Source: Sphingomonas sp. 32-66-10 (GTDB lineage Bacteria > Pseudomonadota > Alphaproteobacteria > Sphingomonadales > Sphingomonadaceae). From it: DNA of 46,878 nt. The position numbers and the translations under genes are program-made. The stretch lies in assembly GCA_002280565.1 (NCBI GenBank), contig NCEF01000009.1:1-46878 (forward strand). The letters run 5' to 3'. Within the stretch, counting starts at the first letter, position 1. Every line of letters begins with the position of its first letter. This document shows positions 1 through 46,878 of the stretch, in pieces. The notes beneath the pieces are model-generated. The model had not been told where the DNA came from. It saw only the letters and a program-made list of their open reading frames with translations, and did not search any database.

Positions 1-36
1 AAGAAAAAGGCCGGCAGCGCAATGCGCTCCGGCCTT
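1..36 (-). terminator. Rho-independent terminator of tRNA-Ala
   Basis: On the minus strand the arms at 29-36 and 7-14 (AAGGCCGG / CCGGCCTT) pair, with a second helix 24-28 / 16-20 (AGCGC / GCGCT) inside them after a one-base bulge. The stem is followed by TTTTTCTT (8 down to 1). It lies 14 nt past the CCA end of the tRNA-Ala gene, where its terminator would be expected. Confidence 0.8.
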
Positions 37-50
37 ATTCCTCAACGGGA

Positions 51-126
51 TGGTGGAGCCGAGGGGGATCGAACCCCTGACCTCTGCAATGCCATTGCAG
101 CGCTCTCCCAGCTGAGCTACGGCCCC
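51..126 (-). tRNA. tRNA-Ala (anticodon GGC)
   Basis: The minus strand gives a 76-nt cloverleaf beginning GGGGCCGTAGCTCAGCTGGG and ending with an encoded CCA. The acceptor arms GGGGCCG and CGGCTCC pair, with one G-U pair. The D-loop carries AGCTGGGAG, and the T-arm carries GGTTCGATCCCC with the usual TTCGA core. The anticodon stem CTGCA/TGCAG closes the loop ATGGCAT, giving anticodon GGC, which reads GCC and GCT alanine codons. GCC is probably the dominant Ala codon at this GC content. Confidence 0.97.
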
Positions 127-148
127 ATCCGTTCCGGGAAGGCGATGG

Positions 149-176
149 CCTTTAGCAGCCATCGCGCGGTGTGCAA
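149..176 (-). promoter_or_regulatory. Candidate tRNA-Ala promoter
   Basis: Reading the minus strand, TTGCAC (176-171) is followed after 16 nt by TAAAGG (154-149). This would start transcription about 16 nt before the tRNA. The -10 falls in the loop of an 8-bp hairpin (142-149 with 158-165) that could also mark the end of the upstream zinc-ribbon gene. Both hexamers are imperfect, so the call is tentative. Confidence 0.3.
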
Positions 177-192
177 CCGCTTTTTGCGGGTT

Positions 193-513
193 TCAGCTTT
201 CTTCTTCGTCGTCCGCGGTGGCGACGCCCAGATCGTCGTCGCCGCCCAGGTCGACGTCATCGTCGGGCGAGCCCTCTGCATCCTCGTCGATGTCCAGATC
301 CTCGTCACCCAGATCCGTGTCGTCCTTCTTCACCTTCTCGATGTCAGCCTTGACCGCTTCGAACGGCAGCGGCTGCTTCGACTTCAGGATCGGCTCGGGC
401 TCCCAGGCATAGCCGCAGCTGATGCAAGTGACCGGCTCATCCTTGGTCAGATCGTAAAAGCGCGTCGCGCATTTCGGGCAGCTCCGCTTCGTGCCCCATT
501 CCGGCTTCACCAT
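193..513 (-). CDS. FYDLN-type zinc-ribbon protein with acidic tail (TIGR02300 family)
   Basis: This 106-residue protein of unknown function starts MVKPEWGTKRSCPKCATRFY. Two CxxC pairs (CPKC and CISC, about residues 12-15 and 29-32) make a zinc ribbon around the FYDL sequence that characterises the TIGR02300 family of alphaproteobacteria. The last 45 or so residues are almost entirely Asp and Glu. The reading frame stays open upstream, but I chose the ATG at 513 because family members begin with MVKPEWG and GGAAC lies a suitable distance upstream; the ATG at 525 is the alternative. It sits between tRNA-Ala and the divergent aroA-cmk pair. No enzymatic function can be claimed. The acidic tail suggests contact with a basic partner, which is inference. 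Confidence 0.88.
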   Translation of the reverse strand: MVKPEWGTKRSCPKCATRFYDLTKDEPVTCISCGYAWEPEPILKSKQPLPFEAVKADIEKVKKDDTDLGDEDLDIDEDAEGSPDDDVDLGGDDDLGVATADDEEES

Positions 514-624
514 GTGGCGTTCCATGCCTTTTCGTTCAAAATTACTGAGATGACGGGAAACTAGTCCCCGCTGAAGTGGCGGGCGCCTTGCCATAGCGCA
601 AGCCCCCTGTCAAAGCCGCCGCCA

Positions 625-1959
625 ATGAGCGCACATTCTCCCCTTCCCCTCGCCATTTCCGCCCGCGGTCCGTTGCGCGGCACCGTCACCGTTCCCGGCG
701 ACAAGTCGATCAGCCACCGCTCGCTGATGTTTGCCGGCCTTGCGGTCGGCGAAAGCCGCATCGAGGGGCTGCTGGAGGGCGAAGACGTGCTCGCCACCGC
801 CGCCGCGATGCGCGCCATGGGGGCGCAGATCGAACGCGACGCAACCGGCGTGTGGCACGTCGCCGGCGTCGGCGTCGGCGGGCTGCTCCAGCCGCAGACG
901 GTGCTGGAGATGGGCAATTCCGGCACCTCGACCCGTCTGCTGATGGGCTTGGTCGCCAGCCATCCGATCACCGCAACCTTCACCGGCGACGCATCGCTTT
1001 CAAAGCGCCCGATGGGCCGCGTGATCGATCCCTTGTCGGCGATGGGGGCGGATTTCACCGCCAGCCCCGGCGGACGCCTGCCGCTCACCATGCGCGGCCT
1101 CTGCCCGGCCGTGCCGATCGACTACACGCTCCCGGTCGCCTCGGCGCAGGTCAAGTCGGCGGTGCTGCTCGCCGGGCTGAATACGCCGGGCATCACCCGC
1201 GTGATCGAACCGATCCCGACGCGAGACCATAGCGAGCGGATGCTGCGCGGCTTCGGCGCAGAGCTCACCGTCGAGGAAACGCCGCAGGCCCGGGTCATCT
1301 CGATTCGCGGCGAGGCAGAGCTGAAGCCACAGCAGATCACCGTTCCCGGCGACCCGTCGTCCGCCGCCTTCTGGATGGTCGCCGCCTCGATCGTGCCGGG
1401 ATCCGACATCGTCATCGCCAATGTCGGCCTCAACCCGACCCGCACCGGCATCATCACCGCACTCAGGATGATGGGCGCCGACATCACCGAGATCAACGCA
1501 CGCGAAGTGGGTGGCGAGCCCGTGGCCGACCTCCAGGTTCGCCACGCGCCGCTGACGGCGATCGAGGTGCCGCCCGACCTCGCCCCCAGCATGATCGACG
1601 AATATCCCGTGTTGTTCGTCGCCGCCGCCTTTGCCAGCGGCCGCACCGTCGCGCGCGGTGCGGAGGAGCTGCGCGTCAAGGAATCGGACCGAATCGCGGC
1701 GATGGTTGCCGCGCTCGAACCCAATGGCGTTCGGCTCGAAGAGTTTGAGGACGGCCTCGCCATCCACGGCAATGGCGGCGAGCTGCTCCCCGGCGGCGCA
1801 CAGATCGCCTCGAAACTCGATCACCGTATCGCGATGAGCATGGCCGTAGCTGGCCTGCGCGCGCACAACGCAGTGACGATCGACGATGCCAGCCCGGTCG
1901 CTACCAGCTACCCAGGCTTTTTCCCCACCCTCGACCGACTGACCGACCACCAGCCATGA
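625..1959 (+). CDS. aroA: 5-enolpyruvylshikimate-3-phosphate synthase
   Basis: This 444-residue cytoplasmic enzyme of the shikimate pathway joins shikimate-3-phosphate and phosphoenolpyruvate to give EPSP. The substrate-binding GDKSISHR (K27, S28, R32) is intact. The PEP-site loop reads [12 protein letters not shown] (97-108), and [13 protein letters not shown] follows, which resembles class II enzymes such as Agrobacterium CP4. At the CP4 Ala100 position this protein has Gly100, so the CP4 change linked to glyphosate insensitivity is absent; actual sensitivity cannot be read from sequence. Its stop codon overlaps the start of cmk by 4 nt (ATGA), indicating co-translation. Confidence 0.96.
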
Positions 1960-2594
1960 TCATTGCCGTCGACGGCCCCGCTGCATCCGGTAAAGGCACC
2001 ATCGCCCGCGCCCTTGCCCGCCACTACGCGCTCCCGCATCTCGACACGGGCCTGCTCTATCGCGCCGTCGCGGCCACCGTGCTGCGCGACGAGCTCGATC
2101 CGGCGCAGGAAGCCGATGCGGTTGCCGCGACCAGCTTCGATGATCTGCTGCTTGCCGACGAATGGCTGCGCACCGACGAGGTCGGACAAGCGGCGTCGAT
2201 CGTCTCGGCGCATCCGCTGGTGCGCTCGGCACTGCTCCAGCGGCAGAAGCGCTTCGCCGCCCAACCGGCTGGCGCGATCCTCGACGGGCGCGACATCGGC
2301 ACGGTGATTGCGCCCGACGCCGACGCCAAATTATTCGTCAAGGCGACCCCCATGATCCGCGCCCGCCGCCGCCATGCCGAGCTGCGCAAGGGTGGATCGT
2401 CCGTCAGTCTCGACCGCGTGCTTGCCGATATCCGCGCCCGCGACGAACGCGACAGCAAGCGGACCGAGGCACCGCTGGTTGCGGCGGCCGACGCGACGGT
2501 GCTCGACACCAGCTTCCTCTCGATCGAGGCTGCGGTGCAAAAAGCGATTCAGCTGGTCGACGCGCAACTGGCCCAAAAGGCAGCCGCGCGCTAA
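1956..2594 (+). CDS. cmk: Cytidylate kinase
   Basis: Phosphorylates CMP and dCMP to the diphosphates in pyrimidine salvage and dNTP supply. The 212-residue protein opens with the P-loop GPAASGKGT (7-15). [11 protein letters not shown] follows (the substrate-binding tyrosine region), then [13 protein letters not shown], a Cmk signature, and an arginine-rich lid around residues 130-140. Length is normal for short-type bacterial Cmk. It overlaps aroA by 4 nt, and the aroA-cmk order is common in alphaproteobacteria, where rpsA often follows; here it does not. The next gene is convergent and only 2 nt away, with no visible terminator between them. Confidence 0.95.
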
Positions 2595-2596
2595 AT

Positions 2597-3253
2597 CTAT
2601 TGCGCAGGTGGCTGTGCCGCCGCGGCGCGCATCGCCGCCAGCATCTGGATCTGGATCAGCGCGCCCTGAACATCGGGGCGGTAGCTCGCGCCGTCGGGGG
2701 TCAGGCGAAGCGCGCGCCTGAGCCACGGGATTGCCGCTTCGGGCTGTCCGGCCCGTGCCAGCGCCATGCCGTAGAAAAAGGCAGGGCCAGGATGTTTGGG
2801 GGCAAGCGTAACACCGCGACGAAAGGCCAGGCCCGCCGCCGGCGACATCGTCCCCTGATCCGCCTCGACCAGGGTCATGCCCAGCCAGGTCCATAGCGCC
2901 GGGGCCTGCGGCGTCTGGCGCACGGCACCCAGCATCAAATGTGCCGCCGTATCGGCCTTGCCCGACCGGATCAGCGCATCGGCGGGGTAAAATGCGTAAT
3001 CGAGCGCGGTAAACTGCCCAAACATTGCGGACCGCAGCTCGCGCATCTTTGTGGCACCGACTGCATCGACCTCAACTGCGCGGCTTGCCGCAGCCGACGC
3101 TCCCGAGAGGCCCGGTCGCGCCTGCAACGCATAGCCGGTCGCGCCGAGCATCAGCGCCGCCGCCCCAAAGCTCCACAAGGTCCGGGGTACCCCGAACAGC
3201 GCCAACAGGCCGAACGCCACCGCGCCCACCAGCGCAAGCATCACCCATCCCAT
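2597..3253 (-). CDS. CcmI-like TPR protein of cytochrome c maturation (C-terminal type)
   Basis: This 218-residue protein has two N-terminal membrane segments (about 1-20 and 26-45) and then a TPR region (about 75-200) with repeats such as APALWTWLGMTLVEAD and GPAFFYGMALARAGQPEAAI. It is the last gene of the ccm operon, where CcmI/CycH normally presents apocytochrome c to the haem lyase. Typical CcmI proteins are nearly twice this long, so this is a reduced form. The ATG at 3253 overlaps the ccmH stop by 1 nt (TGATG), which fixes the start over longer in-frame options. The role is inferred from position plus TPR content. Confidence 0.8.
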   Translation of the reverse strand: MGWVMLALVGAVAFGLLALFGVPRTLWSFGAAALMLGATGYALQARPGLSGASAAASRAVEVDAVGATKMRELRSAMFGQFTALDYAFYPADALIRSGKADTAAHLMLGAVRQTPQAPALWTWLGMTLVEADQGTMSPAAGLAFRRGVTLAPKHPGPAFFYGMALARAGQPEAAIPWLRRALRLTPDGASYRPDVQGALIQIQMLAAMRAAAAQPPAQ

Positions 3254-3633
3254 CAGCCGCGCCTCCTGCGAAAACTGCCGCGCGCGATCCACAGGCCGAA
3301 CGCCAGCAGCAATAACGGCGCCAGCCACAGCGGCGCGGTCGCCCAGCTCAGCGGCGGATCATAGCTCACATAGCTGCCATAGCGTTCGATCAGCCAGTCG
3401 CGCACCGCATCGGGCTTCTCCCCCGCCGCGATCTTCTGGCGCACGATGCGGCGCATGTCCGCCGCCATCGACACGTCGCTGTCGGCGATCGACTGCCCCT
3501 GGCAGACCAGGCAACGCAGCTCGAACATCAGTTCGGTCGCCGCTGCCTCCTTCCGCGCATCGGGCAGCTGGTTATAGCCGAGATCGACGGGCGCAGCCGC
3601 CCCGGCCAGCGCCATGGCGAGCAGCATGCTCAT
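3253..3633 (-). CDS. ccmH: Cytochrome c maturation protein CcmH
   Basis: A membrane-anchored periplasmic thiol oxidoreductase that keeps the CXXCH cysteines of apocytochrome c reduced for haem attachment. The 126-residue protein has a short signal (about 1-14), the CcmH active site RCLVCQGQS (C41, C44) with the following SIADSD, the conserved region ending in YGSYVSYDPP, and one C-terminal membrane helix (about 98-115) before a basic tail. This is the short (CcmL-like) form, with the TPR part encoded by the next gene. It overlaps ccmG by 4 nt. Confidence 0.94.
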   Translation of the reverse strand: MSMLLAMALAGAAAPVDLGYNQLPDARKEAAATELMFELRCLVCQGQSIADSDVSMAADMRRIVRQKIAAGEKPDAVRDWLIERYGSYVSYDPPLSWATAPLWLAPLLLLAFGLWIARGSFRRRRG

Positions 3634-4157
3634 CGCGCTGCCTCCAGCGCGGCGAGCAGCTTGGGCACGTCATCCTCACGGATGTCGCCGATATGCTGCA
3701 TTGCGATCCGGCCCCGCCCGTCGATCACGAAGGTCTCGGGCACGCCGGACGAGCCGATTCCGATTTGCACCGCGCGCTGGCGGTCGTCGCCGATCCGCGC
3801 ATAGGGATCTCCATGCCGCGCCAGGAACGCCGCCACCGCCTCCGGCGTATCGGCGATGGCGACCGCGTCGATTTGCACGCCGGCGGCCTTGAGCTGCATC
3901 AACTGCGGCGCTTCGGCAATGCACGGCACGCACCAGCTGGCGAAGACATTGAGGAGGCGCGGTTTGCCCGTGGCAAGGTCCGCGCGGCGCAACCCCGGCT
4001 TGCCCTGCACCATCGCCGGCAGGGCGAATTCGGGCAGCGGCTTGCCGACCAGCGCCGACTTGACCACCGCCTCACCGGTCCCGCGCAGGCCATAGACCGC
4101 GACCGCAATCAGCGCCGCAAAGCCGAGCAGGGGCAGCCACAATTTCCAGCGGCTCAT
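3630..4157 (-). CDS. ccmG: Thiol:disulfide interchange protein CcmG/DsbE
   Basis: A periplasmic, membrane-tethered thioredoxin-fold protein that passes electrons toward CcmH and apocytochrome c. The 175-residue product has an N-terminal membrane anchor (about 7-23) and the redox site WCVPC (75-79), followed by the thioredoxin cis-proline region SGVPETFVID. The chosen ATG at 4157 overlaps the ccmF stop by 4 nt and gives a normal CcmG length; the open frame upstream runs inside ccmF. It belongs to the ccm operon. Confidence 0.93.
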   Translation of the reverse strand: MSRWKLWLPLLGFAALIAVAVYGLRGTGEAVVKSALVGKPLPEFALPAMVQGKPGLRRADLATGKPRLLNVFASWCVPCIAEAPQLMQLKAAGVQIDAVAIADTPEAVAAFLARHGDPYARIGDDRQRAVQIGIGSSGVPETFVIDGRGRIAMQHIGDIREDDVPKLLAALEAAR

Positions 4158-6091
4158 TCCGCCTCCTCCCGCCGACGCGCGTTGCGTCGCTCGCGAAACA
4201 GCCGCCCGAACAGCGATAGCGCCCCGCCTAGCGCGATCAGCCCGCCGCCGAACCAGATCAAGGTGACGAACGGCTTCCACCACATCCGCAGCTGCCAGCG
4301 ACCTTGCGCATCTTGCTCACCCAGCACGGCATAGAGCTGGCCGTTCCAGCGCGTCTTGATCGCCGCCTCAGCCGTGTCGGTGGGAGGCGAGGAATAGAAA
4401 CGGCGCTGTGGCCGCAACAGGACCGCCGGACCATCGTCGCGGCGCGCGGTCACGCGCCCCTCGACCGCCGACCAATTGTCGCCGATGGCGGGGCCGACGC
4501 CGTCCAGCACCACGCGCCACGGCCCGACTTGATAGGGCTGGCCATAGACCGCCGCGACCAGTCGCTCCTTGGTGAACGCGCTGTCCGCCGCCATCCCGGC
4601 CAGGCTCACCGCGACGCCGAAATGCGCGACCACCATGCCCCAGGTGAACAAGGGCGTGCGCAGCAGATTGCGCTTCCACAACGGTGCAAAGCTCGCCACC
4701 GTCAGACCCGCCGCAAGTCCCAGCGCCGCGATCTCCATCCATCCGGTGTCGGGTGCCAGCACGAAGGTCGCTGCCATGCCAAGCATCGCCGCCGCGACCG
4801 GGACGGTCAGTTTGGAAAGCAGCGCATTGGCATCGTCGCGCCGCCATTTGAGCAGCGGCCCAACCGCCATCGCCGCGACCAGCACCAACGTGATCGGCCC
4901 AGCGGTCTTGTTGAAGAACGGCGGCCCGACCGACAATTGCTCGCCCATCGCCTGCGCGAGGATCGGATACAGCGTCCCAATCAGCACGATGCCAAGGATC
5001 ACGGTAAGCAGCAGGTTGTTGAGCACCAGCCCGCCCTCACGGCTCAACGGGTCGAAGCCCTGCCCCGCCCGCACCGTTCCGGCCCGGAGCGCGAACAGCA
5101 GCAGTGCCCCGCCGATATAGAGCGCGAGCAGGACGAGGATGAACGACCCGCGCGTCGGATCGACCGCGAAGGCATGCACGCTGGTCAGGATCCCCGAACG
5201 GACGAGGAAGGTGCCAAGCATCGACATCGAGAACGCAACCACCGCCAGCATCAGCGTCCACGCGCGCAGCCCGTCGCGCGCCGCGAGGACATTGACCGAA
5301 TGGAGCAGCGCCGTCGCGGCGAGCCAGGGCATCAGCGAGGCATTCTCAACCGGGTCCCAAAACCACCAGCCGCCCCAGCCCAGCTCATAATAGGCCCAAT
5401 AGCTGCCCGCCGTGATGCCGATCGTCAGGAACACCCATGCCGCGAGCACCCAGGGTCGCATCGCCCGCGCAAAGGCCGGGCCGACCACCCCGGTGACCAT
5501 CGCGCCGACCGCAAAGGAAAAGGCGACCGACAGCCCGACATAACCGAAATAGAGAGTCGGCGGATGAAAGGCGAGGCCGGGGTCCTGCAACAGCGGGTTG
5601 AGCCCCAGCCCATCCACCGCCGCCGGATCGAGCCGCGCGAACGGGTTCGATGCGATCAAAAGGAAGGCATAAAAGCCCAACGCAATCGCCGCCTGCGCGC
5701 CCAATGTCGCGGTCAGCGTCGCGCGGTCGAGCTGCCGCTCCAGCAGTGCAATCGCGCCGCCCGACAGTGCCAGCACGGTGACCCACAGCAGCATCGAGCC
5801 TTCATGGTTCCCCCATGCCCCCGCGACCTTGTACAGCATCGGCTTGGCCGAATGGCTGTTCTGCGCGACCAGCAGCACCGACATGTCCGACTGGACGAAC
5901 AGGGTGATCAGCAAAGCGAACGAGAGAGCAGCGAGCAGCCCCTGCACGATCGCCACCGGGCGCACCGCCGCGATCAGCTCGCCGCCCGACGTCCGCGCCT
6001 GCATCCGCAGCCCCAGCCCCGCCGCGAGCAGCTGGAGCAGCGCCAGTGCCGCAGCGAACCACAGCGCCGCCAATCCGGCTTCGGCAATCAT
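4154..6091 (-). CDS. ccmF: Haem lyase subunit CcmF
   Basis: A large polytopic membrane protein that joins haem from CcmE to apocytochrome c. The 645 residues contain about 15 hydrophobic helices. Diagnostic sites are the KVAGAWGNHEGS segment (88-99), HPP (176-178), and the WWD haem-handling motif GWGGWWFWDPVEN (238-250). A large soluble periplasmic stretch lies near 510-610 before the last helix. Length is typical. It overlaps ccmE upstream and ccmG downstream by 4 nt each, a sign of coupled translation. Confidence 0.97.
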   Translation of the reverse strand: MIAEAGLAALWFAAALALLQLLAAGLGLRMQARTSGGELIAAVRPVAIVQGLLAALSFALLITLFVQSDMSVLLVAQNSHSAKPMLYKVAGAWGNHEGSMLLWVTVLALSGGAIALLERQLDRATLTATLGAQAAIALGFYAFLLIASNPFARLDPAAVDGLGLNPLLQDPGLAFHPPTLYFGYVGLSVAFSFAVGAMVTGVVGPAFARAMRPWVLAAWVFLTIGITAGSYWAYYELGWGGWWFWDPVENASLMPWLAATALLHSVNVLAARDGLRAWTLMLAVVAFSMSMLGTFLVRSGILTSVHAFAVDPTRGSFILVLLALYIGGALLLFALRAGTVRAGQGFDPLSREGGLVLNNLLLTVILGIVLIGTLYPILAQAMGEQLSVGPPFFNKTAGPITLVLVAAMAVGPLLKWRRDDANALLSKLTVPVAAAMLGMAATFVLAPDTGWMEIAALGLAAGLTVASFAPLWKRNLLRTPLFTWGMVVAHFGVAVSLAGMAADSAFTKERLVAAVYGQPYQVGPWRVVLDGVGPAIGDNWSAVEGRVTARRDDGPAVLLRPQRRFYSSPPTDTAEAAIKTRWNGQLYAVLGEQDAQGRWQLRMWWKPFVTLIWFGGGLIALGGALSLFGRLFRERRNARRREEAE

Positions 6092-6522
6092 CGCGTCATA
6101 TTCCCCGGCGGCGGCATCTTGTCGGCAATCTCGGGCGGCATGTAGCGCTCGTCATGCTTGGCGAGCAGATTGTCGGCGGTGAAGCTGCCGTCCGCCTCGA
6201 ACTTGCCTTCGGCCACCACGCCGGAATTTTCCTTGAACAGGTCCGGCGCCACGCCGGTGAAGCGCACCGGCACCGTCCCGCCATTGTCGGCCACGATGAA
6301 CGTGATGGTCACGCCATCCGCCAGCTTCTTGATGCTGCCCACCTGCACCATGCCGCCCAGCCGCACGGCCTTGCCCGGCTCGGGCGTCTTGGTCGCCAGA
6401 TCGCTCGGCGTATAGAAAAACGCCGCCTCGTCGCGCAGCGCCGACAGTGCCAAGCCGCTCGCCCCGCCGATCGCGGCGAGCGCAAGGAGGCCGAGGATCA
6501 GCCGCTGGTGCTTTGCCTTCAT
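6088..6522 (-). CDS. ccmE: Haem chaperone CcmE
   Basis: A periplasmic haem chaperone that binds haem covalently and hands it to CcmF. The 144-residue protein has one N-terminal membrane anchor (about 7-28), a beta-barrel (OB-fold) domain containing VRLGGMVQVGSI, and the haem-binding LAKHDERYMP with H123 (covalent haem site in the family) and Y127 (axial ligand in the family). The C-terminal tail after it is short and flexible. ATGA overlaps link it to ccmD and ccmF. Confidence 0.96.
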   Translation of the reverse strand: MKAKHQRLILGLLALAAIGGASGLALSALRDEAAFFYTPSDLATKTPEPGKAVRLGGMVQVGSIKKLADGVTITFIVADNGGTVPVRFTGVAPDLFKENSGVVAEGKFEADGSFTADNLLAKHDERYMPPEIADKMPPPGNMTR

Positions 6523-6650
6523 CGCCGGTCCCTCAATGCGTCCGCAGCCGCCTCGGCCTTACGCATCGCGCGCCAGCTCAGCAGCGACAGGCCGCCAATG
6601 CCTGCGGTCACGGCCGCATAGGCGGCGATGATGAACGGCCAGTGGTTCAT
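6519..6650 (-). CDS. ccmD: Haem exporter accessory protein CcmD
   Basis: A small 43-residue single-pass membrane protein, MNHWPFIIAAYAAVTAGIGG then a basic C-terminal tail, the usual pattern for CcmD, which helps release holo-CcmE from the CcmABC complex. The start at 6650 overlaps the ccmC stop by 4 nt, and its own stop overlaps the ccmE start by 4 nt. The longer open frame to 6770 runs inside ccmC and is not used. Identification rests on size, topology and position, because CcmD sequences are poorly conserved. Confidence 0.85.
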   Translation of the reverse strand: MNHWPFIIAAYAAVTAGIGGLSLLSWRAMRKAEAAADALRDRR

Positions 6651-7363
6651 GCAGCCAGTCTCCGCATCCGCGCCTCGACCCGCTGCTCCGCCAGCACGGC
6701 ACGCATCCGCATCAGCACGATCCCGCCGAACAGCAGTGAAAAGCCGGGCAGTGTCAGCAGCAACGGCCACAGCATCGAATCATCGATGGTCGACTTGGTC
6801 AGCGTCAGGCTCTGTCCCTGGTGCAGCGTATTCCACCACACCACCGAATAACGGATGATCGGCAACAGCACCGTACCGGCGATGCCGAACAGCGCCGGGA
6901 TGCGCCCGTCCCCGCCCCGCTCACGGTCCGCGCGCTCCAGCGCGATCCATCCAAGATAGATGAAAAACAGCAGCAGCATCGACGTCAGCCGCCCGTCCCA
7001 TTGCCACCAGGTGCCCCAGGTCGGACGCCCCCAGATCGATCCGGTGATCAGGCACAATGCGGCGAATACCGCTCCCACCGGCGCCGTCGCCCGCGCTGCG
7101 ACCATCGCCAGCGGATGTCGCCACACCAGATAGGCAAAGCATGCAATCGCCAGCGCGCTCCATCCCCCCATGCCCAGCCATGCGCTCGGCACATGGATGT
7201 ACAGAATACGGACGCTTTCCTTTTGCAGATAGTCCGGCGGCGTCTGCGTCAGCCCGCCCCAGGCACCGACAAGCGTCAGCAGCAGCCCGCTCCAGAACAG
7301 GATGGGCGTCAGCGGGCGCGCAATCTTCAGGAAGCGCGTGGGGTTGGCGAGTGCGTGGATCAC
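6647..7363 (-). CDS. ccmC: Haem-handling protein CcmC
   Basis: An inner-membrane protein with six helices that loads haem onto CcmE. The 238-residue sequence has the axial histidine regions LYIHVPSAWLG (H57) and NTLHQGQS (H181), flanking the WWD motif WGTWWQWDGRLTS (116-128). The start is a GTG at 7363, giving MIHALANPTRF, which resembles alphaproteobacterial CcmC N-termini; no strong ribosome-binding site is seen. It is the first gene of the ccm operon in this window. The usual ccmA and ccmB ABC-transporter genes are not next to it. Confidence 0.95.
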   Translation of the reverse strand: MIHALANPTRFLKIARPLTPILFWSGLLLTLVGAWGGLTQTPPDYLQKESVRILYIHVPSAWLGMGGWSALAIACFAYLVWRHPLAMVAARATAPVGAVFAALCLITGSIWGRPTWGTWWQWDGRLTSMLLLFFIYLGWIALERADRERGGDGRIPALFGIAGTVLLPIIRYSVVWWNTLHQGQSLTLTKSTIDDSMLWPLLLTLPGFSLLFGGIVLMRMRAVLAEQRVEARMRRLAA

Positions 7364-7431
7364 GGCGTTTGCCCGCTCTTAAGCGGAAACGCCGACAAGT
7401 CCAAATGCGATGTGTGGATCGGGCCGCACGA

Positions 7432-7758
7432 TCAGGCGACCAGCGCCTCGAACTCGTCCTCGCTCAACGGGATCTGGAATTCCAGGCCCGCCTCGAAATC
7501 GTTCGACCACACCACGCGCGCCGCCCAATGGCCGAGATGCGGCAGTGTCAGCCAGATCACCGAATCGCGGCGCAGCTCCGAATAAGTCTCGATCTTGGCG
7601 CCATGGGTGGACAGGTCGACCACCTTGCACAGCGCGCGATCCAGTCCCCCGCGGCCGACCTTCGCGTCCAGTGACACCGGCGCACGCGGCGCACGCCGGC
7701 GGCCCAGCACTGCCGGTTCGAATTCTGCCGTAAAACTGCGCTTTCCGGTGAAAACCAT
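7432..7758 (-). CDS. PilZ-domain protein (likely cyclic-di-GMP receptor)
   Basis: A 108-residue single-domain protein. The two parts of the PilZ cyclic-di-GMP site are present: RRAPR (R21...R25, the RxxxR motif) and DLSTHG (D48, S50, G53, the D/NxSxxG motif). No output domain is attached, so it probably acts by binding a partner. It sits between rpmE and the ccm operon on the same strand, 68 nt before ccmC, with no evident functional link. The ATG at 7758 is the only good start. Confidence 0.85.
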   Translation of the reverse strand: MVFTGKRSFTAEFEPAVLGRRRAPRAPVSLDAKVGRGGLDRALCKVVDLSTHGAKIETYSELRRDSVIWLTLPHLGHWAARVVWSNDFEAGLEFQIPLSEDEFEALVA

Positions 7759-7812
7759 AGACGCAACCTAGGTCGCGATGGCTAAAGTCGCGTTAACGAC
7801 TTGCCCGAACGC

Positions 7813-7848
7813 AAACGGCCCGCCCCGGGGTTTCGGGACGGGCCGTTT
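7813..7848 (-). terminator. Hairpin terminator after rpmE
   Basis: A perfect 10-bp stem, AAACGGCCCG (7813-7822) with CGGGCCGTTT (7839-7848), encloses a GC-rich loop 34 nt past the rpmE stop. The U-tract on the minus strand is short (TTTGCGTT), so termination may be incomplete and PilZ may receive read-through. Confidence 0.6.
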
Positions 7849-7882
7849 GATCGGGTTCAGCCGGGCACAAGGCCCGCGCCGC

Positions 7883-8113
7883 TCACTTCTTGGAGAGCGA
7901 GAGACCACCGAAACGCTTGTTGAAGCGCGCAACCTGGCCGCCGCTATCGAGCATCTGGCCGCGGCCACCGGTCCATGCCGGGTGCGCCAGCGGATCGATT
8001 TCCAGCTGCATCAGATCGCCTTCCTTGCCCCAGGTCGAGCGCGTCTCATAGACGGTGCCGTCGGTCATCTGGACCTTGATCATGTGATAATCGGGGTGCG
8101 TATCGGGCTTCAC
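7883..8113 (-). CDS. rpmE: 50S ribosomal protein L31
   Basis: The 76-residue product carries the L31 core ([19 protein letters not shown] and the end RFNKRFG). The start is the GTG at 8113 (reading [10 protein letters not shown]), supported by AAGGA 8 nt upstream; ATG codons further in would remove the conserved N-terminus. It contains no cysteine, so it is the zinc-free form, common in alphaproteobacteria. A terminator hairpin follows, so the gene is probably transcribed alone or with the upstream fabZ. Confidence 0.95.
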
Positions 8114-8233
8114 GTGTCTGTTCCTTGAGTTTGCGCGCCGGTTTCCGACCGGCAACAAGAAGGCGCGGCCCCTAACAGAGCCGCGCCGGTCTTGCAATGG
8201 ACTTCGGGAGCGTCCCGCTGGCGCTGCGCCAAA

Positions 8234-8713
8234 CTAGGCGCTGGGCGGGTCCGCGATCATCGCGGTGAACTCGCACTCGGTCGCCAGATCGTCGCCCAGA
8301 TACGCCTTGCCCGCGAACTTGCAGATGCGCGCACGCTTCTGCACGAACGCGACCTCGAGCCGCAGCAGCACGCCCGGCTCGACCGGCTTGCGGAACTTCA
8401 CGCCGTCGATCGACATGAAATAGACCAACTTGCCTGTCCCGGCGAGGCCCAGGCTTTCGACCGCGAGCACGCCCGCCGCCTGCGCCAGCGCCTCCACCTG
8501 GAGGACGCCGGGCATGATCGGCCTTCCCGGGAAATGTCCCTGGAAGAACTCTTCGTTGATCGACACCGCCTTGATCGCGACGATCCGCTCGTCGGGGATC
8601 AGCTGCTCGACCCGGTCGACGAGCAGCATCGGGTAACGATGCGGCAGCGCCGCCATCACCCGCGTCACGTCGAGCGGGCCGATGGCGGCCTTTCCTTCGG
8701 CGGCGTCGCTCAC
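8234..8713 (-). CDS. fabZ: 3-hydroxyacyl-[acyl-carrier-protein] dehydratase FabZ
   Basis: Dehydrates 3-hydroxyacyl-ACP in the fatty acid elongation cycle. The 159-residue hot-dog protein has [12 protein letters not shown], the catalytic [11 protein letters not shown] with H60, and E74 in QVEALAQ. The start is a GTG at 8713 that overlaps the skp stop by 4 nt (GTGA). In most proteobacteria lpxD stands between skp and fabZ, with lpxA and lpxB after it; none of these is here. FabZ would therefore serve fatty acid synthesis without the usual lipid A genes alongside. Confidence 0.96.
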
Positions 8714-9327
8714 CGGCCGGTGGGGGCCGGCTGGGTCGGTGCGGGCTGCTGGGCAGGCTGCTGCGGCGGCGGCGCCACGGTCTGTACGCTCGGCAGCTGC
8801 TGGTTCAGCGCCGCCAGCACTGCATCGGTGATATCGATGTTGGTTGCCGAATACAGCGTCGCATCCTTGGCCAGCGCGATATGCGCGCCGCGCTGCTGCG
8901 AAATCTGTTCGATCACCGGCACCATCCGCTGTGCCACCTGCTGGTTCACATATTGGACGTTGCGCTGGAACGTCGCCTGACGCTCGTTGAACTGCTGCTG
9001 GGCGGTCTGCTGGCGCTGCTGGAAGGCCTGGATACGCGCGGTCAGCGCGGCATCGGGCTTGCCATTGGCGGCCTTGAGCGCAGCCTGAAGCGCGGTTTCT
9101 TCGGTCTGCAGCGGGGTCGCCTGCTGCTGCGCGAACTGCTGAAGCTGCGCGCGCTGGGCCTGCAGCTGCTGCGACGCCGCGGTGCAGGCGGTGCAGCTGG
9201 CCATGATCCGGTCGACATCGACGATCGCGACCTTGGTGTCGACGAGCGCCTGCGCAGCGGCGGCGCCGGCGCCAAAAGTGGCACCCGCGACCGCGATCGC
9301 GGCGAGAATGGTTTTGGTGTTACGCAT
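8710..9327 (-). CDS. OmpH/Skp-family periplasmic chaperone
   Basis: A 205-residue secreted protein. A signal peptide (about 1-25, ending AAAAQA) is followed by the family's [10 protein letters not shown], then a long Gln- and Ala-rich coiled coil (about 55-145), as in the tentacles of Skp that hold unfolded outer-membrane proteins. The C-terminus is a Pro/Gln tail (about 180-205). It starts within the last codon of bamA (TAATG overlap), the usual bamA-skp arrangement. CTAC near residue 45 gives two close cysteines, unusual for Skp. The family call is firm; exact function is by context. Confidence 0.9.
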
Positions 9328-12083
9328 TAGAAGGAAGTCCCTACGTTGAATGTGAAGAGTTTGGTGTCGTCACCCTTCTGGGTGAGGAAGGCATGGGCGA
9401 GGTCGAGCCGCAGCGGGCCGAACGGCGAATTCCAGTTGACGCCGATACCGACCGACAGGCGCGGTTTGGGCGAGTTGCCCAGGAAGTTCTCAATGAACGG
9501 ATCCGTCTGCAGGTTGTAGCGCGTGTTGATCGACGTTCCGGTGCACGCGCCACCAGCCGTCTCCGAATAACCGATGCTACAGGTCGTCAGCGCGCCAGGC
9601 GCAACCGAGTCGCCGAGCGACACGGCGTACAGCGCGCGGCCCTCGGAATCGAACTGGGGCGTCTGGATCGGCAGCAGCGACGGCGAACCGTCCGCATTGA
9701 ACAGCAGATTGCCGGACGAGTCGGTTGCCTGGGTAAACGTCGCCGTCTTGTTCGGCTCACGCACGCCCCAATTGGCGCCGGCCATGAAGAAGATCGACGG
9801 ACGAATGCCCATTTCCCGCGCACCCGCACCCAGCGGGATCTCGAGCTCCAGCTTGCCGAGATAATAGGCCCGGCCACCGATCGCATCATCGAAGATCTGG
9901 TCTTCGTTGGTGATCAGCGCCTGATTCCCGCCAGCGACGGTGCCCGTGTAGCTGACGCGCTGGATGCGCGGGCCGACGCCACGGATGTCGAAGCCGCGGA
10001 ACTGCGGCTCGCCCAGGAAGAAGCGATCGGTGATGCGGACCGGGTCGACACCCGCTGCAGCATCTTCGAGGCTGTGGATATAGCCACCCTCAAGCCCGGC
10101 GGAGAAAATGAAGCCGCTGCCGATGTTCCAATATTTGTCGGCGTCGAAACGGCCGCGCAGATACTTCACGTCGCCGCCAAGACCCGCAAAATCGGTCCCC
10201 AGCACCAGCCGCTGGCCGCGCGTCGGACGCAGACGGCTGTTCAGGCTGTCATAGATCAGCGACAGGCCGACGGCCGACGTCCAGCGCTTGCCCAGCGCCT
10301 CGCACAAATAACGCCCGGCCTTCAGCGGATCGCACACGCCGCTGGTGAAGAACGTATTCTCGTCCAGCGTCACGGAATCGTGCGTCAGCGAATAGCGGCC
10401 CGACAGCGTCCAATATTCGGTCAGCGGCACGCCCAGCACCACCTGCCCGCCGGTCGACACCTGCTGATAAGTGGTGCGGCGATCGGTGCCGAGATAGTTG
10501 AACGAGTTATAGTCGCGGCGGAAGATCGTGCCGCCGAGCGCGACGTTCTGGTCGAACAGATAGGGCTCGGTAAAGCCGAGCTCGACCGACTTCGAATAGC
10601 TCGAATAATCGGCCGACAGGCGCAGATCCTGGCCCTTGCCGCGGAAGTTGCGCTGGCGGATCGATCCCTGGAAGATGAAGCGCTCAAGGCTGGAGAAGCC
10701 CGCCGACAACGTCAGTTCGCCGGTCGACTTCTCCTCGACATTTGCGGTCAGGATGACGCGATCGGGCGCCGAGCCTTCCTTCTGCTCGATCTCGAACTTC
10801 TCGTTGAAATAGCCGAGCGAGTTGATGCGGTCCTGCGAGCGCTTGACCAGGAAGGTGTTGAACGCATCGCCCTCCGCCAGACGCATTTCGCGGCGGATCA
10901 CCTTGTCCTGCGTCTGGGTATTGCCGGTAATGTCGATCCGCTCGACATAGGTACGACGCGCTTCGGCGATGTTGAAGTTGATCGTCATCGTCAACTTCTC
11001 GCGATCGCGCTGGAAGTCGGGGCTGACATTGGCAAAGGCATAGCCGAACGCGCCGGCCGTCTCCGACAACTGGTCGATCGTATCCTCGACCAACTTGGCG
11101 TTGTACCAGTCGCCCTCCTTCATCGCGAGACCCTTGGCGAGGGCCTCGTCATCGAAGTCGCGGATGTTGCTGTCGACCGAGACCTTGCCGAATTTGTAGC
11201 GCGGACCTTCCTCGATCACATAAGTGATGATGAAGTCGCGCTTGTCGGGGGTCAGTTCCGCAACCGCCGAAACGACGCGGAAATCGGCATAGCCCTCAGT
11301 CAGGTAAAACTGGCGCAGCTTCTGCTGGTCATAGGCGAGGCGGTCCTGATCATAGCTCGTGTTGGAGCTCATGATCGTGGTGATGCGGGCCTGTTTGGTC
11401 GCCATCTCGCCGCGCAGCTTGCCGTCGGAAAACTGCTCGTTGCCGATGATGTTGATCTGGCGGACCTTGGACTTGGGTCCTTCGCGAACTTCAAACACGA
11501 TATCGACGCGATTCTGGTCGAGGCTGACCATCTTCGGCTCGACCGTCGCGGCGAAGCGGCCCTGGCGGCGATACAGTTCGACGATCCGGGCGACGTCCGC
11601 GCGCACTGCCGTGCGGGTGAACATCTGGCGCGGGGCCAGCTTGATTTCCTTGACGATCTTGTCGTCCTTCAGGCGCTTATTGCCCTCCAGGATGACGCGG
11701 TTGATCACCGGGTTCTCACGCACGCGCAACACGATGTCGCCCGACTCGACGCCCTCGATCGTGACGTCGGCAAGCAGTTCGCTCGCCAACACGTCGCGGA
11801 TCGCCTGGTCCAGGCTTTCGGTGGTGTAGGTCTGACCGACCCGCAGGCGGGTGTAGGACAACACCGTCTCCGGCTCGAGCCGCTGCGTGCCCTCGACCCG
11901 CAAGGTGCGGATCGTACGCTTTTCCAACGCCTCTGGCAGCGGGGCGGGCTGTTGCGCGACCGGACCGGGGGCTGGCGCCTGCTGGGCCTGCGCGGCGGTG
12001 GCGAGCGCAAACCAGGTCGTGCCAGCCAGCAGGACCGCAGAGGCGCGCACGCCGAATTTCGTAACCTTGATAGCCGTCACCAT
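9327..12083 (-). CDS. bamA: Outer-membrane protein assembly factor BamA
   Basis: The core of the BAM machine that folds beta-barrel proteins into the outer membrane. The 918-residue product has a signal peptide (about 1-33, ending AQAQQ), a POTRA region (about 50-400) beginning IRTLRVEGTQRLEPETV, and a 16-strand type barrel containing QFRGFDIRG (the RGF lid-lock region) and ending in the phenylalanine typical of outer-membrane barrels (NVGTSF). The ATG at 12083 gives a proper signal peptide, unlike the longer open frame. It lies downstream of rseP and overlaps skp by 1 nt. Confidence 0.97.
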   Translation of the reverse strand: MVTAIKVTKFGVRASAVLLAGTTWFALATAAQAQQAPAPGPVAQQPAPLPEALEKRTIRTLRVEGTQRLEPETVLSYTRLRVGQTYTTESLDQAIRDVLASELLADVTIEGVESGDIVLRVRENPVINRVILEGNKRLKDDKIVKEIKLAPRQMFTRTAVRADVARIVELYRRQGRFAATVEPKMVSLDQNRVDIVFEVREGPKSKVRQINIIGNEQFSDGKLRGEMATKQARITTIMSSNTSYDQDRLAYDQQKLRQFYLTEGYADFRVVSAVAELTPDKRDFIITYVIEEGPRYKFGKVSVDSNIRDFDDEALAKGLAMKEGDWYNAKLVEDTIDQLSETAGAFGYAFANVSPDFQRDREKLTMTINFNIAEARRTYVERIDITGNTQTQDKVIRREMRLAEGDAFNTFLVKRSQDRINSLGYFNEKFEIEQKEGSAPDRVILTANVEEKSTGELTLSAGFSSLERFIFQGSIRQRNFRGKGQDLRLSADYSSYSKSVELGFTEPYLFDQNVALGGTIFRRDYNSFNYLGTDRRTTYQQVSTGGQVVLGVPLTEYWTLSGRYSLTHDSVTLDENTFFTSGVCDPLKAGRYLCEALGKRWTSAVGLSLIYDSLNSRLRPTRGQRLVLGTDFAGLGGDVKYLRGRFDADKYWNIGSGFIFSAGLEGGYIHSLEDAAAGVDPVRITDRFFLGEPQFRGFDIRGVGPRIQRVSYTGTVAGGNQALITNEDQIFDDAIGGRAYYLGKLELEIPLGAGAREMGIRPSIFFMAGANWGVREPNKTATFTQATDSSGNLLFNADGSPSLLPIQTPQFDSEGRALYAVSLGDSVAPGALTTCSIGYSETAGGACTGTSINTRYNLQTDPFIENFLGNSPKPRLSVGIGVNWNSPFGPLRLDLAHAFLTQKGDDTKLFTFNVGTSF

Positions 12084-12154
12084 CCCACCCCAGTCGGATC
12101 CAAGAGATTTTGGTCGGAAGCTTGCGCTCGTTCGCACGCCCTGCCCCAACCGGT

Positions 12155-13291
12155 TCAGCCGATCAACCCGGCCAGGCTTTTCCACACGCCAAATGCGCCC
12201 AGATCGTTGAATGTCACCAGCAGCATCAATGCCAGTATCGCCATCATTCCGCCGCGAAACGCCCATTCCATCACCTCAGGCTCGACGGGCTTCCGGCGCA
12301 CCGCTTCGACGGCATAGAACAGAAGATGGCCGCCATCCAGCACCGGGACTGGCAGGAGGTTAATGAACCCCAGATTTATCGAGATGAGCGCGGCCATGAT
12401 GATGAACTGCTCAACGCCGAGCGAGAGCATCTCCCCGGAAACCTTGGCGATTCGCAGCGGCCCGCCCAACTCGCTCACCGGCACCCGGCCCATGATCAGC
12501 TGACCCAGGCCATCGATCATCGTCCCGACCAGAGACACGGTGCGGTTGAACCCAACGATCGGCGCCTGCCACAGGGAAACCGGTGTGCGCACGACCTCGT
12601 CACTCGGCGCGATGCCCAGAATGCCGCGGCTCGTTTCGTTGCCGAAGCGGTCCTTTTCGACCCGACGGCCGATAACGGCCTCGGTGCTCGCCGGCTGTCC
12701 GTCGCGCAGATAGTCGATCTGCACCTTCATCCCCGCACGCAGCGAGGTGAAGCGCATCATGTCCTCAAAGGTTTCGACCTGCCGCCCGCCAATTGCGACG
12801 AACCGGTCGCCCGGCTTCAGCCCGGCCGCCGCAGCCGGGGTGCCCGGCTGGATGGCACCGGCCACCGCAGGCATCTTCGCCTCGCCATAGGCAAAGGCGA
12901 ACGCGCCCAGAATCGCGATGGCGACGAGAAAATTGGTGATCGGCCCAGCCGCGACGACGATCGCACGCTGCCACAGCGGCTTGGCCTGGAATGTCTGTGC
13001 CCGCTCCGCCGCCGGCAACGCCAGCCATTCGGGGCTCGGCTGACCCGCCGGGTTCATGTCGCCTGCAAACTTCACATAGCCGCCGAGCGGGAGCCACCCG
13101 AACTTCCACCGCGTCCCGCGCGTGTCGGTAAATCCGGCAACCTCGCGCCCGAAGCCGATCGAGAACGCCTCAGCCTTGATCCCGAAATAGCGTCCGGCTG
13201 CGTAATGACCCAGCTCGTGCACGAAGACGAGCGGCCCGATGATCAGGAAGAAGGCGATCAGGTAGAGGAAGAAACCGGGATTTTCGGTCAA
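12155..13291 (-). CDS. rseP: Site-2 protease RseP (membrane zinc metalloprotease)
   Basis: An intramembrane protease that cuts membrane-bound anti-sigma factors and leftover signal peptides. The 378-residue protein has the zinc site HELGH (25-29) in the first helix, the FGIKAEAFSIGFG region, a PDZ domain (about 110-200 with VAGAIQPGTPAAAAGLKPGD), and the second catalytic motif VPVLDGG (LDG at 318-320). The start is a TTG at 13291, overlapping the dxr stop by 4 nt; no nearby ATG keeps the first helix. It is part of the dxr-rseP-bamA run. Confidence 0.95.
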   Translation of the reverse strand: MTENPGFFLYLIAFFLIIGPLVFVHELGHYAAGRYFGIKAEAFSIGFGREVAGFTDTRGTRWKFGWLPLGGYVKFAGDMNPAGQPSPEWLALPAAERAQTFQAKPLWQRAIVVAAGPITNFLVAIAILGAFAFAYGEAKMPAVAGAIQPGTPAAAAGLKPGDRFVAIGGRQVETFEDMMRFTSLRAGMKVQIDYLRDGQPASTEAVIGRRVEKDRFGNETSRGILGIAPSDEVVRTPVSLWQAPIVGFNRTVSLVGTMIDGLGQLIMGRVPVSELGGPLRIAKVSGEMLSLGVEQFIIMAALISINLGFINLLPVPVLDGGHLLFYAVEAVRRKPVEPEVMEWAFRGGMMAILALMLLVTFNDLGAFGVWKSLAGLIG

Positions 13292-14445
13292 GCGACGCAG
13301 TCCTTCACACGCTCACCCGCCAAAATCCGCGCTTCCGCATCGATCGCTAACACCTGATCGAGCATGTCCGGCGCGGCCGGGTCGTAGCGATTGAGGGTAT
13401 CCGCGACGATTGCGGCAATTTCAAGAAAGCCGATCTGCCCCTTCAGGAATGCAGCGACCGCCACCTCGTTGGCGGCATTCAGGATCGCCGGACGTGCCCC
13501 GCCCGCCGCCAGCGCCTCACGCGCCAGCTTCAGGCACGGGAAGCGGTCATAGTCCGGAGCCTCGAAATCCAGCCGCCCGATGGTGGCAAGATCGAGGCGC
13601 TGACACGGTGTCTCCATTCGCCGCGGCCACGCCAGCGCATGCGCGATCGGCACGCGCATGTCGGGCGAGCCGAGCTGCGCCAGCACCGACCCGTCAACAT
13701 ATTCGACCATCGAATGGATCACCGACTGGCGGTGGACGATCACGTCCAGCTGTTCAACGGTCACGGGGAACAGGTGGAACGCCTCGATCAGCTCCAGCCC
13801 CTTGTTCATCATCGTCGCCGAATCGACACTGATCTTGGCGCCCATCGACCAATTGGGGTGCGCCACCGCCTGCGCGGGGGTGATTGCACGCATCTCGTCC
13901 AGGGACCGCTCGCGGAACGGTCCGCCGCTGGCGGTCAGGATGATGCGTGCGACACGATCTACATTCTGCGTCTCAAGGCACTGGAATACCGCATTATGTT
14001 CCGAATCGACCGGCAACAATGTCGCGCCCGTCGCCGCCGCCGCCTGCATCATCACGTCGCCGGCGGAGACCAGCGACTCCTTGTTCGCCAGCGCGACCGC
14101 CTGCCCGCCTTCCAGCGCCGCCAGTACCGGCTTCAGCCCCGCCGTCCCGACGATCGCCGCCATGGTCCAATCCGCGCCCATCCGTGCGGCATCGCACACC
14201 GCCTCCGGGCCTGACGCCACCGCGATTCCCGTGCCCGCCAGCGCCTCAGCCAGTTCGTGATGACAGGACGGATCGGCCACCACGGCCAGCTTCGCCGACA
14301 CGCGCTTTGCCGCCGCCGCCAGCTTGTCGACGTCGCAATTCGCGGTCAGCGCGACGACTTCGAATGCAGCCGGGTCGCGCTCGATCAAGTCGAGCGTCGA
14401 CGTGCCTACCGATCCGGTCGCGCCAAGAATGGTTACCCGTTTCAT
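13288..14445 (-). CDS. dxr: 1-deoxy-D-xylulose 5-phosphate reductoisomerase
   Basis: Converts DXP to 2-C-methyl-D-erythritol 4-phosphate with NADPH, the committed step of the MEP isoprenoid pathway. The 385-residue protein begins with the NADPH motif GATGSVG (8-14). The metal and substrate region LLPVDSEHNAVFQCL, the flexible loop ASGGPFRE, and the NWSMGAKISVDSATMMNKGLE region are all intact. The ATG at 14445 overlaps the cdsA stop by 1 nt. Isoprenoid supply by dxr and consumption by uppS two genes away fit one operon. Confidence 0.97.
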   Translation of the reverse strand: MKRVTILGATGSVGTSTLDLIERDPAAFEVVALTANCDVDKLAAAAKRVSAKLAVVADPSCHHELAEALAGTGIAVASGPEAVCDAARMGADWTMAAIVGTAGLKPVLAALEGGQAVALANKESLVSAGDVMMQAAAATGATLLPVDSEHNAVFQCLETQNVDRVARIILTASGGPFRERSLDEMRAITPAQAVAHPNWSMGAKISVDSATMMNKGLELIEAFHLFPVTVEQLDVIVHRQSVIHSMVEYVDGSVLAQLGSPDMRVPIAHALAWPRRMETPCQRLDLATIGRLDFEAPDYDRFPCLKLAREALAAGGARPAILNAANEVAVAAFLKGQIGFLEIAAIVADTLNRYDPAAPDMLDQVLAIDAEARILAGERVKDCVA

Positions 14446-15227
14446 CAAAGCCCCTGAACCACGACCAGCAGCGCGGCGACCGGCGCCACCGGCACCAGCC
14501 CGTCGAGCCGGTCGAGCACGCCGCCATGTCCAGGCAGCAGCGCCCCCGAATCCTTCACCCCCGCGCGGCGCTTGAGCTGGCTTTCGTACAAATCCCCCGC
14601 CTGCGCCAGCACCGCCAGCAGCGGCGTCGCCAGCGCCAGCATCATCGGCAGGCCCCACTGCGTCAACAGGAGCGCAAAGCCGGTCGCCGCGATCACCCCG
14701 CCGATCAACCCGGCCCAGGTCTTGTTCGGGCTAACCTCCGGCATCAGCTTTGGCCCGCCGATCGCGCGCCCCGCAAAATAGGCCCCGATATCGCACGCCC
14801 ACACCAGCGCCATTGCCCAGAACGCCAGCATCAGCCCGTTCTCATGCCCGCGCAGATACAACAGTGCGAGCACCGGCAATCCGACATAAATTGCCCCCGC
14901 CCCCAGCGCGCCGCTGCGGGTCACGACGGCAAGGAAGAAAAACGCGCCGAAAATCAGCCCCAGCGCCAGAAACCCGGGCCCGGCCGCCAACGGCGACAGG
15001 ATCGCTAGTGGCACCATCAGCGCATATTGCATCAGCTTGCGCTGTCCCGCATCGGCGCCGTGCAGGCCGCCCCATTCATGGATCATCGCCAGCGCGCCGA
15101 GCGTCACGAGCAGCCAGAACAAGAACGTGCCGAACCACAAGGCTGCGGCGGCTAAGGCGATCAGCGCGACCCCGACAACGGTACGGGTGCCAAGGTCGGC
15201 GTTACGGCGGGGCGGAACCGGCGTCAC
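14445..15227 (-). CDS. cdsA: Phosphatidate cytidylyltransferase
   Basis: Makes CDP-diacylglycerol from phosphatidate and CTP, the precursor for phospholipids, including those made by pssA/psd elsewhere in this window. The 260-residue protein has about seven membrane helices and the C-terminal CDP-DAG synthase signature SQLKRRAGVKDSGALLPGHG, with the metal-binding KD. The start is a GTG at 15227 overlapping the uppS stop by 4 nt. Its stop overlaps the dxr start by 1 nt. Confidence 0.95.
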   Translation of the reverse strand: MTPVPPRRNADLGTRTVVGVALIALAAAALWFGTFLFWLLVTLGALAMIHEWGGLHGADAGQRKLMQYALMVPLAILSPLAAGPGFLALGLIFGAFFFLAVVTRSGALGAGAIYVGLPVLALLYLRGHENGLMLAFWAMALVWACDIGAYFAGRAIGGPKLMPEVSPNKTWAGLIGGVIAATGFALLLTQWGLPMMLALATPLLAVLAQAGDLYESQLKRRAGVKDSGALLPGHGGVLDRLDGLVPVAPVAALLVVVQGL

Positions 15228-15955
15228 AGCCCCCCGAACCGGCGCTGCCGCCGCCCGAACTGCGCAATCGCATCAGCCAGCGCCTGGCCATCGAAATCCG
15301 GCCACAATGTGTCGACGAACAACAGTTCGGCATAAGCCGCCTGCCACAGCAGGAAGTTGGACAGCCGCTGCTCACCCGATGTGCGGATGAGCAGGTCGAG
15401 TGGCGGCAGCCCATGCGTGGTCAGCGCGTCGCTGAACATCGTCTCGTCAATCGCTTCGGGCGCAACCTCACCCGCCTGCGCCGCCGCCGCCAACCGCCGC
15501 GCCGCCGCGACGATCTCAGCCTGCGCGCCATAATTGAGTGCGATTACCAAAATCGCGCCGCTGTTCGACGCGGTCCGCTCGATCGCATCGTCGATCATCG
15601 CGACCAGATCGCCCGACAATGCGCGATAGTCGCCAATGACGCGCAACCGCACATTCTCGGCGACCAGATCCTTCAGTTCGTTCCTCAGGAAATGGCGCAG
15701 CAACCCCATCAGGTCGCGCACTTCCTCCTCGGGTCGCCGCCAGTTCTCCGATGAAAAGGCGTAGAGCGTCAGCACCTCGATACCCTGCTCGCGCGCTGCG
15801 CGGGACACGCGGCGCACGGCTTCGACGCCCTGTTTGTGCCCGGCAAGGCGCGGCAGCCGCCGGGCCTTCGCCCACCGGCCATTGCCGTCCATGATGATGG
15901 CGACATGGCGGGGAATCGGCGCTGCCTCGGCGGTAGGTGCGGGGTTCGAGGCCAT
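15224..15955 (-). CDS. uppS: Undecaprenyl diphosphate synthase (isoprenyl transferase)
   Basis: Condenses isopentenyl units into undecaprenyl diphosphate, the lipid carrier for peptidoglycan and polysaccharides. The 243-residue cis-prenyltransferase has HVAIIMDGNGRWAKAR with catalytic D23, GHKQGVEAVR, YAFSSENWRR, and the C-terminal RTSGEQRLSNFLLWQ and ELLFVDTLWPDF. The ATG at 15955 follows GGGGAGGGG by 5 nt. That ribosome-binding site is one arm of a REP-like palindrome, so the leader can fold and hide it. frr lies upstream, separated by the repeat pair. Confidence 0.96.
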   Translation of the reverse strand: MASNPAPTAEAAPIPRHVAIIMDGNGRWAKARRLPRLAGHKQGVEAVRRVSRAAREQGIEVLTLYAFSSENWRRPEEEVRDLMGLLRHFLRNELKDLVAENVRLRVIGDYRALSGDLVAMIDDAIERTASNSGAILVIALNYGAQAEIVAAARRLAAAAQAGEVAPEAIDETMFSDALTTHGLPPLDLLIRTSGEQRLSNFLLWQAAYAELLFVDTLWPDFDGQALADAIAQFGRRQRRFGGL

Positions 15956-15956
15956 G

Positions 15957-16070
15957 CTAGCCCCTCCCCTTCAGGGGAGGGGTTGGGGTGGGGACTCTCA
16001 GTCTCACCGAGACCGGCGGGCGCGAGGACAGGCCCCACCCCAACCCCTCCCCTAAAGGGGAGGGGCTTAG
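15957..16070. repeat. Pair of REP-like palindromic units in inverted orientation
   Basis: Two nearly identical units, 15957-15993 and 16033-16070, face each other. Reading inward, both are CTA(A)GCCCCTCCCCTT(C/T)AGGGGAGGGGTTGGGGTGGGG, differing by one base and one insertion. Each unit contains its own palindrome, CCCCTCCCCT...AGGGGAGGGG. The 39-nt spacer holds a third small palindrome, GTCTC-ACC-GAGAC (16001-16013). This is the layout of REP doublets (BIMEs). It fills the whole frr-uppS gap and supplies the uppS ribosome-binding site. Short frames through it are repeat translations, not genes. Confidence 0.9.
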
Positions 16071-16084
16071 AGAATGACCACCAG

Positions 16085-16642
16085 TCACTTCCCCAGAATT
16101 TCCTTTTCCTTTGCCGTCGCGGCGGCGTCGATCTCCGCGATCGTCGCATCGGTCAGCTTCTGGACGTCGGCCTCATGACGCTTGCGGTCGTCCTCGCCGA
16201 ACTCGCCCTTCTTTTCGTCGGTCTTCAGGCTGTCCATGCCGTCGCGACGCACGTTGCGCACGGCGATGCGCGCGGCCTCTGCATATTTGCTGGCGAGCTT
16301 GGCCAGTTCCTTGCGCCGCTCTTCGGTCAGGTCCGGGATCGGCAGGCGCAAATTCTGTCCGTCGACAATCGGGTTGAGGCCCAGCCCCGCCGAGCGGATC
16401 GCCTTGTCGACCGGGCCAACATTCGACTTGTCCCACACCTGCACCGACAGCATGCGCGGCTCGGGTGCCGACACCGTCGCGACCTGGTTGAGCGGCATGT
16501 GCGACCCATAGACCTCGACCGTCACCGGCTCGAGCAAGGTGGTGCTCGCGCGGCCGGTGCGCAGCCCGCCCAGATCATGCTTCAGCGATTCGACGGCACC
16601 GTTCATCCGGCGCTCCAGATCGGCCTTGTCATATGCGGCCAT
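16085..16642 (-). CDS. frr: Ribosome recycling factor
   Basis: Splits the post-termination ribosome together with EF-G. At 185 residues it has standard length, with the family features [22 protein letters not shown] near the start, [20 protein letters not shown] in the middle and [18 protein letters not shown] near 120. The ATG at 16642 has AGAGGAA upstream. It follows pyrH by 29 nt, the usual pyrH-frr order, and is followed by the REP pair before uppS. Confidence 0.97.
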
Positions 16643-16671
16643 AGCTCAGGTTCCTCTTATTCTGTCTTAAC

Positions 16672-17403
16672 TTAAGCGGTTACGGGCTGGTTGCGGACGA
16701 TGGTCGAGGTGCCCTCGCCACGCAAGACCGCTTCCAACGTGCCCTCGTCTCGGATGTTGAACACCACGATCGGAATGTCGTTGTCGCGGCACAGGGCGAC
16801 CGCAGTCGCGTCCATCACCTTGAGATTGTCGACCAGCACGCGGTCGAAGGTCAGTTCCTCATAGCGGGTCGCGTCGGCGACCTTCTTGGGGTCGGCATTG
16901 TACACGCCATCGACGCTGGTGCCCTTGAACAGCGCGTCGCAATTCATCTCGGCGGCACGCAGCGCGGCGGTGGTGTCGGTGGTGAAGAACGGCAGGCCAG
17001 TGCCCGCGGCAAAGATCACCACGCGGCCCTTCTCCATATGCCGCATCGCCTTGCGCCGGATATAGGGTTCGCTGACCGACGCCATCGGGATCGCCGACTG
17101 CACACGGGTATCGACGCCGAGCCGCTCGAGCGTGTTCTGCATCGCCAGCGCGTTCATCACGGTGGCGAGCATGCCCATATAATCGGCGCTCGCCCGCTCG
17201 AATCCCTGCGCCGCACCGGCGAGGCCGCGGAAGATATTCCCGCCGCCAACGACCATGCAGATCTCGAACCCCGCCTCGGTCGCCGCCTTCACCTCACGCG
17301 CGACGCGCTCACAGGTGGCCGGATCGATCCCGAACTGCCCCTGCCCCATCAGCACTTCGCCGGAGAGTTTGAGGAGGATGCGTTTGAAGCGTGGCGCGGT
17401 CAT
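16672..17403 (-). CDS. pyrH: Uridylate kinase
   Basis: Phosphorylates UMP to UDP; the bacterial enzyme is a hexamer of the amino-acid-kinase fold, unrelated to Cmk. The 243-residue sequence opens with [20 protein letters not shown], then [10 protein letters not shown], and carries [14 protein letters not shown] and [11 protein letters not shown], all typical. Start ATG at 17403. In most bacteria pyrH follows tsf directly; here a SIMPL-domain gene and a terminator stand between them, so pyrH may have its own promoter in 17404-17507. Confidence 0.97.
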
Positions 17404-17507
17404 CTGGCCCTAATGTCTGTCGGGGGTTGGGAGCGGCGCGGACCTTAGGCGCGGGCGCGGGCGAAGCCAAGCGGGGAAACTGGTTCGGATGAAGCGCGTA
17501 AGACCAG

Positions 17508-18212
17508 TCAGGGCTTTGGGACGATGACCAGCTTGTAGGGAATATAGAGCATCACGTCAGACAGCCCCGCCCGCGTCCAAAGAACCGGCATGTTGAGCCC
17601 CTCGATCGTCACGGAATATCCGCCCCCCATCCGCTCTGCCAGCGCGCGCGCATCAGCCATCACGCTCTCTGCGATCTGCAGCCGATATTGGTCCGGACCG
17701 ACGATCGACAGCGACGAATCGCCACTGATATCCATTTGCGCGCGCCCGACTTCCGGCACAGCATCGGCATAGGCCGCGATGCGCTTTTCGGCGGTCGCGC
17801 CGCTCTCCTTGCCGCCGAGCGGCGCTTTGACCAGAAACTCGACCTTCTGGCTGTCGGGGCGGTTGTCGTTGGACAGCGTCACCTCGTCGAGATTGGCTGC
17901 GGTGAGTGGCGTCAGGATATAGTCGCCGAACGCCAGCTGCACGCCATGTTTGTCCGCCATCTCGACCGCCCGCGCCAGCATCTGGCGGATTTCGGCCCCG
18001 CGCTGCTTGGGATCGCGGGTATCTCCGCGGATCACGACTTCCTGAACCAGAAAGTCTGCGGTGCGACGCAGGCCGACCGCCGGCATATCGCGCTCATAAC
18101 TATCCTGCTCGACCCGGCTGGCGGTCACAACCACCTCCTGCGAAGCCAGGTCCTGCGCGAGAGCCGGCAGTGCCACGCCCAGCGCCAGCGCTGAAAACAA
18201 CGTCTTGAGCAC
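17508..18212 (-). CDS. Secreted SIMPL-domain protein (DUF541)
   Basis: A 234-residue periplasmic or outer-membrane-associated protein of the SIMPL family (DUF541), whose function is not settled. I chose the GTG at 18212: GGAGG lies 6 nt upstream, and it gives a clean signal peptide MLKTLFSALALGVALPALAQ. A second GTG at 18218 is too close to that site. The domain (about 25-230) shows the repeated beta-strand pattern with TASRVEQD near the start and AESVMADARALAERMGGGYS in the helical part. It lies between tsf and pyrH, two genes that are normally adjacent. Confidence 0.85.
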   Translation of the reverse strand: MLKTLFSALALGVALPALAQDLASQEVVVTASRVEQDSYERDMPAVGLRRTADFLVQEVVIRGDTRDPKQRGAEIRQMLARAVEMADKHGVQLAFGDYILTPLTAANLDEVTLSNDNRPDSQKVEFLVKAPLGGKESGATAEKRIAAYADAVPEVGRAQMDISGDSSLSIVGPDQYRLQIAESVMADARALAERMGGGYSVTIEGLNMPVLWTRAGLSDVMLYIPYKLVIVPKP

Positions 18213-18305
18213 AGCCACCCTCCCCGATCCTTTGAGGATCGAGAGCTTCTGCCTCGGCCTCCACCGAGTCAATCGGCCGACGGCATCGGGAGTACCCGCA
18301 AACAG

Positions 18306-18337
18306 AAAAGGGCGCGGCCATCGCTGGCCGCGCCCTT
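18306..18337 (-). terminator. Rho-independent terminator of rpsB-tsf
   Basis: A perfect 13-bp stem, AAGGGCGCGGCCA (18308-18320) with TGGCCGCGCCCTT (18325-18337), has a 4-base loop and is followed on the minus strand by TTTTCTG. It starts 24 nt after the tsf stop and separates rpsB-tsf from the SIMPL gene. Confidence 0.88.
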
Positions 18338-18360
18338 CTTGTTCCGAACGGGTCGAACGA

Positions 18361-19296
18361 TCAGCCAGCCGCAGCTGCGGTCGCCGCCACTTCCGCTGCG
18401 AAGTCGCTCTCTTCCTTCTCGATGCCTTCACCGAGCTGGAAGCGGACATAGTCGACCAGCGTGATCGTCGTGCCGGCGTCCTTGCCAGCCTTTGCGATCA
18501 CGTCGCCGACCGGGGTCTTGCCGTCCATGACGAACGCCTGGGTGAGCAGCGCGTTCTCTTTCTTGAACTTCTCGACCGGGCCGTTGAGGATCTTCGCAGC
18601 GACCTCGTCGGACTTGCCGACGATCTTGTCGGCATTCTTCTCGCGCAGGATCGCGGCTTCACGCTCGACCACTTCCGGATCGAGGTCCTCGACCGACAGC
18701 GCCAGCGGGAAGGCAGCGGCGATGTGCATCGCGATCTGCTTGCCCAGCGGCTCGAGCACGTCGGCGCCCGCATCCGATTCGAGCGCGACGAGCACGCCGA
18801 TCTTGCCAAGGCCCGGGGCCGCGGCGTTGTGGACGTACGGGATCACCGCGCCGTTGGTCACTTCGACCTTCTTCGCGCGACGCAGCACCTGATTCTCGCC
18901 GATCGTGGCGATGTTCGCGACGAGCACGTCTTCGATCGTGCCACCGGTGATCGACTGCGCCTTCAGCGCCTCGACATCATCGATGCCCTGCTCGAGCGCA
19001 ACACCGGTCACTTCGCGGACAAAGCCCTGGAAGATTTCGTTCTTCGCGACGAAGTCGGTCTGCGAGTTGACCTCGACGGCCACGCCCTTGGTGCCCGCAA
19101 CGGCAACGCCGACGAGACCTTCAGCCGCGGTGCGGCTCGACTTCTTGGCGGCGGCGGCCAGGCCTTTCGAACGCAGCCAGTCGCTGGCCGCTTCGATGTC
19201 GCCATTGGTTTCGGTCAGCGCCTTCTTGCAGTCCATCATGCCGGCGCCGCTCTTCTCGCGCAGTTCCTTGACGGCTGCTGCAGTGATCTCGGCCAT
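18361..19296 (-). CDS. tsf: Elongation factor Ts
   Basis: Nucleotide exchange factor for EF-Tu. The 311-residue product begins [20 protein letters not shown] then MDCKKALTE, the standard N-terminal domain, and has the core motif [16 protein letters not shown], in which TDFVAKN contacts EF-Tu. Length matches alphaproteobacterial EF-Ts. The ATG at 19296 is preferred over the frame-extending codon at 19332. It lies 105 nt after rpsB and is followed by a strong terminator. Confidence 0.97.
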
Positions 19297-19401
19297 GTTC
19301 GTATTCCTCGTGCTGTAAGCGGTTTGCTTCAAATATGGTGCGGGCGGGACAAAGCTGAAACGCCCTGCCCCGCCCCCATTACGGTTCGATGACCAGAGCG
19401 C

Positions 19402-20259
19402 TTACGCGTCGATCTGACGCTCGCCCTCGGCAGCGGTTTCCGGCTCGGTCGAGGCGGCCGGGGCTTCCGGCTCGGCCGCGACGGCAGGGGCCGGCTCGGC
19501 CGCAATCGGCTCAGCCAGCGCTGCTTCGACCGGCGGCACTTCGGCCGCGCCGAAATCGCCGCTGCTCATCTGCGCCTGGTTGTTGCCGCGGGTCGCCGCA
19601 ATGGCGACCGCTTCGCAGTACAGGCGGATCGCGCGGCTGGCGTCGTCATTCGCCGGAACCGGGAATGCGATGCCGTCGGGCGACACGTTCGAGTCGAGGA
19701 TCGCGACGACCGGGATGCCGAGGGTGTTGGCTTCCTTGATCGCCAGCTCTTCCTTGTTCGCGTCGATCACGAACATGATGTCGGGAACGCCGCCCATGTC
19801 GCGGATGCCGCCGAGCGACAGCTCGAGCTTGTCCTTCTCACGGGTCAGGTTCAGCACTTCCTTCTTGGTCAGGCCGTGCGTGTCACCCGACAGCTGCTCT
19901 TCCAGCGTCTTGAGGCGCTTGATCGAGTTGCTGATCGTCTTCCAGTTGGTGAGCATGCCGCCCAGCCAGCGATGGTTGACGAAATGCTGGTTCGACTTGC
20001 GCGCCGCCTCGGCAATCGCGTCCTGCGCCTGGCGCTTGGTGCCGACGAACAGCACCTTACCGCCCGAAGCGACGGTCGAGCTGATGAACTCGAGCGCACG
20101 TGCGAACAGCGGCACGGTCTGCGACAGGTCGATGATGTGAACGCCGTTGCGGTCGCCGAAGATATACGGCTTCATCTTCGGGTTCCAGCGATGGGTCTGG
20201 TGACCGAAGTGCGCGCCCGATTCGAGCAACTGCTGCATAGAGACGACAGGTGCCGCCAT
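19402..20259 (-). CDS. rpsB: 30S ribosomal protein S2
   Basis: The 285-residue product starts [20 protein letters not shown] then [15 protein letters not shown] and carries the S2 signatures [20 protein letters not shown] and [20 protein letters not shown]. After about residue 240 it has an Ala/Glu/Pro-rich tail, a common extension in alphaproteobacteria. The ATG at 20259 has AAGGA 9 nt upstream. The gap to tsf contains a short GC-rich hairpin (19342-19348 with 19369-19375) that might tune downstream expression. Confidence 0.97.
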
Positions 20260-20417
20260 AGGGATAATTCCTTCCGGTTGAGCCTCTGGGAAGCGAGTGA
20301 CCGAAGGCCGTGACGGCCCGCAGCACCGGGTTATGTTGCTTCCCATGCGGGGTTGAGTGGGGCGCGCTTAGTCGAGAATGCAGCGGAGCGCAAGAGAACA
20401 AAAGCGGATTACAGCGC

Positions 20418-20447
20418 TTGACAGCTGGAACGTTAATGGAACATAAA
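20418..20447 (+). promoter_or_regulatory. Candidate promoter of the small membrane protein gene
   Basis: A perfect -35 TTGACA (20418-20423) is followed 18 nt later by CATAAA (20442-20447), which matches four of six bases of TATAAT. Transcription would start near 20454, about 85 nt before the ATG at 20538. The spacer contains a LexA-type box. rpsB reads the other way from the same intergenic region. Confidence 0.5.
20428..20442 (+). promoter_or_regulatory. Candidate LexA (SOS) operator
   Basis: GAACGTTAATGGAAC is an exact match to the direct-repeat operator GAAC-N7-GAAC used by alphaproteobacterial LexA. It lies inside the -35/-10 spacer of the plus-strand promoter, where a bound repressor would block RNA polymerase. 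The recA operator in this same window (GAACAAGTGCAGAAC at 35651) has the same architecture. A chance match somewhere in 47 kb is possible; the placement is what makes it persuasive. Confidence 0.6.
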
Positions 20448-20537
20448 GGGTTCACACGGCGGACAGGGAACCTTGCCCGCGCTTAGGCGTCAGGAATCGT
20501 CAGGATTCCAGTCGCTTAGGGAGAATCCGGGAGGCCA

Positions 20538-20756
20538 ATGATGGTTGCTGTTCTTGCCACGCTGCTGTTCACCACGGCGTTCGCCGTGTCGATCTGGGCG
20601 ATGTTCACCACGATTGCACCGCGCCTAGACTATATGCGCGCCCTGCTGCGCGGCGACTTGGTGCCCGCGCTCGCCCCGGTTCAGGCGCCGCGCGTCCGCG
20701 CTACGCTGCGGGCGGCACCCCGGCAGATTTCGGCGCCGCTGCGGGCCGCGGCATAG
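20538..20756 (+). CDS. Small single-pass membrane protein, probably SOS-regulated
   Basis: A 72-residue protein of no family I can name. Residues 2-26 form one hydrophobic helix (VAVLATLLFTTAFAVSIWAM), followed by an arginine-rich, Pro/Ala-rich tail that should lie in the cytoplasm by the positive-inside rule. GGGAGG stands upstream; its spacing favours the second ATG at 20541, giving 71 residues. The promoter in front carries a LexA-type box. Its last 56 nt overlap the 3' end of pssA on the other strand. By analogy, small SOS-induced membrane proteins such as Caulobacter SidA block division, but nothing in the sequence proves that role here. Confidence 0.65.
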   Translation: MMVAVLATLLFTTAFAVSIWAMFTTIAPRLDYMRALLRGDLVPALAPVQAPRVRATLRAAPRQISAPLRAAA

Positions 20757-21492
20757 TCCGCGCATAGGATCGCGCGCTGAACGGCAGCGTCGCGAGATAG
20801 GCAAGGCAGATGAAGGTCAGGGTCTGCCACGGCGCGGTGACCAGCGCGGCGGCAAGGATGACGACGACGACCAGTGCCTCGAACCGCACATGCCGGCGCA
20901 AACGTAGCGATTTCCAAGAATAGGTGGCGATGCTCGACACCATCAACAGGCCGACAAATGCAACCCATGGCGCGACGATCCATGGCGAGCGCGCGATCGG
21001 TTCCTCGCTCCACAGCCAGACATAGATTGGCAGCATCGCCAGCGCCGCACCGGCGGGTGCCGGAATGCCGGTCAGGAACCCAGCCAGCTTGCGCGGCTGG
21101 ACCTCGTTATCGAGCTGCGAATTGAACCGGGCGAGCCGCAGCGCACAGAATACCGCATAGAGTAGCGCAACGATCCAGCCGAGCTTCGGAACGGTCATCA
21201 GCGACCACAGATAGAGGATCAGCGCCGGGGCGACGCCGAACGAGATCGCATCGGACAGGCTGTCGAGCTCCGCGCCAAAGCGGCTCTCCGCCCGCACCAT
21301 CCGCGCTACCTGGCCATCGATGCCATCGAGCGCGCCGGCCAGCATGACCATCAAAACCGCCCGCTCCCACTCTTCGCCGATGGCAAAGCGGATTCCGGTC
21401 AGGCCAGCGCACAATGCCAGCGCGGTCACTGCATTCGGCGCAACCGCGCGCAGCGGGAGGCCGCGCATCTGCCGGCGCGGGCGCAAGCTCAT
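20701..21492 (-). CDS. pssA: CDP-diacylglycerol--serine O-phosphatidyltransferase
   Basis: Makes phosphatidylserine from CDP-diacylglycerol and serine in the inner membrane. The 263-residue polytopic protein contains the full CDP-alcohol phosphotransferase motif: D56, D59-G60, A63-R64, G73, D77, D81. The ATG at 21492 overlaps the psd stop by 4 nt, so the pair makes phosphatidylethanolamine in two coupled steps. The C-terminal Pro/Ala tail is encoded antisense to the end of the small membrane protein gene. Confidence 0.94.
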
Positions 21493-22220
21493 TGCGCCAC
21501 GCCCTGCGCCGCGACGCCCCCCTTGAGGCCGACGAGCGTTTCGCCGGCCAGGCAACGCTGGCCCAGCGCTACCTGCGGGGCATAGTCATCGGGCAAGAAC
21601 ACGTCGACACGGCTGCCAAAGCGGATCAGGCCAAAGCGCTGCCCCCCTGCGACGATGTCGCCCGGCTTGACGAAGGTAACGATGCGCCGCGCGACAAGGC
21701 CCGCAATCTGGGTGAAACCGACGCGGGTGCCGTCATGCGTCTCCATGACGAAATGCTGGCGCTCATTCTCATCGCTCGCCTTGTCGAGGTCGGCGTTGAG
21801 GAATTTGCCGGCGATATAGACGACCTGACGGATCGTCCCGGCCATCGGGGTGCGGTTGATATGGACGTCGAACACGGACATGAAGATCGAAACGCGCACC
21901 CGCATCGCTTCGTTCAATCCCTCCGGTCCGGCGATCTCGCGCGGTACCGGCACGCGTTCGATCATCGTCACCAATCCATCGGCGGGCGAGATAATCATCC
22001 CCGGCCCCTGCGGCGTTACGCGGATCGGGTCACGGAAGAAGGCCGCGACCCAGATCGTCACGCCGATCAAGGCGAAACCAAGCTCGTCCCAGATCGCGAA
22101 CAGGAACAGGATGGTGATCGCCGCGGAGATCAGCACATATTTGCGACCCTCCGGATGGACCGAGGGAAATCGCCACTTGACGGTGTTGGTGACGGCGGGC
22201 GGGGTATCGAGTGAAGCCAT
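21489..22220 (-). CDS. psd: Phosphatidylserine decarboxylase (short, alphaproteobacterial type)
   Basis: Decarboxylates phosphatidylserine to phosphatidylethanolamine. The 243-residue proenzyme has an N-terminal membrane segment (about 28-62), [28 protein letters not shown] and the self-cleavage site [11 protein letters not shown], where Gly202-Ser203 would yield the pyruvoyl group on the small alpha chain. The ATG at 22220 is right for the short family; the open frame continuing to 23630 is antisense to icd and is not coding. pssA follows with a 4-nt overlap. Confidence 0.94.
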
Positions 22221-22295
22221 GGCCCGGGGTCTAGCTGTGCCATCCGCGCAACACAATCCTGCGTGGTGTGCGCCGATACCGGTGTCTGCCATAGC

Positions 22296-22324
22296 TTGAT
22301 CACGCGCGCGCTTGCTCCTAGACG
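22296..22324 (+). promoter_or_regulatory. Candidate icd promoter
   Basis: TTGATC (22296-22301) and TAGACG (22319-22324) are separated by 17 nt, upstream of icd and downstream of the divergent psd start. The -35 is good and the -10 poor. No operator is recognised. Confidence 0.3.
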
Positions 22325-22367
22325 CTCGGCCAAACCCTTCCTCCCGGATATGAACAGGAAAGCGAGC

Positions 22368-23591
22368 ATGGCGAAGATCAAGGTCAAAAACCCCGTCGTC
22401 GAGATTGATGGCGACGAAATGACGCGGATCATCTGGGAATGGATCCGTGAGCGCCTGATCAAGCCCTATCTCGACATCGACCTCAAATATTACGACCTCA
22501 GCGTCGAGAAGCGCGACGAAACCAACGACCAGATCACGATCGATGCCGCCCACGCGATCAAGGAATATGGCGTCGGCGTGAAGTGCGCGACGATCACCCC
22601 CGACGAACAGCGCGTCGAGGAATTCAACCTCAAGGAAATGTGGAAGTCGCCCAACGGCACGATCCGCAACATCCTGGGCGGTGTCGTGTTCCGCGAACCC
22701 ATCGTGATCAGCAACGTGCCGCGCCTGATCCCGGGCTGGACCAAGCCGATCGTTGTCGGCCGTCACGCCTTTGGCGACCAGTATCGCGCCACCGACTTCA
22801 AGGTTCCGGGCGCGGGCAAGCTGCGCCTCGTGTTCGAGGGCGAAGACGGTCAGGTGATCGACCGCGAAGTGTTCAACTTCCCCGGTTCGGGCGTCGCGAT
22901 GGCGATGTACAATCTCGACGATTCGATCCGCGATTTCGCGCGTGCGTCGTTCAACTATGGCCTCAACCTCGGCTGGCCGGTCTATCTCTCGACCAAGAAC
23001 ACGATCCTCAAGGCCTATGACGGCCGCTTCAAGGACCTGTTCCAGGAAGTGTTCGAGACCGAAGGCTTCGATGCCAAGTTCAAGGACGCCGGCATCGTCT
23101 ATGAGCATCGCCTGATCGATGACATGGTCGCCTCTGCGCTGAAGTGGAGCGGCGAGTTCGTGTGGGCGTGCAAGAATTATGACGGCGACGTCCAGTCGGA
23201 TCAGGTCGCACAGGGCTTCGGCTCGCTCGGCCTGATGACCTCGGTCCTGCTCTCGCCCGACGGCAAGACGGTCGAGGCAGAAGCGGCGCACGGCACCGTC
23301 ACCCGCCACTATCGCCAGCATCAGCAGGGCAAGGCGACCTCGACCAACCCGATCGCGTCGATCTTCGCCTGGACCGGCGGCCTCAAGTTCCGCGGCAAGT
23401 TCGACGACACGCCGGAAGTCACCAAGTTTGCCGAGACGCTGGAGCGCGTGTGCATCCAGACCGTCGAGAGCGGCAAGATGACCAAGGACCTCGCGCTGCT
23501 GATCGGCCCCGATCAGCCGTGGATGACCACCGAGCAGTTCTTCGAGGCGATCCGCCAGAACCTCGAGACCGAAATGGCCAGCTGGGCGTAA
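22368..23591 (+). CDS. icd: NADP-dependent isocitrate dehydrogenase
   Basis: Oxidative decarboxylation of isocitrate to 2-oxoglutarate in the TCA cycle. The 407-residue protein is the homodimeric type related to eukaryotic NADP enzymes: [20 protein letters not shown] at the start, the substrate region [13 protein letters not shown], the metal region [10 protein letters not shown] and [18 protein letters not shown] near the NADP site. The ATG at 22368 has AGGAA upstream and matches family N-termini; an earlier ATG at 22350 is less likely. A strong terminator follows. Confidence 0.97.
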
Positions 23592-23612
23592 GCCCCACTG
23601 CCACCGGCAGTC

Positions 23613-23648
23613 GAAAGGGCCGCGTTCCATACGGGACGCGGCCTTTTC
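23613..23648 (+). terminator. Rho-independent terminator of icd
   Basis: A 16-bp stem, 23613-23628 with 23633-23648, including two G-U pairs, has a 4-base loop ATAC and runs into CCTTTTCATT. It begins 22 nt after the icd stop. Confidence 0.85.
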
Positions 23649-23732
23649 ATTGCCAGCGATACAAGCGGGTTCATCCTACCGCATCGCACAAGGACGGTGA
23701 CAAATTGTTTCGCCGCCCGCTAGGATGCCGTC

Positions 23733-25523
23733 ATGGCCCTTGACCTGACCAATAGCGGATTCAGCGACGCGCTGGTGATCCTTGGCGCGGCGGGGATTGT
23801 TATCCCGGCCTTCACCCGCTTCCGGATCAGCCCGGTGATCGGCTTCATCCTGGTCGGCGCGCTGGTCGGTCCGGCGGGTCTTGGTCAACTGGTCGAACAC
23901 TTTCCCTGGCTGTTCTACTTCACCATCTCGGACCCCGCGTCGATCGAGCCCTTTGCCGAACTAGGCATCATCCTGCTGCTCTTTTCGATTGGCCTCGAGC
24001 TGTCGTTCAAACGCCTGTGGACGATGCGCGGCCTGGTCTTTGGGGTCGGCGCGGCGGAACTGCTCGGCGCGGGCGCACTGATCGCAACTGGCCTATATGT
24101 CATGGGTCAGCCCTGGACCGGGGCGATGGGGCTTGGCCTGGCGCTTGCGATGTCGTCGACCGCGTTAGTCCTGCCGATCGCCGGAACAACCAGCGCGGTT
24201 GGCAAGTCGGCGCTTGCGATGTTGCTGTTCGAGGATCTGGCGCTGGTGCCGATCGTGTTCCTGCTCGCGGCCCTTGCCCCCGCTGCAGCCGATGCAGGGG
24301 TCGGCGATTTCGCGATGACGCTGCTGCGCGGCGGCGTGGTCGTCGCGTTGCTGTTCGTCGGCGGCCGCTTCTTCCTGCCCCGGCTATTCGCTCAGGCCGC
24401 ACGCACCAAGTCGCCCGAACTGTTCCTCGCCGCCAGCCTGCTGGTCGTCATCGTCGCCAGCCTCGCCACCACCGTGGTCGGCCTGTCGCCGATCGTCGGC
24501 GCCCTGCTCGCCGGGTTGCTGATCGCCGAGACCGACTATCACAGCGAGGTCGAGGTGATCACGGCCCCGTTCAAGGGGTTGGCGCTCGGCGTGTTCCTGA
24601 TCACCGTTGGCATGCGGCTCGATCTGCGGATGATCATGCAGGACTGGGCGTTGCTGCTCGCCGCGATCCTCGGCGTGATGGCGATCAAGGTCGGCGTGAC
24701 CATGGCGCTGCTCAAGCTATCCGGCGCGCGCACCGGCACTGCGGCAGAGGCCGGGGTACTGATGGCAAGCCCCTCGGAAACCACGCTGATCGTCCTCGGC
24801 GTCGCCGCCGCCGCTGGCTTGATCCAGCCTTCAACTGCGGCATTCTGGACCACGGTCACCGCGATCGGCCTGACAATTACCCCCCTGCTCGCTCAGGCCG
24901 GGCGCTTTGCGTCGCGCAAGATTGAGGAGCGCGACGGCGTGCGCAGCGACGCGAGCGCGGAAGAGGTCGTCCCTGGCGGCACCGTGATCATCGGCTTCGG
25001 CCGCGTCGGTCGTACCGTCGCCGACATGCTGCGCGCGCACGACAAGCCCTATGTGGCGGTCGACGCCGATATCGACGGAGTCGCCGCGGCACGGCGTGAG
25101 GGGTATAGCGTCGTGTTCGGCGACGTCGCGCGCGCCGAATTGGTCGATCGCTTGCGCCTCGGCCATGCCAAGGCGCTGATCCTGACGATGGACGATCCGG
25201 TGCTGACGGTGCGCCTGACCCGTCGGGTGCGCAGCTGGGTGCCGCACATCCCGATCATTGCCCGAGCCCGCGACGCCACCCACGCCGCCGAACTGTACAA
25301 GGCAGGCGCGACCGATGCGGTCCCGGAGACACTCGAAAGCTCACTGCAACTGGCCGAGGCGGCACTTGTCGACCTTGGCGTCGCGGTCGGCCCGGTAATC
25401 GCATCGATCCACGAAAAGCGCGACGAAATGCGCAAGTCGATCAAGGAAGCCGCCGGCCTGGAACGCGAACCGCGCATTCGGCGCGTGCGGCAGGGCGAAG
25501 CCGAGGGCGGAAGCGTCAGCTGA
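23733..25523 (+). CDS. KefB-type monovalent cation:proton antiporter (CPA2 family)
   Basis: A 596-residue inner-membrane exchanger, probably for K+ and H+. About 12 helices (10-395) form the Na/H exchanger domain, including SSTALVLPI and LFEDLALVPIV (acidic E167-D168 typical of CPA2). A cytoplasmic TrkA-N/RCK domain follows (415-535) with the NAD-type GFGRVG (421-426). It lacks a TrkA-C domain. AGGA stands 7 nt before the ATG. The gene ends inside the 3' end of the convergent DUF885 gene (8 nt overlap). Ion specificity cannot be set from sequence. Confidence 0.9.
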   Translation: MALDLTNSGFSDALVILGAAGIVIPAFTRFRISPVIGFILVGALVGPAGLGQLVEHFPWLFYFTISDPASIEPFAELGIILLLFSIGLELSFKRLWTMRGLVFGVGAAELLGAGALIATGLYVMGQPWTGAMGLGLALAMSSTALVLPIAGTTSAVGKSALAMLLFEDLALVPIVFLLAALAPAAADAGVGDFAMTLLRGGVVVALLFVGGRFFLPRLFAQAARTKSPELFLAASLLVVIVASLATTVVGLSPIVGALLAGLLIAETDYHSEVEVITAPFKGLALGVFLITVGMRLDLRMIMQDWALLLAAILGVMAIKVGVTMALLKLSGARTGTAAEAGVLMASPSETTLIVLGVAAAAGLIQPSTAAFWTTVTAIGLTITPLLAQAGRFASRKIEERDGVRSDASAEEVVPGGTVIIGFGRVGRTVADMLRAHDKPYVAVDADIDGVAAARREGYSVVFGDVARAELVDRLRLGHAKALILTMDDPVLTVRLTRRVRSWVPHIPIIARARDATHAAELYKAGATDAVPETLESSLQLAEAALVDLGVAVGPVIASIHEKRDEMRKSIKEAAGLEREPRIRRVRQGEAEGGSVS

Positions 25524-27336
25524 AGCGCGCCCGCACCACGCGTTTCAGCACGTCGAGCGGCATTGCGCCGCGCCGCAGCACGTCGTGAAACTGGCGCGGG
25601 TCCCATTTGTCGCCCGCCTTTGCCTTTGCTTCGTCACGTAGCTCCACCCAGACGGAATGGCCGATCTTGTAACTGCACGCCTGGCCGGGCCAGACGGTGT
25701 AGCGATCGATCTCACCCTGGCTGCGGCCGCGCGCGATGCCCGTGGTGGCAATGAAGTAATCGGTCGCCTGCTCCCGGCTCCAGCGTTTTGCGTGCAGCCC
25801 GCTATCCACCACCAGCCGTGTCGCGCGGAACAATAGCGACTGAAGGTAGCCGACCTGCCCGAGCGGGTCGCCGTCATACATGCCCATCTCGTCCGCCAGC
25901 TGCTCGGTATAGAGCGCCCAGCCCTCGCTATAGCCGCTAAAGCCCCCGCGCCGCCGGATCAGTGGAATATCCTGCGATTCCAGCGCGAGCATTACCTGAA
26001 GATGATGTCCCGGCACCGCCTCGTGATAGCTCAGCGTGGCGAGGCCGAACTTGGGCCGATCAAACGTATCGCGCAGGTTGATATAGTAGATGCCGGGACG
26101 CGCGCCATCCAGGCTTGCAGCTTGATAATAGCCGCCCGGGGCCCCCGCCTGAATCGCTGGCGGGACGCGGCGGACTTCGACCGGCGCCTTTGGCACTGCC
26201 GCGAACTGTTCGGGCAGCCGCTGTTCCATCGCCTTGACCTGCGCCCGCAAGCTTTGCAGCAGCGCCGCGCGTCCGGCATCGGTGTTGGGGAATAGCTGGT
26301 CGGGCCGCTCGTTCAGCGCCACCAGCCGCGCGCCGACGCTGCCCTGACCCATGCCCTGTGCCTTCAGGATCGTGTCGATCCGACCGCTGATCTCGGCAAC
26401 CTGTTCCAGCCCGATCCGGTGAATTTCGTCGCCGGACAGCTGCGTGGTCGTCGCGGCCTCCGCCGCAGCGGCATAATAGGCCTCGCCATCGGGCAGGCGC
26501 CAGACGCCCGCGTCATGCGTCGCCCGGCTGCGCAGGTCGCTGACCAGCGCCCGCTGGCCGTCGAGCGCGGGAAAGATCCTGTCGGCAACGATCTTCTCGG
26601 CCTGCACCGCGCGCTCGGGCGGGAGATTGGCGGCCGCGAGCTTGGCCCGGAATGACGTGACCAGCCCGGTTGCACCGGGTGCCTGGTCGCGCAACGCTGC
26701 AAGCTGCTTCAGCGTGGTGTCGAGAATATAGTCCGGCGCGAACACCCCGCGTGCGGCGTCCGCGCGCTGACGCTCGCTGTCCTGATCGAGCACCTTCGCA
26801 AACGCCTCAAGCCGGGCGAGATAAGCGTCGGCATCCGCCACATCCCGCACGCGATGCTGATTGTCGAGGAAATCGGGAACGTCCTGATAGGCACCAGTCA
26901 GCTGGGTCAGCCGATAAGGCGCATATCTCCCGCCGGCCGCGCCATAGCTAAAGCGCTCACGGCCGCTGATGCTGCGCTCCAGCTGATAGGTGACGATGTC
27001 ATAGTCGAGCCGCGCATTTTCGGCCAACGTCGCCGGGTCGATTGCCTTGATCGCCGCCAGTTCGCGCTTCGCTCGCGCGAGATCGCGCGCCGCATCCGCC
27101 GCGCTGCGCCCCGACAGCTGTGACTTGAGCGCAGCGTTCTTGCCGTTATCGAGACCCAACGCCGTTGCGCTTTCGGGGCTCTGCGTCATCCGGTCGTTGA
27201 AAATGCGATCGAGCAGCGACCGCAGCGTCGCGTCCCCCGACCCCGCGAGGCCCCGACCTCGAGCGGCGGCGGGTACAGCACTGGCCAGTGCCGCAGCGCC
27301 GACCGATTGGACAAACGAACGACGGCGCAGGGTCAT
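25516..27336 (-). CDS. DUF885-family protein, Tat-exported, putative metallopeptidase
   Basis: A 606-residue protein. It starts with a twin-arginine signal, MTLRRRSFVQSVGAAALASA, ending near VPAAARG. The mature part is a mostly helical DUF885 domain. About residue 438 it shows SYHEAVPGHHLQVML, a HExxxGHH-type zinc site seen across DUF885, which suggests peptidase activity in the periplasm; no substrate is known. The ATG at 27336 is the one that creates the Tat signal. It follows a small secreted protein gene by 19 nt and probably shares its transcript. Confidence 0.88.
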   Translation of the reverse strand: MTLRRRSFVQSVGAAALASAVPAAARGRGLAGSGDATLRSLLDRIFNDRMTQSPESATALGLDNGKNAALKSQLSGRSAADAARDLARAKRELAAIKAIDPATLAENARLDYDIVTYQLERSISGRERFSYGAAGGRYAPYRLTQLTGAYQDVPDFLDNQHRVRDVADADAYLARLEAFAKVLDQDSERQRADAARGVFAPDYILDTTLKQLAALRDQAPGATGLVTSFRAKLAAANLPPERAVQAEKIVADRIFPALDGQRALVSDLRSRATHDAGVWRLPDGEAYYAAAAEAATTTQLSGDEIHRIGLEQVAEISGRIDTILKAQGMGQGSVGARLVALNERPDQLFPNTDAGRAALLQSLRAQVKAMEQRLPEQFAAVPKAPVEVRRVPPAIQAGAPGGYYQAASLDGARPGIYYINLRDTFDRPKFGLATLSYHEAVPGHHLQVMLALESQDIPLIRRRGGFSGYSEGWALYTEQLADEMGMYDGDPLGQVGYLQSLLFRATRLVVDSGLHAKRWSREQATDYFIATTGIARGRSQGEIDRYTVWPGQACSYKIGHSVWVELRDEAKAKAGDKWDPRQFHDVLRRGAMPLDVLKRVVRARFS

Positions 27337-27355
27337 CGGGACATTGGGATCCGAA

Positions 27356-27751
27356 TCAATTGTCGAGTGCGGGCACACGCGCAACGCAGGCAGCGAGTGC
27401 CGAAACCGTCGCACCATCCTGTGCGCGCAGTTTCGGCTCGAGTTGCGCCGACAGTGCGGGGACTTCACTATCCACCGTCTTGCCGTTCTTCCCCGCCGCG
27501 CGGCCGGCATCCGCCGCCGCCATGCCCCAATAGATGAGGTGGTCGAACAATTGCGACTCCTGCGGCGTGCCCTTGCCGATCTTGAGTGCGGCATGCGTCA
27601 ACGCGGCGCAGTTCAGCGCCTCCGGATAGGGGGGCAATTTGCCCTGCGCCGTGGCGGCGGGGGCGGCGATGAGGGCCGCTGCGATTGCGGCGGCCTTCAG
27701 AACATGATCACGCAGTTGCTTTCTCCTCGGCCAGCGCCGTCTTGACTGCAT
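27356..27751 (-). CDS. Small secreted protein of unknown function
   Basis: I do not recognise a family. After a basic N-terminus it has a hydrophobic signal segment ([20 protein letters not shown]) and a mature part of roughly 95 residues with two cysteines (ALNCAAL and ALAACVA) that could form a disulfide. The start is unclear. The ATG at 27751 gives 131 residues and overlaps the alaS end by 44 nt; a CTG at 27715 has AGGAGA at good spacing; an ATG at 27705 is in another frame and stops at once. It lies between alaS and the DUF885 gene on the same strand. Confidence 0.65.
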
Positions 27752-30365
27752 CGATCGCGGCCTGGGCGTTGCCGCCCTCGGGACCGCCACCCTGCGCCAT
27801 GTCCGGCCGCCCGCCGCCGCCCTGCCCGCCCAGCGCGGCAACACCACGCTTGACCAGCTCGACGGCACTGAAGGTGCCGGTCAGGTCGTCGGTGACACCC
27901 ACCGCGATCGCTGCACGTCCTTCATTTACCGCAACAAAAGCTACCACAGCTGAACCGACGCGGCCTTTCGCCTCATCGACTGCGCCGCGCAGCGCCTTGG
28001 GATCGAGCCCGTCGAGGATCTGGCCGACGAAATTCACACCGCCAATCTGCTCGGGACCTGCCGGCGCCGCAGCGCCGCCGCCGCCCATGGCCAGTGCCTT
28101 CTTCGCCTCAGCCAGCTCGCGCTCCAGCTTGCGCCGCTCCTCGACCAGCGCCGCAACGCGCGCGCCCACCTCATCGGGCGAGGTCTTGAGCGTCGCCGCC
28201 ACCTCCCGCAGCTTCGCGTCACGATCGTTCAACCAGATGCGCGCGGCCTCGCCAGTCAGCGCCTCGATCCGGCGCACCCCGCTCGATACCGCGCTCTCGC
28301 TGACGATCTTGAACACCGCGATGTCGCCGGTCGCCTTGACGTGCGTACCGCCGCACAGCTCGACCGAATAATGTTTGTCGGTCATGCGGCCCATCGACAG
28401 GACGCGCACCTCGTCGCCGTACTTTTCGCCGAACAGCGCCAGCGCGCCCGCCGCAACCGCATCCTCGGGGGTCATCAGTCGGGTGCCGACCGTCTCGTTC
28501 GCGCGGATCTCCGCATTCACCTCGGCCTCGATATCCGCAATCTCCGCCGCGCTCAGCGCCGAGGGGTGCGAGAAGTCGAAACGGAAGCGGTCGGGCGCAA
28601 CCAGCGACCCCTTCTGCGTCACATGCCCGCCGAGCCGGTTGCGCAACGCGGCGTGGAGCAAATGGGTGGCCGAGTGATTGGCGCGAATCGCATCGCGGCG
28701 CGTCACGTCGATCGCCAGCTTGACGGTGTCGCCGACCTTGATCTCGCCGCGCGCCAGCGTCGCCTGATGCGCGTGCAGCCGGCCAAGCGGCTTCGACGTA
28801 TCGCTGACGATCGCCTCGGCTACATCGTTGCCGATCGTGCCAGCGTCGCCCATCTGGCCGCCGCTTTCGCCATAGAAAGGCGTCTGGTTGGTGAGGATCG
28901 TTACCTCATCGCCCGTACCGGCGCGGTCGACGCGCACGCCGTCCTTGACCAGAGCGACGACCTGTCCCTCGCCCTCGGTCGCGCCATAGCCGGTGAACTC
29001 GGTGCTCCCCAGCTCCTCGGCGATGTCGAACCACACTTCGTCGCTGGCCTTCGCCCCCGACCCCTTCCACGCGGCGCGCGCGGCATCCTTCTGGCGCTTC
29101 ATCGCCGCGTCGAACCCGTCGCGATCGACCTTCATGCCCTGCGGACGCAGCGCATCCTCGGTAAGGTCATAGGGAAATCCATAGGTGTCATAGAGCTTGA
29201 ACGCGGTCTCGCCGGACAGGGTATCGCCCTCACCCATCGAGCCCGTCGCTTCGTCGAGCAGCTTGAGCCCGTTCGCCAGCGTCTGGCGGAAGCGGGTTTC
29301 CTCCTGCAGCAGCGTCGCCTCGATCAGCGGCTGGGCACGGACCAGTTCGGGATAGGCGCCGCCCATTTCCGCGACCAGCGCCGGCACCATGCGGTGCATC
29401 AACGGCTCCTTCGCGCCCAGAATATGCGCATGGCGCATCGCGCGGCGCATGATGCGGCGCAGCACATAGCCGCGTCCTTCATTGGCCGGCAGCACGCCGT
29501 CCGCGACCAGGAAGCCGGAGGTGCGGATATGGTCGGCGATCACGCGATGGCTCGCCTGATTCTCGCCCGTCGTCGCCGACTGCGTCAGCGCCCCGCTCTC
29601 GGCGATCAGCGCCTTGAACGTGTCGGTGTCGTAATTGTCGTGCACGCCCTGCAGCACCGCCGCGATCCGCTCCAGTCCCATGCCGGTGTCGATGCTGGGC
29701 TTGGGCAGGTCGCCGACGATCTGGTCCGCTTCCTGCACATGCTGCATGAAGACGAGGTTCCAGATCTCGACAAAGCGGTCGCCATCCTCTTCCGGGCTGC
29801 CCGGAGGGCCGCCCCAGATATGGTCGCCATGATCGTAGAAGATTTCCGAACACGGCCCGCACGGACCATCCGACCCCATCGCCCAGAAATTATCCTTGGT
29901 CGCGATGCGGATGATGCGCTCTTCGGGCAGCCCCGCGATCTTCTTCCACAGCTCGAACGCCTGATCGTCGGTGTGATAGACGGTCGCGGTCAGCTTGTGC
30001 GCCGGCAGCCCCCATTCCTTGGTCAGCAGCGTCCAGGCATGCAGGATCGCCTGTTCCTTGAAATAATCGCCGAACGAGAAATTCCCGAGCATTTCAAAGA
30101 AGGTATGATGCCGCGCGGTATAGCCGACATTGTCGAGATCGTTATGCTTGCCGCCCGCGCGCACGCACTTCTGGCTCGACGCCGCGGTGGTGTAGGGCCG
30201 CGTCTCCAGGCCGGTGAACACGTTCTTGAACGGCACCATGCCCGCATTGACGAACATCAGCGTCGGATCGTTATGCGGCACCAGCGGCGCGGACGGGACG
30301 CGGGCATGGCCCTGGCCCTCGAAATAGTCGAGGAAGCTGCGGCGGATATCGTTGGTCGAGGTCAT
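27708..30365 (-). CDS. alaS: Alanyl-tRNA synthetase
   Basis: Charges tRNA-Ala, one of whose genes lies at the left end of this window. The 885-residue protein has the class II catalytic domain ([47 protein letters not shown]), the editing domain with HSATHLLH (about 565) and [11 protein letters not shown] (about 672) carrying the zinc ligands, a coiled coil near 730-765, and a glycine-rich C-Ala domain. The length is full. The 3' end overlaps the next small gene. Confidence 0.97.
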
Positions 30366-30414
30366 TTTCGCGACTTAAGCGCGCCGAGGCGTTCGCTCAA
30401 GCGAAACGGTTCGA

Positions 30415-30981
30415 TCAGGGTGATTGGGATATCGCCTCGGGTGGAACGAGATCCAGGTCTCTGGCAACGGCCCAGACCTGAGCCTTCAACTCTTCGTCAG
30501 AAATTTCCTTACTCAACAAAGGCTGGAGTGCGGACCGAGCTTCATCGTCGCGATCAGCTCGGCTCAGCGCGATTGCGCGGTTCAGTGCCGTACAGTCAGG
30601 TTTGGCACCGAACATCCCGTCGCAATCGCGATAGGCCTCCAGTGCCTCATCGTATCGGCCCAAATCCGAAAGGTAGTTGGCCCGAAGATGGCCCAAACGC
30701 CAAACGGGCTTCAAAGCGATTCCCGAACTCAACGTATCGACTGCCGCTTCAAGATTTCCCCGCTCAGCTTGGACGACGGCGATGAGCTCAACCCCTCCGG
30801 TGAACTTCATCGCGACCAGCTTCTTGCCGACGCCTTCGGCCTTCGACAGCTGACCCTCGTCCACATAGTGCCAGCCCTTCTCGAGAAGATCTTCAGCGTC
30901 CGCTTGCGTTATGCCGGGGGGAGGACCGGGCAGGTCTCGCAGCCGCCAGACTATGCGCCTGATCCAAGTCACAAATGTCAC
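30415..30981 (-). CDS. TPR-repeat protein of unknown role
   Basis: A 188-residue protein, probably cytoplasmic, with degenerate tetratricopeptide repeats (about 40-165), for example LGRYDEALEAYRDCDGMFG and CTALNRAIALSRADRDDEAR. The start is the GTG at 30981, which overlaps the stop of the upstream peptidase gene by 4 nt (GTGA); another GTG at 30972 is possible. Longer frames run inside the peptidase gene. Base composition is slightly less GC-rich than its neighbours. No specific partner can be named; the overlap suggests co-expression with the M24 peptidase. Confidence 0.72.
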   Translation of the reverse strand: MTFVTWIRRIVWRLRDLPGPPPGITQADAEDLLEKGWHYVDEGQLSKAEGVGKKLVAMKFTGGVELIAVVQAERGNLEAAVDTLSSGIALKPVWRLGHLRANYLSDLGRYDEALEAYRDCDGMFGAKPDCTALNRAIALSRADRDDEARSALQPLLSKEISDEELKAQVWAVARDLDLVPPEAISQSP

Positions 30982-32228
30982 CCGATCGGCTCCTCGATCG
31001 ACCTCGGCGGCACGCTGAACCATTTCGGCCCAGCCACCGTCATGTGGAAGCAATCCTCCAGCCGGACGCCGAACTTGCCCGGCAGATACAGGCCCGGTTC
31101 GTTCGAGAAGCACATGCCCGGCGCCAGCTTCGTAATCTCGCCGCGCACCAGGTTGATCGGTTCATGCCCGTCCATGCCGATACCATGGCCGGTACGGTGC
31201 GACAGGCCGGGGAGCTTGTAGTCGGGGCCATAGCCCAGCGTCGCATACCAGCCACGCACCGCATCATCGACGCGGCCCGCCGGGGTGCCGAGCTGTGCGG
31301 CGGCGAAGGCGCGCTGCTGTCCGGCGCGGACATGCTCCCACACCTTGCGCTGCTCCGCACTCGCCGCGCCATGGACGAAGGTGCGGCTGATGTCGCTTTC
31401 ATAGCCAAGGACCCGCGCGCCGCAGTCCATCAGCACGACCTCGCCCTTCACCACCCGTTGCGGCTTGCCCGTGCCGTGCGGATAGGCCGATGCCTCGCCC
31501 AGCAGGATCAGGTTGAACGCCACCTGCCCGCCCAGCTTGACCGTCGCCGCGGTCATCAGCGCGGCGATGTCCGCCGGAGTCATGCCCGCCTCGATCCGGG
31601 GGTAGGTCCAGCGATAGGCGGCCAGCGTCACATCCGCCGCCTTTTGCATCAGCGCGATTTCAGCCGGCGTCTTGAACATCCGGCACCCGCGCACGACCGG
31701 GTTGGCCGACACGATCTTCACGCCCGCAAGCGCACGCCACATGCCATCGACCGCAAAGAAGCGCGCGGTTTCCTCGATCCCCAGCGGGCGGCCGAGCAGC
31801 TTTTTCTCGCGCAGGAACCCGGCGACCACCGCGAACGGATCCTCATGCTCCTGCCACACCCGGATTTCCGCCGGAATGCCGAGCGATTCGCGGACCGACG
31901 GTTCCTCGAAAAACGGGGTGACGATGATCGGATCGCCCTCGACCGGGATCACCGCCGCAGTCAGCCGCTCGCTCCGCCCCCAGCGCACGCCGGTAAAATA
32001 GAGCAGGCTGGCCCCCGGCTCGATCAGCACCGCGCCGATGCCGTTCGCCTTCATCAGCGCCTGCGCGCGGCCGAGCCGGGCGGCGCGTTCCGCGCGCCCG
32101 ATCGGCACAGCGTCGCCAGTGATCGGTTGCAACGCCGTCAGGTCGACCTGCGCCGCCCGCGCGACGGCGGAAAACCCGATCGGCGCCAGCGCACCCGCCG
32201 CGATCAACCCGCGCCGGGTCAGCCTCAT
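30978..32228 (-). CDS. M24-family metallopeptidase (Xaa-Pro peptidase-like), Tat-exported
   Basis: A 416-residue pita-bread-fold enzyme. The N-terminus MRLTRRGLIAAGALAPIGFS looks like a twin-arginine signal, so it probably acts in the periplasm, unlike cytoplasmic PepP. The creatinase-type N-domain (about 30-180) precedes the catalytic domain, in which the five metal ligands are visible in order: VLMDCG, GYESDISRTF, HGIGMDGHE, FSNEPGLY and VRLEDCF. Likely specificity is for peptides with proline at the second position, or similar. It overlaps the transporter gene upstream and the TPR gene downstream by 4 nt each. Confidence 0.9.
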   Translation of the reverse strand: MRLTRRGLIAAGALAPIGFSAVARAAQVDLTALQPITGDAVPIGRAERAARLGRAQALMKANGIGAVLIEPGASLLYFTGVRWGRSERLTAAVIPVEGDPIIVTPFFEEPSVRESLGIPAEIRVWQEHEDPFAVVAGFLREKKLLGRPLGIEETARFFAVDGMWRALAGVKIVSANPVVRGCRMFKTPAEIALMQKAADVTLAAYRWTYPRIEAGMTPADIAALMTAATVKLGGQVAFNLILLGEASAYPHGTGKPQRVVKGEVVLMDCGARVLGYESDISRTFVHGAASAEQRKVWEHVRAGQQRAFAAAQLGTPAGRVDDAVRGWYATLGYGPDYKLPGLSHRTGHGIGMDGHEPINLVRGEITKLAPGMCFSNEPGLYLPGKFGVRLEDCFHMTVAGPKWFSVPPRSIEEPIG

Positions 32229-33535
32229 GCCACCGGCTCCGGCGTCTCCTTCTCACCCGCCGACACGATCGTCGCGAGCACCAGATCGCCGATGACGTTA
32301 AGCACGGTGCGGCACATGTCGAGGAAACGATCGACGCCCAGCACCAGGCCGATGCCCGCCGGCGGCACCCCGACCATGCCCAGGATCAGCGCGATCACCG
32401 GCAGCGATCCCGCCGGGACGCCCGCCGTGCCGATGCCGCCCAGGATGCACACCAGCATCACCGTGATCTGCTGCCCAAGCGTCAAGTCGACGCCAAAGAA
32501 TTGCGCGAGGAAGATCACCGTCACCCCCTCGAACATCGCGGTGCCATTCTGGTTCGCCGTCGCGCCGATCGTCAGGACAAAACGCGACACCTTGGGCGGC
32601 AGCTTGAGCTTGGTCTCTGCAACGCGCAGCGCGGTCGGCAGCGTCGCGTTGGACGATGCGGTGGAGAAGGCCATCACCGCCGCCTCCTGCGTCTGGCGGA
32701 AAAAGACGAGCGGATTCTTGCGCGCGAGCAGCAGTAGCAGGATCGGGAAGATCACGAACATCTGCGTGCCGAGCGCGGCCAGCACAACGCCGACAAAGGC
32801 GAGCAGCCGTACCAGCAATTCCCAGCCGAACAGCGCAGCCAGGTTGAACATGAAACAGAACACGGCGATCGGCGCGAGCCGGATGACGAGGCCGATCAGC
32901 CGCATCGAAACTTCGAAAATCCCCTCGATCCCGCGCTTGAGCGTCTGCACCTGCGGGCGGTCGGCGGTGAGCAGGATGCCGATGCCGAAGAACAGCGCGA
33001 AGAACATGATCGCGAGGATGTCGTTGGCGTTCATCGCCGCGACGACGTTGGTGGGCACGATGTTGAGGATGGCGTCCACGCCAGTCGGCGTGCTGGCGGT
33101 GCGGTCAAGGATCGCGCCCGCACTGTCCCCGGACGCAGCGAGCAACGCCTGCGCCTCAACGCGATCCACCCCGGCGCCGGGCTGAAGCAGGTTCACCAGC
33201 AACAGGCTGACGATCACCGCGATGGTCGAGACACAGACAGTCAGCACCAGCGTGCGCAGGCCGACGCGTTTCAGGGCGGCGATCTCGCCCATCTCTGCGA
33301 TGCCGACGACCAGCGCCGAGAAGAGCAGCGGGATCACCAGCATGAACAACAGGCGCAGGAACACCTGGCAAATCGGGCCGGTCACATAGGTCGTGACGGT
33401 CTTGACCCAAGCCGCGTCGGCGGAGGTGAAATGGACGAACAGGCCAAGCGCAAGGCCCAGCACGAACCCGCCCAGCATCTGCCATTGCAGCGTCGATTCG
33501 CGCCGCCGCTCCGTGATCGCCTCTGCGCCCGACAT
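32225..33535 (-). CDS. Dicarboxylate/amino acid:cation symporter (DAACS family)
   Basis: A 436-residue inner-membrane carrier of the GltP/DctA family. Landmarks are the helical-hairpin serine-rich motif AFSTASSNATLPTALR, the NQNGTAMFEG segment (NMDGT-like, substrate and cation site) and the GVPAGSLPVIALILGMVGVP hairpin. Family members import glutamate, aspartate or C4-dicarboxylates with Na+ or H+; the exact substrate is not decidable here. It overlaps the M24 peptidase by 4 nt, which suggests that released peptides or amino acids are taken up (inference). Confidence 0.92.
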   Translation of the reverse strand: MSGAEAITERRRESTLQWQMLGGFVLGLALGLFVHFTSADAAWVKTVTTYVTGPICQVFLRLLFMLVIPLLFSALVVGIAEMGEIAALKRVGLRTLVLTVCVSTIAVIVSLLLVNLLQPGAGVDRVEAQALLAASGDSAGAILDRTASTPTGVDAILNIVPTNVVAAMNANDILAIMFFALFFGIGILLTADRPQVQTLKRGIEGIFEVSMRLIGLVIRLAPIAVFCFMFNLAALFGWELLVRLLAFVGVVLAALGTQMFVIFPILLLLLARKNPLVFFRQTQEAAVMAFSTASSNATLPTALRVAETKLKLPPKVSRFVLTIGATANQNGTAMFEGVTVIFLAQFFGVDLTLGQQITVMLVCILGGIGTAGVPAGSLPVIALILGMVGVPPAGIGLVLGVDRFLDMCRTVLNVIGDLVLATIVSAGEKETPEPVA

Positions 33536-33560
33536 GCGTCCCCCTTAACTTGTTGCAGCG

Positions 33561-34202
33561 TCACGCATAGGCATAGGGGCCGCCCTTGGCGAGAGCCGTC
33601 TGATAGGCGGGGCGGGCATGGACCTTGTCGAGCCACGCGATCGTCGCGGGACGCGATGCGTCGAGTCCCCCGCGTGAGCGCGCAGCTTCAAGCGGAAAGC
33701 TCATCATTACATCCGCCGCGGTCATCGCGTCGCCCGCGAACCAGGGGCGGCTGGCCAGTTCGGCCTCGACGAAGTCGAGATGGACGTCGATCATCGGCTG
33801 GATCTTCTTCTGCGCCGCCTTGCCGAAGATCGGAACGCGCATCAGCACCAGCTTGACCAGCAGCGGTGGCATCAGCGAACCCTCCGCATAGTGCATGAAG
33901 TGGCGATAGCGGAGTGCCGACTCGCGGTGCGCCGGCGCGCCGAGCCGCCCATCAGCCTTTTCGACCAGATATTCGATGATGGCGCCCGTCTCCGCCACGG
34001 TGCGCGGCGTGTCGCTGTCGGGGTCCGCATCGACGATCACCGGCGACTTGCCCAGCGGATGCACTGCCCGGAGTTCGGGCGGAGCAAGCATCGTCTTGGG
34101 GTTCCGCTCGTAGCGCTTGATCTCATAGCGAAGGCCAAGCTCTTCGAGCAGCCAGAGCACGCGCTGCGAGCGCGAATTTTCCAGATGGTGGACGGTGATC
34201 AT
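33561..34202 (-). CDS. Glutathione S-transferase family protein
   Basis: A 213-residue cytosolic protein. The N-terminal thioredoxin-like domain (1-80) begins ITVHHLENSRSQRVLWLLEE with a serine-rich active-site loop and the GKSPVIVD and ETGAIIEYLVEK motifs that bind glutathione. The all-helical C-domain (about 95-205) includes WFAGDAMTAADVMMSFPLE. The substrate is unknown. It lies 25 nt upstream of the DAACS gene with no terminator between them, so co-transcription is possible. AAGGGAG about 10 nt before the ATG is the likely ribosome-binding site. Confidence 0.92.
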   Translation of the reverse strand: MITVHHLENSRSQRVLWLLEELGLRYEIKRYERNPKTMLAPPELRAVHPLGKSPVIVDADPDSDTPRTVAETGAIIEYLVEKADGRLGAPAHRESALRYRHFMHYAEGSLMPPLLVKLVLMRVPIFGKAAQKKIQPMIDVHLDFVEAELASRPWFAGDAMTAADVMMSFPLEAARSRGGLDASRPATIAWLDKVHARPAYQTALAKGGPYAYA

Positions 34203-34277
34203 CGCTGCGCGCTCCCTTGTCTATGCCGTGCGGGGTTTACGCGTTTGTGCGCGGATGCAGCGAAAATGGAAAGAGGC

Positions 34278-34304
34278 GCCCGGCACGGATTTGCGACGCC
34301 GGGC
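34278..34304. other. GC-rich hairpin between gst and recA
   Basis: GCCCGGC (34278-34284) pairs with GCCGGGC (34298-34304) around a 13-nt loop. There is no U-tract on either strand. The same GCCCGGC core recurs in the recA terminator 83 nt away. The rest of 34203-34499 shows no convincing gene; short frames there have no recognisable product or ribosome-binding site. Confidence 0.45.
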
Positions 34305-34357
34305 AGCAAATCCTCAGCGATTCGGTCCGCAGCGTTTCGAAACCGCCGCGAACAGGA

Positions 34358-34386
34358 AAGGCCCGGCGCACGCCACGCCGGGCCTT
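34358..34386 (-). terminator. Rho-independent terminator of recA
   Basis: AAGGCCCGGCG (34358-34368) pairs perfectly with CGCCGGGCCTT (34376-34386) around a 7-nt loop. On the minus strand the stem ends in CCTTTCC. It lies 114 nt past the recA stop. The U-tract is short, so efficiency is uncertain. Confidence 0.65.
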
Positions 34387-34499
34387 CCAATGGGAGACTG
34401 GTCCCTTGACCGCCACCGACCTGTCGATCCGGCACGGCCCGCAACAGGCATTGCTGCCCGAAACTGGTTAACGACGGCTTTTCCGCCGCTATCGTAAAA

Positions 34500-35570
34500 T
34501 CAGAGGTCGTCTTCCGCGTCGGGCCCGGTCATCATCTCCTCGGCGACCTTTTCCGTCCGGCTGCGGATGGCCGCCTCCAGCCGCGCGCAGACATCGGCAT
34601 TTTCCTTGAGGAACGTCTTGGCGTTTTCACGCCCCTGGCCGATGCGAATGCTGTCATAGCTGAACCAGGCGCCCGCCTTTTCGACCAGCCCGGCCTTCAC
34701 GCCGATATCGAGGATCTCGCCGATCTTCGAGATGCCCTGCCCGTACATGATGTCGAACTCGACCTGCTTGAACGGCGGCGCGACCTTGTTCTTCACCACC
34801 TTCACCCGGGTGGTGTTGCCGATGATATCGTCGCGATCCTTGATCTGCCCGGTGCGGCGGATGTCGAGTCGAACCGAGGCGTAGAATTTGAGCGCATTGC
34901 CGCCGGTCGTGGTCTCCGGATTACCGTACATCACCCCGATCTTCATGCGCAGCTGGTTGATGAAGATCACCATGCAGCGCGAACGGCTGATCGAGCCGGT
35001 CAGCTTGCGCAGCGACTGCGACATCAGGCGTGCCTGAAGGCCGACATGGCTGTCGCCCATCTCGCCCTCGATTTCAGCGCGCGGCACCAGCGCCGCCACC
35101 GAATCCACCACAAGCACATCGATCGCGTTGGAGCGAACCAGCGTATCGACGATTTCGAGCGCCTGTTCGCCCGTGTCGGGCTGCGACACGATCAGTTCGT
35201 CAATGTTGACACCTAGCTTCTTGGCATAGACCGGATCGAGCGCGTGCTCGGCATCGACAAAGGCCGCGGTTCCGCCGCCCTTTTGCGCTTCCGCGATGAC
35301 GTGCAGCGCCAGCGTGGTCTTGCCCGAGCTTTCCGGCCCATAAACCTCGATCACGCGGCCGCGCGGCAGGCCGCCGACGCCCAGCGCGATGTCCAGCCCA
35401 AGCGAGCCGGTCGAGATCGCCTCGACCTGCATCGTCTCCTTGGAGCCGAGCTTCATCGCGCTGCCCTTGCCGAACGCGCGATCGATCTGTGCCAGCGCCG
35501 CATCGAGCGCCTTCTGCTTATCCGGAGAAATGCCCATCTTGCCTTCGATCACCTTGAGGGAAGCTGCCAT
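34500..35570 (-). CDS. recA: Recombinase RecA
   Basis: Forms the filament on single-stranded DNA that drives strand exchange and triggers LexA self-cleavage. The 356-residue protein has Walker [10 protein letters not shown] (78-86), the [20 protein letters not shown] core, [20 protein letters not shown] with loop L1, [20 protein letters not shown] with loop L2, and an acidic C-tail ending DAEDDL. GGAGA lies 6 nt before the ATG at 35570. A LexA-type box overlaps its promoter. Upstream on the same strand lie a stand-alone receiver and cckA. Confidence 0.98.
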
Positions 35571-35627
35571 GAGAGATCTCCGTCGCTAAATGCTTTGCGG
35601 CCCAGGTTCAACCATTGCCTGGTGACG

Positions 35628-35665
35628 GATGTACAGCATCTGTTCCGAAGGAACAAGTGCAGAAC
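35628..35665 (-). promoter_or_regulatory. recA promoter with LexA (SOS) operator
   Basis: On the minus strand GTTCTGCACTTGTTC (35665-35651) is an exact GTTC-N7-GTTC operator, the alphaproteobacterial LexA box. Its last six bases are the -35 TTGTTC (35656-35651); 17 nt later comes TACATC (35633-35628) as the -10. Transcription would start about 50 nt before the recA ATG. The overlap of operator and -35 fits simple repression lifted by DNA damage. Confidence 0.82.
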
Positions 35666-35757
35666 GATCTTTTTTTGTTCTCATGTGCCGGCGCGCCCAC
35701 GCCCGGTGCCGGAACCCCGTCACCGCGGACCGAAACTACAGCCAGCAGTCAGGAACG

Positions 35758-36108
35758 TCAGAGCTCGGCCAGCGCCTGCTCGACTGCGTCCATCGTGAAC
35801 GGCTTGGCCAGCACCGGCCGATCGCGATGCGCATCGACCACCGTGTCGCCACTCCCGCCAGTGGCGAGCACGAAGGGCACGCCCTGCGCCGCCAGCGCAT
35901 CGGCGATCGGCCAGCTCAGCTCGCCGCCCGACAGGTTGACATCGAGGATCGCGGCATCGATTCCGCCGGCGGAAACGATCTCCAGCGCCGATGCCACGCT
36001 GTCGGCGGTGCCGGCATGGTCCTTGCCCAGCATGTCGAGGAAATCCTCGATCATCATGGCGATCAGGGGTTCGTCCTCGACCACGAGGATGCGTTGCGGT
36101 GCGCTCAT
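35758..36108 (-). CDS. Stand-alone response-regulator receiver protein
   Basis: A 116-residue single receiver domain with no output domain. All key residues are present: acidic E11-D12 (VVEDEP), phospho-acceptor D56 (AILDVNLSG), T83 (LATGG) and K102 (VLAKPF). It should accept a phosphoryl group and act by protein contact or as a phosphate sink. It starts 40 nt after the cckA stop on the same strand and ends 187 nt before recA, so it is probably co-transcribed with cckA. CckA already has its own receiver, so this could be an extra branch of that relay (inference). Confidence 0.88.
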   Translation of the reverse strand: MSAPQRILVVEDEPLIAMMIEDFLDMLGKDHAGTADSVASALEIVSAGGIDAAILDVNLSGGELSWPIADALAAQGVPFVLATGGSGDTVVDAHRDRPVLAKPFTMDAVEQALAEL

Positions 36109-36148
36109 CGCGTCAGCATGTGCCTGACAATCGTGGCATGGTCGAGCG

Positions 36149-38536
36149 CTATTTTGCGGTCATTACTGACCGGGCCAGCTCCGCAAGCTGCTGAACCGAA
36201 AAGGGTTTTGGGAGAAACGCGACATTGTCGAGGTCAATCGACTTGCGCAGCTGTTCTTCGGCATAGCCCGACATGAAGATGATCTTGAGATCAGGATATT
36301 TCTTGCGCGCATGGCGAACCATGGTCGGACCATCCATCGTCGGCATGACCACGTCGCTGATCAGCAGGTCCGGCTTGTCGCTTTTCTCGAGCAATTCCAG
36401 CGCCGCCTCACCATTTTCGGCGGTCAGTACGGTATAGCCCTGCCGCGCCAGTGCCCGTTCGGCCACCGCGCGCACCATCGCCTCGTCCTCGACCAGCAGG
36501 ATCGTGCCGCTGCCCCACAGGTCGCCCTGCACCGCCTTCGCCGTCGGCAGCTGCGCGGTCGGCTCGGGTGCATTGTGAACGGGCAGGTAGATGGTGAACA
36601 CCGCGCCTTTGCCCGGCTCGCTCTCGGCAAAGATGAACCCGCCCGACTGCTTGATGATGCCATAAACGGTCGACAGGCCCAGGCCCGTCCCCTTCCCCAC
36701 TTCCTTGGTGGTGAAGAACGGCTCCCAGATATGCGCCAGCACGTCCGCCGGGATACCCGAACCGGTGTCGGACACGCGCAGCGCAGTATAGTCACCGACC
36801 GGCAGGACATCCTCGTCCATCGCGCGCACTTCATGCGCCGCGACGCTCAGTGTCTCGATCGTCAGCGTGCCGCCGCCATTGGGGTTCTTGGCCAGCATCG
36901 CATCGCGCGCATTGACGGCAAGGTTGACGACAACCTGCTCCAGCTGCCCCGGGTCGGCGCGGACCGGGCCAAGATTGCGGCCATGATTGACCACCAACTC
37001 GACCGTCTCGCCCAGCAGCCGCTTGAGCAGGTTCGACACCTCGGAAATGATGTCGGGCAGCTGCAACAGCTGTGGCCGCAGCGTCTGCTGGCGCGAAAAG
37101 GCGAGCAGCTGGCGGGTCAGCGCCGCCGCGCGGTTGGAGTTGAGCAGAATCTGCTGGATATCGTCATAATCGCTGTCGCCCGGCGCGTGGCGCATCAGCA
37201 TCAGGTCGCAATGGCCGATAATCGCGGTCAGGATGTTGTTGAAGTCGTGCGCCACACCGCCGGCGAGCTGGCCGACGGCCTGCATCTTGGTTGCCTGCGC
37301 CACCTGTCGCTTGAGCTGCCCCTCCTCGCCAGCATCGCGCAGGCTCAGCAGCACCGCCGCATCGCCAAGGCCGCGGGCAGAGGCGATCGAGATCGAGACC
37401 GCCTCGTCCGGCGCCTGGGCAAAGCGGACGGTCAGGTCCATCGGATGCACCGCACCCGCGGCGAACCGGCGCACGGCGTCGGCCAGGGTGCTCTTGTCCT
37501 CCCGCACCACCAGATCGCCCGGATAGAGCGGCGGGGCATCGGTGTTGACGTGCGCGGCGCGAACGAACGCATCGTTCATGAAGGCAAAGCGGCCATCCGC
37601 CCCGACGAGCGCGATACCGACCGGCAGCAGCGCGATCAGCGACCGGACATGCGCGCTCGATTCCGCGCCCATTTCCTGCGCCGGGGCATATTCCTCGTCG
37701 AGCAGCGCAACCAGCATCGGCGTCGCATCCCCATCGAGGAAGGGGATTTCGAGCACGCGGATCGGCGCGCCCGACAGCCCCTCGCGCTCGAACCGCACCG
37801 TCCCGCGATTATCGGTGATCAGGAAGCGGGTAATGTCCCGCCCCTCGATCATCGCCAGCTCGTCACCGGCCGCGCGCAGCCGGAGCACGCGATTGGCGGC
37901 ACGCACCCGGCCATCGGCGCCGATCAGCGCCATCATGATGCCCGCCTGCCCCAGCCGGTCGCCCGATTTGCCGGCGACCAGCGCCTGCGCCTGCTTGGTC
38001 AAGTCCACTGCATCGGCCCCGGCAAAGCGCCATACCAGCAGCGAATCGCCAACCCGGCTGACATGCGCGGTCAACTTGGTACCCGCGGCGTCGAACGACC
38101 CGCTCGACGCCTGCCCGTCGCGCCATGCCGCGCGCCCGGCACTGCCCAGCTGCGATGCGGCCCAGTCGCCGATGACCACTGCGGGGGGCGCCGGATAGCC
38201 GGGGAACAGCGTTCCGAACCGCTCATTGGCGCAGACCAGCCGGCCGGCGCGGTCGGTTACCGCGATGGCGTCGTTGCTCATCGATGCCAGCATATTGGCC
38301 AGCGACCAGTCGCTCTCGGCAGTTGTCGATGCCGCTTCCGCCGTGACCGCTGGCCGCCGCAGCAAGGTCGCGGCCAGCGCGATCAGCACGGCTGTCGCGA
38401 AGAACCCGGCCGCCACCGGCAGCGAGTCGATCGCCCACAGCACCGCCCCGCCCGCAACCGATCCCGCCACGATGGCGACGATCAGCGGGCCGGTGATGCC
38501 GGAGGAGTCGTCAGTCGGGGCGGAAAGGCTGGGCAT
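36149..38536 (-). CDS. cckA: Hybrid sensor histidine kinase CckA
   Basis: A 795-residue inner-membrane kinase that, in Caulobacter, feeds the ChpT phosphotransferase and so CtrA and CpdR, controlling the cell cycle. It has two N-terminal helices (about 17-38 and 41-60), PAS-type sensor regions (about 80-400), the HisKA H-box [19 protein letters not shown] with H430, ATPase boxes [20 protein letters not shown] and [20 protein letters not shown], and a C-terminal receiver with D728 and the CckA-like [17 protein letters not shown]. Domain order and H-box match CckA closely. The partners chpT, ctrA and cpdR are not in this window. Confidence 0.92.
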
Positions 38537-38574
38537 GGCCCCCTTTCCCGCCCCGCTGCGATAGCGTCAAGCGC

Positions 38575-40623
38575 TCACCAGACGCGGACGCGCTTTGCCG
38601 GGTCCAGATACAGCTTCTCGCCCGGCTTTGCGCCGAACGCGCTGTACCAGGGGTCGAGGTTGCGCACGACCCAGGCGCGCTGGATCGACGGGCTGTGCGG
38701 ATCGGTCAGCAACCGCTGACGCAGGTTCGCTTCACGATAGTTGCGCCGCCACACCTGCGCCCAGCCGAGATAGAAGCGCTGGTCGCCGGTAAAGCCGTCG
38801 ATCACCGGCGCCTCCTTGCCGTTCAGCGCATGCTTGTACGCATCATAGGCGATGGTCAGGCCCGCGAGGTCGCCGATATTCTCACCCAGCGTGAACTCGC
38901 CCTTCACATGCTCGCCCGGCAGCGGCTCATAGGCATCGTACTGCGCGATCAGCGCCTTGCCCGCCGCCTCGAACGCCTTGACGTCTTCCGGCGTCCACCA
39001 GTCCGCCAGTTCGCCCTTCTCGTTATACTTGGCGCCCTGATCGTCGAAATGATGGCTGATCTCATGCCCGATCACCGCGCCGATGCCGCCATAGTTGATC
39101 GCCGGATCGGCCTTGGGATCGAAGAAGGGCGGCTGCAGGATCGCGGCGGGGAAGACGACTTCCATCATGCCGAAATTGGCATAGGCGTTGACCGTCTGGG
39201 GCAGCATGCCCCATTCCCATTTCCGCACCGGGCCGCCCAGCTTGTCGAGCATATAGGCATAATCGAAGCGGTTGGAGCGGACGGCATTGCCGAACAGGTC
39301 GTCGGCCTTGACCTCAAGCCCCGCATAGCTGCGCCACTGGTCGGGGTAACCGACCTTGACGGTGAAGTTCTTGAGTTTCGCCTTGGCGCGCGCCTTGGTC
39401 TGCGGCTGCATCCAGTCGAGCGAGTCGATGCGCCGGCCCATCGCGTCGAGGACATTGGCGACGAGCTTGTTCATCTCCGCCTTATACTCGGCGGGGAAAT
39501 AGCGCGCGGCATATTCCTTGCCGAGCTCCTCGCCCAGCGCTCCTTCGGCGAACCCCACGCCGCGCTTCCAGCGTGCCTCGCGCTGCGGCGTGCCCTGAAG
39601 CGTCGTGCCGTAGAAAGCGAAGTTGGTGTCGGCCACTGCATCGGGCAGATAGTCGGCCATCGCGCCCAGGCTGCGGACCAGCATCTGGTCCTTCACAACC
39701 GCCAGCGGTGCATCGTCGATGATCTTCGCGATGCCCGATACCGCGCTCGGCTGGTTGACCAGCACTTCGGTGATCTTCGGGCTCAGCGCCTTCAGCATCG
39801 CTGGCATGTCGAGCGTGCCGGACGACAGCTTGGCGGTCTCGGCCAGCGTGAACTTGTTATAGGTCTTCGCCGCGTCGCCCGAATCCTCGCGGGTCCACTG
39901 CACCTTGGCGATGCTGGTCTCGAGCGCGAGGATCGCCTTGGCCCGCGCGTCGGCATCCGCCTCGCCCGCCAGCGTCAGCATCTTGGCCAGATAGCCGAGA
40001 TAGGCGGTGCGGATCGCCGCCATCTTCGGGTTGTCGAGCAGATACATGTCACGATCGGGCAGGCCGGTGCCGCCCTGATAGATGGTGAAAATATACTGCG
40101 TCGGGATCTTGTCGTCCTGGCCGACATAGCCACCGAACGGGCCCGGTACGCCCATCTTCGCACCCTCGACCACCAGGGCGGCATAGCCCGCCTTGCTGTC
40201 GAGCGCCTTGATCTTGCCGAGCCAGGGCTGGATGGGCGCCAGGCCACGCGCCTCGACCGTCGCCGTGTCGAGATAGCTGGAATAGGCGCGCCCGACCACG
40301 CTGGCGGGATTGTCCTTCACCTCATCCAGGATGCCGCGCACCCGCTCCTTCGACAGGTCATCGAGCGCGGTGAACATGCCATAGTTCGACTTGTCGGCCG
40401 GGATCGGCGTGTTCTTCGCCCAGGTCCCGTTCGAGAAGGCGTAGAAATCCTCGCCTGCGGCCACGCTGCGGTCCATCCCGGCGACGTCGAAACCAAAGGT
40501 GCCAAGTTGCGGTTTGGCGGCAGGAGCAGGAGCGGCCGACGGCGCTTCGGCGCTGGTGGACGGCGTGCAGCCGCTTGCCAGCGCGGTTCCGGCAAGGAGG
40601 ACGGGGATCAGGAGAAGACGCAT
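38575..40623 (-). CDS. M13-family (neprilysin/PepO-like) zinc endopeptidase lipoprotein
   Basis: A 682-residue exported peptidase. A lipoprotein signal (MRLLLIPVLLAGTALASGC, lipobox ASGC with C19) should anchor it to a membrane facing the periplasm. The M13 N-domain (about 45-430) leads to the zinc site VIGHEISHHFDDQG (HExxH near 521) and ENIGDLAGL (third ligand Glu, near 582), with the C-terminal end close to the family's CxxW, here VRVW without the cysteine. NAYANFGMMEVVFPAAILQPP, a family signature, is present. It probably degrades oligopeptides in the periplasm. Confidence 0.93.
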   Translation of the reverse strand: MRLLLIPVLLAGTALASGCTPSTSAEAPSAAPAPAAKPQLGTFGFDVAGMDRSVAAGEDFYAFSNGTWAKNTPIPADKSNYGMFTALDDLSKERVRGILDEVKDNPASVVGRAYSSYLDTATVEARGLAPIQPWLGKIKALDSKAGYAALVVEGAKMGVPGPFGGYVGQDDKIPTQYIFTIYQGGTGLPDRDMYLLDNPKMAAIRTAYLGYLAKMLTLAGEADADARAKAILALETSIAKVQWTREDSGDAAKTYNKFTLAETAKLSSGTLDMPAMLKALSPKITEVLVNQPSAVSGIAKIIDDAPLAVVKDQMLVRSLGAMADYLPDAVADTNFAFYGTTLQGTPQREARWKRGVGFAEGALGEELGKEYAARYFPAEYKAEMNKLVANVLDAMGRRIDSLDWMQPQTKARAKAKLKNFTVKVGYPDQWRSYAGLEVKADDLFGNAVRSNRFDYAYMLDKLGGPVRKWEWGMLPQTVNAYANFGMMEVVFPAAILQPPFFDPKADPAINYGGIGAVIGHEISHHFDDQGAKYNEKGELADWWTPEDVKAFEAAGKALIAQYDAYEPLPGEHVKGEFTLGENIGDLAGLTIAYDAYKHALNGKEAPVIDGFTGDQRFYLGWAQVWRRNYREANLRQRLLTDPHSPSIQRAWVVRNLDPWYSAFGAKPGEKLYLDPAKRVRVW

Positions 40624-40680
40624 CGGGCACCCTTCGGGACATTTGAAAACGCCCGTGTCTTACGCCGATGATACGCCCGA

Positions 40681-41253
40681 TCAAGTCTCCGAAGAAACTT
40701 TATTGCGAAGCAGGACGCGCTTGCGCCACTTGCGCGCGACCCAGCCGCGCCAGATCAGTATGGAAAGACCATAGCCTGCGGCGGCGCACACGACCGAAAT
40801 GACGAGCAGCCCGATCAGCAAGGCTGGCGCGGCTTGCGACAACAACCAGCTCGTCCATTCGGCGACCCCTGCATGATGCTCGATCAGCGCCATGAAGCCG
40901 GACACATCGGCGCTCCGTCCCAGCATCAGGTTGCCGGTATAGACCGATCCGTACAGGATGAACGGCGTCGTCGCCGGGTTGCTCAGGAACGTCATCGCCG
41001 CCGCAATCGGCACATTCGCGCGGAACGGCAGCGCCAGCATCGCCGCACCCGCGATCTGCAGGCCAGGGATCAGCAGGAAAATACCGACCAACAGCCCCAG
41101 CGCTACGCCGCGCGGCACCGAACGACGGGTAAAGCGCCACAATTCCGGGGCGAGAATGCGATGCGCGACGGGACGCAGCCAGCGGATCTGCTCGATCGAC
41201 TCGCGGGTGGGCATATTGCGACGCCACCACGCGCTGAGACGGCCCGGTTTCAT
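40681..41253 (-). CDS. DUF2062 membrane protein
   Basis: A 190-residue inner-membrane protein of unknown function. The DUF2062 domain (about 35-175) shows SVPRGVALGLLVGIFLLIPG, then FRANVPIAAAMTFLSNPATT, with the NPxT motif common in the family, and three or four hydrophobic helices, ending in a basic tail. The ATG at 41253 lies one base past the smpB stop, so the two are translated together; the open frame to 41289 lies inside smpB. Association with smpB is frequent in this order but no link is known to me. Confidence 0.86.
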   Translation of the reverse strand: MKPGRLSAWWRRNMPTRESIEQIRWLRPVAHRILAPELWRFTRRSVPRGVALGLLVGIFLLIPGLQIAGAAMLALPFRANVPIAAAMTFLSNPATTPFILYGSVYTGNLMLGRSADVSGFMALIEHHAGVAEWTSWLLSQAAPALLIGLLVISVVCAAAGYGLSILIWRGWVARKWRKRVLLRNKVSSET

Positions 41254-41254
41254 G

Positions 41255-41737
41255 TCACCCGCGATCGCGGAGGATCCGCCCCTGTTCACGCTTCCAGTCC
41301 CGTTCCTTGATCGACTCGCGCTTGTCGTGAGTCTTTTTGCCCTTCGCCAGCGCCAGCTCGACCTTCGCCCGGCCGCGACCGTTGAAGTAGATCGACATCG
41401 GGATCAGCGTCATGCCCTCCCGCGCGACCGCGCCCTGGAGCTTCTCTACCTGTCGTTGATGAAGGAGCAATTTACGGGGACGCTTCGGTTCGTGATTGAA
41501 GCGGTTTCCGTGCGAAAATTCCGGGATGTTGGCGTTGACCAGCCATGCCTGCCCGTCGCGCACCTCGGCATAGCTCTCCGCGATCGACCCCTCGCCGAAT
41601 CGCAGCGATTTCACCTCGGTCCCCTGCAGCGCAATCCCGGCCTCGAAAAACTCCTCGAGGAAATATTCGTACCGCGCCTTGCGGTTCTCCGCGACGATCT
41701 TCTTCTTGTCGAATTCAAGGGGACGAGGGCGTGCCAT
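41255..41737 (-). CDS. smpB: SsrA-binding protein SmpB
   Basis: Partner of tmRNA in rescuing stalled ribosomes. The 160-residue protein has the OB-fold core ([60 protein letters not shown]) and the basic C-tail [20 protein letters not shown] that enters the mRNA channel. It lies between dapA and the DUF2062 gene on the same strand. The tmRNA gene itself is not in this window. Confidence 0.97.
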
Positions 41738-41785
41738 GGGACGCGCGATGTAGGCGTGCGCGACCCTAAAGGGAAGCGGACGGCG

Positions 41786-42667
41786 TCAGATAATCCCCGC
41801 CGCCGCCATCGCCGCATCGACCGCCGCCTTGCTGGCGTCGCTCGGCTCCACCATCGGCAGCCGCAGTTCGGCGGAAATCTCGGGGCGCAGCTTGTTGACG
41901 GCGTATTTCACCGGACCCGGCGAGGCATCGGTGAACAGCGCCAGGTGCAGCGCGAACAGCCGGTCGTGCAGCGCCAGCGCGATGGCGGTGTTCCCCTCGG
42001 CCCACGCCGCCTGGAACTGCGCGCACAGCTTCGGTGCGACATTGGCGGCGACCGAAATGCAGCCGACCCCGCCCATTGCATTGAAGGCAAGCGCGGTTTC
42101 ATCATTGCCCGACAGTTGCGCGAAACCGGCCCGCAACGCAGCGCGGTGCTTCGACACGCGGGCAAGGTCGCCGGTCGCGTCCTTGATCGCGACGAACTTG
42201 TCCGGGAACGCCTCCACGATGCGGATCACCGTTTCGGGCTGGATATCGGTCACCGTGCGGCCGGGGACGTTGTAGAGGATGATCGGCAGCTCGCATTCGG
42301 CCGCCACGGCCGCGAAATGCTGGAAAATGCCTTCCTGGCTCGGGCGGTTATAATAGGGCGGGACCATCAGCACCGCATCGGCACCCGAAGCCTTCGCCGC
42401 CTGAACGTTGCCGATCGCCACGCGGGTATCATTCGACCCCGCACCCGCGATCACCGGTACGCGCCCCCGCACCTGATCGGCGCACACCCGCACCACCTCG
42501 AAATGCTCGTCCTTGGACAGCGTCGCCGCCTCGCCCGTGGTACCGACGGGAACCAGAGCCGACGATCCCTCGGCGATCTGCCACTCGACGAAATCGCGGA
42601 AAACATCCTCCGCAAAGCTGCCGTTACGGAATGGCGTAATGAGCGCGGGGATCGAGCCGGAAAACAT
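41786..42667 (-). CDS. dapA: 4-hydroxy-tetrahydrodipicolinate synthase
   Basis: Condenses pyruvate with aspartate semialdehyde, the entry step to lysine and meso-diaminopimelate for peptidoglycan. The 293-residue TIM-barrel enzyme has GTTGE (T43-T44 pair), YNVPGRT (Y132) and the Schiff-base lysine in VAIKDATGD (K162). The ATG at 42667 gives MFSGSIPALITPFR, the usual family start; a TTG 9 nt upstream is the alternative. The lytic transglycosylase gene starts about 35 nt away on the other strand, so their promoters must overlap. Confidence 0.96.
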   Translation of the reverse strand: MFSGSIPALITPFRNGSFAEDVFRDFVEWQIAEGSSALVPVGTTGEAATLSKDEHFEVVRVCADQVRGRVPVIAGAGSNDTRVAIGNVQAAKASGADAVLMVPPYYNRPSQEGIFQHFAAVAAECELPIILYNVPGRTVTDIQPETVIRIVEAFPDKFVAIKDATGDLARVSKHRAALRAGFAQLSGNDETALAFNAMGGVGCISVAANVAPKLCAQFQAAWAEGNTAIALALHDRLFALHLALFTDASPGPVKYAVNKLRPEISAELRLPMVEPSDASKAAVDAAMAAAGII

Positions 42668-42702
42668 ATGCGTCAAAATGCCCCAATCGTCGGAAATTCG
42701 GG

Positions 42703-44754
42703 GTGGCCAATAGGGTGCGTTCGCGTATCATGTCCAGCATGCTTGGCTCTATGTTCAGGAGCGGGCTTCTGCTCGCCGGCGTATCGGGTGTCGCGGTCTC
42801 TTCCCAGGTCGTGCAGGATGGGGCCCAATGGTATCGCGCGCAGTTCGCTGCGATCGCGGCGCAGGTGCTGCCTGCCCCCGCGCCGCCATCGGCGTCCAGC
42901 CTGCAATACACGATCGACCAGTGGAAGCGGCTGCAGCAATCGGATCGCTGGCCGTTCAGCGATTATGCCAACTTCATGCTGGCCCATCCCGGCTGGCCAG
43001 GCGAAACCAGCCGGCGCGCCGCTGCCGAAGCTTCGCTCGGCGCGGGCACCGACGCGCCGTCGCTCGTCATCCGCTTCTTTGAACGGTTTCCGCCGCTGAC
43101 CGCTGCAGGGCGCATCCGCTTTGCCGAAGCGCTGGCGATCACGGGTCGCCGTGCAGAAGCGGACGAACAGGCGCGCCGCGCCTGGCGCAGCGGCATCCTC
43201 CGTCCAACCGACGAGACTGCGGTGCTGGGCGGTTTTTCCGCAGCCTTGTCTCCCGCCGACCATGATGCGCGGATGGACGCGCTGTTATGGCAGGACGCGC
43301 GCACGGTCGCTGCCCGCCATATCGGCTACACATCGCCCCAGAAGCGCGCCTTGTTCGAGGCGCGGTTGGCGCTCCATTCCGACGCGCCCGACGCGCAGGA
43401 CCGCGCCGCCGCCGTCGAGGCACTCGGCGCGCGCGACCCCGGTTTCATTGCCGATCGCGCCAGCTGGTATCGCAACAATGGCGCCAGCGGCTCGGCGCGC
43501 TCGCTGCTCGCCCGCCCGCGTGTGCTCGACAGCCGTCCCGGCAATGTCGAGGAATGGTATGAGGTCCTGCTGACCAATGCGCGTGCCGCCGAGTCCGACC
43601 GGCAATATGCGCTGGCCTATGCCATTGCGTCGCAGGTCGATGATGCGGTCGCACCGGGCACCGACATTTCCGACCTCGGCCTCGGCATTCGCGACGATTA
43701 TACCAGCCTGGTGTGGCTCGCGGGTACGGTTGCGATGCAGAAGCTCCGTCGCCCAGCCGATGCGGTCGGCATGTTCGACCGCTATTCGCGCGGATCGCGC
43801 ACCCCGACGACCCAGTCCAAGGGCATCTACTGGGCCGGTCGCGCCGCCGAAGCCGCCGGACAGCCCGCCGTCGCGCGCGCCTATTATGAGCGCGCCGCCG
43901 CCTATTCCGACCTGTTCTACGGCCAGCTTGCCGCCGAACGCCTGGGCCGCGAGCTCAAGGCACCGCCGCCGGTCGATTTCCGCAGCGTCAACCCGGCTGC
44001 CCGCACCGCTTTCTACAATCGCGAAGTGGTGCGCGCCGCGCAGATGCTCGGCACGCTCGGCCGCGCGGAAGACCAGGGCTATTTCCTGCGTCAGATCGCC
44101 GCAGATGCCACCAGCGCCGAGGATCATGTTCTGGCGACCGAGCTGTCGCGGACGCTGAACCGCCCCGATCTTGGCGTGATGGTCGGGCGCAGCGCGCTGC
44201 TCAACGGCCTGACGGACTATACCGTCGCGGGCTATCCCTCGGTCCCGGTGCCGCCGGGGCAGGACAGCAATTTCACGATCATCCACGCCATCGCGCGGCA
44301 GGAAAGTCAATTCGACAAGGCGGCGGTCAGCCATGCCGGTGCGCGCGGCCTGATGCAGTTGATGCCCGGCACCGCGCGCGAGGTCGCGGGGCAGCTGGGC
44401 ATGAGCTACGACCGCGCCGCGCTGACGGTGGACACCGATTACAATATCCGGCTCGGATCGAGCTACATCCAGCGGATGCTCGATTATTATGGTGGCAGCT
44501 ACCCGCTCGCCGTCGCCGCATACAATGCTGGCCCCGGCAATGTGAACAAATGGATCCGCGCCAATGGCGACCCGCGCATGCCGGGTGTCGACATGCTCGA
44601 ATGGATCGAGAATATCCCTATTTTCGAGACCAAGAACTATGTCCACCGCGTGCTGGAAAATGCTGTGGTTTATGACATGCTCCACCCGCAGCGCTCGCGT
44701 TCGCGCGGGCCGCACCGGATGAGCTGGTATCTGGGCAAGAACCGCCCGGGGTGA
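42703..44754 (+). CDS. Soluble lytic murein transglycosylase (Slt70-like)
   Basis: A periplasmic enzyme that cleaves peptidoglycan glycan strands to 1,6-anhydro products. Of 683 residues, a signal-like segment (about 18-34) is followed by a long alpha-helical superhelix (about 65-500) and the SLT catalytic domain (about 515-640): IHAIARQESQFD with catalytic E534, GARGLMQLMPGTA, and AVAAYNAGPGNVNKW. The start is uncertain: GTG at 42703, or ATG at 42730 or 42739, all leaving the signal region. It is divergent from dapA, which makes a peptidoglycan precursor. greB follows 32 nt downstream. Confidence 0.92.
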   Translation: MANRVRSRIMSSMLGSMFRSGLLLAGVSGVAVSSQVVQDGAQWYRAQFAAIAAQVLPAPAPPSASSLQYTIDQWKRLQQSDRWPFSDYANFMLAHPGWPGETSRRAAAEASLGAGTDAPSLVIRFFERFPPLTAAGRIRFAEALAITGRRAEADEQARRAWRSGILRPTDETAVLGGFSAALSPADHDARMDALLWQDARTVAARHIGYTSPQKRALFEARLALHSDAPDAQDRAAAVEALGARDPGFIADRASWYRNNGASGSARSLLARPRVLDSRPGNVEEWYEVLLTNARAAESDRQYALAYAIASQVDDAVAPGTDISDLGLGIRDDYTSLVWLAGTVAMQKLRRPADAVGMFDRYSRGSRTPTTQSKGIYWAGRAAEAAGQPAVARAYYERAAAYSDLFYGQLAAERLGRELKAPPPVDFRSVNPAARTAFYNREVVRAAQMLGTLGRAEDQGYFLRQIAADATSAEDHVLATELSRTLNRPDLGVMVGRSALLNGLTDYTVAGYPSVPVPPGQDSNFTIIHAIARQESQFDKAAVSHAGARGLMQLMPGTAREVAGQLGMSYDRAALTVDTDYNIRLGSSYIQRMLDYYGGSYPLAVAAYNAGPGNVNKWIRANGDPRMPGVDMLEWIENIPIFETKNYVHRVLENAVVYDMLHPQRSRSRGPHRMSWYLGKNRPG

Positions 44755-44786
44755 CGCGGACGCTACCGCCGCGCTAAGGTCGATGG

Positions 44787-45266
44787 ATGGATCGTCCCAA
44801 CTACATCACCCCGTCGGGCTATTCGGCGCTCAAGGCCGAATATGACACGCTGTTCGGCACCGAGCGGCCCGCTTTGGTCGAGACGATCGCCTGGGCGGCG
44901 GGCAATGGCGACCGCTCCGAAAACGGCGATTACATCTATGGCCGCAAGCGTTTGCGTGAGATCGACCGAAGGCTTGGCTGGCTGGCCAAGCGGATGAAGG
45001 CGGCCAAGGTCGTCGATCCGGCGCAGCAAGCGGATCAGTCGCGCGTCTGGTTCGGCGCCACCGTCACCATCGCCGACGAAGACGACAACCACCGCACCCT
45101 GACCCTGACCGGGGATGACGAGGCGGATGCCGGCGCGGGCCGCATCGGCTGGAACTCACCCCTCGCCCGCGCGCTGCGCGGCGCGGCGGTGGGTGACCTG
45201 CGCCGCGTGATGCTCCCGGCGGGGGAGAAGGAGTATGAGGTGATGGAGATTGGTTATCCGGGCTGA
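44787..45266 (+). CDS. greB: Transcription elongation factor GreB
   Basis: Rescues backtracked RNA polymerase by stimulating transcript cleavage. The 159-residue protein has the N-terminal coiled coil with the acidic tip in GNGDRSENGDYIYGRKRLRE, the long-form GreB pattern, and a C-terminal FKBP-like domain (about 85-159) with WNSPLARALRGAAVGD. AAGG lies 8 nt before the ATG at 44787. It follows the transglycosylase on the same strand and ends 3 nt from the convergent sdaA remnant. Confidence 0.94.
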   Translation: MDRPNYITPSGYSALKAEYDTLFGTERPALVETIAWAAGNGDRSENGDYIYGRKRLREIDRRLGWLAKRMKAAKVVDPAQQADQSRVWFGATVTIADEDDNHRTLTLTGDDEADAGAGRIGWNSPLARALRGAAVGDLRRVMLPAGEKEYEVMEIGYPG

Positions 45267-45269
45267 GGA

Positions 45270-45869
45270 TCAGCACGCCACCACATTCACCGCCAGCCCG
45301 CCCTGCGCCGTTTCCTTGTACTTCGACCGCATATCCTCACCCGTCTGGCGCATCGTTTCGATCACCGCGTCGAGGCTAACGATGTGGCTGCCGTCGCCAT
45401 GCATCGCCAGATAGGCGGCGTTGATTGCCTTGATCGCGCCCATTGTGTTGCGCTCGATGCAGGGGATCTGGACCAGCCCGCCGATCGGGTCGCAGGTGAG
45501 GCCCAGATTATGCTCCATCCCGATCTCGGCGGCATTTTCGATCTGCGCATTGGTTGCGCCGAGCGCCGCCGCGAGGCCTGCTGCCGCCATCGAACAGGCA
45601 ACCCCGACCTCGCCCTGGCAGCCCATCTCGGCCGCGCTGATCGACGCGCGCTTCTTGTAGAGGAATCCGATCGCCGCCGCAGTGAGCAGAAACGTTCGCG
45701 ACCCCGCCGGCGTGGGCGAGGCGCAGAAGGTTTCATAGTAGCGTAGCACCGCCGGGATCACTCCCGCCGCGCCATTGGTCGGCGCGGTGACGACGCGGCC
45801 GCCCGCGGCATTCTCCTCATTGACCGCCAGCGCCCACAGGCTGACCCAGTCGAACACCAAAGACGGGTC
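45270..45869 (-). pseudogene. sdaA: L-serine dehydratase, C-terminal part only (sdaA)
   Basis: About 199 residues of an iron-sulfur L-serine ammonia-lyase, which normally has about 455-460 residues. Homology starts near [20 protein letters not shown] and continues through [14 protein letters not shown]. The cluster ligands are complete: C-X41-C-X10-C (GCQGE, LTCDP, IPCIE), plus the very C-terminal Cys (VNVVAC), known in the family to reach into the active site. The N-terminal half is missing: upstream of about 45869 the frame is open to 45980 but only reads antisense to a helicase fragment. Either a broken gene or an assembly joint; the fragment should not be active alone. Confidence 0.85.
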
Positions 45870-45893
45870 CGATCGCGGCCCGCGCGCGATCGG
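45869..45893. other. Inverted repeat at a junction of two unrelated truncated genes
   Basis: CCGATCGCG (45869-45877) and CGCGATCGG (45885-45893) form a 9-bp palindrome with a 7-nt spacer. Serine dehydratase homology ends on its left side and helicase homology begins on its right side, so the repeat sits on the breakpoint itself. Confidence 0.7.
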
Positions 45894-46605
45894 GCTGCGG
45901 CGCCGGCCGGAGGAGATCGCAGGCTGGCCGGAAGTGCAGCGCGAGCTCGCCCCGGTCGCGCTCGATGCGGCCGCGCGCAAGCTCTACGAGGCGACCTGGC
46001 GCGAGTTCCGCAAAGAGCTCGGCCTCGCCGGCGGGTCGACGCGCAAGCCGCAGGGCTGGGCGGCCGATCTGCGCTTCCGCCAGAAGGCGAGCCTGCTGCG
46101 CATCCAAGGCACGGTCGATTTCTGCGACGATCTGCTCGGCAATGACGAGCAGGTGGCGGTCTCCGTCGCCTTCCTTGAGACCAGCGCGATGCTGGCCGAT
46201 GCGCTGCGCGGGCGCGGCTGGCGCGTGGACGAGATCAATGGTGAGCGCAGCGGCCTCCAGAACGAGGAGACGCGGCTGTCCTTCCAGACCGGGCAGCTCG
46301 ACGCCGTGATCTTCACCGTCACCGAGTCGATATCGCTCCATCGCGGCGAGATGCCGGGCGGCGAGCGCGAACGCTCGCTGGTGATCCACGACATGCGCCA
46401 CAGCGCGATCCAGCTCCAGCAGATCGAGGGGCGCTGCCACCGCGACGGCCAGCACGCCACGATCTTCTACGCCTATGCCGAGGACACGGTGGAGGAGGCG
46501 GTGGCGGGCACGGTGATCGCGCGCATGGCGGCGATGGAGGGGCTGGCGGGCGACGACACGCGCCTGCTCGAGGCGATCGCCGAGATCGTGGAGGGGAGGA
46601 GCTAA
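45880..46605 (+). pseudogene. SNF2/DEAD-type helicase, C-terminal fragment
   Basis: About 240 residues of the C-terminal RecA-like lobe of a superfamily 2 helicase. [18 protein letters not shown] follows the missing N-terminal lobe. [13 protein letters not shown] and the motif-VI-like [12 protein letters not shown] (arginine-finger region; compare QxxGRxHRxGQ of SNF2 proteins) are present, then [12 protein letters not shown]. The Walker A and DExx motifs are absent because the gene is cut at its left end, where it joins the sdaA remnant. The frame opens at 45775 but residues before about 45880 are antisense sdaA. Related proteins are common on phages and islands. Confidence 0.75.
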
Positions 46606-46609
46606 CCCT

Positions 46610-46704
46610 GTCATTGCGAGCGTAGCGAAGCAATCCAGGAGGACAGGGTCGAACGGTCTGCCCAGTCCTCCTGGATTGCTTCGTCGCTGCGCTCCTCGCA
46701 ATGA
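46610..46704. repeat. REP-like inverted repeat between convergent genes
   Basis: Left arm 46610-46644 begins GTCATTGCGAGCGTAGCGAA and right arm 46665-46704 is its reverse complement with two small extra blocks. The arms include AGCAATCCAGGAGGAC and are separated by 20 nt. The GTCATTGCGAG...GAAGCAATCC core is a dispersed extragenic element known from many proteobacteria. It starts 5 nt after the helicase stop and ends 10 nt before the malQ stop, where it may act as a shared terminator. It is unrelated in sequence to the 15957 repeat. Confidence 0.85.
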
Positions 46705-46713
46705 CGGTGCCGT

Positions 46714-46878
46714 TCAGCCCTCCGAACGTGGCGGTCCGAGGTCCGCGAGGCGCCGTCTGACGCGGTCGTCGTCGAGCAGCGTGGCGGCCTTTCCGTCGAG
46801 CCGGTGGCGCCAGTTCGGTTTCTCGGTCGTGGTGCCCGGCACGTTCGGCTGGGTGCGGATCCCCAGCGCATCCTCGAT
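46714..46878 (-). CDS. malQ: 4-alpha-glucanotransferase, C-terminal end (partial)
   Basis: The gene enters from the right edge; only the last 54 codons are in the window, ending with TGA at 46714-46716. The translation IEDALGIRTQPNVPGTTTEK is followed by PNWRHRL, which matches the conserved end of MalQ (EDxLGxxxxxNxPGT...PNWRRRL), an amylomaltase that transfers glucan segments in glycogen and maltodextrin metabolism. After it comes a 26-residue basic and acidic tail. The fragment is too short to judge completeness. It belongs to the DNA on the far side of the sdaA/helicase joint. Confidence 0.8.
   Translation of the reverse strand: MEDALGIRTQPNVPGTTTEKPNWRHRLDGKAATLLDDDRVRRRLADLGPPRSEG

Follow-up and report, generated by a model that had tools for sequence, protein, structure and literature searches.

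The window analysed here, a stretch of 46,878 nucleotides from Sphingomonas sp. 32-66-10, carries a small gene on the plus strand that is flanked by two genes on the minus strand, rpsB (start at 20259) and pssA. The following features were read at this locus.

20418 to 20423, plus strand: -35 element TTGACA, read in the window, with TTGAC kept across the genus.
20428 to 20442, plus strand: predicted LexA box GAAC-N7-GAAC (GAACGTTAATGGAAC), which fills the promoter spacer, is conserved and occurs also at recA and lexA.
20442 to 20447, plus strand: -10 element CATAAA, whose first base is the last base of the box.
20529 to 20534, plus strand: Shine-Dalgarno sequence GGGAGG; AG-rich sites precede the start in relatives, where the frames were picked partly on this feature.
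20541 to 20756, plus strand: the small gene, coding for a predicted single-helix membrane protein of 71 aa with an Arg-rich tail and a C-terminal RAAA.
20745 to 20753, plus strand: codons for the C-terminal AAA, a proposed ssrA-like degradation signal.

An earlier note on this DNA had described both promoter elements, the box in their spacer, the GGGAGG and a frame of 71-72 residues, and each of them lies where that note placed it. The spacer between TTGACA and CATAAA measures 18 bp, or 17 bp if ACATAA is taken as the -10 element. The open reading frame (20538-20756) begins with two successive ATG codons, at 20538 (72 codons) and at 20541 (71 codons), the second being the more likely start, since both the relatives and the spacing from the Shine-Dalgarno sequence favour it. 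The start of rpsB, on the opposite strand, is 169 bp from the box. At most loci where the neighbours are visible, rpsB, pssA or both adjoin the gene; inside the flank that was fetched, G170 and some other genomes showed only one of the two or neither. The small gene is not part of a cell-division gene cluster.

The number of boxes in the window is uninformative by itself, since two exact matches to GAAC-N7-GAAC were seen and 1.24 are expected from shuffled sequence, close to the single chance match that had been estimated beforehand. The only other exact box, at 35651-35665, lies upstream of recA (ORF 34500-35570, minus strand), so that both boxes of the window occupy promoters where LexA would be expected to act; the box at recA serves as a natural positive control. 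The motif is also found at lexA itself, where GTTC-N7-GTTC shortly precedes the gene in all 15 genomes examined, and GTTCN7GTTC is the consensus given for Caulobacter LexA in PMC12700426. Across the source genome, the extended word GAAC-N7-GAACAT occurs five times and its reversed control not at all.

Conservation within the genus was assessed in stretches of about 1 kb upstream of rpsB, taken from the window and from 80 further genomes, which were selected from 156 others with an rpsB match. Of the 81 stretches, 75 contain an exact box within 600 bp upstream of rpsB, and the count is the same within 400 bp. Within this shorter distance, other spacings of the GAAC pair (N3-N13) reach 0-7 of 81 as against 75 at N7, the reversed word CAAG-N7-CAAG is absent (0/81) and the opposite orientation, GTTC-N7-GTTC, occurs once, while GTTC pairs at N6 and N8 occur in up to 9/81. 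When the stretches are taken at full length, TTGAC followed by 4-6 bases and an exact box is present in 78/81. The remaining three comprise G117 and G188, each with one mismatch (GTAC-N7-GAAC), and G170, whose gene and box are some 3 kb away from rpsB. In these 78 promoters ATA follows the box in 69 cases, and the seven bases between the two GAAC words are mostly loose. This arrangement of TTGAC, box and ATA is the footprint expected, on sequence grounds, of a repressor site set between the -35 and -10 elements. A scan of the GTDB collection with the clade alignment A3 returned at least 80 loci, nearly all titled Sphingomonas, with S. melonis, S. paucimobilis, S. sanguinis, S. aquatilis and S. 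yabuuchiae among the named carriers. Among the 80 matches listed, 79 have an exact box within 400 bp and the 80th ends at a contig edge; these loci overlap with the genus genome set, and the two counts are not independent. One genome of the same genus, G518, gave no match to profile A2.

Two further features of the promoter bear on the gene that it serves. In three genomes (G044, G164 and G056), extra DNA separates rpsB from the box; the small gene still stands behind the box in G044 and G056, and the G164 stretch is too short to reach the position of the gene. The box is thus displaced from rpsB together with the small gene, which argues that it belongs to the latter. In addition, 14 of the 81 genus genomes carry another exact box 29-32 bp upstream of the first (G150, G050, G040, G139, G193, G178, G126, G140, G022, G002, G053, G132, G164 and G056), and four more (G020, G114, G183 and G169) have a second box 23-24 bp away. 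A single box is carried by about 97% of the SOS promoters of Caulobacter (PMC12700426). The doubled boxes suggest that leaky expression of the gene is costly.

Beyond the genus, a profile built from 36 genus proteins (A1) matched 57 of 199 family genomes and 35 of 96 genera, false matches included. Most genomes gave no profile match (142/199 in the family and 148-151/196 in the order), and all 48 matched genomes of the 196 in the order search belong to the Sphingomonas family. Batches of 27, 15 and 7 loci make up a set of 49 matches outside the genus, and an exact box lies upstream in 46 of them. The exceptions are L163 (G495), L202 (G313) and L211 (G362), of which L202 is not beside rpsB and has neither box nor Ala-Ala end; it is probably a false match, yet it was counted as a miss. 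This set does not include the order-search matches without a locus identifier, the weakly matching genomes G334, G395, G391, G407, G446, G467 and G360, or the frames L196-L200, which are about 430-460 aa long and without a box. By eye, L196-L200 appear to be the ends of one larger, transporter-like protein. On contig 1 of G380, two profile matches near rpsB (2190346 and 2190950) lie about 600 bp apart, possibly as tandem copies of the small gene.

The region upstream of rpsB was also inspected blind in 40 genomes, selected from 109 without a profile match at the rpsB locus (two of the 40, G391 and G360, have a weak A1 match elsewhere in the genome). A box was found in 36 of the 40, each time with a frame of 52-111 codons and a hydrophobic start behind it, whereas G337, G406, G335 and G352 have no exact box. 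At least part of the silence of the profiles is therefore due to sequence drift. An hhalign comparison of 18 blind-set proteins with the first group gave a probability of 93% (E 3e-7) over 40 columns, mostly within the hydrophobic helix. Box and gene together were counted by hand in about 57 genus labels. The earlier note had proposed the joint conservation of box and frame across sphingomonads as a check, and both are kept, in the genus as in further genera. A spread beyond the family was considered and rejected, since a search of 240 class genomes with profile A2 returned only the source genome, G010 and a partial match in G227 without a box, and 50 rpsB loci from the class gave nothing comparable. 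An origin as a plasmid or phage gene was likewise rejected, as tblastn with the window protein found nothing at E 0.01 among 72,556 plasmid and 50,697 phage records, a search in which only close relatives are detectable.

The earlier note had proposed that DNA damage switches the gene on through LexA. This is very strongly supported by the conserved box, promoter and frame, as judged from sequence: the three are conserved together, the box lies in the promoter and stays with the gene, and the same motif is found at lexA (15/15) and at recA (in the window only). Binding by LexA and induction by damage are thus very likely. Against this stand 3 of the 49 profile matches and 4 of the 40 blind rpsB loci without an exact box, as well as the lack of a profile match in G518.

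The encoded protein drifts fast in sequence and keeps its N-terminal hydrophobic helix, its Arg-rich tail and its Ala-Ala end. In ten pairs of close relatives dN/dS ranges from 0.18 to 0.37, which indicates purifying selection and hence a real protein. AlphaFold predicts one continuous helix over residues 2-36, with block-mean pLDDT values of 86-98 for residues 1-40, followed by a disordered tail of low confidence. Residues 2-23 are uncharged in 59 of 75 aligned proteins. From residue 27 onwards the mean net charge is +6.5 over 70 rows, some of them duplicated, and the same rows contain 598 Arg against 27 Lys. The single hydrophobic helix and arginine-rich tail noted earlier in the window protein are thus borne out by the structure prediction and by the composition of its relatives. 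Such a charge places the tail, by the positive-inside rule, probably in the cytoplasm. The proteins measure 70-81 aa among the genus picks and about 70-110 aa overall; the frames were picked automatically, scored on a hydrophobic start, Shine-Dalgarno sequence and ATG, so that single picks may err (L350, L365 and L377 are doubtful). The window protein has no Pfam or NCBIfam match at E up to 1. A scan of 34 family members gave no match to Pfam or PADLOC and one weak match to NCBIfam (E 0.0016), the model being that of phage LysB.

The tail drifts in sequence, but its C-terminus is kept. An Ala-Ala ending is found in 72 of the 79 automatic genus picks, the other seven ending in Val-Ala, and in 32 of the 36 blind-set picks from other genera. 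The count is 74/75 among the aligned proteins, a figure biased by the inclusion of 18 of the 36 blind picks that were chosen by eye (alignment A4, 18/18 Ala-Ala), so that 72/79 and 32/36 are the fairer values. As background, 13 of 448 ORFs of at least 200 aa in the fetched loci, spurious frames included, end in the same way. ClpX reads a cytoplasmic Ala-Ala end on tagged proteins, and IAA or LAA terminates the tmRNA tag of these bacteria in 8/8 cases, for instance ANDNEALAIAA. Since the end of the tail would be cytoplasmic and resembles the tmRNA tag, a built-in degradation signal is proposed, which is plausible from the sequences. Such an end could also be read by several proteases, or could have another role.

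Small SOS-induced proteins that stop division are known from several bacteria, and the proposed product is of this already known kind, a LexA-controlled small membrane inhibitor. The small membrane proteins SidA, DidA and YneA inhibit division by acting on FtsW, FtsI or FtsN (PMC4211646, PMC13396833). SidA of Caulobacter crescentus, an inner membrane protein of 29 aa that interacts with FtsW and FtsN (PMC4211646), shares with the present protein the alphaproteobacterial LexA control and the short inner-membrane form. It is set apart by size, in a comparison by description, from the present protein, which has 71 aa in the window and 70-81 aa among the genus picks, and the gene was not assigned as SidA. 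In Caulobacter, sidA may lie a few genes away from the rpsB cluster. DidA, also from C. crescentus, is similarly a small transmembrane, damage-induced protein that blocks division, yet its expression depends on DriD and not on SOS, and its binding partner is FtsN (PMC4211646), whereas the Sphingomonas-family gene carries a LexA box. YneA of Bacillus is an SOS-induced division inhibitor that is rapidly degraded (PMC13396833). It differs in its extracellular LysM domain, while the tail is predicted here to be cytoplasmic and the window protein has no known domain; neither this protein nor the 34 family members matched LysM in Pfam or NCBIfam, as an N-terminal helix joined to LysM would have. SosA of Staphylococcus is another SOS-induced membrane protein inhibiting division (PMC6851548). 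In Enterobacteria this part is played by SulA, an SOS-induced FtsZ inhibitor made short-lived by Lon degradation (PMC13396833).

SulA is not a membrane protein; DivS of Corynebacterium is a further SOS-induced membrane protein. Among 99 family genomes searched for SulA (PF03846), none gave a match above the cut-off, nor did the window protein match it. One sub-threshold match (E 3.6e-4) was seen in G393, contig 20 (L388), in an open frame of 259 aa that is possibly ImuA-like.

Taken together, these properties suggest that the gene is a member of a Sphingomonas-family SOS regulon and that its product is a division inhibitor timed by proteolysis, a reading to which we assign a probability of about 0.5. 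In the undamaged cell, LexA bound to the box between the -35 and -10 elements would bar RNA polymerase. Cleavage of LexA, triggered by RecA, would then open the promoter and yield a protein of about 70-110 residues, which would enter the membrane by its one N-terminal helix, with the Arg-rich tail most likely in the cytoplasm. The helix may dock on the late divisome (FtsW/FtsI/FtsN) and restrain septum synthesis; the target is suggested by the analogy with SidA, DidA and YneA, and septum synthesis as the process would also fit the missing SulA. After repair LexA would return, ClpXP or another tail-reading protease would clear the protein by means of its Ala-Ala end and division would resume.

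Inhibition of division, raised as a candidate role in the earlier note, appears to be the best explanation for the role of the gene, although the chances that it is correct are only about even. The sometimes doubled boxes, the mostly uncharged residues 2-23, the fast drift and the degron-like end would all fit an inhibitor. On the other side, the divisome is named as target by analogy with SidA, DidA, YneA and SosA, and the helix drifts strongly across genera, which is unexpected for a partner of the conserved FtsW. The gap between the 29 aa of SidA and the 70-110 aa with a long tail found here, and the position of the gene outside any cell-division cluster, also speak against a role in division.

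The product may instead be a small SOS-induced membrane protein that serves another envelope process as adaptor or regulator (of a protease, a transporter, secretion or a lipid enzyme), for instance a partner of PssA. This would fit the adjacency of rpsB, pssA or both at most visible loci and a tail that might attach to acidic lipids or to a partner in the cytosol. The gene nevertheless has its own SOS promoter, and neighbours are missing from the fetched flank in G170 and others, so that inheritance is a likelier reason for this position than function, and such a role is unlikely, if worth keeping in mind. A membrane toxin or growth brake similar to TisB, which would perturb or depolarise the inner membrane and induce dormancy with the divisome untouched, could equally be described as a short hydrophobic peptide behind a LexA promoter, sometimes with two boxes, and drifting fast. 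The helix of TisB, however, is charged and amphipathic, unlike the mostly uncharged residues 2-23 of the present family, and a pore needs neither a conserved Arg-rich tail nor an Ala-Ala end, which makes a toxin rather improbable. Control of rpsB (ribosomal protein S2) by the box, in place of the small gene, is suggested by its nearby start on the other strand and is very improbable: TTGAC and ATAAA are oriented toward the small gene, the box lies away from rpsB in G044, G164, G056 and G170, with the small gene wherever the sequence is readable, and among 50 class rpsB loci a divergent box preceded by TTGAC was found in none and one without TTGAC in two. That the motif is a chance match and the frame meaningless, as some 1.2 exact boxes per window expected from shuffles might allow, is refuted by the conservation, the spacing and reversed-word controls and the purifying selection, and its probability is negligible.

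If the proposed inhibitor is real, its novelty would lie in how nearly universal it is within one family, by position and promoter, and in an end that resembles the tmRNA tag. A search of the open-licence literature returned no description of the small gene, nor any account of a division stop after damage in alphaproteobacteria beyond Caulobacter. The locus would provide a candidate damage checkpoint gene for an entire family of bacteria that live in the environment and in association with plants, one that can be traced by its position divergent from rpsB and by its promoter although drift defeats ordinary protein searches. A bolder and quite unlikely extension is that it represents a new class of SOS checkpoint, near-universal in Sphingomonadaceae, in which a helix inhibitor bears an end like that of the tmRNA tag and the ssrA protease sets the length of the arrest. 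Tagged proteins from stalled ribosomes would then saturate this protease, the inhibitor would persist and the arrest would track total damage. The locus also makes it possible to test directly if an SOS checkpoint is timed by a native end of the ssrA type, and the one- and two-box promoters form a natural series of LexA promoters for comparison.

Two other boxes of the source genome, each at position 1500 of its locus, are of note. On contig 29 (L194), the box directly precedes a frame that by eye resembles a radical-SAM protein of DNA modification or repair, probably a further SOS gene. On contig 16 (L192), frames resembling, again by eye, a deaminase and a DNA methyltransferase lie nearby, and the surroundings may be a mobile island that the SOS response controls.
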